Assembly: GCA_015179125.1 (NCBI GenBank)
Contig: WHVA01000498.1
Coordinates: 1 to 64,000, forward strand
Direction of reading: 5' to 3'
DNA: 64,000 nt
Source of the DNA: Gautieria morchelliformis
Lineage: Eukaryota; Basidiomycota; Agaricomycetes; Gomphales; Gomphaceae
Shown here: positions 1 to 64,000 of the stretch, in pieces
Position numbering within the stretch: the stretch's first letter is position 1
Layout of the letters: each line of letters opens with the position of its first letter
Program-made: the position numbers and the translations under genes
The notes under the pieces: generated by a model
Seen by the model: only the letters and a program-made list of their open reading frames with translations
Database searches by the model: none
Told to the model about the DNA's origin: nothing

Positions 1-612
1 TGCACCAGACTGACAGTTTTGATGACGGGTCTGGACGTGTTCTAAGAATACATAGGGTGCTCTACGGGCTCAAGCAATCGGGGCGAGCTTGGCACACGCT
101 TATGCAGATTACTACTCGATCTCGGCTTTCACCAAAGCACAGCCGATGAATGTGTCTATATCAGACAAGAGAAGGACTCAATTGAAGTCATATCAGTATA
201 CATGGACGACTTCGGATTATTTGCTGATTCCAAGGGAGGGATGGTTAAGCTTAAGGGGGAGCTTCATGGAAAATTCCCCATGACAGATTTAGGAGAAATG
301 AAGAAAATCTTGGGAATTAGGGTTGAGAGGAATAGAGAGGAGGAACGCTAACTATGTCCCAAGGACATTACATTGATGTCATACTCGATCAATCAACATG
401 GCGACAGCCCATTCTGTATCTACACCCCTACACAAGATGATCAAGCTCACAACACCTATGGACTCAATGGTCCAACTACCGAAGTACCTATGCTAAAGCA
501 ATTGGCTTGCTGATGTATGCGGCACTCAGCACACAACCAATTTAGCTTTTACCGTGCAGCACCTAAGTCAATTCACTACTACTTACGGAGCCAAGCACTG
601 GAGCAATCAAGC
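1..612 (+). pseudogene. Copia family F reverse transcriptase fragment (left palindrome arm)
   Basis: The reading covers the RT motif LYGLKQSGRAW-like region, then YMDDFG (the catalytic YxDD box) and the LGIRVERNRE region, then the start of the RNase H linker (HLSQF). It is the mirror copy of the fragment at 1473-2103. Several frame breaks are visible, including a single-base loss near 351, so it cannot encode a protein. It stops abruptly at an LTR-A-like sequence at 624. Seen directly in the sequence; the family assignment follows from the copia RT motifs. Confidence 0.75.
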
Positions 613-623
613 ATGCGCTCAGG

Positions 624-1472
624 TGTTAGGTGCATGCTCCTGCACCAAAATCAAGCCAAATACATTCCACCATTCGTATTTCTTTCCAATTGTTTTCAGA
701 TTGTTCTACTATGATCACTTTATTTTTCAGAATTTTTCCGAAATTTTATACAAAAGATTTGTACTTCTATTTCAATTTGTTTTTCTTCTTTTCACCACCG
801 GGACCCTTATGTAATCATTTCGACCGCTCCGATGGGCGTAAAGGGCCGGTGGTACTGTCACTGGAGCATAGCAAAATTTTCTGGTCTGAAAAACTGTTCA
901 AAAAACTGTAAAGATATTCCAAAAATTTTCAGTGTTTTTTATGTAAAAAAACTTTATCAAATTTTGTGTTTTTAGTGTGAGCAAGAAAATTGTAAAATAT
1001 TCAAAGTTTTTTGCCAGTGTTTTTTTATCTATTTCTTGGTTTTCACAAAGAACCTAAAAAAACACATAAAAAAACCCTGCAAAAGACTTAAATTTTTTAC
1101 AATTTTCTTGCTCAACAAAAACACAAAATTTTATTAAAGCTTTTTTACATAAAAAACACTGAAAATTTTTGGAATATCTTTACAGTTTTTGAACAGTTTT
1201 TCAGACCAGAAAATTTTGCTATGCCTCCAGTGACAGTACCACCCGGCCCTTAGCGCCCATAGCAGCGCGCGTCGAAATGATTACATAAGGGTCCCGGTGG
1301 TGAAAAGAAGAAAAACAAATTGAAATAGAAGTACAAATCTTTTGTATAAAATTTCGGAAAAATTCTGAAAAATAAAGTGATCATAGTAGAACAATCTGAA
1401 AACAAATTGGAAAGAAATACGAATGGTGGAATGTATTTGGCTTGATTTTGGTGCAGGAGCATGCACCTAACA
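624..1472. repeat. Head-to-head LTR-A-like fragments around an AT-rich centre
   Basis: Positions 624 to ~1000 start TGTTAGGTGCATG and share the CTCCTGCACCAAAATCAAGC block and the GGGCGCTAAGGGCCGGG block with the family A LTRs at 19175 and 23921, though they are diverged. The mirror copy runs from 1472 back to ~1092. The H/m spliced-copy structure found in other A LTRs is not seen here. The middle is A/T homopolymer-rich with no gene. Confidence 0.7.
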
Positions 1473-4088
1473 CCTGAGCGCATGCTTGATTGCCATCCAG
1501 TGCTTGGCTCCGTAAGTAGTAGTGAATTGACTTAGGTGCTGCACGGTAAAAGCTAAATTGGGTTGTGTGCTGAGTGCCGCATACATCAGCAAGCCAATTG
1601 CTTTAGCATAGGGTACTTCGGTAGTTGGACCCATTGAGTCCATAGGTGTTGTGAGCTTGATCATCTTGTGTAGGGGTGTAGATACAGAATGGGCTGTCGC
1701 CATGTTGATTGATCGAGTATGACATCAATGTAATGTCCTTGGGACATAGTTAGCGTTCCCTCCTCTCTATTCCTCTCAACCCTAATTCCCAAGATTTTCT
1801 TCATTTCTCCTAAATCTGTCATGGGGAATTTTCCATGAAGCTCCCCCTTAAGCTTAACCATCCCTCCCTTGGAATCAGCAAATAATCCGAAGTCGTCCAT
1901 GTATACTGATATGACTTCAATTGAGTCCTTCTCTTGTCTGATATAGACACATTCATCGGCTGTGCTTTGGTGAAAGCCGAGATCGAGTAGTAATCTGCAT
2001 AAGCGCTGGTGCCAAGCTCGCCCCGATTGCTTGAGCCCGTAGAGCACCCTATGTATTCTTAGAACACGTCCAGACCCGTCATCAAAACTGTCAGTCTGGT
2101 GCATATAATGGGGATAACAAGGTCCAGGAAATACACAAGTCATGGCAGTCCTATCATAGGAACACCATTGAAAGAGGGTTGAGCAGAGGAGGTGATAGGC
2201 CCAGCAATGACTGCCAAGTCAGTTCAGGGACGTCTATCGTGCTTAGATGGCGTGGCCATGGTAAATGGCATGAACAGCGAGGATCAGTTGCCGAACACGT
2301 CAAGGGCGATCGGAACGAACACAAAGGTGGAGTGAGAAATGGGAGAACAGAGCATCTGAGTATGGGAAATAAACACGTCATGACACCCGAGTTGTTCAGC
2401 TTCCGGTAATCCGGTCTCGTGATACGCGCGCTCCATTGAATCTGTGGAGCGGGCACTTGTTCAGGTGGGTCAGGAACAGGCATCGTCTGGGGTGATGACG
2501 TTTGTAGGGTAGATGGGATCCGTTCTGGCACATGCTCACATGGTGAGTGCTTCCCCTCAAGTGGTGCTGTATCAGTAGTGTCGTCATCATTGCTATCCGG
2601 GATAGGATATAGTTTATTGTCGCTTTCATCAAATGTAATGTTTCTTGAGATCTGAATGTGCTTCAAAGCTTTATTGTAATACTTCCAGGCTTTTGCATGT
2701 TCAGCTACTCCAATGAATATATGCTTCTCTGCTTTTGGATCAAGTTGAGCCCGGTGTTGGTCTGGCTCCATGAGCCAGCAGTTTGTCCTGAATTCTTCTA
2801 GACATGCTATATTTGGCTCCTTGCCAAATAGTGCCTGGAATGGCATTGCGTCATCTCCAAGCGTTTGCGTGGGTGATCGATTTTTGATGTAACACGTGTA
2901 AGCCATGGCCTCAGGCCAAAGTATTTTTGGCAGGTTCTTGGTGAATATCATCGCCCACACGTGCTCGAGTAAGCTCCGGTTGAGTCGTTCTGCACTTCCT
3001 GTTAGGTTTTCAGTGCAGACCTCGAGAGTTAACAATAATCACATTTGTCTGAGCTCTGTCAAACGCGTAAGGAATCTAACTATGGTGACTCGACTTAAAT
3101 ATCCTTGTGACCAAGCTTACTAATGTGCTAGTAGCTTCTAGCGCTCGCCATACTCCAACAATTCCATTCTGGACTGGGGAGTATGGAGCTGTGGTCTCCA
3201 TAATAATCCCATGTTTTGCACAAAATTCTTTAAAATTTTTAATTGACATATTCCCCACCATTGTCCAAGCGAAACTTCTTCAGTTTCTGATCTATTTGTG
3301 TCTCGAGAAACACTTTGTATGTTTCGAAGTGCCTAAGCGCTTCATCTTTGGAACTCTGAAATAAATGACCATGTACCTGGATTTGATGTCCATGAAAGAA
3401 TAAAAGTACTTTTCACATGACAGTCCCTCGGTCTGGGCAGGCCCCCATACATCGGATACTGTTAGGTCACCAACCTGATCAACAGTGTCCTCGGCTCTTT
3501 TGGGGAATGGCTCCACCTGCCGTTTGCCTTGTATGCAAGCCCTGCACTGACTCAACTCTTTTGACCCATCAATTTCAAGTCCAATAACTAGGTTGTTCAT
3601 TTTTATAGAACTTATGTTGACGTGCCCGAGTATCCTGTGCCATTTGTCCCATGACCATCCCTTTGCCGCTGCGGCAAATTCCCGTGCCTCAACTGATCAA
3701 GTGACCCATGCCTTCATACAGAATAGCCGCCCACGCTTCTGCCCCTGTGCAAAAATAACTCTGGCGCATGATTTGAATTTGACGCCAGTGCCTGTAAATG
3801 TGGCCGTGTTGCCCTTATCAGTTAGACACCCTACACTGATAAGGTTGTTCAGCACATCCGGTGCATGCTTGACGTCACGTAGCTCAATCGTGTTCGTCTT
3901 CTCCCATCCTGGGTGCGGTAGACCCAGACATTTGGTGTCATGTGTGCAGTTATCGCGGCGCCGACTTTGAATTCCATGTAGATAGTGCCTCGGCCTTGTG
4001 TATGTAGTACTGCTCCAGGTGAAATTCCTTCAATTTCTGATGACTCCTCGGAGGCCTTCCTGTCATTGGTGAGTTTGGCGGTCACTTT
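1473..4088 (-). pseudogene. Copia family F polyprotein remnant
   Basis: Read from 4088 downwards it shows a gag/protease-proximal part (AAITAHMTPN resembles the residues after the copia protease DTG), the pre-integrase part (GHVNISS, CRACIQGKR), integrase pieces (SDVWGPA, FMDIKSRY, PYSPVQNGI), the integrase C-terminal/linker region (NITFDE, ITRPDYRKLNNSG) and an RT fragment (GLKQSGRAW, YMDD). The open pieces lie in different frames with stops between them. The N-terminal RT half is missing and is replaced by a 282-bp LTR-G fragment at 2104-2385. The left end runs into the palindrome and the right end is fused to element E. Dead element. Confidence 0.8.
2104..2385 (-). mobile_element. LTR-G 5' fragment
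   Basis: Read on the minus strand from 2385 it starts TGTCATGACGTG and follows the first ~280 bp of the complete LTR-G at 44443, including the TGGGCCTATCACCTCCTCTG block. It is cut off where the family F reverse transcriptase resumes, exactly at the inner edge of the palindrome. No second half and no target duplication are visible, so a deletion or rearrangement followed insertion. Confidence 0.75.
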
Positions 4089-4089
4089 T

Positions 4090-7000
4090 ACTTCACTACT
4101 GTGCCCGACAGCATCCTCATAGAGGTATGGAACCTGGACACCGCGAAGGAGGTCTGGGACGCCGTATGCACGAAGCACGAGGCGAAGGCCCTCACCGTCA
4201 AAGTCGACATGCGTCGACGCATGTACGAAATGAAATGTGAGGATGCCTCGAATGTCCACACTCACCTAGAGTCGCTCATAAAAATGCACGAACAACTTGC
4301 GAGCATGAACACGGCACTCACCGATGACGATCTAGTAACCATCATCCTCGGTTCACTCCCGAAGTCCTATCGCCCACTGATAAACGCCATCACACTGTCT
4401 GCAACACATGCGAAGGCCAGATTGGAACCCGATCAGGTGGTGGAAATGCTGATTGATGAGTTCGAACAACTTACCATCGAAGAACGTCAACTCAAGGCAG
4501 GCGAGAACGCACTTGCAGCAGCGAAGGGCCGCGGAAAACCACAGCCATGCAGCAGTACCTCCAGCAGCGCTAGGACTGACATTGAATGTTGGAACTGCAG
4601 AAAAAAGGGGCATAAGAAGGCAGACTGCCATTCTAATGCCAAGAAGAAGGACAAAAAGGAGGGTGACACTGACAAGAAGGGCACTGACTTGGCGAACACA
4701 GCAACGGGAGGCGAGGAATTCGCCTTCACAACGACATTCGCCGGGACCGCACTCGCACTAGGAATGAGTCCATTAACAGGCCACGAGGTCGACATCTACG
4801 GCTCAGGAGCATCAGGACACATGTCACCAGACCGGCACCGGTTCATTACCTTCAAAGAGATCGCACCGCACGTGATCAACGCTGCGGACAAGACGATATT
4901 CCAGGCTACTGGGATAGGCAACATGAGGATAGGTATCCCCAAAGGGAAAACAACGATGCATGTTACCTTGCGCGATGTGCTGTATTGCCCAGATCTGGCA
5001 TTCACATTGATATCCCTCACGCACTGCGACACAGCCGGTTACTCGGTCCTCCTGAAGGACCGACAATGCCTGATCCGAGATTCGAGAGGGGCGCTGCAGG
5101 TCCCACTCTCGAACGGGCTCTACAAGGTAGAGCATAAGTCCGTGGCTGCACCGGCAAATGCAGTAAGGAAAACACTCACCATCGACGAGCTGCACCAGTG
5201 CATGGGCCACATATCCCCGCTGATCACCTGGAAACTCGTCAGGGACGGTACTATAACAGGGCTAGATTTGGATGCCTCAAGTCAGCCGAGCTTTTGTAAG
5301 GCATGCGCGCAAGCTAAGCCTACGCGCAAGCCGGTCCCGCAGGTGCGGGATGGATCATGGGCCTCCACCTTCGGTGAAAAAGTCCACTCGGACGTCTGGG
5401 GGCCGGCAAACCCCCAGAGCTATGATGGCAAGGAGTATTTTGTCAGTTTTACTGATGACCACAATAGGTGGACTTACCTCGTCCCCATGGAAAGGAAGGC
5501 CAAAGTGTTCGGCTGCTATAGGCAATACGAGGCGTGGGTCGAGACCCAGCAAGGTGCGAAAATAAAACGCCTGGAAACGGATCGCAGCGGTGAGTATCTT
5601 TCGCAGGAATTCACGACGCACCTTAAGTCAAGAGGGATGGTACGGAGTCTTACCGTACATGACACGCCAGAGGAGAATGGGGTGTCGGAACGACTGAACA
5701 GAATGCTGTTAGAGCACGCGTGAGCCATGCTCCTGACAGCAGACTTGCCCAAGTTCCTGTGGACCGAGGTCTGGTTGAAAAATCGTACCTCAACACGCGC
5801 GCTCGACAGCAAAACACCATACGAGCTGGTACACGGTGCGAAGCCCGATCTCACAGACCTACCTGAGTGGGGCACAATAGTTTTTGTGCTGAAGGAACAC
5901 TCCAGTAAGCTGGATGCGATGTCTGATGAGGGCAGGTGGATGGGATACAGCGACGAGAGTAAAGGGCACAGGGTTTACTGGCGCGGAAAACACCGCATCA
6001 CAGTTGAACGTAATGTCACGTTCGACACCCCTATCCTTGTGACTCCTGCTGATGCACTGGCTGAGGGGGAGTCTGACCCTCAGGGCAGCCAGGGTGCCAG
6101 CAGCATCCATCAGGCCCAAAGACCACCGCCGCTACTGCCAGCACTTCCAGAAACGACCGCACGGATCGACCCGCTTGAAGGGTTCGAGAGGGCGGACGCA
6201 CCGCCAGACCTGCCGCAGGGTAGGGGCCAGCGCACGCGAAAACCCTCTGCGTACGTGTGAGGGATCACGGACGGCGCAGGCAGCAGTACGGGACGCACAA
6301 ACGCGCCTGCCTACCCGCAAGGATCGCCGCTACGCACGGACGGCATGGCGTTGGCTGCCCTGGCAGAACTGGACAGTCACATCACCGCCGAGCCCGAGGG
6401 GGAGACGTGCCGTCCCCTCGAGTACTCGATGGCAGCAGCGGCACGCAACGCGGGGGACGACCTGGTTAGCGTGGCTGACACACGTTCCCATGACAACTGG
6501 CCGCTGTGGGACGCCTCGATCAAGCGCGAGCTGCGCCAGCACGTGGATCTAGGCACTTGGGACCTGGTGGAACTGCCGGATGGTGCAAGCATCGTTGGGA
6601 GTAGGCTTGTTTTCCACTACAAGTGCGACGCGAGCGGTCAGGTCGTGGCACACAAGACCAGACTTGTCACCCAAGGGTTCTCACAAACCGAAGGGATTGA
6701 TTACAACGAGACTTTTTCCCCCACCGCCAAACTCTCCGCCATCTGTATTATAGCCGCCATAGCAGTCAGGAACGACTGGGAGCTGGAGCAAACCGATATC
6801 GACGGCGCATACCTCAACGCGCCGATCACCGAGACAGTTTACATGTGTCAACCCAAGAGTTATGAAGTCGCTGGCAGGGAAAACCACGTCTGCCGCTTTA
6901 ACCGTGTGATCTACGGGTTAAAGCAGTCAGGGAGGGAGTGGTATCACATGTTGTGTGTAATCATGTACAGGTTCGGTTTCATGCGGTGCGAGACGGAACA

Positions 7001-9084
7001 TGCTGTGTTCCACCGATATGCCGACCAGGACGCGCTCATCGTCGCAGTTGATGTCGACGACTTCACTATGCCCGGTAACTCGAAGGACACGATCCGAAGA
7101 TTCAAGGACGAGTTGCACACCGTCCTCAAAATCAAGGATATGGGGGATCTACATTGGTTACTAGGGATCGTTTTGGATTAAGATGTTAATTAGTGCCTTT
7201 CTACAAATAGAATCTATTGCTCAGTGACTGGAACCACTGTGTTCGCCCCTCTTCTGTGTGCTGACTAAGCCTTTCGAGGCGCGTCCAGCACTGATGAATG
7301 AGAGTCACGTGACCGTGTCGACAGAAGAATGGTGTCAATCCAAGGGATAACCAAATCAAAAGCGTTCGCTTTTAAGGTAGTATAGAGTAAACAGTGATAG
7401 TAGACCCTCGACGAAGATTTGGAATAAACTATCAAGATTTGGACTCTGTAGCTATCAAACAAGACTACAGTAATTTCAGGAGGCAGAATAATCGATTCTG
7501 GATGATTTCGTTCATACATTTGTACTAGCTATTTATACTATGTTGATAGTAACTACTAGTGTTCAAGATATTGGACGGATGGGTCGAAAAACTACTTGTA
7601 ACTAAGGGGTGACTGATTTATAGTCATAAAGTCATGGGGTGATGGGGATGGTGTCAGGATTGTCTGGGCTTTGGAATAGAGATCTGTACCTAGTATACAA
7701 AGCCCCTGTCCACATGATGTTAAGATAGTAATCAGTCAGACGTGTCATGGGGTTCAAATAGAAAAATGAAACTGAGTTTACCCTGCCCAGCATATATGCT
7801 GGGCTTGGAGATGGGGCTGCTGTCTCTGTGCCCTTTCTGTGGGGCAGCTGATTGAATATGTATACTGCAGGTGACTTTCTCAGGTCGCTCCACAGCACCC
7901 TATACTCCTGCGCAGTCTATTGTTCTCTGCGGCGTTTGGTGCCCGCACCCCTTGGTGCCTATGGCCTGGCGCCTGTCGACGTCATGGCCGATGCCATCAC
8001 TCGATAGGTGCGCCGTCCCTGATCAACCGCACGTGGTCGATGCCCAAGCTTCTGTACATTACCCGATCTATGGATAATATAGCATGTCGCAAATTCATGT
8101 GATCGTCATCTGTGCCGACGTCTATCATAAGTGTCATTTCTGTTTCTTTTTTGATTTTTTTTTTCTTTTTTCTTTCTTTATTAGTTTCTTTTATATATAA
8201 ATGATTTGAAATGGGATAGTTGCGTTTATCACAACAGATCGAAGTCAACCGGGACCGTGAGCTGCGAACGCTCTCTCTCTCACAGCGAGCTTACATCCAG
8301 AGGATCCTCGACCGGTTCAGCCTACAGGACGCCAATCCCTTGACCACACCACTCGATCCCCACCATAAACTGTCCTTGTCGCAATCCCCGTCCACACCTC
8401 GACAAAGCGACGATATGCGTAGTGTCCCCTACAGGGAGGCCATCGGCTCCCTGATGTACGCGGCGCTGGGCACGTGCCCAGACATATCGTTCGCCGTTTC
8501 CTTCTTCATGCAATTCATGCAGAATCCGGGGAGGGCACATTGGGAAGCGGTAAAAAGAGTCTTTCGTTACCTGAAAGGAACGAAAGACATGTGTCTCATC
8601 ATTGGAGGAAGGGGACAGGGCCTAGAGGCGTTCTCACACGCGGATTGGGCCTCACAAGAACACAGACATTCTATTTCAGGTTACGTGTTCACGATCGACG
8701 GAGGAGCGGTCTCCTGGAGCTCTAAGAAGCAGCCTATTGTCGCACTCTCGACGACAGAGGCTGAGTACATCACGGCGACGCACGCTGCAAAGGAGGCTCT
8801 TTGAATTCAGACGTTTATCGCAGAAATAGCACGACCACTCAAGGAGCCCGTCACCATTCACTTAGACAATATTTCTGCCATCTCTATCACGAAGAATGAC
8901 GCGTACCATCCCCGTACCAAACATATCGACATTCGCTACCACTTCATATGAGACGCCGTCCGCAGGAGGCTCATCCACGTCGACTACGTCCCTATGGATG
9001 ACATGGCGGCGGACATGTTCACTAAACCCTACCCGGCACAAGGTGGAACACCTGAATGCGCTGGTAGGGATGTGTTCCGCTTAA
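4090..9084 (+). pseudogene. Copia E Gag-Pol polyprotein remnant
   Basis: A single frame runs from gag to RT apart from in-frame TGA at 5721-5723 and 6258-6260; the first looks like CGA (Arg) changed to TGA. Visible: gag helix region, CCHC knuckle CWNCRKKGHKKADCH near 4588-4632, protease remnant where the usual DTG/DSG reads YGSGASGHMSP, pre-integrase HQCMGHIS, integrase SDVWGPA/FTDDHNRW/DTPEENGVSERLNR, RT RLVTQGFSQTEGIDYNE, GLKQSGREW and VDVDDF. After LTR-C the frame resumes with LSLSQRAYIQR, RNase H ADWASQEHRHS and a stop near 9084. Further nonsense codons lie at 8802 and 8949-8951. Not functional. Confidence 0.88.
7171..8236 (-). mobile_element. Solo LTR-C inserted in copia E RT
   Basis: A 1066-bp insertion flanked by the exact 5-bp duplication GATCG (7166-7170 and 8237-8241). 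Removing it restores the LLGI-EVNRDRE junction of the RT. It is the reverse complement of the 1070-bp insertion at 49936-51005, with the same ends: TGTTGTGA at one side and an AT-rich CTTAATCYAAAA at the other. It is LTR-sized, has TATAAAT on its own sense strand and codes for nothing convincing; a short ORF of ~84 codons is shared by both copies. Confidence 0.82.
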
Positions 9085-9248
9085 GGGGGAGTGTTGGGGT
9101 TATTGGGGATAAGCTAGAACGCAGGCAGGGTAGAGAGGAGGTCGGGCAGGGTATTGTTTCATGTCAGCAGCCTCAGGCATATGCCGAGGCCGTATATAGT
9201 GCAACATCGTAGTTAGCGGCACCTCAGTGAACTACCTCGTTCGCTGAG

Positions 9249-9303
9249 GTGCGTACTCTTTTCTATTGACGTCTAGATATAGAAGTACTCACTATGTTGA
9301 TAG
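9249..9303 (+). other. Intron-like segment 1 in LTR-E
   Basis: 55 bp, starts GTGCGT and ends TGATAG. It separates H1 from m1, while the downstream copy at 9335-9373 has H and m joined exactly at this point, as if spliced. Length matches introns of the host genes in this window. Confidence 0.7.
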
Positions 9304-9316
9304 CTTCTATATCTAG

Positions 9317-9373
9317 GTACAGTACTAATACGTACTCAGTGAACTACCTCGTTCGCTGAGCTTCTATATCTAG
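9317..9373 (+). other. Intron-like segment 2 in LTR-E containing the spliced H-m copy
   Basis: 57 bp, starts GTACAG, contains TACTAATAC and ends ATCTAG. Bases 9335-9373 repeat 9223-9248 plus 9304-9316 without a mismatch, lacking the 55 bp between them. Confidence 0.65.
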
Positions 9374-9394
9374 CTACTGCGCATAACCGCTACA

Positions 9395-11074
9395 CTTTCC
9401 CCCACTCCAGTTATTTTGTCTAGTCTCCATTCTCCCACCCTTCAAGTTGTACTCCTTGTATTTTACTGTCTTACGGTGGTCCGGCTTCAATTTCATGGAC
9501 AGAAAGAACTTTACTGATTCGGTTTTTTAAGCTCTGACGCATTTACATAAAGTCGGAGAGAGTCGGGGACTGCGGCAGCCGCCGCCACTACGATGTATAG
9601 TAGCAATCTTCACAGTGTCTATTTGCTGCCACTGGGAATTTAACTACTGTCTTTACATATATCCAAGGGTTGGAGGCGTTACAGTGCTTTCTTTATGGCG
9701 CACGTACTTCATGCCAATGGTTTTCGACAGCCTTCAACCTCCAAATGTTCCTCTATTTCAGTGCTTATGAACAAACATGGGTGGTATGTAGATGCCCATA
9801 GATGCGAAACCTATTGCCCACTGTCTATGTCGATATTGCTTTCACCACCCCATGGCGTCGAGTGACATCTGCGCCGACAGGCCTTGAATCTGTCGTGATC
9901 ATTTGACGGAAATCAAGCAGTCTCGACGTACATGACGTGGTCGGAGGGTTCCAGAGGTCAATGAAAAGTTAACAACCAAGAGGAGAGTGCAGCTCAAACA
10001 ATACTTTCCATGGTGAGCAACTCCTGAAGTTTGCTGTCACTTTTCTGTAACACCAACTGTTTGTGAGCAAGATTGGATGGCCGAAATGAGAAATCAAATC
10101 GCATCTATATTTAAGGGCCAAGGCATCAGGGAAGGGAATGCAAGTTTGCTGGGGCAGGCACGTGTCTGATCCTGAGTACTACTTGGGTTGCTCATTGTCT
10201 CAATGTGGTATTTGACTTCCCACAGTCAACGCGCCATCCGACTCCAGAGTACCATTCCACTATTATTCGTGTATGGGTGTGCATGACCTACTGCGCCACA
10301 TGGAGGAGCGTAAAGGGATCCGATCCATCTCCTGAGTGTTACCATGGACTCGCTTGGACATTAGCTTGAGCAGCACAAGAACAAGACACAGCTTGAAGCG
10401 CGATGAGCCTTGTTGCGCTCGACGTAGAAAGGAATGAGTCAGACACGCTCAAGTCCTACTTCGAATTTTGCTTATTAGACATGACTACCAGGCAACCCAT
10501 CCGGCTGCTTTCTCATTCAATATATTTTATAAGCGGTCAGCATGCTTTCAGGCTTGGAACTGGAGGGTTCTAGATCGCGTGAGGCTCAACAATTGTGTCG
10601 GCCCTTCCGGAGCGGCCGGCTGGCTGTCAGCGATACATCCCATCCACCTCAACCTCCGCGCTATTCTAAGGTTTGGTTGCAAATCACATCATCTGTATTC
10701 TTCGTATTCACAGAACAATCAGAATGGAGACAGGTCGCAGCTCCATGAAGGCTTGGTCATGTACCCAGCCCTGCTGGCAACAACCCAAATTGCAGCCTCC
10801 GTAGTGGTCTGGTTCCAGGTGGAGCATCACGGCAGCCTCGGGTCTACCTCGAGAGCTGGTCTAACCCTCACGGCTTCAAGACCGGCCTCCTCCCCGGTGC
10901 CTTCAAACTTCTCGTGGTCCCTGGTCCTACCCAATCTCTTTCGTGGTTCTTCTCCCGCATATTTCCCACAACCTGCATGTTGCAAAGACTGATCAACGTC
11001 AGATGTCCCAAGGCATTCCAGCCCCCCAAATAACCTTCGGACTAGTCCTCAACCCACTGCGCAAGTCCGGAAAA
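9395..11074. other. No confident gene
   Basis: Only short open frames occur. Around 10790-11020 one frame has a protein-like run (NPHGFKTGLLPGAFK, then LVVPGPTQS) that I do not recognise, possibly a decayed exon. No LTR ends, inverted repeats or RNA gene were recognised. Confidence 0.4.
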
Positions 11075-12000
11075 ATGTTATACTCTTGCATTTCGCTCTT
11101 CTCCCTACTTAGGGTAGCGGCTGGCGCTCGTGCAGGATGGCATTTTGTTCAAAACGGAACATCTGGGACCTTGGTCCGGGAAGCAATGATCGTGTCTCCC
11201 ACTCTTGCCATGATGTTCGACAAAGCCAGTACCGATCCTCTCATGGTTAACGGACATTCGGCGTGGAGTGTTCTTTGAATCTCGAGGCGAACACTGCGTC
11301 GCCGTTGGACGTTGTGTCCGATTCGTTCTGTGCCTCAAGAGCTTTTTTGAGTAATGGGACTTTGGTGAGATATGTTTTCCTGGTGAAAAGATTCATTTTA
11401 TGATTCCGTTCTATTTTTAGGTGGGAATATTCTAGCCATTCCACAAGCCCAAGATGGACGTATGGGAATCAGAATTCTGGAACCCTGTATCGGCCCAAGC
11501 GGGGCTGGGTGTACTCTTTTCGAGGATCCCCAGACTGTTCACTTGGCAGAATGGTACACTTCGGCGGTAAGAATTTCGATGGCTCGCTGGTATGTATCAT
11601 CAACTGGAGCTAGTCTCATATTCCATAACAGGTTATTGGTGATATGCACGAGTCAACTCCGTCTTATAATACCGACCCTGTCGACACTATGGTATTCTTT
11701 CCTCCTAAAGATGCTGGGGGGCCCACGTGCTTCCCCGTTCCTCCAGCGAAGTCCACTAATCAATTTGTTCCCTCGGTGTGTATGAAGCGGCGTCGCTTGT
11801 TGTGCGATACCTACGCCTATTTAGAGGATTTGCCCTTCCTGACGGCCGAGTTTTTTTTTTGCCGCGAATCATAATAATCGCACCGTCATGTATGATGTCG
11901 ACACCCACACAGAGACAGGACTACCTGACATTTCTAATAGCGTCAGAGTCACAAACTCTTTCAATGGGACTGCCACACTACTACGACTTTATCGTACAAT
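11075..12000 (+). pseudogene. Glyoxal oxidase (AA5_1 copper radical oxidase) pseudogene
   Basis: The start codon at 11075 opens a signal-peptide-like stretch followed by GARAGWHFVQNGTSG and SPTLAMMFDKASTDPL, the hallmark N-terminus of fungal glyoxal oxidases, which make H2O2 outside the cell by oxidising aldehydes. Later pieces match the family in shifting frames: NLEANTASPLDVV, SDSFCASRAFLSNGTL, RILEPCIGPSGAGC, TLFEDPQTVHLAE, and ALPDGRVFF then YDVDTHTETGLPDI. Two introns of 56 and ~42 bp seem present (11365-11420 and near 11593-11634). At least four lesions are visible, including a base lost near 11276 and one near 11575, and the C-terminal two thirds, with most copper ligands, is absent. 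A decayed host gene rather than a transposon. Confidence 0.8.
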
Positions 12001-12413
12001 GATACAAAGACGCGCCTAAGATATTACTTGGAAGAGACAGCACTCGCAACAGATATTGTCATACATGTGAGAACGAAGTCATCGTATGGGTGACTAGGGC
12101 CTTTCCCAGGATGATTTGAGGGAGAACCGCGAATTAAATATTTATTTCGTCGCCTCTACCAGGTCGAACCGTACAATATCGGCGCATAGATGTTGTTACA
12201 TTTGATTGTTGAAGTTGAATTTCTCCAGCCAGAGTCTGAACGTTGAACTGAAAAGTCTGTGTCTTGTCTTTTATGTAATGCAGGACACGAAATAAACCAA
12301 CAACCTACCTCCACAAAACTTGGAATGCTTGCCTCTTCTGTCCCGTACACCTTTCCATCACGCCTCATTAAGATCCCCCATGTGGACTATCCTCTGACCA
12401 CCAATCAGACACA
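12001..12413. other. No gene seen
   Basis: Short unsupported open frames only. The glyoxal oxidase similarity fades here. Confidence 0.4.
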
Positions 12414-13240
12414 CTACGCCCCAGCGGTGACGGCGCATAACATGTAAACTTTTCTCCGAGACGTGCCAGAGATCTGTTGTACAGCGCCGCCTGGAGCTCG
12501 TGGTGTGAGAGCGGGTAACGTGGAAGGAAGAGGCTGCGTGTTCACCGGCGCTATCACGTCGACCGACTGTGACAGGTCCCGGTGGTGATCGGGAATACTG
12601 GAGGGCAGTTCATATGGGTGGTATAGGTATATAGGACCCAAATCGCCATGCGTGTCTTGATTTGCAGCGCCGTCTTCGTCGTCGTCGAAGTTATTTGAGG
12701 TAGTGACTATTTGAGATGATTCGGTGGCGCCCAGGTCGGAGGCCCGAGCAGAGCCAGCCGAACGGCCTTGGATGCCTAAGCTGCCAGACCGCAGCGCACA
12801 ATCTCGCTGTAGTGACGACATTGGGGGGTCTTCATCTTGACTTTCCTCTCTACCACCTTGGATTTCCTCTCTGCGGGAAATACTGAGAAGTGGTTTTTGG
12901 GCCTGACGGCGTAAGCGGGCGAGGGTTAAGGGGGGCGGTGGGGTTCCCTTTGGAAACAGTCCAACTGAGGACTTGCCAGTCCGGTGCTGGGAATAGACGT
13001 GCCTGTGCCGTAGAGGGGAGCGTTCTGGAGGGCTAGAGATATTTGAAAGGCCGTCCATGGGCTCTGCAGATGTAGATGTATTAGTAAACAGAGCAGGCTC
13101 TGTACGGTGGGTCATCGCTGGAATGGAGCAGGTTGTCAGGCTATAATAATATTGTTCAGGAATTCAACTGCAGACAACATACCTGCCTTATCCTGGAGAG
13201 GGGATGCTGTAGGAAGCGGGTTTCGTGTCTTCGAAAGCAT
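12414..13240 (-). CDS. Hypothetical protein, two exons
   Basis: The open frame at 13115-12414 can be extended by an upstream exon. An ATG at 13240 gives 19 codons to 13183, a 65-bp intron follows (13182-13118; GTATGT donor, CTGAC branch site, CCAG acceptor), and the frame then continues to the stop at 12414, in all 253 residues. The protein is rich in Ser, Pro, Arg and Gln, with an acidic patch (DDDEDG) and a short ordered-looking part (IYLYHPYELPSS). I do not recognise a family, and no signal peptide or membrane segment is visible. The spliced start fits fungal gene structure, but the composition is low-complexity and the model could be chance. Neighbours are a decayed oxidase and a LINE. 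Confidence 0.4.
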
Positions 13241-13558
13241 CCTTTATATCGGTTTCTATGTCTACAAGTGTGGTAATGTTCCCATGGAATGATGGTAGCG
13301 CCCGGAATTTCCAAATGTGTGTCTAAAGGCGGAGCGTCTCGAGCAAATTGGTCACGGTCCGTGTGCTACGAGTTAGATAAGCTCGAAGGTTAGAAACAGG
13401 TAGCAGGTTGATCTCGAGCAGGTTGCTCTTTACTCTTCCAGTTGTCAACTTTTGTAGTCAATTTCTTTTATCAAAGGAAATCTCTAATCAGATAGATCAG
13501 GATGGGACCTTTGTTGTGACATGCTGTGACCCTCCCCTGTCACTATCACCAGGCTAGA
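13241..13558. other. Intergenic, nothing recognised
   Basis: Upstream of the hypothetical gene; TATATC-like sequence lies just before its ATG. No repeats or ORFs of note. Confidence 0.4.
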
Positions 13559-13585
13559 CTTTTTTTTTTTTTTTTTTTTTTTTTT
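13559..13585 (+). repeat. T-tract: LINE poly(A) tail on the opposite strand
   Basis: A run of about 26 T follows GCTAGACT. It lies just past the 3' end of the minus-strand LINE coding region, as expected for a target-primed reverse transcription tail. Confidence 0.8.
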
Positions 13586-16061
13586 CATCCAATTTTACGT
13601 CTTTTGGGGCCGTACCCTATGTAAGACGAAGTATACAAGTTCCTTCTTGTGACCGTTCCTTCCCTCCTTTCGACCTCTTTCTCTGCTTGAACTCATTGGG
13701 CGTAGCCTCGAGTGTGTCCGTGCCTATGTGGGTGGGGTGTATGGTTCACTCCTCATGTCTATTGTGCCTGTTCTCTTATCTTTTGCCTGTTCCTGCTTTT
13801 CCTGTCGACGTCGATACGTCCCCATATTGCTCCTCGAATCGCTTGGTGTCATGTATGTACCTGAACAGGTGTTCCATCGCCTTGTGTCCTCCCAATAACG
13901 TCTTGACCGACTTGGCTCCTCTCTTAAGTTTTCTCTCTAGCCTCCCTCTCTGCTCTCTGTAGGCTGGGCAGTGGAATAGGAAATGGTGTACTGTCTCTGG
14001 AGCGCTCTTGCACGCTGGGCACAGGGGTGAAGCTGTCTTCCCAATCTTGTGTAAGTGTTTATTCAGCGCGATATGTCCTGTCCTCAGTTGTACCAGCAGA
14101 CTCGCTTGTTTGCGCGGCATATTTCTTGTGATCTTCGAGAACGCTGCTGACGGCATCATGGGGTCAATCTCGTGCGCGTAAACCGCTCTGGGATACTTAG
14201 CAAATTTTTCCCTCGCTTCCTGGCTTAGCTTTGCATTGTGCCTTTGGATCTCTGCCGCTCTGCTCACTGGTAGCTTCCCTCGACACTCGGTTGGTATGTA
14301 CCGCGCGCCGCTATTCCGTCCTTCCGCCGCTCTTTTCGCCTCCTTGTCAGCTCTCTCATTCCCTTCCACCCCTTCGTGCCCTGGCACCCATCTCACAAGC
14401 ACTTCGGCTCCTGCTTGTTGCTCCACAACTCCCTGTATCTGCCTGTGTAGAGCGTTTACCATGTATTGTCCTGGTATGGCTCGTTCCTGTCGAGTGGCTT
14501 GAATGGCGGCCTGGCTATCCATTGCTATTGTGTACCTCCCACCCCTCTCATTGTTCAGCATCCTTGCTCCCATCGCCGCCGCTGCCAGCTCCGCCTCGAA
14601 CACAGTATGCTCACTTTCTGGGCCCAGGTGGAGCCTCGCCATCTTCCTCTCTCTCCCGTTCCTAAATAGCACTGCCGCTGCCCCCACTCCCCCGTTTATG
14701 CTTGACCCGTCAGTATACACCGTGATCCCAGCCTCATGCTCGCTCATCTCATTCTTTGCTTGCTCTTTGTTGGGGGGAATCCTCACGCTGAAGGCCAGCG
14801 TCCACTTCGGTCCGAACACCACTGTTTGTATTTTTTCCATCGCATCTGGCTGTAGACTAAAAGCGTGCATTATCTCATGCAGGGGAGATCTGTGTCGTTT
14901 TTACATATCTTTTTGCTGCTTTCCTCACTTTTTTGTGAGCGGATGGCTCTGGGGGAGGCACGCCAGTCGTACCGCCACTCTGTGCACTATTTTGGATACC
15001 ATCAGCGGGAAGGGGAGGAGGTTCGCATGTGCATCGAGGGTGTCGTTGGCCGTTGTCACGAGGGCACCTGTAATGTCTATTGCCGCCCACCTCTGAATTC
15101 TTGCTAAAATCCCTTGGTTCCCTTGCTTGTGGCCGTTTCTGGAACTAGGAAGGCGTCAGCTGCGTACAACATTCTCGGGACTGCCACCATCATGTAGTAC
15201 GTCCTCATGTACTTAGCTGTTATTCCCTTGGACGGTTTCGCCAGCCTTCTGTACTGATTTATGTACACCTCTCCTTTCTTCAGAGCGTAGTTGACGTGCT
15301 CCCTGAATCTCAGTTCTTGGTCCATTATCACCCCCAAGAGCTTGTGCGCTGTTGTGGGTTTTATGACGTGTTGCCCTATTCTTATCGACGGTCTTGCCAC
15401 CGGCCTGGTTTTGCCCAGCTTGGCAGGGTCTTTTTCTCTGCATCTGGTGAGTCCCATCAAACCGAACTTTTCCACCGCGAACTGGCAGTGGTGTTTTTCC
15501 GCCCAGTTGTTCGCCCCATCTGGTCTAACCATTACGTCCGATAGCTTACTGAACGCCTCCTTGAGGTCCGTGTCAAGATTGGTTAATATCGTGTATTAGT
15601 GAACACAGCGAATGCCCGAATAACTTGTGCGAATAAGTATGCCGTTCGGCGAATAGGTGAACCAATGAATGTTCACAAGGTAAGAGGGTTTGCCTAAACA
15701 GGGCTCACCCTATCTACAGTCGTAGCGAACTAGCCCGCGACCCTTGACGATGTAACGTGCAAGGTCTCACGGAAGGGCTGTCTAAGTCTCGACAATCCCT
15801 TCGCTGGCGAAGGTGCTCCTTCGGAGCCCTTCACCAACAGCACAGAAAATGGTTCGAAGGCTAAGGTGACGAAGATGAAGTATGAGAACTCACCAGTGAT
15901 GCCTAAGTCCTTTGCTTGTCGAAGATGGGAATCTCCAAGAGAAGGCTTAAGACGATGACCACGGCGAGGTCAAAGCCGCACAAGATGAACAACGTATGAT
16001 AATTGAACTGGGGAATATACATGCAAATGTAAACTACTTATATCGAATGCTCGTAAGGTAT

Positions 16062-16559
16062 TGTAGAGGACAGGAATTATAGGCAGTAGGTATGGACTTG
16101 TTGCTCAAAAGAATAGACTAGAAAACAATTCACTCTCTCAGTGAATTTAGTTGTCACTATAAATATATTATACACTACCTAGAAAACAATTCACTACAGA
16201 GGATTTCTAGGTTAATAAATCGAAAGAATGCTAGACTAATTTACTTGCCTCTCTCAGTGAATTTAGTTGTCACTGAGAGAGGGGGAAAACTGTTTCACTG
16301 CGCATGTACTACTACCCGGCCCTTTAGCGCCCAAGAGCTCGCGCGTCGAAGTCGTTTCAGACTCCGCTGGGTGCGGCCGCTTGTGAAAGTAGGAATAACA
16401 AGATGAAATGGAGAGATAGGGAGTGAGTGGAAAATTTCGAAAATAACCAGAGAAATGGATGCATGATACAAGAACAATATGAGAAGAAATTGAGAAACCA
16501 CACAACAAATTGGATATATTATGCTTGATTTTGGTGCAGGAGCATAAATGCACCCAACA
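16062..16559 (-). mobile_element. Solo LTR-A
   Basis: 498 bp, the same length as the LTRs of the intact element at 27115-32373, flanked by the exact duplication GGTAT (16057-16061 and 16560-16564). On its own sense strand it has H1 (16249-16274), a GC-AG segment of 55 bp (16194-16248), m1 (16179-16193) and a 61-bp segment (16118-16178) ending in the joined H-m copy. H and m differ from the other A LTRs, yet its two internal copies agree. Confidence 0.93.
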
Positions 16560-16694
16560 GGTATCAGTGAATAGGAAAGAGGCCATCACAAGTCAGGGTT
16601 GGATAGGGGTGCGCAGTCATGATACAACATAGATGAAATAAACATACAATAGAATGTGAGAAGAGGGAGAACATGAAACGACGGAGAGTAAAGG

Positions 16695-18044
16695 TGTTAC
16701 GTATCGAGATTTCCACTAAGTCGGAACTGGAAAGGACATGTTACGACCGTTCATTTCCGACTTCCGACCCTCAGTTCCGCACAACGTTCCGCCCCTCCGA
16801 AATTTCCGACATTCCGCCCCTTGTACATTTCCCTTGTTCTTTCGACTCTATTACTCGGACCCACCGGACCCACCTCGCCATCCATCAAAACCATATATCT
16901 GGTCACCCTTGTAGTTCGTTGTCAGATATGTTTTCCCGACCCCTTGTTCTTTGCTATTGTTCTACCTTACCCTGAACCCCCCTTGTAGTCCCATTGTTCC
17001 CAATTAGTTAGTTCCCACACATTGTACTCGACTTCCGCTTCCTCCGGAATTTGCTTAGTACAACACCATTACTTGTTGCTCTGCGCTTTGTATAAAAACC
17101 CCCTCATGTATGTCTGTTATTCTGCAATCAGATAATCACCTTCGATACTTGATTTCCTTCGCTCCATCTCCTGTTCTTAGCACAGCGAGTCTAGCAAGAT
17201 CTCAGTCTCTCCGTCTTCCGCTTTCCACCTCAGTTCCGCCTCAAGTTCCGACCAAACCTTTGGCTCAGTACTTTCCAACTTCCGACCCATTTCCGAAATA
17301 CCTAGGACGATAGTTCATCGGGGGCGCAACCTATAAGTTGAAGCCGCTGTCCTTTCCAGTTCCGACTTAGTGGAAATCTCGATACGTAACAGGACAGCAG
17401 CTTCAACTTATAGATTGCGCCCCCAATGAACTATCGTCCTAAGTATTTCTGAATTGAGTCGGAAGTCAGAAAGTACTGAACCAAAGGTTGGTCGGAACTT
17501 GAGTTGGAACTGAGGCGGAAGGCGGAAGACGGAAGGCGGAGAGAGACTGAGATCTTGCTAGACTCGCTGTACTAAGAACAGGAGATGGAGCGAAAGAAAT
17601 CAAGTATTGAAGGCGATTATCTGATTGCAGAATAAGAGACATACACGACAGGCTTTTATACAAAGAGCTGAGGCAACAGGTAATGATATGGTACTAAGCA
17701 AATTCCGGGGGAAGCGGAAGTCGAGTAGACAATGCATGGGAACTAACTAATTGGGAACAATGGGACTACAAGGGGGGTTCAGGGTAAAGTAGAACAATGG
17801 CAAAGAACAAGGGGTCGGGAAAACATATCTGACAACGAAACACAAGGAGGGCCGGACGTATGATCTTGATGAACGGTGAGGCGGGTCCGGTGGGTCCGAG
17901 TAGTAGAGTCGAAAGAACAAGGGAAATGTACAAGGGGCGGGATGTCAGAAATGTCGGAGGGGCGGAAAGTATTGCGGAAATATCGGAGGGGCGGAAGGTG
18001 TTGCGGAACTGAGGGTCGGAAGTCGGAAATGAACGGTCGTAACA
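16695..18044 (-). mobile_element. Solo LTR-H, outer copy
   Basis: Begins TGTTACGTAT and ends GGTCGTAACA, flanked by AAAGG on both sides (16690-16694 and 18045-18049). It is interrupted at 16739-17391 by a second LTR-H in the opposite orientation. Ends form the short inverted pair TGTTACG/CGTAACA. Confidence 0.92.
16739..17391 (+). mobile_element. Solo LTR-H, inner copy
   Basis: 653 bp from TGTTACGACC to ACGTAACA with the exact duplication GGACA (16734-16738 and 17392-17396). A TATAAAA box is visible near 17091. Innermost level of the LINE/LTR-G/LTR-H/LTR-H nest. Confidence 0.93.
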
Positions 18045-19174
18045 AAAGGTGGCGAAGGCACTTATGGACAAAACCATGTCTTGGGACCCGCATACATGCT
18101 ACCCTGCATGGACTCTTGGTCTGCTGGGTTGATTCTGCACGACCTATGGAAGAGATGCCTGCGAACACATTTTGACCATACGAACGCCCAATGGGGTTGG
18201 ATTAAGAAGACGATGGGGTTAATGATGAACCATCATGCCGGGTGAATGGTATCGATCGTATTTGATGGTGTGCCTGCTGGCGAATGATGCGAGCAGCGAA
18301 TAGCCGTTCAGCGAAATGCAAGGGAGGGTGAACAGAGGTGACATAGGGGAGGAGAGGTCGAGGTGGAGGGCGAAGCCGAGCGAACACTGAGGAGGAGTAG
18401 CGAAAGGGGAAATGGGGATACCAAGGTGCAGGAAATACACAGGTCATGACAATCCAACTATCAGAACACCATCGGAAGAGGGTCGAGCAGAGGAGGTGGT
18501 AGACCCAGTGATGACTGCCAAGTTATTCCAAAGCCGTCGGTTGTGCATTTAACGGCGTGGCGATGGTAATTGGCGCGAATCAGCGAGCGTCGGTTGCCGA
18601 ATCATGACATTGGCGATCGGAACAAACACGAAAATGGGGTGAGAAATGGAAGGACAGAGCAATGAGTATGAGGAATAAACACGTCATGACAGTCCGGACC
18701 TTCGGCTATTATGGTGGTATCGTCCACGAATCCTACGCTCCCTTCTCCGTTGTTGTGCCGCACTACGTCTATCAGATCACCGTTATAGAACTGATAAGCG
18801 ATTGCCGATAGCGGACATCCTTGATCCATTCCTCGCCCAATGGGTCTGGTGATGGAAAAATAGTCATCAAAGCTCACCGTGGTAAGCCTGTTCTGGAATT
18901 TCCTGCATATCCAATCAGTGTATTCCTGTGGTACTCCCCTTCTTCGCATGTTGTGGGCCAGCCTGTCTAGCACTATACTTGGAAATGCTCTCTTGATGTC
19001 CAGGTACAGCACTCTGAGTACGTTTCCTCTCCTCCATGCGTCCTTCGCCTCTGACACCACGTAATGTACGGCGTCGGTTGTCGTTCTTCCGGGTCTGCAT
19101 CCAAAGTGATTGTCGGGTAACAATTGGTATTTTTCCGTCATCTTCACCAGATCTTCCGCCACGCACACGGACAA

Positions 19175-19662
19175 TGTTGGGTGCATTTATGCTCCTGCAC
19201 CAAAATCAAGCATAATATATTCAATTTATTGTGTGGTGTTTCAATATTTTCTCATACTGTTCTTGTACCATGCATCCATTTCTCTGCTTATTTTCGAAAT
19301 TTTCCAGTCACTCTCTATCTCTCCATTTCATTCTGTTGTTTCTACTTTCACAGGCGGCTGCACCCAGCGGAGTTTGAAATGACTTCGACGCGCGAGCCCT
19401 TGGGCGCTAAAGGGCCGGGTGCAAGTATATGCCTTCTGAGACAGGATTACACTCCTCTCTCAGTGACAATAAATTCACTGAGAGAGGCGAGTAGTATTCT
19501 TCATATTTACATAGCATGTTGACTGAAAATCATGTAGTATATTTGATTCTAGGTATTGTATTAATACATCAGTGACAATAAATTCACTGAGAGAGTATAT
19601 TTGATTCTAGCTTTCTAAGAACTCTACCGAACCTTCCCTGCCATAGCCCCTAGTTGCTAACA
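19175..19662 (+). mobile_element. 5' LTR of A2
   Basis: Contains H1 19461-19486, a 51-bp GC-AG segment 19487-19537, m1 19538-19552 and a 58-bp segment 19553-19610 ending in H2-m2 (19570-19610). Here both m copies read TATATTTGATTCTAG. Confidence 0.85.
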
Positions 19663-19668
19663 AGGGTT

Positions 19669-22600
19669 ATGGGCCCCGCAGACACTTCGCAGAAGCTTTT
19701 GGGTGTGGAGAAGCTTGCAACAGATGGAAGTAATTGGCCTCTGTGGCGAGCTACTCTCACAAGTTATTTTGAGTCCAAAAATCTACTCAGGCATATAGAA
19801 GGGAGAGCCATTCGACCTCCTGATCCTCCAGTCATGCCCCCAGGCCATATTCTCACAGAAGCTGAGGAAACTCAGATAGAGAAGGCTGAGGAGAAGCTGG
19901 AGAAATATCTTGCCAGAGAAGGACAGGCAAAACCCAAATAATCGTCTCAGTGTCAGAGTCACTAGCCCTGATGCTACAGAAGAGACATACAGCAAAAGAA
20001 GTCTGGGATGCATTGGTCAATGAGATGACCAAAAAGCCCAAGATGGTCCTCACCAACCTACAGAGACAGCTTCGCAGTATGAGGTGTCCTGAGGATGGAG
20101 ACTTGAGAGATCACTTGGACAAGGCCCAAGACCTCTATGCTCGTCTCAATGAGATGGGAGCCAGAATTTCTGAAGGAGAGTTCACCGACATTATCCTTGC
20201 ATCACTTCCACCCTCCTATGAGGCAGTTATGAATGCCCTTACCACGTCGCTCGAAGAATGTGGAATGCCCTTAGTGCCTGATGATATTATCAGAGTACTA
20301 AAGGCTCAATAGACAGGAGAAAGACTCTCAATATTTCACAAGAAGAGCAGGCATTTATTGGTTCATCTACGAAAGGGCAGAAGGGCCGAAAGACCCGAAG
20401 GTGTCTACATGCACTAATTGCCACAAGCCTGGACATGCTATAGAGAGTTGCTGGGCTAAAGGAGGTGGTAAAGAAGGCCAGGGGCCACGTCAGAAGAAGA
20501 AAGCGAAAGCCAAAAAGAAGAAGGGCAAAGCCAAGGCGAATGTTGCCGAAGAAGTGTCCTCTGAGGAGGATGAGAGTGGCAGTCCAGCCGCTTTCGCCAA
20601 CTTCGACTGCTCTAATTTGAGTAGTTTATCTCTGGACACTGTTGTTATCCTCGACACTGGAACGACCGCACATATGACCCCTCACAAGAATTTATTGAGG
20701 GATTACAGTCCATTCTCACAGCCGCGCACAATTCGTGCAGCCAACAAAGGCACTTTTGATGCCTTCGGTTCAGGCTCACTCGTGCTATCTAACAAGGTTG
20801 GAGATAAGACTGTGAACATTACATTGAAGGATACGTTCTACGCGCCAAAAATGGCTGTTACCCTCATCTCGATCGGCCGGTGCGATGATGCAGGCTATAA
20901 CACACAAATAGCTGATCAGAAATGCACAATATCCAATCGTAAAGGCAGGATATTGATGCAAGCACCGAAGCTGAATGGCTTATATCGATTTGATTTACAA
21001 CACACAAGTGCCGAAGCGCATGTATGCGCATCAGCCATGGAATACATCAAAAATGGGGCACATTTCACAAAAGTCCCTACAGCATTGCTCAACCGTGGCA
21101 TGATATTAGGCATTGAATTGAGCTCAAAAGGTGACAAGGTTGTTTGCGATGCGTGCATTCAGGCGAAGATTGCACGTAAATCACTTCCTCAGGAACCCAG
21201 AAGCCGATCATCAAAATTCGGTGACAGAATTTATTCTGATGTCTGGGGACCAGCGAGACACTCCACAATTGACAAGAAATCCTATTATGTGTCTTTCATC
21301 GACGACTATTCAAGGAATCGGTTATCTATTTGATGGCAAACAAATCGGAAGCATTTTCAAAATACAAACTCTACAGGCTTGATGCTTCGACAGAGGAATG
21401 CACATCAAAGCACTTGTTTCCGACAGAGGGGGCGAATACACAAGCTCAGAATTTGAACAGCATTTGGCCAAGCAAGGCACGAAGCATCGGTTAACCGTAC
21501 ACGACACCCCAGAGTCAAATGGTGTTGCTGAACGTTTAAACCGAACTCTAGTTGAAAGAGCTCGTGCCATGCTATTGGAATCAAGTCTTCCTAAGACTCT
21601 ATGGGGGCATGCAATTTTGCACGCCAACTATCTTAGGAATCGGACACACACAAGAGCTTTGCCAGACAAAACCCCTTTTGAAATGATCCATCACGAGAAA
21701 CCGAACCTGAAAGACATACACGTGTGGGGAATTGAAGTCTACGTTAAAGTCAAAGAGGGAAACAAACTAGCAGCCCGTGCCAAAAGAGCTCGGTGGATAG
21801 GAATCTCTGGACAGAGCCATGGTCACTGCATCTACTGGCCTGACTCTCAGAAGGTTTCTGTCGAGCGGAATGTTATATTTGACTCAGAGATGAAGGGGGG
21901 CAAAGCTCCAATCATTTCTATTGAAGAGTCACAGCTACCTACGTCCAGAAAAATGGTACAGGCCATCTCGGCGCCAGCACCTATGCCTAGCCACTTAGTC
22001 AGCGAAGAGGCAAAGATCGAGGAAATTGATGATGATGAACCAGAGGAACGTCTGAAAGAGCTGCAACCCAGTCAGACTGTTGATGCCAGACCTAAAGAAG
22101 CTGCTCCAACAAGGAGAAGCGAGAGAATCCGTCAGCAGCAGGGCAGCCGGCCCCAAGTGGTCCCGTAACAAGATCTCAAACTAAGAGACATGCTGGTGCA
22201 GATATCACTACACTAGCTTACGAGGACATTGAGGACCATCAAGACAAATTATTTGAACAAGATTTATCCTCTGTCACTGACGGCATCAGTGATTATAACC
22301 TTGCCATCAGTACACTTTCGACCTCCGATCAAAACAAAGATAATATGCTGCCGGATTTGAATCAGACCGAGCCTAGCAATGCAGATGAAGCCTTAAATGA
22401 TCCTATGTGGAAAGCATCAATGGATAAAGAGTATAAGGTGCTACTCGACAAAGGTGTATGGGAAGTGGTTAAACCACCTCCTGGGGCAAATATTGTCGGA
22501 AATAGATGGGTATTCCTCTGGAAACGCAATCCAGAAGGTGAACCCATCACACCTAGATCGAGGATGGTCGCCCAAGGCTTTACACAAAGTTTTGGAGTCG

Positions 22601-23907
22601 ACTACAATGAAACCTATGCACCTGTTGCTCGGATGACTTCCTTACGGATTATATGTGCCATTGCTGCCAGGAACAACTGGCCTATTCACCAAATGGATGT
22701 GGACAGTGCGTATTTGAATGCTACACTGCCAGAACCTATTTACATGAGACAGCCGTATGGATATGAGACCGGAGACAAAGATGATGTCCTCCTGCTGAAG
22801 AAAGCACTTTACGGCCTCAAACAGTCTGGAAGGGAATGGTACAAACGTCTGAGTGGTGAATTTCTCAAGTTAGGATTCACTAAATCAGCTTCGGATGGAG
22901 CTGTATTTTGCAGACGTGGACCGAGAGGGCATGCGATTATTGCGACGGCAGTAGACGACCTCACTATCACAGCTGAGAGTCAACCAATCCTCGATGGGGT
23001 AAAGCATGATCTTGCCCAGATCTTCAGTATGAAAGATCTAGGCGAGATTCATTGGCTTTTGAACCTCAAAATCGAAAGAGATTGGAATAACAAATCGATT
23101 GCAATATCACAAGCTGCATACATCCAAAAAATCATCAAAAAATTCAATCTGGATGATGCCAAAACATTTTCCACACCTCTCGACCCAGCCGTTAAATTAT
23201 CCAGAGACCAATGCCCTTCTACAGATAAAGACAAAGAGAAGATGTCAAGAATTCCATACAGACAAGCGATAGGATCATTGATGTGGGCAGCAGTAGCCAC
23301 TCGACCGGACATTGCGTTCGCAGTGTCATTACTTTCTCAATTCCTCGAAAACCCAGGTCCAACACATTGGCATGCAGTCAAACGTGTCTTTAAATATCTA
23401 AAAGGCACGATGGACTACAAATTGACACTTGGGAAAAATCGAGACGGCCTCATTGGGTATTCAGATGCGGATTGGGCTTCTCAAGAGCACAGGCACTCAT
23501 ACTCGGCTTATATTTTTCAGATTGATGGAGGGACAATATCATGGAGTTGTCAAAAACAATCCATAGTAGCCCTATCATCAACTGAAGCCGAATTCGTTGC
23601 TCTGACTCATGCGAGCAAAGAAGCCTTATGGATGCGCCACTTTATTTCTGAAGTGTTTCAACCACTGAATTGTCCCATCAAACTTTATTCAGACAATCAA
23701 TCAGCCATTGCCATCGTCTATGGCACTCAACAACACACGAGGACCAAGCATTTCGACATTAGATTATATTTCATCCGAGATATAGTCGAAGATGAAGAAA
23801 TTAAGCTTGTGTACCTACCAACGGAACACATGCTAGCCGATCTTCTCACTAAAGGACTTCCTAGTCCTAGAGTGAGAATCCTCAACGAGAGAATCGGAAT
23901 ATATTAA
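19669..23907 (+). pseudogene. Copia A2 Gag-Pol polyprotein, frameshifted
   Basis: The ATG at 19669 lies inside the primer-binding site. Domains match the intact A3 protein: UBN2-type gag, knuckle CTNCHKPGHAIESC, protease VILDTGTTAHMTPH, integrase (SDVWGPARH, FIDDYSR, DTPESNGVAERLNR), RT (RMVAQGFTQSFGVDYNE, GLKQSGREW, AVDDLTI) and RNase H (SDADWASQEHRH, YSDNQSAIA). Frame changes occur near 19937, 20311, 21310 and 22168, where open segments lie in different frames. The final 520-codon RT/RNase H segment is open. Dead as a whole. Confidence 0.9.
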
Positions 23908-23920
23908 GCTTGAGGGGGTG

Positions 23921-24408
23921 TGTTGGGTGCATTTATGCTCCTGCACCAAAATCAAGCATAATATATTCAATTTATTGTGTGGTGTTTCAATATTTTCTCA
24001 TACTGTTCTTGTACCATGCATCCATTTCTCTGCTTATTTTCGAAATTTTCTAGTCACTCTCTATCTCTCCATTCCATTCTGTTATTTCTATTTTCACAGG
24101 CGGCTGCACCCAGCGGAGTTTGAAATGACTTCGACGCGCGAGCCCTTGGGCGCTAAAGGGCCGGGTGCAAGTATATGCCTTCTGAGACAGGATTACACTC
24201 CTCTCTCAGTGACAATAAATTCACTGAGAGAGGCGAGTAGTATCTTTCATATTTACATAGCATGTTGACTGAAAATCATGTAGTGTATTTGATTTTAGGT
24301 ATTGTATTAATACATCAGTGACAATAAATTCACTGAGAGAGTGTATTTGATTTTAGCTTTCTAAGAACTCTACCGAACCTTCCCTGCCATAGCCCCTAGT
24401 TGCCTACA
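23921..24408 (+). mobile_element. 3' LTR of A2
   Basis: H1 24207-24232, a 51-bp segment 24233-24283 (GCGAGT donor), m1 24284-24298, a 58-bp segment 24299-24356 ending in H2-m2 (24316-24356). Both m copies read TGTATTTGATTTTAG, two bases different from both copies in the 5' LTR. A TATATG box lies at 24171. Confidence 0.85.
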
Positions 24409-24504
24409 GAGAATCCCCTCTCTTGTATACTCTGTTCATTTATACATACTTTGGATTTCCCCTTGTCAGTTGTGTGGTAGTGTGATCTCCACAACTAGCC
24501 AGGG

Positions 24505-25878
24505 TTGCCCTTACAGCAGAAAAGTCTCTCCCCTAGAGGACCGGCGGTCGTACCGCGCGTTGCATTCGCCATAGGTGCGTTCGGAATTGGAGACAGCGAC
24601 TCGGAAATCGCAACCTCTTCCGCACACACAGCGTATGACAGCCCCTCTTCTTACGTCGAGCTCCCAACCTCGGAAATCCCATCACATATTTCTCCTTCCG
24701 ACATGGATCTGGACGATCGTCTTCGGCATATGGAGGAGGAATTGACGCGGAACCGGATGAAGACCGACGCGATTGAAACAGCCTTACAAGCGATTTTGGC
24801 TAAGTTAGATATTCCACAAAGTGGTGGAAATGAAATGCTGGATGATCCGGATTTCGGAAAAGCGGAACTAGTGGAAGAGAGAAAGTCCGTGAAGTTAGCA
24901 AAGGTCAAACCCGCAACTCCGGTGGACTTTGACGGAGATCGGGAGAAGGGACGCGCATTCTTCAACACATGCAGCATCTACTTCGCAATTGTCGGAGACC
25001 TCTTTCTGAATGACCAGGCTCGGATTCACTGGGCATTGTCCTTTTTCAAATCGGACCGCGCAGCCCGTTCTGCAAACAAGGTGATCCGACATGAAGCAAA
25101 GGGCAAGGGGAACTACTTCCGGGACTGGGACGCCTTCGAGAAAACATTTTCCGACCAGTTCTGCCCGAAAAACGAGCAGCTCACAGCCCTTATGAAGCTC
25201 GAGGGGACCAGCTGGTACCAGGCCAAGGATCCGGTCGATGACTACATCGATCGCTTCCAGGAGCTCATCGACCTTGCGGAATATGACGACGACAAGACGA
25301 TCGTCATCAAATTCCGACGAGGACTCGATCCGACACTCCAGAACCAAGTTGCGCTGCTTGGGGATGGAGCTCCGGATTTTGATGACCCGGAAGGGTGGTA
25401 CCAAGCTGCGCAGAGGGTGTCCTGGAACAGGGAGGCAAATGAGGCCTTCGTCCAGACGAGCCGGAACATGACACGCAGTTCCACTCGTCCTACTCCACCT
25501 GTGCCAAAACCCGGAAGTGCATTCATTCCCACACGGAAAATATTTCTGACGCTTGCTCCGCCTGCTCCTATTAGGAACCATAGCCCTCCTCCCTTGAAGA
25601 GTGGCCCTGCCCCGATGGATGTTGACCGCATGCACGGAAAAGGCCACAGAACTATCACCTGCTTCCAATGTCGACAACCAGGCCACTATGCTCGCGAGTG
25701 CCCCCAAGTCTTTGATATCCAGCTTATGACCACAGAGGAGAAACTTGAGCTCCTTCCAGAGTTCCTCGCACTTGCGGACATAAGCGGAGTGCCCACTGTG
25801 GAAGAGATTTCCGAAAATGCGGAACATGGTCCACCGGAAGCGGAAGATGCATCGGATTTTGTGACACGCAGAGGGTGA
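24505..25878 (+). CDS. Gypsy 1 Gag
   Basis: Open for 457 codons with no internal stop; the frame has no ATG before 24703, so the protein may start there (391 residues) or the true start was lost. A coiled-coil-like stretch (DDRLRHMEEELTRNRMK) is followed by the retrotransposon gag core (residues ~145-310, WYQAKDPVDDYIDRF is typical) and one CCHC knuckle, CFQCRQPGHYAREC, near 25662-25703, which binds RNA during particle assembly. It overlaps pol by a few bases in a different frame, so expression of pol would need a frameshift. Part of a truncated element, so not mobile by itself. Confidence 0.8.
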   Translation: MPLQQKSLSPRGPAVVPRVAFAIGAFGIGDSDSEIATSSAHTAYDSPSSYVELPTSEIPSHISPSDMDLDDRLRHMEEELTRNRMKTDAIETALQAILAKLDIPQSGGNEMLDDPDFGKAELVEERKSVKLAKVKPATPVDFDGDREKGRAFFNTCSIYFAIVGDLFLNDQARIHWALSFFKSDRAARSANKVIRHEAKGKGNYFRDWDAFEKTFSDQFCPKNEQLTALMKLEGTSWYQAKDPVDDYIDRFQELIDLAEYDDDKTIVIKFRRGLDPTLQNQVALLGDGAPDFDDPEGWYQAAQRVSWNREANEAFVQTSRNMTRSSTRPTPPVPKPGSAFIPTRKIFLTLAPPAPIRNHSPPPLKSGPAPMDVDRMHGKGHRTITCFQCRQPGHYARECPQVFDIQLMTTEEKLELLPEFLALADISGVPTVEEISENAEHGPPEAEDASDFVTRRG

Positions 25879-27114
25879 GATGTGTGCCCCTGCTGCCTGT
25901 ACATAACCAGTTTGCCTGTCTTGAAGTAGAGAATGAAAAGCCCCCACTCCCCTCACTTCGTGCAGACCCACCAGATAAAGTCACACAAAAACCAAATCCG
26001 ACGCCCCATCCATCCCGCATCCACCCTTGGGAGAGACGCCTTCCGAAGCGCTATGTTGTTGCTGCCACCCCTGGCCCCAAGTCACTAGTCATTAAGGTGG
26101 AGGCCCAGATGACAGATACGGCGGAAGTCAAATCCGGACCCGCCCTTGTCGATTGCGGGGCCACTGGTCAGTTCATGGACTGGGACTATGTGGAACGGAA
26201 CCGACTGACCACGTGGAAGTTGCAATGTGCAATCCCGGTGTTCAATGTGGATGGAAGCCCCAACGAGGCAGGGTCCATCACGGAGATAGTAGACACAATT
26301 CTCCGCTACGATGGACACTCAGAACGCACTTTCTTTGCAGTCACCAGCCTGGGGAAGCAGGACATCATCCTCAGGTTTACCTGGCTTCAGGAGCACAACC
26401 TGGAGATCAATTGGCAGACTCGGAAGGTACTGATGAGTTGATGTCCAGCCAAGTGTCACATGTGCAGGTCGGAAGTGCGGAAGGAGCGCCAGGAGCAGTG
26501 GAAGACCGAACGGCTCATACAGACATGTCGTTCTGGCCCCCATCCACTGCTTGCAGAAGAAGACTCGGAAGCGGAATTTGAACCGGATCCCACTTCCGAT
26601 TCGGATTCGGATTCGGATTCGGATTCGGATTCGGATTCCGACTCCGACGTCATCCAACTCGGCCCGGAAGACATTCTGGCGGAAGGGGAGCGCTTGCTGT
26701 ATGTAAACCTTCCGCCGGAAGCAGAACACATCCGCGCCACCGGAAATATTTCACAACGCCTTGCTGAAGCCTACAAGAGGCATGATAAAGTAGAGGCGGA
26801 AATTCCGGAGTACCTGCGGGAGTTCGAGGACGTCTTTTCCAAGGAGTCATTCGATGCCCTGCCTCCACGGAAGCTTTGGGACCATGCCATCAAGTTGGAG
26901 CCTGGGTCAAAGCCCACCAACTGCAAAGTCTACCCGCTGTCACCCAAGGAGCAGGTAGAGCTCGACGCATTCCTTGCGGAAAACCTCCGCACAGGGAGGA
27001 TCCGCCCCTCCAAGTCACCCATGGCATCTCCGGTGTTCTTCATCAAGAAGAAGGACGGCTCGCTCAGACTTGTGCAGGATTACCGGGCCTTGAATGCGAT
27101 CACGATCAAGAACC
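25879..27114 (+). pseudogene. Gypsy 1 protease and truncated RT
   Basis: The protease motif reads ALVDCGATGQFMD, with DCGA where DSGA is usual. A stop TGA at 26439-26441 fits CGA to TGA. After it come a Ser-Asp repeat encoded by a hexanucleotide array, the linker PEYLREFEDVFSKESFDALPP typical of gypsy, and the first RT block MASPVFFIKKKDGSLR then QDYRALN. The RT ends at the A3 insertion before its YxDD box. Nonfunctional. Confidence 0.85.
26596..26648 (+). repeat. Hexanucleotide GATTCG array
   Basis: About eight imperfect units coding for alternating Ser and Asp in the gypsy 1 polyprotein linker. Confidence 0.85.
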
Positions 27115-27612
27115 TGTAGAGGACAGGAATTATAGGCAGTAGGTATGGACTTGTTATTCAAAAGAATAGACTAGAAATCAATTCACTCTCTCAGTGAATT
27201 TAGTGGTCACTATAAATATATTATACACTACCTAGAAATCAATTCACTACAGAACATTTCTAGGTTAATAAATGCAAAGATTACTAGACTAATTTACTTG
27301 CCTCTCTCAGTGAATTTAGTGGTCACTGAGAGAGGGGGAAATGTGTTCCACTGCGCATGTACTACTACCCGGCCCTTTAGCGCCCAAGGGCTCGCGCGTC
27401 GAAGTCATTTCAGACTCCGCTGGGTGCAGCCGCTTGTGAAAGTAGGAATAACAAGATGAAATAGAGAGATAAGAAATGAGTGGAAAATTTCGAAAATAAC
27501 CAGAGAAATGGATGCATAATACAAGAGCAATGTGAGAAGAAATTGGAAGGCCACACAACAAATTGGATATATTATGCTTGATTTTGGTGCAGGAGCATAA
27601 ATGCACCCAACA
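27115..27612 (-). mobile_element. 3' LTR of A3
   Basis: On the sense strand: H1 (27302-27327), 55-bp GC-AG segment (27247-27301, GCAAGT donor, TTAAC branch-like site, TGTAG end), m1 (27232-27246), and a 61-bp GT-AG segment (27171-27231) ending in H2-m2. H1=H2 and m1=m2 exactly. Confidence 0.92.
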
Positions 27613-27625
27613 CGCCCCCTCAAGC

Positions 27626-30600
27626 TTAATATATTCCGATTTGCTCGTTGAGAATCTTCACTCTAGGACTAGGAAGTCCTTTAGTGAGGATATCTGCCAA
27701 CATTTGTTCGGTTGGCAAATAAACGAGCTTGGCTTGTTGATTTTTGATTATATCTCGAAGGAAATATAATCGGATGTCGAAGTGCTTGGTTCTCGTGTGT
27801 TGTTGGGTGCCATACGTGATGGCAATGGCTGATTGATTGTCTGAATAAACTTGGATGGGTCTGTTCAGTGGTTGGAATATTTCAGAAATAAAATGGCGCA
27901 TCCAAAGAGCCTCTTTGCCCGCATGGGTCAGGGCGACGAATTCGGCTTCAGTTGATGAGAGGGCTACTATCGACTGTTTCTGGCAACTCCATGAAACAGT
28001 GCCTCCATCAATCTGAAATAAGTATGCCGAATACGAACGCCTATGACTCTGTGAACCCCAATCCGCATCTGAATACCCCATCAAGCCGTCTTGATTTCTT
28101 CCAAGTGTGAGCTTGTAATGCTTCGTGCCTTTCAAATATTTGAAGACACGTTTGACTGCATTCCAGTGTGTGCCACCTGGATTTTCAAGGAATTGCGAGA
28201 GTAATGACACCGCAAATGCAATGTCAGGTCGAGTGGCTACAGCCGCCCACATCAGTGATCCTATAGCTTGCCTGTATGGAAACTTCGACATGGCTTTCTT
28301 GCCTCTCTCTGTAGAAGGACATTGGTCTTTAGATAATTTTACGGCTGGATCAAGAGGCGTAGCATAAGTCTTTGCATCTTCGAGATTAAATTTTTTGATG
28401 ATCTTCTCGATGTATGCAGGTTGTGAAATTGCAATAGTTTTCTTCTGCCAGTCTCTTTCGATTTTGAGATTCAATAGCCAATGAATCTCGCCTAGATCTT
28501 TCATACTGAAGACCTGAGCAAGATCTCGTTTGACTTCGTCCAGGACTGATTGATTCTCAGCTGTGATGGTAAGGTCGTCCACAGCTGTTGCAATGATCAC
28601 ATGCCCCTTTCCGCCACGTCTATAAAATACAGCCCCATCTGTGGCTGACGTAGTGAATCCTAACTTGTGGAATTCACCACTTAGACGTTTATACCATTCT
28701 CTTCCAGATTGCTTGAGGCCGTAGAGTGCTTTCTTCAAAAGTAGCACTTCGCCTTTGTCTCCAGACTCATATCCATACGGCTGCTTCATGTAAATAGGTT
28801 CGGGCAACGTAGCATTGAGGTATGCATAGTCTACGTCCATTTGATGGATAGGCCAGTCATTCCTAGCAGCGATGGCGCATATGATCCGTAGGGAGGATAA
28901 CCGAGCAACAGGTGAGTATGTCTCATCATAGTCGACTCCAAACTTCTGTGTGAAGCCTTGGGCGACCATTCTCGATTTAGGTACTATTGGTTTCCCTTCT
29001 GGATTACGCTTCCAAAGGTAGACCCATTTATTACCGACAATATTGGCTCCAGGAGGTGGTTTGGCTCGTTCCCACACTCCCTTGTCGATTAGGGCCTCAT
29101 ACTCTTTGTCCATTGATTTCTTCCATATAGGATTATTCAGAGCTTCGTCTGCATTGCTAGGTTCAATTTGACTCAAATCCGGCGCCTTGTTATTGTTTTG
29201 ACCGTCGGTTAGAAACGCACTGATGGCACACTCATAGCTACTGATGCCATCAATCTCGGAGGATAATTCTTGGTCGAATAAAACTTCTTTATGGTCCTCA
29301 ACGTCCTCGTAAGCTAGCGTAGTCATATGTGCGCCAGCTTGTCTCTGGGTTTGAGATCTTGTTACGGGACCTGATGGGGCCGGCTGCACTTGTTGTTGAC
29401 GGATCCTTTCGCTTCTCCTTATCGGTTCAGCTTCTCTAGGTCTGTCATCAACTCCCTGAATAGGTTGCAGCTTTTCAAGATATTCCTCTGGTGCACTTTC
29501 ATCAATTTCTTCGATCTTTGCCTCTTCGCTGACTAAGCGACCGGGCACAGGCACTGATGCCGGAATGGCCTTCTTCTCTTCTTTAGACGTAGGTAGCTTG
29601 GATTCCTCAATAGAAATGATTGGGACCTTTCCCTTCTTCATCTCTGAATCAAACACAACATTCCGCTCGACAGAAACTTTGTGCGAGTCAGGCCAATAAA
29701 CATAATGACCATGGCTCTGCGCAGAAATTCCTATCCACCGAGCTCTCTTGGCACGAGCTGCCAATTTATCTCCCTGAGTGATTTTAACGTAAATTTCAGT
29801 TCCCCACGCGTGAATGTCTTTGAGATTCGGTTTTTCATGGTGAATCATCTCGTAGGGCGTTTTATCTGGTAGAGCTCTTGTATGCGTCCTGTTCCTAAGA
29901 TAATTGGCATGCTGTATCGCATAGCCCCATAATATCTTAGGAAGGCCTGATTCTAGCAGCATGGCACGAGTTCTCTCAGTGAGAGTTCGGTTCAGGCGTT
30001 CCGCAACACCATTGGACTCTGGTGTGTCGTGTACCGTCAACTGATGCTTCGTGCCTTGTTTGGCTAGATGCTGTTCGAATTCAGAGCTCGTATACTCGCC
30101 CCCTCGATCAGAAACAAGTGCCTTGATGTGCACATTTCTCTGTCGAAGCATTAAAGCCTCGTAGAGCTTGTACTTTGAGAATGCTTCTGATTTGTTCGCC
30201 ATGAGATAGATCACCGATTCTCTTGAGTAATCATCGATAAAGGAGACATAATATGACTTCTTATCGATCGTGAGGTGTCTTGCAGGTCCCCAGACATCAG
30301 AATAAATTCTGTCACCGAATTTTGATGTTCGGTCTCTGGGTTCTCGAGGAAGAGGTTTGCGCGCAATCTTGGCCTGAATACACGCATCACAGACAATTCT
30401 ATCGCCTGTGGAGCTCAGTTCAATGCCCAATATCATGCCATGATTTAATAGATGTTGTAGGGACTTCTGCGAGATGTGCCCCATCTTTTGATGAATTTCC
30501 ATGGCAGATAAACACATATGGGCTTGAGCACTTGGTGACTGGAGGTCTAGTCGATATAAGCCATTGACTTTCGGTGCTTGCATCAATACTTTTCGAGCAG

Positions 30601-31870
30601 CATTAGATATTGTGCATTTCTGGCCACCGAGTCGAATGTCGTAGCCAGCATCATCGCACCGACCGATCGAGACGAGGGTAGCAGCAATTTTAGGTGCATA
30701 GTATGTATCTTGCAACGTGACTTCTACTGTTCTATCTCCAACCTTATTGGATAATACGAGCAGTCCTGAGCCGAAGGCATCAAAGGTACCTTTGTTGGCT
30801 GCTCGGATAGTCCTCGGCTGTGAGAATTGACAGTAGTTCCTCAATAAATTTTTGTGAGGAGTCATATGCGATGTCGTTCCGGTGTCGAGTATAACTATAA
30901 CTCCTGAGGATGTGCTCAAATTGAAATTAGAGCACTCGTCGAAATTGGTGAAGGCAAGATGCCCATCACCACTTTCCTCAGAAGTAGACTCTTCCTCGGC
31001 AACATTCGCTTTTGCTTTACCCTTCTTCTTCTTCTTGCCTTTGGCTTTCTTCTTCTGACGTGGTCCTTGACCTTCTTTACCACCTCCTTTAGCCCAGCAA
31101 TTTTCGATGGAATGTCCAGGCTTTTTGCAGTTGGTGCATACATGCGCCTTCTGCCCCTTCTGGTCCTTCTTAGTAGATGAACCAATAAACACCTGCTCTT
31201 CTTGCGGGAGTGTTTTCTTCCTGTCATACTGAGCCTTTAGTACCCTAATAATATTATCAGGGACCAATGGCATCCCGCATTCTTCAAGCGAAGTGGTAAG
31301 GGCGTTCATGACTGCCTCATAGGATGGTGGAAGTGATGCAAGGATGATGTCCATGAATTCTTCTTCGGAAACTCTGGCTCCCATCTCATTAAGACGAGCA
31401 TATAGGTCTTGGGCCTTGTCCAAATGATCTCTCAAGTCTCCATCCTCAGGACATCTCATACTGCGGAGTTGTCTCTGCAGGCTGGTGAGGACCATCTTGG
31501 GCTTTTTGGTCATTTCATTGACCAGTGCATCCCAAGTCTCTTTTGCTGTCTTCTGCTTCTGTAGCATCAGGGCTAATGACTCTGACACTGAGACGATGAT
31601 TTGGGTCTTGGCTTGTCCTTCTCTAGCAAGGTATCTCTCCAGCTTCTCCTCGGCCTTATCCATCTGAGTTTCCTCAGCTTCTGTTAGAATATGGCCTGGG
31701 GGCATGACTGGAGGATCAGGAGGTCGAGTGACTCTCCCTTCTACATGCTTGAGTAGATTTTTGGACTCGAAATAGCTGATGAGAGTAGCTCGCCACAATG
31801 GCCAATTACTTCCATCAGTAGCAAGCTTCTCAACACCCAATAGCTTCTCAGAAGTGTCTCCGGGGCCCAT
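27626..31870 (-). CDS. Copia A3 Gag-Pol polyprotein (1414 aa)
   Basis: A complete single-ORF copia polyprotein that would make particles, process itself, reverse transcribe and integrate the element. Visible: UBN2-type gag (residues ~1-235), CCHC knuckle CTNCKKPGHSIENC (~244-258), protease VILDTGTTSHMTPH (~325-340, active site DTG), pre-integrase HQKMGHIS (~460), integrase with FIDDYSR (~545), VSDRGGEYTSSEF and TPESNGVAERLNR (D,D,E pattern), RT with RMVAQGFTQKFGVDYDE, GLKQSGREW and TAVDDLTI (~1097; Ala replaces the usual Tyr/Phe before VDD), and RNase H with SDADWGSQ (~1267), STEAEFVA and YSDNQSAIA. The start codon lies 5 nt from the LTR inside the primer-binding site. No stop or frameshift was found. 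Confidence 0.96.
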   Translation of the reverse strand: MGPGDTSEKLLGVEKLATDGSNWPLWRATLISYFESKNLLKHVEGRVTRPPDPPVMPPGHILTEAEETQMDKAEEKLERYLAREGQAKTQIIVSVSESLALMLQKQKTAKETWDALVNEMTKKPKMVLTSLQRQLRSMRCPEDGDLRDHLDKAQDLYARLNEMGARVSEEEFMDIILASLPPSYEAVMNALTTSLEECGMPLVPDNIIRVLKAQYDRKKTLPQEEQVFIGSSTKKDQKGQKAHVCTNCKKPGHSIENCWAKGGGKEGQGPRQKKKAKGKKKKKGKAKANVAEEESTSEESGDGHLAFTNFDECSNFNLSTSSGVIVILDTGTTSHMTPHKNLLRNYCQFSQPRTIRAANKGTFDAFGSGLLVLSNKVGDRTVEVTLQDTYYAPKIAATLVSIGRCDDAGYDIRLGGQKCTISNAARKVLMQAPKVNGLYRLDLQSPSAQAHMCLSAMEIHQKMGHISQKSLQHLLNHGMILGIELSSTGDRIVCDACIQAKIARKPLPREPRDRTSKFGDRIYSDVWGPARHLTIDKKSYYVSFIDDYSRESVIYLMANKSEAFSKYKLYEALMLRQRNVHIKALVSDRGGEYTSSEFEQHLAKQGTKHQLTVHDTPESNGVAERLNRTLTERTRAMLLESGLPKILWGYAIQHANYLRNRTHTRALPDKTPYEMIHHEKPNLKDIHAWGTEIYVKITQGDKLAARAKRARWIGISAQSHGHYVYWPDSHKVSVERNVVFDSEMKKGKVPIISIEESKLPTSKEEKKAIPASVPVPGRLVSEEAKIEEIDESAPEEYLEKLQPIQGVDDRPREAEPIRRSERIRQQQVQPAPSGPVTRSQTQRQAGAHMTTLAYEDVEDHKEVLFDQELSSEIDGISSYECAISAFLTDGQNNNKAPDLSQIEPSNADEALNNPIWKKSMDKEYEALIDKGVWERAKPPPGANIVGNKWVYLWKRNPEGKPIVPKSRMVAQGFTQKFGVDYDETYSPVARLSSLRIICAIAARNDWPIHQMDVDYAYLNATLPEPIYMKQPYGYESGDKGEVLLLKKALYGLKQSGREWYKRLSGEFHKLGFTTSATDGAVFYRRGGKGHVIIATAVDDLTITAENQSVLDEVKRDLAQVFSMKDLGEIHWLLNLKIERDWQKKTIAISQPAYIEKIIKKFNLEDAKTYATPLDPAVKLSKDQCPSTERGKKAMSKFPYRQAIGSLMWAAVATRPDIAFAVSLLSQFLENPGGTHWNAVKRVFKYLKGTKHYKLTLGRNQDGLMGYSDADWGSQSHRRSYSAYLFQIDGGTVSWSCQKQSIVALSSTEAEFVALTHAGKEALWMRHFISEIFQPLNRPIQVYSDNQSAIAITYGTQQHTRTKHFDIRLYFLRDIIKNQQAKLVYLPTEQMLADILTKGLPSPRVKILNEQIGIY

Positions 31871-31875
31871 AACCC
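31861..31875 (-). promoter_or_regulatory. A3 primer-binding site overlapping the ATG
   Basis: The sense strand directly after the LTR reads GGGTTATGGGCCC, the complement of the conserved initiator tRNA-Met anticodon arm (GGGCCCATAACCC). The ATG complementary to the CAU anticodon is also the polyprotein start codon (31870-31868). Confidence 0.75.
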
Positions 31876-32373
31876 TGTAGAGGACAGGAATTATAGGCAG
31901 TAGGTATGGACTTGTTATTCAAAAGAATAGACTAGAAATCAATTCACTCTCTCAGTGAATTTAGTGGTCACTATAAATATATTATACACTACCTAGAAAT
32001 CAATTCACTACAGAACATTTCTAGGTTAATAAATGCAAAGATTACTAGACTAATTTACTTGCCTCTCTCAGTGAATTTAGTGGTCACTGAGAGAGGGGGA
32101 AATGTGTTCCACTGCGCATGTACTACTACCCGGCTCTTTAGCGCCCAAGGGCTCGCGCGTCGAAGTCATTTCAGACTCCGCTGGGTGCAGCCGCTTGTGA
32201 AAGTAGGAATAACAAGATGAAATAGAGAGATAAGAAATGAGTGGAAAATTTCGAAAATAACCAGAGAAATGGATGCATAATACAAGAGCAATGTGAGAAG
32301 AAATTGGAAGGCCACACAACAAATTGGATATATTATGCTTGATTTTGGTGCAGGAGCATAAATGCACCCAACA
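31876..32373 (-). mobile_element. 5' LTR of A3
   Basis: Same structure as the 3' LTR: H1 32063-32088, GC-AG segment 32008-32062, m1 31993-32007, GT-AG segment 31932-31992 containing H2-m2. The two intron-like segments would lie in the 5' UTR of the element transcript. Confidence 0.92.
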
Positions 32374-34105
32374 CGTTTGGACCCGGACGGTGAGTTATTG
32401 CCCACCGACTGGTATGTCGAGTTGCGCACAGTGGCGACCAGACGCTCTAAACACCTCGCGGAGAAGACAGAGGCGAGAATAACGGAAGCCGCCACATTAA
32501 ACGAGGGCTCACCAGAGCCCGCGAACGTCGCCGTGTCCCGTGACGACGACGATGATGTCAGAGCCATCGCCGCAGGAAATGATGGTGTGCCCCTGCGCCG
32601 GATCGTCGAACAAGGCGTAGACCTGTCTAAGGTCCTACGAGACGCGTACCACAGGGACAGCATGTTCACAAAGATCATGGCACACCCGGACGCGCACCCG
32701 AGATTTGGGATCTGGGACGGGCTGATCTGGACTAAGAATCTGCTCAAAGTAGACGTCATTGCCGTCCCCCGCTCTGTTCTTCAGGGGGGAAGGAAGCTGA
32801 TTGAAATTATCATCGATTGGGCACATCAGATAGTCGGCCACTACGGCCATCTGAAGACTTTGAACTACGTTTGAAGAGCATATTGGTGGCCAGGCATGAG
32901 CCCAGACATAGAAGTGTTCTGCACATCATGCGCGAGGTGTCAGATGATGAAAACCAGACCACAACGGCCCAAAGGCCTACTACACAGCCTACCCATTCCA
33001 GATAGGCCGTGGCAGTCGATTGGCATCAACTTCATGGGGCCCCTGCCCAGATCCAACGACTGTGACTACCTGATGGTAGTCATCGACCAACTAACGTCGC
33101 TCGTACACCTAGTACCAACCACGACGAGCGTGTCAGCCAAGGGAGTAGCCTGGCTGTTTCTGAAGGAGGTCATCCGGCTACATGGAGTCCCCGACTCCAT
33201 CGTCTCGGACAGAGACTCAAAGTTCACGTCGATCTTCTGGCATGAACTCCAGCGACTCATGGGGACTAAGCTCCTCATGTCAACTGCCTTCCATCCACAA
33301 ACGGATGGAGCAACCGAGCGGGCAAACCGCTCGATCGGCCAGATATTGCGAGCGGTTGTCAGAGACGATCAGAAGGATTGGGCATTGAAATGCCCAATGG
33401 TTGAGGTCGCCCTCAACAGCAACGTCAGCGCGACCACATGGTTCGCACCTTTTGAGCTGAACCATGGCTATATGCCGCGGATAGACCTCCCCCTAGCTGT
33501 GGACACCCCGTTCAAGGGGGTGGCCCGGTTCGCACATCAGGCAAATGGAACCTGATGGCGGCACACAATGCAATCATAGAGCATCGAGTGACGCAAACGT
33601 TTCACGCAAATAAGAAACGTATGGCGAGCGACTGGTATGTGGCCAACGACCGCGTCTACCTTTCGACACAAAACCTAATCTCCCGAAAGGAAGAGCCAGA
33701 AAGCTAGTCCCACGGTACATCGGACCGTACCGTGTCGTCGAGGCTCACAACGACGCCTCGACGGTGACCCTCGATCTTCCCGACGAACTGAAAAGCCGTC
33801 GCATTTCACCGGTCTTCCATTCCAGCCTCATACGGCGATATGAGGCTAACAACAACGAATTGTTCCCTCGTCGTGAGGCCAAGTCATTTTATGACTTTGG
33901 AGCAAATGACGACGAGGAGTGGCTTGTCGACGAGATTATCGCACATCGATGGATAAACTCGACGGACCTGGAGTTCCAGGTCCGTTGGACCCTAGGTGAT
34001 GTGACATGGGAACCCATGTCATCCTGCAAGGACCTTGAAGCCCTAGATAGCTATCTAGAGCTTCGGGGGGTGGGAAAGCCACGCGACCTCCCCAGACACC
34101 GCTAG
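32374..34105 (+). pseudogene. Gypsy 2 integrase with C-terminal chromodomain
   Basis: Zinc-binding H2C2 region (VGHYGHLKTL ... CTSCARCQMMK), catalytic core with NFMGPLPRS, VIDQLTS, VSDRDSKF and HPQTDGATERANRS, a GPY-like part (PRYIGPYRVVEAH) and a chromodomain near 33905-34030 (EWLVDEIIAHR, FQVRWTLGDVTWEP). Chromodomains steer such elements to heterochromatin. Lesions: TGA at 32872-32874 replacing an Arg codon, one base lost near 33550 and another frame change near 33675. Not functional. Confidence 0.87.
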
Positions 34106-34118
34106 ATGCGTCTGTCAT

Positions 34119-36179
34119 GTGCAGACCGTGGCCGGTGCGGTTAAATATTCGCCTCGGATCTTTCCGAGGGCGCATCGCTTCTTGGAAGCAACCACCATCA
34201 TCTACCCACGAAAGATGATGCCCCCCAAAGATGGGATGGACGTTGATCCGTCAACGGCCCTGAGACAGGGGGCCGCAGACATTCTCCGTGCTCCAATAGA
34301 CCAGGAGCACTGGATGATTGTGGGATGGGAGGACGCCCTCGCCATCGTCCACCCGGATGATTGCGCAACGTGTGCGGACTACACCGCGGCCCCTAGGGCC
34401 GCGACCGGCACCCGCAAGATCAAATTGCGGGATGAAGACATCGGTGATGCCGTCGATGCAGCTTGGGGATGGCTCCCAAGGGGCATCGCGCGTGATGCGC
34501 GAGAAGAGCCCCTCCAGGACATACACAACCTTAAAAAAGAGGTCAAGGAGCTGGAATGCGTGGTTGGGGACCGCGACAATGCGCTCGCAACCAAGTGCAC
34601 CAGGATCAAGGAACTGGAGCAACAGCTGAGCGCAGCCCAGCTCCAGGTTACCCTGGCCCACGTTGCCTCAAAAAGGCCACGACATGACCCGGCCACGGAC
34701 CCAGTGGCCGGACCATCATCACTTCAAGCGACGGTGCCTCTGCCGGCGCACGCAACATCGGGACTAGCGTCCCGATTGTCGGTGCCGACCCCGACAACGA
34801 CAACAACGGAAGGGCAGAGCGTGCCTTCCGACTCTGCGTACAGCATCCCAGATGGATGGGAGTCCAACTCGTCCGTCTGGAAGGCGTACGACCCCGAACG
34901 GGCACAGAGGCTGGCAGAGCAGCCAAAGAAAAAGCGCAAGAAATTGCACGGCTCCCCCCACACTGTCAATGGGCTAGCCATTGCAAAGGAAAGCGTGATT
35001 AGCACTTACCTAGCGGCGTCATCGTCGCACACCATCAACGACCCCGCCCTTCAGTGGCGGGTAGCACAGATCAAGGCCCAGTACATTGGGCCTGGCGTGG
35101 CCCTGCCTCCGCCGGCGGGGACTGTTCACCCTCCCTACCCGGGGGAGGGAGTGATCATACCACTCGGAGACCCACCGATCTCCGAGACGGGCCTCCTACC
35201 ACGGCCGGTAGGAAAGGTCCAACAGCATCGTACTCAATGGTACGATGTCTGCCCGCTCAACAACCCACACTTCGTCGAACTCATAGCGTGGGCAAAAGAA
35301 ATGCCGCAGCTCGCGTGTACACGCGAGATGATTGGCGTATTCAAATGCATCGAGCGCGAACAACGCGCTCGCAATCCCAAAAGGGATTGCCTCATGATAG
35401 CGGGCGGTACCCCGCACGACATCGCGGCCATTCTGAAGGGTTGGATACACAACCCTGAAGGAATCCCTTCCGCCATCCATGACAACGTGGATGGCACCTT
35501 CAACCTAGACGACATGGACGTCTGGATGTGGTTGAAGGCCCTTGCGCCCCGGGTCAAAGGGGTCGCATCACCTTTCAGGGCGAGGCTACTCGACCTCTTC
35601 GGCTCGACAGACCAATGGTCAAGCCTCGTCGATGCCAGGGAAGTGCTGACACCTCAGAGCAGCACCCTGCGGCTCTCAATCATGGGCCCGTTCCCTGTGG
35701 AGGGCCGAGCCGGCCCCGACATCCCCCTCGCAGAGATCACGAGATGGTTGGCCCGCTACGCGGGAGTCATTCCCGAGCGAGCAGGGCGCATTGAACATTA
35801 TATTCAACGCAGTATCACTGGCGCGGCATTCAGTGCCGCCACCCACGAGGGCCAACAAAAGGTCATCGAGACCAGCCACGTGAGGGCCGCGGTGCCGCGA
35901 CCTCTCACTCACGCCCAGCTCGACCGAGAGCTGGCATGCTTCCGGCCCCCTCCCCAGGCTGAGGACCCGGCCGTTGAGGCCATGCTCTGTGAGGAAACGG
36001 GCCCCAGCACCCAAGCGGAGACCGCCGCTAGTGGTGAGGCTGACCAGCCTCACCCAATCACCACCAATGACGCGGAGGTGCCCCCGGAGGAGTCACGTGC
36101 TCCACCGGCCCTGTACGACGACGACATCATCGTATCGGCCACTCTAGAGGACTCCCTCATGGATGACCTCTATGAGTAG
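34119..36179 (+). CDS. Extra ORF (ORF3) between gypsy 2 pol and 3' LTR, 686 aa
   Basis: An intact ORF on the sense strand of gypsy 2, separated from the chromodomain stop by a few bases and ending 36 bp before the LTR. The likely start is one of the ATGs at 34215 or 34218 (654 or 653 residues), since the upstream part is basic and unstructured. Features: an acidic segment with CATC, a heptad-like coiled coil at residues ~135-178, a basic patch SKRPRHD, a classical nuclear localisation signal PKKKRKK at ~269-275, and a folded-looking half (CPLNNPHFVELIAWAKEMP, DVWMWLKALAP). No membrane segment, signal peptide or zinc finger is seen, so it does not look like an envelope. Function unknown. It is unbroken although the neighbouring integrase has three lesions. 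Confidence 0.8.
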   Translation: MQTVAGAVKYSPRIFPRAHRFLEATTIIYPRKMMPPKDGMDVDPSTALRQGAADILRAPIDQEHWMIVGWEDALAIVHPDDCATCADYTAAPRAATGTRKIKLRDEDIGDAVDAAWGWLPRGIARDAREEPLQDIHNLKKEVKELECVVGDRDNALATKCTRIKELEQQLSAAQLQVTLAHVASKRPRHDPATDPVAGPSSLQATVPLPAHATSGLASRLSVPTPTTTTTEGQSVPSDSAYSIPDGWESNSSVWKAYDPERAQRLAEQPKKKRKKLHGSPHTVNGLAIAKESVISTYLAASSSHTINDPALQWRVAQIKAQYIGPGVALPPPAGTVHPPYPGEGVIIPLGDPPISETGLLPRPVGKVQQHRTQWYDVCPLNNPHFVELIAWAKEMPQLACTREMIGVFKCIEREQRARNPKRDCLMIAGGTPHDIAAILKGWIHNPEGIPSAIHDNVDGTFNLDDMDVWMWLKALAPRVKGVASPFRARLLDLFGSTDQWSSLVDAREVLTPQSSTLRLSIMGPFPVEGRAGPDIPLAEITRWLARYAGVIPERAGRIEHYIQRSITGAAFSAATHEGQQKVIETSHVRAAVPRPLTHAQLDRELACFRPPPQAEDPAVEAMLCEETGPSTQAETAASGEADQPHPITTNDAEVPPEESRAPPALYDDDIIVSATLEDSLMDDLYE

Positions 36180-36215
36180 TAGTTAACCCCTATAGTTGTC
36201 TATAGAGGGGGAGGG

Positions 36216-36430
36216 TGTAAATAACCCGTGTATCTACATGTACATTAGTTATTACATAATCCCAGTGGGCCCCTTAGGGACCCACTGTATAGTTTATGCG
36301 TGGGAACCGGCTAGCGGTCCCCATCGCATCTTACTCTTACCTGTCACTACGTAGCATTCAGAATACCACTCATTGGTCAAGTTCTGTAGTGCCCTTGTGA
36401 TACAAGGTTCTAAGATCGACATCCTTTACA
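36216..36430 (+). mobile_element. 3' LTR of gypsy 2
   Basis: 215 bp from TGTAAATAACC to CTTTACA, directly after the polypurine tract. It contains a hairpin built from CAGTGGG and CCCACTG around 36263-36287. The sequence leading into gypsy 1 gag (24409-24500) is not similar, which suggests two different gypsy families. Confidence 0.72.
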
Positions 36431-36448
36431 GTAGTGCACACTCCAATA

Positions 36449-36460
36449 GGTTATGGGCCT
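36449..36460 (+). promoter_or_regulatory. Copia D primer-binding site
   Basis: GGTTATGGGCC directly after the LTR end; complementary to the initiator tRNA-Met anticodon arm as in families A and B. The polyprotein ATG is 140 bp further on. Confidence 0.65.
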
Positions 36461-36588
36461 ACTGCTGCACTCCTAATATCCTTGTGAAGCATCCATACGT
36501 GCAGGAACTATCCGAGACCATTCTTTTTCTGTCATCCCTGCCTCCACTTTGACAGTGCATATAACTGTTTTTCCTTTCGTTCCGCCTC

Positions 36589-39500
36589 ATGACGTCCTCT
36601 ATCACTTCATTCATCCCTGAGAACTGGGCTCGCCCCAAAATGTCCAAGCTTCTCCTGGGTGGTGAAAACTATGAGTCCTGGGCCAGCGAAGCCAAAGCTG
36701 TTCTCGCTACTAGTGGGTTATGGAAATACTTTGACACGAACAATCCTTGCTCGACCATCCCTCCTGACACCAAACCGTCTGAAAAAGACCTCTGGATTGC
36801 GAAGAACACCACACTCATCTTCACCGTTCAGCTAATGATGGACCCTTCGCTCCACCATGTCATAGCTGGCTGTACTACTGCGTCCACCGCATGGAGCAAA
36901 GTCCGTGAATCCTTCTCTACGCTGGGCCCAATGCATCAAGTCTCGCTACTCAAACGTGTGCTCTCCACTCGTTTCTCCCCAGGCATCAATATCGACGTCA
37001 CCCTTCTTGCACTTGAGCACACTATGAAAGACATGTTTGCCGCTGGTCCAATCAAGGGGGACGACTGGATGATCATTATCTGCTTGAACACCCTCTCCCA
37101 TGACTTCTTCACTCCGATCCGTGAGCAACTCGAAGGTATCCTCACTTCTACCAAGGATGGCATTACATTCGACGGACTTAAAGCTCGCCTTCGTTTCGAA
37201 GCCTCTAAAGTCCGCCATGCTAATCAAGTTATTGCTGCTGAGGAATCCCTCGCTGCTGTCACTGCCAAGAAACCCTCCTCCAGAGTTACCTGTGCGAATT
37301 GCAACAAGCCTGTCCACTCGAAGGAAAAATGTTGGCGTCCCAGTGGTGGTGACGAAGGTGGCGGCCCACGTGCACGTGCAAAGAAGGAGAAGGATGCCGC
37401 TCTTGCTGCCGATGCCAATGTTGCGGGGGAGACTAAGACTAAAACTGAATCAGCCAACATTGCATCCTCTGCTATGTCTGCGACGTCCTGTCTGATAACC
37501 TTTCACCAGCAAGATGATCACCTCTACGAGAATGACTGGTCTTTTGCGTGTACGGACGAAACTGACGCCGCATGTAGTATCGATTGGGCAGCACATCAAC
37601 GTGGCAATACTGGTGCACCTGAATCAGTACTCGCGTCAATGGGTCCCATCCCTCGATTCCTTGATTCCGGTGCATCCATTCACTGCACCCCATGCAGAGA
37701 TGATTTCACCAAGCTTGTGCCAATCGAACCTCGTCCCATCAAAGGAATGAACGGTTCCATTGCCAAAGCCATCGGTGTAGGAGACGTTACAATGAATACG
37801 CTAAGCGGAAAATCCCTTACATTGTGACAAGTCCTCTATGTCCCCAATGCCACCATAAGACTCATCTCAGTAGGCAAGCTCGGTGATGATGACAACTACG
37901 TCTCGGTCTTTTCCAAAGACCAATGCCACGTATATGATCAACAGAAGAAAGGGAGGCTTAAGGGCACTAGAGTGTATGGCGGTCTATATCATATCCCAAC
38001 AACCTCATCAGCCCAAGCTTATGCTAACCTTGCGAGAGCCCCCGCTAGTCTCAAAACCTGGCACAGGCGTCTTGGCCATGTCAATTACCCCTCGATCATT
38101 GCTATGGCAAAGAAACGCATGGCTACAGGTATGCCTACCGACCTCTCTTCCATACCACCAACCTGTGAACATTGTATCCTCGGGAAGCAGACAAAAGTGT
38201 CGGTACCAAAGATACATGAAAGTGAGAGAGCCAAGGGTATCCTAGACATCATATTCTCCGACATCACCGGGCCCCAAGGATGTACCTGCCGGTGGAAAAT
38301 TCTATGCTCTAAACTTCATAGACGACTACTCCAGAAAAACTTGGACTTACCTACTTGCCAAAAAAAGTGACGCCGTCACCGCATTCAAAGAATGGCTAGC
38401 GCTGGTCGAATGCCAATCCAGTCGCACTGTCAAGAAATTTGTCACTGACAACGGTGGCAAATATACATCTAAGCTATATGAGAGATATCTCCTCAACCAG
38501 GGTATACAACACCTCTTTACAGCACCATATACTTCTGCCGAGAACGGCATCGTTGAACGGAGCCACCGTACTCTCATGTCGAGGGCGCGAGCAATCTGAT
38601 CTGACGCAAAACTCCCTCCTACCCTATGGGGTGAATGTGTGCTAACAGCTGTATACCTCAGAAATAGGACCCCCACTAAGGCCCTCAACAATAAGACCCC
38701 TTATGAGGCCTGGACAGGTCAGAAACCCGACGTTTCGCATCTACGAGAAATCGGATGCAGGGTGTTTGTACTAATCCAAAACCGTCACGTCGCGAAGATC
38801 TACAACCGTTCCATTGAGTGTGTACTAGTTGGCTACTCACTGAACTCTAAGGCATACCGGTGTTACAACCGAACTACTGGTCAGATCATAACGTCTCGGA
38901 ATGTTACATTCATCGAATCTAAGGACGACACCCCTCGACCACTTCACCCTGGCCTTGTAGTTGGAGACCAAACCGATGACAGCAGAAGCGACCATGGCAT
39001 GGATTACAGTCACAACACCGGCAGTGCGGATGGAGGGGGAGCTGAGGGTCCTCACGGAGAGGGTGTACTGGATGGCGAGGGAGAGTCAGAGGAGGAATTG
39101 GAGGTTGAGGCCCCAGAGGGTGTTGAAACCGATCTTCCCAAACTGGCCACGATTGACCAACTACCACACCATTCCTTGCATGTACCAAAACCATCAGCCG
39201 CGGGTACTGCGATGCGAAACATTCCCTACACCAGCCGCACCGAGCGTGCCGTCACTGAAATCACTTCTGCTACCACCATAGCACGACTTGCACAAGCTGC
39301 AAAAAGGAATGCTGACCTCGAGGCTAACTTCGTTGAGGATATGGCACTTGCTGGCATCATTCATGAGGACGAGGACCCCACATCTTTCACAGAAGCCCTC
39401 AAAGGCCCGAACGGTCCGATGTGGCAACTAGGCATGGATTCCGAGCTACAGTCCATGCAAAAACATCACATATGGGACCTCGTCCCTCGAAGCTCTGTCC

Positions 39501-41649
39501 CTACTGGCAAAAAGATTATCAAGAGTAAAACTGTCTGTCACATCAAATGTGACGAATCTGGTAAAATGGCCAAGCTAAAAGTTCGAATCGTCGCAAAAGG
39601 GTTTACTCAGGTTCCAGGTCAAGACTACCACGACACTTTTTCACCCGTTGCTCGCCTGGAATCTTTCCGCCTGGTCCTTTCCCTAGCCGCCTCTCTCGAC
39701 TGGGAAATACGCCAGCTGGACGTTAAAACCGCTTTCCTTCACTCTGAGCTAGACGAGGAGATTTATATGGAGCAGGCCGAGGGTAGTTGTTACGACCGTT
39801 CATTTCCGACTTCCGACCCTCAGTTCCACAATACCTTCCGCTCCTACGATATTTCCGCAACACATTCCACCCCTCCGATATTTCCGACATTTCGCCCCTT
39901 GTACATTTCCCTTGTTCTTTCGACTATATTACTCGGACCCACCGGACCCACCTCACCGTTCATCAAGGCCATATATCCGGTCCTCCTTGTGTTTCGTTGT
40001 CAGATATGTTTTTCCGACCCCTTGTTCTTTGCCATTGTTCTACCTTACCCTGAACCCCCTTGTAGTCCCATTGTTCCCAATAGTTAGTTCCCACGCATTG
40101 TCTACTCGACTTCCGCTTCCCCCGGAATTTGCTTAGTACTATATCATTACCTGTTGTCTCAGCTCTTTGTATAAAACCCCCTCATGTATGTCTGTTATTC
40201 TGCAATCAGATAATCACCTTCGATACTTGATTTCCTTCGCTCCATCTCCTGTTCTTAGCACAGCGAGTCTAGCAAGATCTCAGTCTCTCTCCGCCTTCCG
40301 TCTTCCGCCTTCCACCTCAGTTCCGACCCAAGTTCCGACCAACCTTTGGTTCAGTACTTTCCGCCTTCCAACTCAGTTCCGAACTACTTAGGACGATAGT
40401 TCATCGGGGCGCAACCTATAAGTTGAAGCCGCCGTCCTTTCCAGTTCCGACATAGCGGAAATCTCGATACGTAACAGTAGTATCACCCCGGGCAACAAGA
40501 ACCATGTGTGCCAACTGAGAAAAGGCTTATATGGCCTTAAACAATCTGGCCGGCAATGGAATAAAACCCTAGACAAAGCGATGGTTGCTCACCACTTCGT
40601 TTGGAATCCCGTCGACCATTGTGTCTACAGCCGCTCCACTAAGCTCGGAAAATCCATCCTCGTGATTCACACCGATGATATGGCTGCCACTGCCAGCACT
40701 ATTGCGGAAATGGACTCGATCGTTCACAATCTACGAGCTGAAATTGACATCACCGACCTAGGCGATATACGCTGGATGCTAGGGATCGAGATCGTGCGCA
40801 ACCGAACCGCAAGAACCATTTCGCTGAGCCAGACGGCCTACATTGAACGCATCGTCAAGCGCTTCAACCTTGACACCGCCTACCCTGTCTGGACCCCACT
40901 AAGTGTGGATGCAAAAGCCCTTTCATCCGATCAATCACCTACTAGCCCAGAGGAGGTCGCTATCATGTCCTGAGTTCCATACCGCGCCGCCATAGGGTCA
41001 ATGATGTACGCTTCTATGTGCACCTGACCTGATATCACGTTCTCAGTAAATCGCCTGTCACAATTCTCGATCAACCCTGGGCACCCCCACTGGGCAGCTG
41101 CGAAACATGTCCTCACATACCTCAACTCCACTCGCACTCACCGCCTTGTTCTTGGGCGCACCTGCTCGTCCATCACGCTTACCGGCTCTGCTGACTTGGA
41201 CTATGCCTCCAAGTCTGACAGTAGAAGGTCTGTCTCGGGCTATGCATTCTTCCTAGGAGGTGGTGCCATAACTTGGAGCTTGAAGAAACAGGCTTCTATA
41301 ACCACTTCCAGCTGTGAAGCTGAGTACTCCTCAGCATGTCATGCTGCAAAGGAGGGCCGTATGGCTACGGAACCTACTAAACCTCCTTGGCCACGAGCAG
41401 AAACACGCCACGCATATTCAAAGCGACAACATGGGCACGATATCCATCATCAAAGACCCTTCTTATCATGCTAGATCAAAGCATTTCGATGTTCAACACC
41501 ACTACATCCAAGAACGCGTGCACAACTCAGAACTTGAATTCTATCACGTACAGACGTCCAGCATGATAGCCGACATCCTCACGAAAGCTCTGCCCAGACC
41601 AGCGCATGACAGACTTCTGAAACTCATCGGCATTCGCTCAAACCCTTGA
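36589..41649 (+). pseudogene. Copia D Gag-Pol polyprotein, nonsense-mutated
   Basis: Gag from ATG 36589, knuckle CANCNKPVHSKEKC (His/Cys spacing kept), protease RFLDSGASIHCTP, pre-integrase HRRLGHVNYPS, integrase (IIFSDITGPQ, TDNGGKYTS, SAENGIVERSHR), RT ([34 protein letters not shown]) and RNase H (ADLDYASKSDSRRS). Stops TGA at 37825, 38597, 40971 and 41025 all fit CGA to TGA; a base is inserted near 38280 and a frame change lies near 41360. Removing LTR-H and one GTAGT copy rejoins the RT in frame. Nonfunctional. Confidence 0.9.
39788..40476 (+). mobile_element. Solo LTR-H in copia D RT
   Basis: 689 bp from TGTTACGACC to ACGTAACA with the exact duplication GTAGT (39783-39787 and 40477-40481). 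Contains TATAAAA near 40170, which sets its sense strand. Confidence 0.94.
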
Positions 41650-41788
41650 TACTGATCCTACATCACGGGGGAGTGTTGGAGTTCGATGTGGTTCGTCTAT
41701 ATGGACCCACACATGCTGAGTCCATATAGTTCAGATTCCACATCTCCGCTTCTCTCCTCAGTCATTCATGCCACTCTGAACGTCTGAG

Positions 41789-41844
41789 GTAAGAAAGCTC
41801 AGCTACTACTTCGCTATCTTACCAATTACTTACTCGCACTGTAG
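41789..41844 (+). other. Intron-like segment 1 in LTR-D
   Basis: 56 bp, GTAAGA ... CTGTAG. Absent from the second copy of the surrounding sequence 15 bp downstream of m1, where its flanks are joined precisely. Confidence 0.75.
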
Positions 41845-41859
41845 CCTAACGTAGTGCAG

Positions 41860-41912
41860 GTAATACATAGTCGTTCATGCCACTCTGAACGTCTGAGCCT
41901 AACGTAGTGCAG
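41860..41912 (+). other. Intron-like segment 2 in LTR-D containing the spliced H-m copy
   Basis: 53 bp, GTAATA ... GTGCAG, with CTAAC 14 bp before its end. Its last 39 bp duplicate H1+m1 exactly. Confidence 0.65.
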
Positions 41913-41972
41913 ACTCCAATAGTTTCCATCTGGCGACAGATTTTTCGTGTCCATGCAGCAAGACGATGTTGG

Positions 41973-42113
41973 ATCAGAAATACACCGAGAAGAAAAAAAC
42001 CTGGGGAACGTGACATCACACGCGTGATACCCAAAAACATGGTGCGCCTATCCATCAACCGTGCGCGCGAGGAAAAAAAGTCTGCCAGTAAGAAAGTCTG
42101 CCAGTCACCGTGT
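41973..42113. repeat. Dispersed repeat, copy 1
   Basis: Shares TCAGAAATACA, ACCGAGA, an A-run, GGAACGTGAC, CACGCGTGAT-like blocks and GTCTGCCAG with 61016-61130. Copy 1 carries ~25 extra bp. Origin not recognised. Confidence 0.6.
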
Positions 42114-42402
42114 TTTAGGGGTTGGTAATCGTGGTGGGAATTCTCACGAGTAGGTGAGATCTAGCGGGGTTATAGTGGGTGCTCGGGCTGTGATCAGTCG
42201 GGGTACTCGATAATATATGAGCCAATATGAATATGGCGTGACTTGCGTTCAGTTTAGATAGCTTCATAGATGTTAGTCCTCGTTTGTAGGTCCAAACAAT
42301 ATAGGTATTCAGCATCATAACACATGGGCTCATCACAGCCTGACTGACACTCCTCATCTGAGCACAAGTTTTTATCAACTTGTCAAATTGTGCCCACGCA
42401 TA

Positions 42403-42977
42403 CTGTACCATTACGACCATAGGTTCAGTCACGTGTCACAAGACCCCTTGAACCTGAACTCCCAGAGCCCTTGTCACCTGTCACACATAGGTCTGAACTA
42501 CAGGTTGAGTAGGTCCAGAATAGGTACTTCAGGAGCTTCAAATCGTTTTTTTTTTTCACACTCACAGCATAGTTACGATTAAACAAAGTCATATAGGAGC
42601 AGAACCCTGGAATCACACAGACGGCTTTTTAGAATGTCTGCCCAAACTGTACTGCTCAGCTTGAAATGGAACATTTGGAAAGAACCTTCAAATGGATCAT
42701 CACCCTTCATGCTTGTAGGATACTCATATGTGAAGCAGGTAGAAGACTACCATGTAGATGATCAGGAATTAGGAATGGTGTGTAGGATGACGGCTGTCTG
42801 AATGTGAGCCAATATGGATATTCTCCATGATAGATCAGATTGTCAGCGGCTGAGTTGGATGGGTTCGTTGAACTAATTTAAGTTCATTCACATGTCACGG
42901 CTACCCCTGAACCACTGAACTAGGTAAAATTTCATGTCACACCGCCGAGCTCTGAACCTATGGTCGTAATGGTACAG
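42403..42977. mobile_element. Putative MITE with 26-bp perfect inverted ends and TA target
   Basis: CTGTACCATTACGACC... at 42403 is exactly mirrored at 42952-42977, flanked by TA on both sides (42401-42402 and 42978-42979). The 575-bp body codes for nothing recognisable. TA targets suggest a Tc1/mariner-type system, but no transposase is present. Confidence 0.6.
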
Positions 42978-43275
42978 TATCGTGTATTTGCGATACTATT
43001 ACCTACATCCATGTTTAAGCCTCACAAGTAGTCCTAATCTGATTATACTTGAGCCCCTCGAAACCAGGCAGATCGGTGGAGATAAAAGTAGTTCCATTAC
43101 TCTAATAGGTTGCGATGCATCATAGCTACATTGCATCCACACCGCCCCATAGAATTTTCTTTTCTACCTTAAGAGCCGTTCCACTGCCTTCCCCACACCC
43201 TGAAAACATGCAGGTTGTTCACCACGACCCAAGCGACCCATATCCGAACCCACCGCCAACTCTGATGTATTGTTT

Positions 43276-43366
43276 TGTTAGAACTGAGTTCGAAGATGGA
43301 ACCAACGAGTAAGGTTCATCTTCGAACTCAGCCACTATGTAGCTGACTAATTGACAGATAATGACA
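43276..43366 (-). mobile_element. 3' LTR of copia B (91 bp)
   Basis: Sense strand TGTCATTATC ... TTCTAACA. About half of it is one hairpin: CTGAGTTCGAAGATG pairs with CATCTTCGAACTCAG around a ~17-nt centre. The 5' LTR differs by a 10-bp insertion and a few substitutions. Confidence 0.88.
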
Positions 43367-44442
43367 TGCCCCCCTGACGAAGGCAATCTCCCAGTTAGAA
43401 AAGTCCCATGGTATGCCTATGCCACTCCATCGCTTCGTGGGGCAGTGCTTTTGTTAGGAGGTCTGCAGGCATATCCTTCATGGGTACATATGTCACTTGG
43501 ATTATTTTATGTGCAACCTTTTCCCGTAACCAGAAGAATTGAAGGTCGAGGTGTTTCATACGGCCATGGTGCTCCGGATTCTTCGCTACGGATAGGGCAG
43601 ACTGGTTGTCTATGTATAGGCAGGACGGTTTTTCGATCTTTGAATTGAGTTCGTCGAACAAATTCCGTAGCCACATAATTTCAGTTCCGGCTAGGGTTGC
43701 TGCTACAAACTCTGCTTCCATTGTGGAGAGGGTGACAATGTTTTGTAGCTTGCTGGCCCAACTGATGGCTCCCGTCCTGATTTTTGTAAGGAATCTGGAG
43801 GTTGATCTGCCGTTATCTGGATTCCCCCCGTGGTTGGTGTCTGTCCACGTCTGGAATGACTCAGTCGAGTTGCTGGGGGCGAAGGTGAGTTCGAGATATA
43901 TGGTTCCTTTCAAGTACCGTAGGAGGTGCTTCACGGCGGCCCAATGTACAGGGCCAGGGTTCGAGTTGAATCGAGCGAGACACCCAACGGTGTACGCGAT
44001 GTCGGGGCGAGTTGCTATTGCGAGGTAGTTTAATGCACCGACCGCATTTAGATATGGTGTGTTTCGCATTTCTTCGATCTCTTCTGGGGTCAATGGACCC
44101 ATCGCTGAGCTTAAGTTTAGGCCGGGAGTCATTGGTGTTGAGACTGGGCGACACTCCATCATGTGGAATCGTTCTAGGACATCTTTTATGTATTGTTTCT
44201 GCAATAATTTCAGTGTCCTTTTTGAGCGGTCATAATTTACTTCCACTCCTAGCAGCAATGTCGTTGCTCCTAGGTCCTTCAACTTGAATATCTTGGCAAG
44301 CTCGTTCTTTATTCGGTCAAGATCCTGTTTGGAGTTTGACACTAGAGTTAAGTCATCAACAAAGACAGGGATAACGACTTTTGTGGTATCGCTTGTCCAG
44401 ATGTAAACACTTGGGTCGGACTGGAGGCATCTGAAGCCTATG

Positions 44443-45721
44443 TGTCATGATGCGTTTATTCCTCATAACTCAGGTGCTCTGTCCTGCCATTTCTCACCCC
44501 ATTTCCGTGTTCGTTCCAATCGCCATTGTCATGTTCGGCAACCGATGTTCGCTGATTTGCGCCCGTTACCATCGCCATGCCGTTAAACGCACGACCGACG
44601 GCTTTGGACTAACTTAGCAGTCATTGTTGGGCCTATCACCTCCTCTGCTCGGCCCTCTTCCGATGATGTTCTGACAATCGGATTGTCATGACCTATGTAT
44701 TTCCTGCACCCTGTTACCCCCATTCCCTCGTTCGCTACTCCTCCTCCGTGTTCGCTCGGCTTCGCCCCTCCCTTCGGCCACGCCTCCTCTATGTTCTCTC
44801 CGTTCATCCTTCACCACATTTCGCCGAACCGCTATTCGCTGCTCACACATTTCGCCAACAAGGCACGCCATCAAATACGATCGATACCATTTACCCGGCA
44901 TGATGATTCATCACTAACCCCATCATCTTCTTAAATCCAACCCCTTTGGGTTTTCGTATGGCCAAAGTATGTTCGCGGAGTGTTCCTTCCGTAGGTCATG
45001 TGGGATCGACCCAGTGGACGAAGAGTCCGTGCAGGGTGACATGTATGCGGGTCCCAAGACATGGTTTCGTACATAAGTACCTTCGCCACCTTTACTCTCC
45101 GTCGTTTCATGTTCGCACCCCTCCCTCACTCTATTGTATGTTCATTCCATCTCCTTAGTATCATGACTGCGCACCCCTATCCAACCCTGACTTTTGACAG
45201 CCTCTTTCCTATTTGCTGATACCTTACGAGCATTCGATATAAGTAGTTTCCATTCGCATGTATATTCCCCAGTTCAATTATCATACATCATCCATCTTGT
45301 GCAAACTTGACCTCACTGTGATCATCGTCTTAAGCCTTCTCTTTGGTGACTTCTATCTTCGACCAGCAGAGGACTTAGGCATCACTGGTGAGTTCTAATA
45401 CTTCATCTTCGTTACCTTAGCCTTCGAACCCTTTTCTGTGCTGTTGGCGAAGGGCTCCGAAGGAGCACCTTCGCCAGCGAAGGGATTGTTGAGACTTAGA
45501 CAGCCCTTCCGTGAGACCTTGCACGTTACATCATCAAGAATCACGGGCTATTTTGCTATGACTATAGATAGGGTGAGCCCCGTTTAGGCAAAACCCTCTT
45601 ACCTTGTGAACATTCATTGGTTCACCTATTCGCCGAACAGTATACTTATTCACACAAGTTATTCGGGCATTCGCTGTGTTCACTAATACACGATATTAAC
45701 GCTTGAAAACCAATCTTGACA
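44443..45721 (+). mobile_element. Solo LTR-G in copia B RT
   Basis: 1279 bp, TGTCATGATG ... CTTGACA, exact duplication CTATG (44438-44442 and 45722-45726). Contains the hairpin GGCGAAGG ... CCTTCGCC around 45448. Confidence 0.95.
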
Positions 45722-47463
45722 CTATGCTTTCTAGTGCTGCTCCTAGTCGCTCGTACCATAATCTTCCGCTCTGCTTGAGGCCATAGAGTCCTTTCTTTAA
45801 TTTGCATACCCAGTCCTTTCCTCCCTGATGGTATCCCGTTGGCTGTTCCATGTATATGTTGGCATCGTCACCCAGTACTCCATTGAGGTAAGCATTCGAG
45901 ATGTCTATTGATTCAATGTGCGCTCCTTGAATCGCTCCTTGGGCCAGTATAGCGCGCAAGGCGGCCCACCTCCCTGTGGGGGCGAAGACTTCATCGTAGT
46001 CGATGCCTGGCCGTTGGGTATACCCTTTCGCTACTAGGCGACTCTTGTACTTGTCCAGGGAACCGTCCGAGTGGAGCTTGATCCGGAACACCCATCTCGA
46101 TCCGATAGCCTTTTCTCCTGGTGGTAGCCTGACTATTTCCCATGTTCCATTGTTTAAAAGTGCTTGAATTTCTGCATCTGTTGATTCTTTCCAGAGTTGG
46201 TTATCAGACCATCACATCGCTTCTGCAAAGGTGCTCGGGACTCTGTCATCCTTGATTGTTGCATTCAAAGCTATCTCAATTGTGTCTGGCGAAGGCATGT
46301 TTATGCTGGTGATAATTTGTTTATTATTGACAAATTCCAGGGCCTCAATGATGGATGCGATTGTTGCTGCGCCCCTGTCGGGGTCCGAATTGTGGTCTGG
46401 CAGTGGGCGTGGCCTGAGGAACAGATCATGGAGGTGGCGGTAGTTGACTCAGGTTGTATTTCTGCTTGAACGGCGGGGTTCATTGGCAGGTAAGGGTGGC
46501 AGGTCGGGGATTGGTGGGATGGGGGGGGGGCTGGAATGGGTCAGGGATGGGTTGGTGTTCCTGATCGTTGTTGTGTGGATCAGGGTCAGGGTTTTGGTTC
46601 TGAGGATCTTGTCCGATGGCTGGTGGAACGGCAGCTTCTCTCAGAAGTGGGGGCACTGGTAAGAGTGGTTCTTGGTTGGTAGAGTTTGGAGCGGATAGTC
46701 CTGGGAATTCAGTCTCATTGAAGATTACATCACGAGAAATGATGGTGCGTTTCGTGGTGGGGTCAAAACAGCGCCAGCCTTTGTAACCAGTTTCGAAACC
46801 GAGGTAAATGCATTTTCAGGTCCTAGATTGCAGTCCAGTCCGGTCTGCTTTTTGTACATGGATGTAAGCCATGCATCCAAAGGTTCGAAGCATTCCTAGA
46901 TCTGGTTTTTGGCCGTGCCAGGCTTCATATGGCGTCATGTTCAGGAGTGCAGAGGTTGGGGTGGCATTGACGATGCACACTAGTAGTTTCAGGGCATCCC
47001 CCCACATTGCTGCTGGAAGGTGAGCTTGTTGTAGTAATGCGATCGACCCTTCGATGAGAGTGCGGTTGGTGCGCTCTGAGATCCTGTTCTGCTGTGGTGT
47101 GCCTTTTGTGGTACGTTCATGGATTATACCTCGCCGTTTGAAGTGCTCATCCCATTTTTGGCCTACATACTCCCCACCTTTGTCATCTCTGAATTTTCTT
47201 ATTCTCAAGCCGGTTTGGTTTTCGGCAAAAGCCTCATAGGCACGGTACGCATCGAAGACTTTGTCTTTCGTTCTCAGAAGATACACGCATCTGTATCTTG
47301 TGTGGTCATCCGTGAATGTTATCCAGTAGCGGTGTCCGGTTGCTGTACGGACTGGTAGTGGACCGTGTACATCTGATACAACAAGGTCAAGCGGCTTTGA
47401 GGCGCAGCTATCGGTCCTTTTTGGAAAAGGCTCGCAATGTTGCTTCGCGGTGATGCATGGCTC

Positions 47464-48496
47464 TGTCATGACCGGTTTATTTCTCCTACCGCGTTACTTT
47501 CATGTTCCCCCTCGTCACTCCCTAGCATCTTCGTCAGAGTTCGCTGCACCCACCGACCACTCCTCCTCTACATCCACTCTACTCGTCGTTCGCTCCATCC
47601 TGCGAACCGCTATTCGCTGCTCACGCATTTCGCCAGCAGGCACGCCATCAAATATGATCGATACCAGTCACCCGGCATGATGGTTCATCATTAACCCCAT
47701 CATCTTCTTAATCCAACCCCATTGGGTGTTCGTATGGCCAAGGTGTGTTCGCAGGGCGTTCCTTCTATAGGTCGTGCAGGATCAACCTGGTAAACGAAGA
47801 GTCCGTGCAGGGTGGCATGTATGCGGGTCCCAAGACATGGTTTTGTCCATAAGTGCTTTCGCCCCCTTTACTCTCCATCGTTTCATGTTCGCATTCTTCC
47901 CTCACTCTATTGTATGTTTATTCCATCTCCTTAGTATCATGACTGCACACCCCGATCCGGTCCTAACTCACGACGGCCTCTTTCCTATTCACTAATACCG
48001 TGCGAGCATTCGATATAAGTAGTTTACATTCGCATGTATATTCCCCAGTTCAATTATCATACGTCGTCCATCTTGTGCAAACTTGACCTCACTGTGATTA
48101 TCGTCTTGAGCCCTTCCTTGAAGATTTCTATCTTCGACCAGCCAAGTACTTAGGCATCACTGGTGAGTTCTCATACTTCATCTTTGTTACCTTAGCCTTC
48201 GAACTACTCTCTGCGCTGTTGGCGAAGGGCTCCTAAGGAGTACCTTCGCCAGCAAAGGGACCGTCGAAACTTAGACAGCCCTTCCACAGTATCTTGCACA
48301 TTGCATCGTCAAGTACTGCGAGCTGTTTCGCTACGACTGTAGACAGGGTGAGCCCCGTTCGGCCAACCCCTTTTGTTTCGTGAAACGTCCATCGGTTCAC
48401 TTATTCGCCGAACGGCATACTTATTCGCACAAGTTATTCGGGCATTCGCTGTGTTCACTAATACACGATATTAACACCTAAAAACCAATCTTGACA
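47464..48496 (+). mobile_element. Solo LTR-G in copia B integrase
   Basis: 1033 bp with the exact duplication GGCTC (47459-47463 and 48497-48501); shorter than the 44443 copy through deletions in its first third. Confidence 0.95.
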
Positions 48497-49935
48497 GGCT
48501 CGCAGATAGCTGGGATACTCTCCTTTGAATTTATTTGAATCCCGTGAACCATGTTGTTCTCTAACAGTTTTTCCAGACGCGCTGATCCAATGTGTGCTAG
48601 GCATTGGTGCCATAGGGAGCGATCTCCTAGACGTGATGAGGCAATGAGGGTCTGCTCAGAGTTGGGTATGGTGTTTCCAACTAGGTAACCTGTGCCGTTC
48701 CGTACTGCAGCGTAAAAACGCAAGTTCCCTCCTTGGAAGAGCGAGATGCGATCCCTTACAATACTGACTGTGAAGTCATGATGCATGGTGAGGTGAAGAA
48801 CAGCAAGTAGATTGTTTTGGAGAGAGGGTACGTGTAAGACTTTTGAGAGGATAACATTTTGTGCCACCTTCCCATTTATTATGGGTGCAAATAATACTCG
48901 ACCCTTTTCCGCTGAGTATACCACCTCATTTGTTGCTAATCGAATTGGTACATGATAAGGTTCGTAGTCATGGAACCAATGGCGATGCAGCGTCATATGG
49001 CTAGTGGCGCCTGTATCTGTGTTCCAATGTAAGTCAGCGTTGTTGCTGGTGGACGATGAGGGTAGGGGCCGCAGACTTGCGTTTCTGGCGAGTTCTTGTG
49101 TTACCGGATCGGGTGTGCTCTCCTTTGCTTGATTTGTGTGCCTGTCGTCCTGTCTCTGTCGCGCAGGACGGAGTTCTGGGTGGACAATCCAGCACTGCTC
49201 CGCAGAGTGGCCTCGCCTCTTGCATGCTGTGCATGTCTGGATGGTAGTCCTCTTCCCTCTAGTTATAGCGAGTGCTGCTCCTGCTGACACTAAATTCGCC
49301 TGGCGTTTCATGTCTTCATTCCGGAAGGCTGTGGAGACTGTGGTACGATCAAGTGTGCCGATTAGGAGTAGTGATGATGTAAATGCGCCGTACTCGGTTT
49401 GATCGAGTCCTGCAATGGCCACATGTATTCCGATTTCATCGACGATGTTCTGCACGGTGAGGGCACTAGGTGCTAGGGCTACTAGGTCGCTTGTAGCGGT
49501 GTTTACGCGTGTGATATAGTCGGCGAGGGTCTCAGTGTCTTCTTTTCATATATTCAGCAGCTTTTGCATTGCGTGGAAACAGCTATTTGCCACTTGTGAT
49601 CGGTGGGCCGCTCTCAATCTTTTCCATATCTTGATAGGGTCGTCCATCGCGCCCTCGATATGGACATACTGCGTGGGTGATAGGGATTTCAGTAGAATAC
49701 CGGCTGCTTCTTCCCTTTTTAGCAGCCATTTTTCTATCTGTCCCACGTCAGTTGGCTTCCTCGATTCTTCGGTGACGATTCGCCACCTGTTGACGGTCAT
49801 TAGCTTCCCTTGCATCGCAACTATCCATCTGTTGTAGTTGGTGCTTGTAAGCTTTATGCCCTTCGCGCGGTTTTTGGTCTCTGAGTCCAACATGGTGAGT
49901 GAAGTTCTTTTCCTTCGATTAAGGCACAGGGCCCA

Positions 49936-51005
49936 TGTTGTGACAAACGCAATTATTTCACTTCAAATCATTTATATATAAAAAGAAACTAATAAAGAAA
50001 GAAAAGAAAATCAAAAGAAAAATCAAAAGAAACAGAAATTATACTCATGATAGACGTTGGTGCAGACGACGATCACACGAAATTTATGTCATGCTATATT
50101 ACTCATAGATCGGGTGATATACAGGAGTTCGAGCATCGACCATGTGCGGTCGATCAGGGACAGCGCACCTATCGAGTGATGGCATCGGCCATGACGTCGA
50201 CAGGCGCCAGGCCATAGGTACCGAGGGGTGCGGGCACCAAATGCCGCAGAGAATAATAGACTGCGCAGGGGTACAGGGTGCTGTGGAGCGACCTGAGAAA
50301 GTCATCTGCAGCATACATACTAAATCAGCTGCCCCACAAGAAGGGCACAGAGACAGCGGCCCCATCTCCAAGCCCAGCATATATGCTGGGCAGGGTAAAC
50401 TCAGATCCATTTTCTATTTGAAACCCATGACACGTCTGACTGATTACTATCTTAACATCATGTGGACAGGGGCTTTGTATACTAGGTACAGATCTCTATT
50501 CCAAGCCCCAGACAATTCTAACACCATCCCCATCACCCCATGACTTCATGACTATAAATTAGTCACCCCTTAGTTACAAAGTAGTTTTTCGACCCATCCA
50601 TCCAATATCTTGAACACTAGTAGTTACTATCAATATAGTATAAATAGCTAGTACAAATGTATGAACGAAATCATCCAGAATCGATTATTCTGCCTCCTGA
50701 AATTGCTGTAGTCTTGTTTGATAGCTACAAAGCTCAGATCTTGATAGTTTATTCCAAATCTTCATTGAGAGTCTACTATCACTGTTTACTCTATACTACC
50801 TTAAAAGTGAACACTTTTGATTTGACTATCCCTTGGATCGACACCACTTTTCTGTCAATGCGGTCACGTGACCCTCATTCATCAGTGCTGGACGCGCCTC
50901 GAAGGGCTTAGTCAGCACATAGAAGAGAGGCGAACACAGTGGTTTCAATCACTGAGCAATAGATTTCACTTATTAAAAGGCACTAATTGATATCTTAATC
51001 TAAAA
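49936..51005 (+). mobile_element. Solo LTR-C inside the copia B primer-binding site
   Basis: 1070 bp with the exact duplication GCCCA (49931-49935 and 51006-51010). Ends TGTTGTGACAA and TTAATCTAAAA, the same as the copy at 7171-8236. The insertion lies inside the sequence that, read on the minus strand, is GGTTATGGGC before it and TGGGCCCTG after it, which together form the tRNA-Met primer site. Confidence 0.88.
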
Positions 51006-51015
51006 GCCCATAACC

Positions 51016-51116
51016 TGTTAGAACTGAGTTTGAAGATGGAACCAATGAGTAAGGTTCATCTTCGAACTCAGCCACTATGTAGCTACTGGGAGCTGACTAA
51101 TCGACAGATAATGACA
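51016..51116 (-). mobile_element. 5' LTR of copia B (101 bp)
   Basis: Same ends and hairpin as the 91-bp partner; the extra 10 bp lie between two AGCT copies (near 51088). Confidence 0.88.
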
Positions 51117-51121
51117 TGTTT

Positions 51122-52904
51122 GAGGTTGACGAGCATATACTTATTGGTTACCTACTTGAGTATAGACGGACCCTCACGCGCATTGAACCAGATAACGACT
51201 AAGTCAGTTATTAGTCATGTATTCAAACGTGATAAGGTGACTTCACCTCGTCGGGTAGTTCAGCTGCATGCAGGGATATGGATCTGAGTGCGGCAGTGCA
51301 GGAGCACAACTGTAAGTGTGATTGTTATGGTGACAGGCATACTGAGATGTACTTACGATAGAAAGATTGTCTGACAGTCATGAGAGGAATCACCGAGTCG
51401 AACACCGGTCACATGACAATCGCAACTTCCTCAAAGGGGTCGATCCTTGAAAATATCTAGCAGACGCAGGGGTGGTTCTATCACCACAGTGTCCAGTTCG
51501 GACAAGTGGAAATTACTTGCCAAGACCAAAGTGGCCCATCTCACTTCTGATGAAAAAATGCTGAAAGATGAGCTTCAGGTCAGCTCCATGAACCATAATC
51601 ATGGCGTATACAATCTCATGTCTCACAGAACATCGTACAAAGAATTTTCCAAGAATTCACAGGTATACAAATCAGCAGGAAGAAAAACACAGACCAAGAG
51701 TGGCTGCTACACCCACATAGACGTGGTGCTTCTCTGAGACGTAATCAGAGTGGTGAAGCGCTGTTAACACCTAATTTTACTGGGGACGTACAACATGAGC
51801 ATAACTGCCTGATCCTGGACAAAACTGCAGATTTAGCAGTCGCTGAGATCAACGTGAGTCATGTGTACACATGGTCTTGGACTGTGTAATGATGCGCATA
51901 TAGTCAACAGACCAAGTCCGAGAAACATGATGACATGGCACTTACAGGGGCTCAAGTACCACCTCATGCACGGCGTGTGCGGCTTTGCGCCGCGCGACTC
52001 TGTGGTAGAGGCGCTGAGGAGGGTGAGTGGGAGCATGTGGAAAGGCGGTGGATGTGTGCAGTGGACGGGGACATCGATGGGGGAGAGCGGGAGGGGCGGG
52101 GAGGAGAAGAAATGCTGTGAGAGGTGGTATAAGATTTTAATGGACTGCACAAGTGGAAATTCAATGGCCTGCAACCACAACTGCTTCCCACACAAGCAGC
52201 GGCAGCCTGCAGCCCCTGTGCTGTCCACGCTATCACCACGGGCACATGCACCTGAACCCGGACCCGGCGGCACACACGCACATGGCCTGCACATCCACGC
52301 GCCCGCGCCATTCCCTGTGCCGTCACCACTCTTGCCATTCCCCCATGCACCGTGGTTTGTGACGTGTGGTGTGTGTGGTGTGCAGACACTGCAGGGCATG
52401 AAAAGCGAAAAGCAGACATGTCCATGGCCATGATGTGCCCACCCAGTGCTACTGGCCCACACGGGGTGAAAGCATCACAGTCATGGTGGTGGTGGTGAGA
52501 GAGGAAGAATGAGTGTACTCTAATTACATAAGGTCAGGATCCAAAAGGACTTTAGAGAATTCTACTAGTACTAGTAGTGACTAATATATTGTTAAGTAAT
52601 GTTATTCCGCTGAATTTACCACGTTTGCACAGAAAATTCAGAATACGCGTAAATGTGGAATCAAACCGGCTGGCAGCAGTGGATCCAGGATAGTGCTCGG
52701 ATACTTCCTCCATTAGCGCTTGGTCGTTTCGCACAGGCCATTGTGCAGGCCATTCCGGCAGCCGCCTCTGCATAAAGTTCGCATGTGGGTGATGGATGCT
52801 TGACCAATGAATGATGCACAGAGGATTTACCGCTGTTATATACTGTATATCCTTTCTGTGCTGTCTTTCTTTATACAAGGCTTAAGAGTAGTCTCAAAAT
52901 CATT
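51122..52904. other. No convincing gene
   Basis: A 190-codon plus-strand frame at 51861-52433 overlaps an equally long minus-strand frame in a G/C-rich, CA-rich stretch; neither resembles a known protein. No repeats with clear ends were found. Confidence 0.4.
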
Positions 52905-54780
52905 GCCACACACTAGAAATAATGAGCATGATGTGTGTCAGGCTGTGAGTGTGCTAGAAATAATCAACATGATGTGTGTCAGCTAGTGCGCTTGAAATAA
53001 TCGACATGATGCACGTCAGCCATGAGCTTGAAATAATTGACATGATGTGTGGGCCTGAAATATTTGACATGATGCGTAGGTGCACTTGAAATAATTGGCA
53101 TGATGCACGTCAGCTGTGAGCTTGAAATAATTGACATGTCAGCTGTGAGCTTGGAATAGTTGACATGATGCGAGGGCCTGGAATAGTCGACTTGATGCGT
53201 GCAGCCCTGAGCATGCTTGAAATAATCCACATGATGTGTGTCAGGCCGTGAGCACACTTGACATAATCAACATGATATGTTGTTATGTTTGGGTCAGAAA
53301 GGACAGTGGCTTCAATGTATGTGTTGCACCCCCAATGAACTATCATCCTAAGTATTTCAGAATGGAAGTCAGAAGTCAGAAGCGACAGAGGTAGAGAAGG
53401 GTTCAAGAATCGTTCTAAGTCAAGAGTCAGAAATCGAGTTGGAGGTCAGAGGAAGTACTCGCTGTGCTAAGAACAGGAGATGATGCAAGGGAGTCAAGTA
53501 TCGAAGTTGATTATCTGATTGCAGAATAAAGCGCATACATGAGTGGGTTTTATACAAAGAGCTGGAGCAACATGTAATGTAACGTAAGTTGTACTTAAGA
53601 CTCAACCCAAAGGCCAAGCTGAGGTTTGGGAACAGAGGGCTTTGCTTCAACTAATTTTGGGAAGCAGGCTTGGGAAAAGATTCAGCTTCAAGCCAAGGTT
53701 TGGGAAACAAGATTAGACTGAGGGGAAGATAATATGAGAATCTAAGTCAATATCAGGACTGAGGATTTAGCATACATGACAGGGGGTTTATATACTAATT
53801 GCAAGGAGCGGAAAGAGGGCATCAATGCCCGCATCAAGCAGATAAGAATGATAAGGGGACCATCATCAGGAATGGAACAGGACTATGTAGGAAAGGAAGT
53901 CAGGGTGAATGATGAACCAAAGGAAACCCAAGTTAAGCCAAGAAGGGTTCCCGAGCAAGGTCCAAGGCCGAGGCCTCAGGTCCAGACTCAGGAACAGGTC
54001 TTAACAGCATGTTCCAATGAAAGTGGAAGTCAGATAAGACATACGGGGTAAGTATCTAATCTTGAACAAAGAACTACAGGGTTGCAGGGTAGAGTCAAGT
54101 ACAATAGGCAAAATAACAAGGGGAACGGAACATCTACTTGACAAACGGAACAATGAGGCTCCTGATGCTTCAGACATAGGGTCTTGCTGTGCTGTGAGTC
54201 GAGTTTGAAGGGTCTGTATAATAGAGTCAAATGGGGAACAGATATAACAAGGAGGGGAACATTGGAGTTATCAGAATCTTGGAAAGGAAGCAGAACTGAG
54301 TATCCGAAGGTGGGATTGGCATGGTTGTAACATACATATCAACTGTGAGCTTGAAATAATTGAATGCATGTCAGGCTGTGAGAATGATTGAAATAAGTGA
54401 CATGATGTGTGTTGGGGCATGAGCCCAAAATAGGACTTGATGATGTGTGTTAGCAGTGAGCACACTTGAAATAATCAACATGATGCATGAGCCCAAAATA
54501 GTTGACTCAATGTGTGTCAGGTGTGAGCACGCTTGAAATAATTGACATGATGTGTGTCAGCCATGAGCCTGAAATAGTCGGCATGATGTGTGTCAGCCAT
54601 GAGCCCAAAATAGTCAACATGATAGGTGTCGGCCATGAGTGCACTTGAAATAATCAACATGAGTGTCAGCCATGAGCCTGCAATAGTTATGCTGGTGCAT
54701 GCCAGGCTTGAGCACAAATAGTAGACCTGCTGCATATCAGGCATGAACATGCTAGAAATAGTGGACATGATGCTTTGACC
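52905..54780. repeat. Minisatellite of ~38-bp degenerate units, split by an insertion
   Basis: Units of the type TTGAAATAATCGACATGATG then TGTGTCAGCCATGAGC recur at 52905-53280 and again at 54333-54780, with variable unit length. The block between them is an LTR-H-like insertion. No coding potential. Confidence 0.8.
53281..54332 (-). mobile_element. Diverged solo LTR-H relative inside the minisatellite
   Basis: TGTTATGTTTGGG ... GGTTGTAACA. It shares with LTR-H the ordered blocks CCCCCAATGAACTATC, CTGTGCTAAGAACAGGAGAT, GATTATCTGATTGCAGAATA and TTTTATACAAAGAGCTG, but is longer and diverged. Flanks TATGT and TACAT are not an exact duplication. Confidence 0.6.
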
Positions 54781-55488
54781 TACACTCACATGCTGAAACA
54801 TTGAGAACTTGTACCCCAGTCTTGTTATTCTTACATTCCAGAGAATCCATATACCAGCTCCAATGAGTAAATAGCTTCTGCTAGTTGTATTATTCTTGGA
54901 TTGATTGTAGAGATGATATGCAAGTGAATATACTTTTGACTCAATTAGCCTTGGCATATATATCTTTTATAGTAAGTACTGCAAAAAGCAAGGGGATAAA
55001 AAAACTATACAAAGTCACTGCAACAGGCATCCGGAACACACACAAAAAATATCAGAGTCTCTATGAAGCTGCCAGCCCAGAGTTTACTGGATAAGTAGCC
55101 ATAAGTGCGCATAAGCATAGGCGCAGCTTAAATTTACCGCCAAAATTTACCGGTAAATTTTCAGCTTGGGAGAGGTAATAGAGGCCTCATGCGCAGATAT
55201 TTCTGATTAAATATATTTGATATACAGCTTAGATGGTCTCTACAATATATTAGAATATTTCATCGAGACCTGAGCGAGCTACTCGTCGTTCATTCTGTTG
55301 CGCTAGATGCCACATGGTAAAACTCCGCCGTAGCTAATGTCACACTGTTGGAAATATATGCGTGTACTTGCACCCAGACAAACTTTGTGCAGATCAAATA
55401 ATTTACACTACCAGCAACTAATAACTATTTAGCCAGCAAATCAGGGCCCAGAGACTCGTTCAAGCAAAACATGCAATCAGATATTAAT
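54781..55488. other. AT-rich spacer
   Basis: Short unsupported frames only; near 55125-55165 there is a small cluster of AAATTTACCG repeats. Nothing else recognised. Confidence 0.4.
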
Positions 55489-55655
55489 TAGTGATGTGCT
55501 GGGCTCGGGCTCAAGCCTGAAGCCCGCATTGAGCCCACCAAATGGGCTGGGCTTCTAACTTGCGGAAGCCCAGGCTTTACTGGATATATATAGTGCATCT
55601 TTGCCTGGATTCGGATGGTGAACTGTATATACATGAAACAAGGTTATTGCCCTCG

Positions 55656-56404
55656 CGTTACGTATTGAGATTTCCGCTAAGTCGGAACTGGAAAGGACAG
55701 CGGCTTCAACTTATAGGTTGCGCCCCTGTTACGTATCAAGATTTCCACTAAGTCGGAACTGGAAAGGACAGTGGCTTCAACTTGTAGGTTGCGCCCCCAA
55801 TGAACTATCGTCCTAGGTATTTCGGAAATGAGTCGGAAGTCGGAAAGTACTGAACCAAAGGTTTGGTCGGAACTTGAGTCGGAACTGAGGCAGAAGGTGG
55901 AGAGAGACTGAGATCTTGCTAGACTCGCTGTGCTAAGAACAGGAGATGGAGCGAAGGAAATCAAGTATCGAAGGCGATTATCTGATTGCAGAATAAGAGA
56001 CATACATGACAGGCTTTTATACAAAGAGCTGAGACAACAGGTAATGATATGGTACTAAGCAAATTCCGGGGGAAGCGGAAGTCGAGTAGACAATGCATGG
56101 GAACTAACTATTGGGAACAATGGGACTACAAGGAGGGTTCAGGGTAAGGTAGAACAATGGCAAAGAACAAGGGGTCGGAAAAACATATCTGACAACGAAA
56201 CACAAGGAGGACCGGATATATGGTCTTGATGAACGGTGAGGTGGGTCCGGTGGGTCCGAGTAATATAGTCGAAAGAACAAGGGAAATGTACAAGGGGCGA
56301 AATGTCGGAAATATCGGAGGGGCAGAATGTGTTGCGGAAATATCGTAGGGGCGGAAGGTATTGCGGAACTGAGGGTCGGAAGTCGGAAATTAGCGGTCGT
56401 AACA
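55656..56404 (-). mobile_element. Solo LTR-H in the hAT element
   Basis: 749 bp with the exact duplication CCTCG (55651-55655 and 56405-56409). The first base pair of the end is changed (CGTTACG for TGTTACG). Its first 71 bp are tandemly repeated (55656-55726, then again from 55727), with several differences between the two units. Confidence 0.92.
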
Positions 56405-57100
56405 CCTCGCGCGATCTCACTACTCACCTGAGCCTTATATCGAGTCGACCGAAGTAGAAAATTACCACAACCGAGAAAGTCACTGACCCCAGCAATGCCT
56501 TGGCCCTGGCTTCACACCACGCAGCAGCTTCGGCTGCCACTGCGAAACAGCTCGCCGTGGCAAAACTGCCTTCCGCTCCATCGTCAGAGAGCATTGACAA
56601 GTCGGCTGTGGAGGAATCTTCTGGTACCCCTCAAATTGGTGACACCATTGAGCTCAGAGATTCAGACTTTGACGAGGGAAGAAAGACCAGCGATTCCACT
56701 GGTAGCAGCAAAACCCAGCATAAGAGGAAGCAAGGACATAGTAAGCAGGATTTTCTCGGTTCCTTTCACTAGTAGACTATACCTCGTATTGCTTCCCAGC
56801 TACGAAGCGACACACGGCCGCAGATCCCACCGATGTTGACGTGTCTTCTGTATCAAGCGAACACGTCTTTTTATCCACAGGCATTACCGTCAGCAAGTGC
56901 CGAAGTCGCCTTAAGGGCGACATCGTTGAAGCACTTCAATGCTTCACATGAATTCATTTTCCGTGAACCTGCTCGGAGCCATGGACCACAACCGAGATGG
57001 CCTTGTAGGACGAAGCAGTAGAGCCTTATGGCAGCAACGAAGGGGTCACCACTTCGGACGATGCTGATCACGAGAAGAGTGATGGGGAATAAGAAAACAT
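56405..57100 (+). pseudogene. hAT transposase remnant
   Basis: The piece 56500-56772 (ALASHHAAASAATAKQLAVA, RKTSDSTGSSKTQHKRKQG) is low-complexity and may be a linker. Further on, around 56825-56950, one frame reads VSSVSSEHVFLSTGITVSK followed by CRSRLKGDIVEALQCF, which resembles the C-terminal dimerisation motif of hAT transposases (usual pattern SSVxxERxFSxxGxxxxxxRxxL). The catalytic DDE core is absent. Together with the hAT ends this supports an internally deleted copy. Confidence 0.6.
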
Positions 57101-57271
57101 TACTATGGCTTACTGTAACGATAAACAATTTTTTTCGAAATTTTTTTTTCTCTTAGCTGAAGCCCGGGCTTGAGCCCGGCCCCGGCCCGGCCCGGCCCAG
57201 CCCAGCCCAGGATAATGGGCTGGGCTCCATGCTTCATTGAGCCCGAGCCTAGCCCGGCCCGCACATCACTA

Positions 57272-57773
57272 ATATTAATAGATAGTCATAATAACAGTTG
57301 AACGCGGTCTGAACGCGTGTTGTCATTGCGCGATCACAGGCCACCACCTGCCTTCGACTTTTCCTTCCTGACCAGCAAGCACCTCCCATCGAAAGTCGCG
57401 CACGATCCGTACGCATGCGCGTGTGCAGAAACCGAATGTTGACTCCTCGACAACCTGGGTGTCTGGAGAGCATGGGGATTTTGTACCTCAGGCTGTGTGA
57501 GAGGTAAGAACGGGTCAAAATAAGAAAGGTGGCACTCACCAAAAACGATTGACATCCCGGTACTCCGTCGCAGACGTGTGCGTCTGCGGACCGTCCACCA
57601 TCGCGTGCGCTGGGGCACCGAATCGGCAGCACAATCAGGACACGCCCGGGTTAGGTGTGATCTCCTGCGGCCCCACGCACGCTGCTGCTCGCCGTGCTCG
57701 ACTATAGGGAGTGCGGCCCAGGCGCAGCACGCTCAGCGGGACGCGCGCCGCCGAGGGCAGACCTAGAGTGCGC
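57272..57773 (-). other. Possible exon pair of an unknown minus-strand gene
   Basis: On the minus strand a plausible 47-bp intron (57539-57493; GTGAGT donor, CACACAG acceptor) separates two short open stretches. The downstream part, open to about 57334, resembles nothing I know. The hAT element lies at its 3' side. May be spurious. Confidence 0.25.
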
Positions 57774-58262
57774 CGTCGTGCGGGATGGAAGCTGCGCGCT
57801 TGCATCCCACCGCCGTGCGGGCTGCAAGCTGCGCGACAGCGTCCCACCCGACGCTGGTGCGGCCCCAGATTGGCCACCAGCGTCGTGCGGGATGGAAGCT
57901 GCGCGCCTGCCGCCGTGCGGGCTGCAAGCTGCGCGCTGCCGTCCCACCCGACGCTGGTGCGGCTAGTGATGGGCACTAGGCCGCGGCTTAGCCCGGGCCG
58001 AGCCGCCAAAGCCCCGGCCCACCCACGGCCCCCTCCTTCTCCTTCACACCTGCACCCACCGCGCCCTTCCCCCCAGCCTCCTTCACCCCCGCGCAGGCCG
58101 CGGCCCAAGCCGGGCCGGCTGTTAAGGGCCTGGCTCAGGATTTGGCAAGCCCGAGCCGGGCCGTGCCCATCACTAGGTGCGGCCCCAGATTGGCCACCAG
58201 CGTCGTGCGGGCTGCAAGCTGCGCGCCTGAGTCCCACCCGACGCTGGTGTGGCCCCGAGCTG
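57774..58262. repeat. GC-rich tandem array (~100-107 bp units)
   Basis: Unit 1 is 57774-57880; unit 2 is 57881-57963 continued at 58184-58200; unit 3 is 58201-58262 (partial). Each starts CGTCGTGCGGG and contains GCTGCAAGCTGCGCG and CCCACCCGACGCTGGTG. Unit 2 is split by a hAT MITE. Confidence 0.8.
57964..58175. mobile_element. hAT MITE (212 bp)
   Basis: Ends TAGTGATGGGCAC / GTGCCCATCACTA with the exact 8-bp duplication GGTGCGGC (57956-57963 and 58176-58183). The ends resemble those of the larger hAT element at 55489, so a related transposase may mobilise both. GC-rich body, no coding capacity. Confidence 0.92.
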
Positions 58263-58860
58263 CGAGCCGCGTCCCCACTTGGTTTTTTGAATTTTCTCCC
58301 AGCACCAGCGAAGAGCGGCGAGAGTCCTCGTAGACTCGTCATGGCCAAGAGCGGTCACGTGCCCGCATCGCGGGATAGTCCGCGGGCGTCAAGGCGCCGC
58401 GGCACCAAATGCCGGTAAATTTGGCGACATAAGTCGCTGCTCTCCAAATTTTTCCAAGTTCAGCCCAGCCGGAGCCCTTGTATGTGTTGCGTGGCCACAC
58501 ATGGCCGAAGTCTGATCCGGAACAAGCGTCGGACCGATTTAGCCGTACTATGGCAGAATCCGACAATCGACGATGTGGGGTTACCCTGGGTACTCGTGAT
58601 CGTTGAAGATTGAGGACATGGGGTTGCACAAGATTGAACCCAGCCCCAGGTATTTGGACGTCCGCGGCGCCGACATCATCGTAGATCACGAGTACCCACT
58701 AGTTGGCGCTTCTAATCAGACAGCTAATTCCGACCACGATCAAGCCCTCAAACGCGGTGCGTGGCTGCAGCGCGCCACGGCCACCCTGGCACACCGCACC
58801 CCCCCACACACACGCTGCCGCCCCCAACTGCCGCCTCCACCTCCGCAGCCTGTGGTCCAC
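58263..58860. other. Upstream region of the metacaspase-like gene
   Basis: No gene recognised. A GGTAAATTTGGCG-type AT patch near 58413 recalls the repeats near 55140. GGTACTCGTGATC near 58588 and GATCACGAGTACC near 58685 form an inverted repeat of 13 bp about 100 bp apart. Confidence 0.45.
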
Positions 58861-58867
58861 TATATAA
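58861..58867 (+). promoter_or_regulatory. TATA box of the metacaspase-like gene
   Basis: TATATAA, 115 bp before the ATG at 58976 and followed by a C/T-rich leader, as common for fungal promoters. Confidence 0.6.
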
Positions 58868-58975
58868 CAATAGTCGCCCTGCCTGCTTCTCACAAACACC
58901 CTCGTCCTAGGCCCAAGGCTCCCCCCTACCGCTCTCAACACCTCCTCGAGAGCATTAGCAGTATTTTAGGCAGTC

Positions 58976-60517
58976 ATGCCCGGGTCTCCAGAGACACAGT
59001 TCCGACACGGAACGGCGACACTTAGGCCAGCTGAAGGAGTTAAACGCGCCTTATTGATTACCATTCGTTACTCCGGCACACGTTTGCTTCCGTGGTCCCA
59101 CACGCACCTCTCTACAATCAAGGATTTGACGAGTGAATGTTTCAGCTACTTGCCTATATGTTTGTATGCTCACGGGATGAGACAGTGAAATACGGATATG
59201 CCGAGGCGGATATACACGTGCTTTCCGATGACGGGAACCACACCGAGCCCACTCACGACAACATAGTGCGTATGTTTTTTCCATACTAATTCATATCTTT
59301 CATCCCATTCTCAGATCGATGCGTTGAATAACTTAGTAAAATATGCTAAGCCCGGAGATCGGTTTTTCTTTTACTGTAAGTCCGGTGAATCATCGTTTTC
59401 GTTATCCACTAATCTCCTCATCGCCAGACTGTGGACATGGTCGGCAGATCCACAACAAGAATGGACGTGAGACGGACCGCAAGGATGAAGGTTTGTCTGT
59501 GGTATTTTGCCATGGTGGAGCCTTAACAATTTTTTCCAGTAATCCTCGCATCAGACTACATTGACACGTACCAGGACGGTGAAGATTTATACAGCGTGAA
59601 GCGTTATCAGAACCATATCCTTGATGATGTGAGTCATTCGGTGATGCAATAGACTCCGCCCTGACTCAGTCATTGCATAGGTACTGAACAATATTTTGGT
59701 GAAAAGCTTACCAGTCGGCTCACAGCTCGTGGTAGGGTGTAATTTTACAGTATCTTCTATGCTAATGGTGCGTTAGGCTTTATTGGACTGCTGCAATGCT
59801 GGCACAATGATGGATTTGGAGTATTATGGGCCCTTTTCTGAGGGGCCTATCATTGGGAGGCGTATTACGGAGGGTGATTTTAGAGCCGAATCAGCCGACC
59901 CGATGACCGATGCATCCCCCAAAGCTCATGTTGTATGTGGATATCCACTCTGCGGGCATTTATCATTCCAACGAGGTTACAGGTCTCTTGGTCTTCAAGC
60001 CTGGATGGACAACAGTCATGGCAACACCCCAAGACTGGCGGGGTGATGTCGAAGGCAAGTATTTGCGCCTTGTCGAGCGAGATATAAATGTCCCTGATGC
60101 ACACCACAACAGGCATTCATTGAGAGTCTCGGTGTGTGTCCGCGACTGCGGGAAGAATGACGACCGTTCTGACTTCCATCGCAGAGGATAATATGTCGCC
60201 GACCTATGAGGAACTGTTCCACAAACTCTCGTACGTCTCTCTATGCGCATACACACCGTTTATAGTGGCACTCACCGCTGACACAGAGAGAAGCTCGCAA
60301 GAGCATCGATAACGAACAATGAAGGTAAGCCTATCCAGCAGAAACCTTTGGTAAGAACATCGGATTACAATCGATCCAATGACTCTCTGGTTTTCTGACT
60401 GTCCAATTCACATATTAGATCGGACTCCGCACTAAATCAGTGAGTCTGCACAGCCATGATATATTTTTCACGTGCTGAGACGCCGTACAGGATATAAGGA
60501 GACCTTTTACGTTGTGA
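58976..60517 (+). CDS. Metacaspase-like protease (peptidase family C14), 13 exons
   Basis: Introns that keep the frame open: 59133-59185, 59266-59314, 59376-59427, 59491-59539, 59629-59680, 59732-59776, 59933-59982, 60055-60112 (GC-AG, GCAAGT donor), 60132-60184, 60231-60286, 60351-60418 and 60440-60490; stop at 60515-60517, about 301 residues. Without the last intron the protein would end at 60478 (305 residues). Motifs: KRALLITIRYSG at the first strand, KYGYAEADIHVLSDDG, then YCGHGRQI with the predicted catalytic His103, and LLDCCNAGTMMDLEYYG with the predicted catalytic Cys173. The family usually has SGHG and DCCHSG. C-terminal HVVSWSSSLDGQ and VMSKAFIESL fit the p10-like part. Cytosolic Arg/Lys-directed cysteine protease by family; the DCCNAG variation leaves activity open. 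No lesion seen. Confidence 0.88.
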
Positions 60518-61305
60518 CCCGGCTGATGGACAGGGTATGTACCTCAACGAATTCACCGTCGCCATATACTTAATTCTTCTCCTACACTTCTCGCCACTTC
60601 ATTTCATACGACTCTCAGTGTCTATAATTGAAGACTATAGACCCTTCAACAAGATTATAAACCAAAAATTAAGAAATTAGGTATTTCTGACATCCTGACA
60701 TCTTTGAATTCTGCAGAGCTCAACCTTTATTGTCATGAAAAGTGGTTCAGTTTGTAGCTAAACTGCTGAACAATGACAGCGCTGAAGCTTGAAGCGCTGA
60801 TTAAGATTGATGGATCCACACCCGGTCCGGAGACAGTAAGCACTAATCGAACTCCCCAGCGGGTACTGTACATCATGATGTATATCGTGCGGGCGCGGCT
60901 CAGACAAAGGTGTCACATTACACATTATAACCCCCCCCCCAAACGACGTGTCGTGTCGTGTCGTGTGTACAAACGTGTATCGCGACCGCGAGGGCCGTGA
61001 TGATAAGTAACCCTGGTATCAGAAATACAGGTACACCGAGACAAAAAAAAAAACCTCGGGAACGTGACGTCACGCGCGTGATAGCCGAGGAAAAAAAAGT
61101 CTGCCAGTCCAGTAAGAAATTCTGCCAGTGTGCGTGTGCGTGTGCATGTGCGTATGTGCGTGTGTGCATGGGGTATCGTCAACATTCAACCATCGCAGCC
61201 GGTGGCGCTCCGAATTAAACTGCAGGAATGCAAGCGCCCCCCACGTGAAAAGAACACCGTTGAGATGGAAAGAAAAATTTTGGGGGAGCGCGAGCTACGC
61301 ACGTC
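60518..61305. other. Intergenic region between convergent genes
   Basis: 3' flank of the metacaspase-like gene and of the bHLH gene. Holds the second copy of a dispersed repeat (61016-61130) and a GT-rich microsatellite-like run at 61128-61170. Confidence 0.5.
61016..61130. repeat. Dispersed repeat, copy 2
   Basis: Matches 41973-42113 (same block order, including GGAACGTGACGTCACGCG and GTCTGCCAG). Lies 3' of the metacaspase-like gene. Confidence 0.6.
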
Positions 61306-63321
61306 TCAGCTCTCCCCGTCCTCGTCCCCGTCGCCCCCGCTCTCCTCCACCGTCGGCAGCCCCCCCGGCCCCGCGCCACACGCCACCGCGCCCTCGTCCA
61401 CGTCCCGCTCGAGGTCCACCTCGCCCGCCTCGTCCCCGCCCCCCCGCGCGCCCAGCACCCCCCTCAGCCGCCGCACCTCCCCCCTCAGCCGCTCAATCTC
61501 CGCATCCCGCCTCTCCACCTTTCCCCTCAAATCGCGGATATACCCGTTCCCGCACCTGAGCAGCGCGAGCTTGCTCACCCCGCGGTTCGGGCCGTCCGCG
61601 TCGCCCTTCGGCGGCCCGCGCGGGGGCATCGACCCGGGGAGCGGCGGGTCGTCGCCGCCGTCCTCCGGGAGGAGCGGCACGGGCGGGAGGAGCAGCCGCA
61701 GCTCGTCGAAGGACGTCTTGAGCGAGTCGCGCCGCTTCTGCTCCGCCGCCTTGTGGGACGTCTTGCGCGGCCCCCCGCCGCCGCCGCCGCTATGCGGGGT
61801 CCCGCCCGCGGCGGCGGGAAACGCGAGCTGCGCCGCGGCGTGCGCCAAGGGCGACGTGGGCGTGGGCGGGACGGCTGTAGGCTCTTCAGGACTTGAAACA
61901 TTTACAAGTGGGCGAGGGGACAACGCACCTCCCGGTAACAGCGGCTTCAGGCTCGGGCTGAACCCAGGCTTGGCGGTGGACCCCCGCCTGCCGCGCGCAC
62001 CCGCACCCGCACCCGCGCCCGGCCTCGCCCCGGCCTTATTTTTGGTCGACTTGCGCGCGGCAGCCGCCGCGGGGCCCGCGTCCTTCTTCTCGAGGGCGGC
62101 CATGTTGAGCGTCGCGGGCCCCAGGCCCGTCGTGAGCTTGCGCAGGTTGAGGATGCTCGCGGGGGTCATGGGCGCGATGTCCGGGCTGACGGACGTGGAC
62201 GCCGTCCCGCTGTGCGCGGTCGAGGACGACGCCGCCGACGCCGTTGCGTGCGTAGTTTGGTCGGGGTGGGCGGCGGGCGGCGCGGGCGGGGGCATAGAGA
62301 GGTCGACGGGCGACGGCGTGTCGTTCAGGGGGATACAGAACGGCATCGCCCCCGAGCCCGCGCCGCGCGTCGCGGGCGTGGACGCCGCAGAAGGCGACGT
62401 CGACACGGTGCCCCGGGCGTGCGCGATGCCCGCGCCCGCGCCCCCGTGCGGGGCGCCGCGCTTGCGCATGCCCGCCTGCTCGTCGCCGCTCGACGAGATG
62501 GTGCGCTTGAGGTGCGGGCGCTGCTGCGCGGGTGTCTGTGTCGGCACGGACGGGTGCGGCGGGCCGTGCTGCTGCTGCTGGGGCGTCGAGCCGGGGAGGA
62601 TCCACGGGCTCGTGAGCGGGGACAGGTCGTACCCCGGCTGGGCGGGGCTGGGGAGCGGGAAGGGCGGCGAGTTGGGGAAGGCGAGCGCGGCGGGGGCGGA
62701 AAAGGAGGGATTTATGACATGGGGGTGGGGCGAGAGCTGGTTTACGATGGACTACATGTGATATTAGCGTGGAATGACAGGGTCTGGCAGCGCGACGTAC
62801 AGTTGCGGAGGGGCTGTGCGCGAAGAGGTCGGCGGACTGGAGCATCATGGGGGGGACGAGGTCTTTGGGCACGACGGCAGGGAGCTCGGCCGAGGGCCCT
62901 GGGGTGAGGAGGCCATGGAAGAAGGCCTCCTTTTGCTGGGCATTGATGGACGGCTGGCCGCTGATGAGCTCGATCTGGGGAATGTCAGGGCGGGCAGACG
63001 TGCACGGAGCAGGCGACGGACCTGCTGCTGCAGGATGAGCTGCTGGAGCTGCTGGAGCTTCATCTGCTGCTCGAGGCGGCCCTTGAGGCTGAGCATCTCG
63101 GCGGAGATGATGTTCTGGGGCGGGTGGTCGACGCGGGTGTGGGTGAGCATGCTGGTGTCCAAGGCGAGGGCGTGGCCCCGCTGCTGCGGGAAGTCGCCAT
63201 ATATGTCGAGGCCGTGATGCTGTGGATCGCCGACAGCGTGGGCGATGTACTCGGCAAAGTCAAAGTCGGGGATCCGCTGGTCGCGCTGCTGGGGCTGCTG
63301 GGACGCAGGGTGGTCGTTCAT
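61306..63321 (-). CDS. bHLH-leucine-zipper transcription factor, 3 exons, 639 aa
   Basis: Start ATG at 63321-63319 (MNDHPASQQ). Exon 1 63321-63022; intron 63021-62975 (47 bp, GTCCGT donor, CTGAC branch, CCAG acceptor); exon 2 62974-62801; intron 62800-62752 (49 bp, GTACGT donor, CTAAT branch, GTAG acceptor); exon 3 62751-61306. Residues ~487-588 form a basic helix-loop-helix: RKTSHKAAEQKRRDSLK (basic region with E-box-type contacts His, Glu, Arg), DELRLLLPP (helix 1), a long Pro/Gly loop of ~40 residues, and VSKLALLRCGNGYIRDL (helix 2), running into a zipper-like segment with heptad Leu/Ile. The N-terminus is Gln-rich (QQLQQLILQQQ) and the middle is Pro/Ala/Ser/Gly-rich and disordered-looking; the C-terminus is acidic. 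Predicted nuclear DNA-binding regulator acting as a dimer; targets unknown. Confidence 0.9.
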
Positions 63322-63971
63322 CGTGGAAGGCAAGAAGAATAAGCATCGATGCTCGGGCCAGCAGCCCGAAGGCCCCTGGCGGACTTTGAAGACACTTATC
63401 ACTCCCGAAAGGAGCATGTGCGCCATTTCCCAGGCCTGCCGGTGGTTTGCAGGAAAGTATGCGGGAATCTCCGATATTTGCTGGACGCCGAAACCGTGCA
63501 GAGATGCATATCGGGGTCGGCACCGCGCCGACCTCGCATCTATAGCCGGGACATATCGTTCCTGCTAGTCACTGCACAGAATCCATCACATGCTCGTGTG
63601 ACCATATATGCCCGGGTCATCATATCTAGCTTCCTACCCTTGGTCGTGTGAGGGCCGACAGCCCAGTCCACTGGCTTCCCATCTAGATGTGGCAACATGT
63701 GGAGCGTGTCACCCTCGGCCGGGCCCCAGCTGTCGTCGCCACAGCGCCCAACATCAGTCTGGATCCTGGCAAGCAACACCTGATCAGGCATGTCCATTTC
63801 TTATCGTCCTCATGCGGAGAACATCTATATACACCATTGCTCCAAGAGAGGCTCATCATCCCATGTGCTTCTGATCATCCATCCTCTATCCTCGTGTAAT
63901 ACCTAGATCCACATCATAGTTTCCCCGTCTCAGTAAATACAATCTCTGCAACAATACCCCCCACCAGACAC
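63322..63971. promoter_or_regulatory. Shared upstream region of two divergent genes
   Basis: Lies between the bHLH start (minus) and a putative plus-strand start at 63972. Contains a palindrome GGTCGGC-accgc-GCCGACC at 63515-63533, a candidate regulator site, and C/T-rich stretches near 63840-63960 typical of fungal core promoters. Confidence 0.4.
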
Positions 63972-64000
63972 ATGGCTCAATCAAGACGTCTCTCCCTTCT
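63972..64000 (+). CDS. Possible start of a gene cut by the window end
   Basis: ATG in the context ACACATGGC after a C/A/T-rich leader; the nine full codons read MAQSRRLSL and a further codon is cut. Too short to identify. Confidence 0.3.

Follow-up and report, generated by a model that had tools for sequence, protein, structure and literature searches.

Several families of LTR retrotransposons in the Gautieria morchelliformis genome very probably carry one or two spliceosomal introns inside their LTRs, which would be restored by transfer of strong-stop DNA to a copy of the exons that is already joined. In the two-intron form the LTR reads X1-i1-Y1-i2-U5, where X1 and Y1 are putative exons, i1 and i2 putative introns, and i2 ends in the joined copy X2Y2. 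The layout, its edges, the concerted evolution of the two copies, the intron-bearing insertions and a set of aberrant forms can be read directly in the genome. The initial annotation of the window (the whole 64,000-nucleotide stretch of contig WHVA01000498.1 analysed here) had proposed two introns whose removal leaves an RNA equal to the tail of the LTR, and had considered the arrangement functional. That reading is supported by the concerted evolution of X1Y1 and X2Y2, by repeat edges that coincide with splice sites and with a YAG at TATA distance, by two LTRs from which exactly i1 is absent, and by the presence of introns in both LTRs of most paired elements. The mechanism by strand transfer is our own model and was absent from the annotation.

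LTRs in the window

LTR-E, a 3' LTR at 9092..9394 on the forward strand, starts with TGTTGG, ends with GCTACA and is directly preceded by GGGGGAG. Its TATA box (9193..9198) lies at -33 relative to the putative start site, the A of TCAGTG, where the putative first exon X1 (9226..9248) begins; identity between X1 and X2 reaches back to 9223. Then follow putative intron i1 (9249..9303; 55 bp, GTGCGT..GATAG), the putative 13-nt exon Y1 (9304..9316) and putative intron i2 (9317..9373; 57 bp, GTACAG..CTAG). The last 36 bases of i2 are the joined copy X2Y2 (9338..9373; X2 9338-9360, Y2 9361-9373), which would act as R in the first strand transfer, and a 21-bp U5 (9374..9394) completes the LTR. LTR-D (41674..41921, forward strand) is likewise a 3' LTR directly preceded by GGGGGAG. 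It has a TATA-like box at 41723..41729 (TATA at -35), X1 at 41760..41788, putative i1 at 41789..41844 (56 bp, GTAAGA..TGTAG), Y1 at 41845..41859 and putative i2 at 41860..41912 (53 bp), which ends in X2Y2 (41869-41912; X2 41869-41897, Y2 41898-41912); X1 and X2 differ by one mismatch. These coordinates confirm the order that the initial annotation had given for LTR-E, namely X1 (there H1), a GT-AG segment, Y1 (there m1) and a second GT-AG segment ending in the joined copy, and its statement that LTR-D has the same order. Upstream of LTR-E, gag and RVT_2 domains score above their cut-offs and rve scores 29.7 bits, below its cut-off of 32.6; the region before LTR-D matches gag and a portion of RVT_2.

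Family A shows the same layout in all of its LTRs, as had been claimed; there are five rather than four, with the addition of the LTR at 31876, and i1 starts with GC, not GT. A solo LTR on the reverse strand (16062..16559), with GGTAT on both flanks, is made up of X1 (16249-16274), i1 (16194-16248, GC-AG), Y1 (16179-16193), i2 (16118-16178, including X2Y2 at 16118-16158) and U5 (16062-16117). Two LTRs lie on the forward strand. The one at 19175..19662 is followed by AGGGTTATGGGCCC and contains X1 (19462-19486), i1 (19487-19537), Y1 (19538-19552) and i2 (19553-19610, with X2Y2 at 19571-19610). The one at 23921..24408 is preceded by GAGGGGGTG and contains X1 (24208-24232), i1 (24233-24283), Y1 (24284-24298) and i2 (24299-24356, with X2Y2 at 24317-24356). 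On the reverse strand, a 3' LTR (27115..27612; X1 27302-27327, i1 27247-27301, Y1 27232-27246, i2 27171-27231) and a 5' LTR (31876..32373; X1 32063-32088, i1 32008-32062, Y1 31993-32007, i2 31932-31992) enclose an open frame of 1414 amino acids on the same strand (27626..31870), which matches, in two pieces, Retrotran_gag_2, Pol_BBD, gag_pre-integrs, rve, SH3_retrovirus and RVT_2. These two LTRs show one difference over 502 aligned bases. Their outer flanks (GAACC and CGTTT) do not match, so the pair may be recombinant.

The Y sequence of family A is TGAATTGTTTTCTAG in both copies of one LTR, TGAATTGATTTCTAG in both copies of another and TATATTTGATTCTAG in both copies of a third. The LTRs at 19175 and 23921 resemble the ends of one element; their outer flanks, GACAA on one side and GAGAA on the other, differ by a single base. 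They have two different Y types, each mirrored within its own LTR, and our model therefore requires recombination or conversion between subfamilies at this place. Both Y types recur elsewhere in the genome among the matches listed for joined X-Y, the 23921 type at several places, and recombination between subfamilies would be enough to account for the pair. At 15 neighbouring same-strand family A places about 4.7 kb apart, paired by eye among the matches listed, the Y type agrees.

A scan of both strands of the window for X, a gap, Y and then joined XY returned 12 clusters. Seven fit GT/GC...AG and correspond to LTR-E, LTR-D and the five family A LTRs; the other five, at about 53-54.7 kb and 57.8 kb, are without splice sites. 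The same scan of 40 first-order Markov-shuffled windows returned no cluster. The split-then-joined layout is genuine, greatly exceeds chance expectation and is widespread across the genome.

Some other features of the window were noted. The region at 53031-54680, caught by the scan without splice sites, consists of short repeats with a spacing of 94-182 bp and resembles a repeat array that has diverged. A word of 16 bases from the cluster at 57816 occurs as its reverse complement at 591-790 of locus L071, in a 70-bp-spaced repeat beside the LTR of another family. Positions 97-343 and 1759-2005 are the arms of a perfect inverted repeat, each 247 bp long and separated by 1415 bp; they may be the terminal repeats of a DNA transposon. 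Comparison of the window with Rfam gave no match at gathering score, and a tRNA scan with the bacterial code found no tRNA in it.

Spread of the layout and its edges

The genome-wide comparison was done in the 122-Mb assembly. For LTR-E, 40 places were scored out of 194 candidates; 39 have the two-intron form and one (L036) has a doubled unit. For D and D-like LTRs, 25 of 30 fetched loci were aligned, leaving aside five that are partial or interrupted (L056, L058, L059, L062 and L070). Of these 25, 21 have the layout, 19 as parsed by script and two by eye (L043, which was badly trimmed, and L065, which has a changed donor); L063 is doubled, and L054, L055 and L057 are without both introns. The joined X-Y pattern of family A occurs at 853 places with up to two mismatches, and the reversed pattern at none. 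Eight family A places, chosen because they looked odd among those listed and hence not a random sample, comprise two without i1, four with an extra unit and two ordinary LTRs.

We also surveyed copia elements more widely, using the 3' flanks of 40 of 150 listed reverse transcriptase hits (the scored part of 2723 candidates). The two-intron form was present in 14 flanks; another 15 show a one-intron variant, X|GT...X-AG|U5, with introns of 48-51 bp and one changed donor. Five flanks (L080, L085, L087, L089 and L097) read X-U5 without an intron: L080 and L085 are intronless members of families that also have the one-intron layout, and the other three may never have had an intron. The remaining six were unclear or without the layout, among them L084, which leaves its stretch; its LTR, fetched as L119, has the one-intron form. 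Twenty more stretches from one one-intron family and its relatives, picked from 40 listed for divergence or odd match length, gave 11 one-intron LTRs, six intronless ones (L123-L128) and three that were truncated. Among gypsy elements, two of eight 3' flanks from 150 listed RVT_1 hits, both of one family, have the one-intron layout, and six are without it, some of which may stop short of the LTR. All 12 further copies of this gypsy family that were fetched (of 40 listed) have one intron, some with an altered X2. In four of 14 copies (L144, L145 and L147-L158) about four bases are absent at the end of X2, and the other copies have two possible AG acceptors four bases apart at this point; a choice of alternative acceptor could thus have been inherited.

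The copies counted here are not all independent. The outer flanks of L001 and L003 are 98.5% identical and those of L043 and L044 100% identical (about 400 bases, two contigs each), which makes each pair a single insertion site represented twice, and the assembly may hold both haplotypes. The initial annotation had described the families as sharing the architecture without homology. This was not established: the two-intron families have AGT...CTGAG-like X ends in common, and one old origin followed by concerted divergence is therefore possible. The one-intron copia and gypsy cases are better, though tentative, hints of recurrence.

The edges of the repeats were analysed after excluding the family A oddities and E_L031 and collapsing near-duplicates, which left 79 of 103 rows for the 5' edge and 39 for the 3' edge. 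Over the 79 distinct LTRs, X1 and X2 are identical in 97% at the A of a YAG; stepping upstream from this A, the first three bases give 59, 57 and 48%, and positions beyond them 4-42%. At the other end, Y1 and Y2 agree in 100% at each of their four final bases and in 0% at the base that follows; this 3' edge is partly by construction, as the script demanded a terminal AG in Y1 and a following G. A TATA-like motif is found at -33 in all 38 E LTRs used; in the other LTRs it usually falls between -31 and -36, and -29, -39 and -43 were each seen once. The scan also accepted TACATG, the motif of the 16062-type family A LTRs. It gave no TATA match in seven D-like LTRs with a 28-base X. In the gypsy family, TATA lies about 44 bp above the repeat by hand count. 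The -31 to -36 spacing suggests that X1 may start at the cap site, with YAG as the initiator; the gypsy distance and the seven LTRs that gave no match count against this. In the AGTGAACT families, X1 always has C directly before this A (49 LTRs parsed), and seven X2 copies have G there, some of which belong to LTR pairs; a copied cap guanine is one possible reason for the G.

In the two-intron form, X measures 22-36 bp and Y 11-16 bp. The putative introns have GT/GC...AG ends, which were part of the search criteria, and fungal-like lengths: 49-59 bp for i1, 49-70 bp (mostly 51-61) for i2, and the 48-51 bp noted above for one-intron copia elements, in which two of 26 rows have a changed donor (AT). 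Across families E, D and A, i1 starts with GTGCGT, GTAAGA, GCAAGT or GCGAGT, and i2 with GTACAG, GTAGAG, GTAATA, GTAGTG or GTATTG; the i2 donors look weaker than the i1 donors. The branch motif YTRAY is not enriched in i1 (five of 13 clusters, against 6.5 by shuffling), which counts against our model, and is mildly enriched in i2 and the one-intron linkers (nine of 19, against 4.8 expected; 51 of 2000 shuffles). We considered a hairpin in X as a common feature and rejected it as not general.

Concerted evolution and the record of transposition

Within one LTR, X1Y1 and X2Y2 differ little. As the two-intron parse tolerated at most four mismatches in X and three in Y, the following rates are capped: 24/1326 (1.8%) in E, 17/646 (2.6%) in D and D-like LTRs, 0/170 (0%) in A, 18/242 (7.4%) in F-related LTRs, and 7/476 (1.5%) and 9/330 (2.7%) in other copia LTRs. 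When partners were permuted between LTRs, none of 2000 permutations was as low as observed in any set except two of family A, where 35 of 2000 (five LTRs) and 9 of 2000 (six odd copies) were; the mis-parsed A_L137 was left out of this analysis. Of the 76 mismatches, 53 are transitions, 38 of them at a position that is CpG in one copy, the pattern that post-insertion decay would leave. The permutation keeps relatedness in, and mixed families make it easier to pass; for these reasons, and because of the parse limits, changes mirrored between the two copies carry more weight.

Such mirrored changes are frequent. The D analysis covers 18 of 19 rows, and columns 0-4 in it are one length change rather than independent sites. 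Here, 14 of 16 states shared by at least two LTRs are mirrored in all members or all but one, against two of five singletons. The middle of Y in D and D-like LTRs is ACGTAG, ACGCAG, TCACAG, CTATAG, CTACAG or TTACAG, mostly equal in both copies. E has two mirrored indels in Y, a deletion and an insertion of one base each. The E analysis covers 32 of 39 rows and nine states. Three of these states are mirrored in part of their members (6/7, 5/7 and 5/7), and two shared states and four singletons are mirrored in none, which counts partly against our model; one of these unmirrored shared states is that of L012 and L014, which are one element by target duplication. In the gypsy family the test is weak, because X scarcely varies. 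X1Y1 and X2Y2 evolve together, with many inherited changes in both and most singletons in one.

LTRs start with TGTT and end with ACA in E and A and with AATA in D; a purine tract (GGGGGAG or GGGGAG) precedes 3' LTRs, and GGTTATGG-like sequence follows 5' LTRs. Both LTRs were among the loci for 17 elements, 12 of E and five D or D-like. Both i1 and i2 are present in both LTRs of 14 of these, and 5-bp target duplications are exact in 15 of the 17 and one base off in two. The 15 LTR pairs that were compared are 96-100% identical. Introns in both LTRs, together with target duplications, mean that the introns survive retrotransposition. The other three elements are an intronless one on C249 (both LTRs), one on C454 (L049 and L057, target duplication CTGAC) with introns in its 3' LTR but none in its 5' LTR, and one on C293 (L020 and L036, ACTCG) with a doubled 5' LTR unlike its 3' LTR. 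Slippage in plus-strand strong-stop synthesis could have altered the 5' LTR in the latter two. A one-intron element on C192 (L123 at 27369, and 31982) looks similar to them.

Aberrant forms are informative. L135 and L136, probably one subfamily, lack exactly i1 (X-Y-i2-X-Y), a precise presence/absence polymorphism among copies, although the absence could predate the gain of i1. L131-L134 have an extra i2-X-Y, L036 and L063 a doubled unit, and X-Y-U5 or X-U5 LTRs were also found. The X-Y-i2-X-Y and extra i2-X-Y forms had been predicted from our model before they were found. Most of the aberrant forms could stem from slippage between repeats; the exact absence of i1 could not. In L105, part of the hairpin is repeated inside X2 but not inside X1, as if copying had slipped inside X.

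An alternative that we consider unlikely is plain tandem duplication, in which X1 and X2 are kept alike by gene conversion or replication slippage and GT-AG results incidentally from the duplication of AG|GT. Exchange between short direct repeats is possible, and the X-U5, doubled and extra-unit LTRs resemble products of slippage, as do the different 5' and 3' layouts of the C454 and C293 elements. However, conversion would have to act separately on a Y of 11-16 bp and an X of 22-36 bp, skipping i1 precisely at GT/GC and AG; the 5' edge would have to coincide with a TATA-spaced YAG; and the i1-less L135 and L136 are no repeat-slippage product. The mirrored Y difference between the LTRs at 19175 and 23921 is what conversion inside an LTR after insertion would yield, but with the 23921 type present elsewhere, recombination between subfamilies suffices. 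It is very unlikely that the introns are real and spliced but restored in another way, such as recombination of cDNA with genomic LTRs. The C454 element, whose target duplication encloses a 5' LTR without introns and a 3' LTR with them, is what conversion by spliced cDNA could give, but as a routine process this would erase the introns present in both LTRs of the 14 pairs. Finally, that X and Y are RNA motifs (packaging or dimerisation hairpins) kept by selection without splicing is scarcely credible: X self-folds in several families, but only five of 12 X-Y or X-U5 sequences fold with z < -0.7 and none with z < -1.9, and motif selection poorly explains the edges and the same substitutions and indels in both copies.

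Replication model and known systems

In canonical replication, the 5' end of the RNA is copied into strong-stop DNA, which is transferred to the corresponding repeat at the 3' end. If its 5' leader were spliced to X-Y-U5, an ordinary LTR would be stripped of its introns by this route. From the features described above we infer a start site, splicing, a polyadenylation position and a strand transfer that would avoid the loss. Transcription would start at the A of the YAG initiator, that is, at the start of X1, and i1 and i2 would be spliced from the 5' LTR transcript to give cap-X-Y-U5. The 3' LTR of the same RNA, for reasons that the model does not provide, would stay unspliced and end at or just after X2Y2; X1-i1-Y1-i2 would thus be transcribed leader in the 5' LTR and U3 in the 3' LTR. 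The minus-strand strong-stop cDNA, templated by the spliced 5' end, would read U5-Y-X and anneal to X2Y2 rather than to the split X1...Y1, and its extension through i2, Y1, i1, X1 and U3 would yield a new LTR with both introns. The X2Y2 of the new LTR would be rewritten from the parent's spliced X1Y1 in every cycle, which would explain the concerted changes. Y would end in AG because it is at once the end of an exon and a 3' splice site. The one-intron form would use the same route with X alone. In terms of this model, the doubled unit (L036, L063) would reflect both introns kept in cDNA and the extra i2-X-Y (L131-L134) the retention of i2; L135 and L136 would stem from removal of i1 by splicing within the 3' LTR, or represent a state before its gain; and X-Y-U5 and X-U5 would result from transfer to X1 or from slippage.

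This is probably a general way for LTR retroelements to keep leader introns. As one-intron and two-intron forms occur in several copia families and one gypsy family of a single genome, it may have arisen more than once. The likely benefit is that an intron near the cap raises mRNA yield. Intron-dependent expression is reported for Cryptococcus (PMC3744415), and strand transfer of the kind proposed here would explain how elements could exploit it. If the model is true, genomic RNA that is spliced and yet transmits its introns adds a step to the scheme of LTR replication. The erasure of introns by reverse transcription is a textbook sign of an RNA intermediate. Because every insertion would record the spliced 5' end of its parent, strand transfer would become readable from genome sequence, and the order X, GT..AG, Y, GT..XY provides a simple scan for other genomes.

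Searches of open-access papers, matched by words and not by meaning, listed no LTR of this kind, in agreement with the initial annotation. One unrelated phrase match is a lentiviral vector named LTR1 with an intron in its leader (PMC5542766). Another, likewise unrelated, is a paper that reportedly deals with conjugative and retrotransposable elements in gene transfer (PMC4256276).

The elements share with Ty1/copia the copia domain order (Retrotran_gag_2, rve, then RVT_2, in the two pieces of the family A frame), 5-bp target duplications and a GGTTATGGGCC-like sequence after 5' LTRs. LTR retrotransposons of the Drosophila copia type are primed by a half-tRNA, and we take the GGTTATGGGCC-like sequence to be complementary to the anticodon arm of initiator tRNA-Met. 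Unlike Ty1/copia, the LTRs described here have one or two GT/GC-AG segments within the portion that is putatively transcribed, and they repeat the split exons in joined form. Host genes can gain introns by tandem duplication of a segment containing AG|GT, where splicing restores the original sequence. This route fits the one-intron form as an origin, but predicts no repeated rewriting of one copy. Introns in LTR elements as such have a precedent in plant Ogre and EVADE, whose body introns, according to one paper (PMC12786077), generate subgenomic RNAs. Introns are functional there and putatively spliced here, but our elements have them in the leader within the LTR, and it is the spliced RNA that would serve as the template. 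The retroviral R, according to another paper (PMC12789967), is a repeat after the cap and before the poly(A) tail that is used for the first template switch. In contrast, the 5' R of the elements described here would come into existence only after splicing, and their 3' R would be a separate copy that is already joined.
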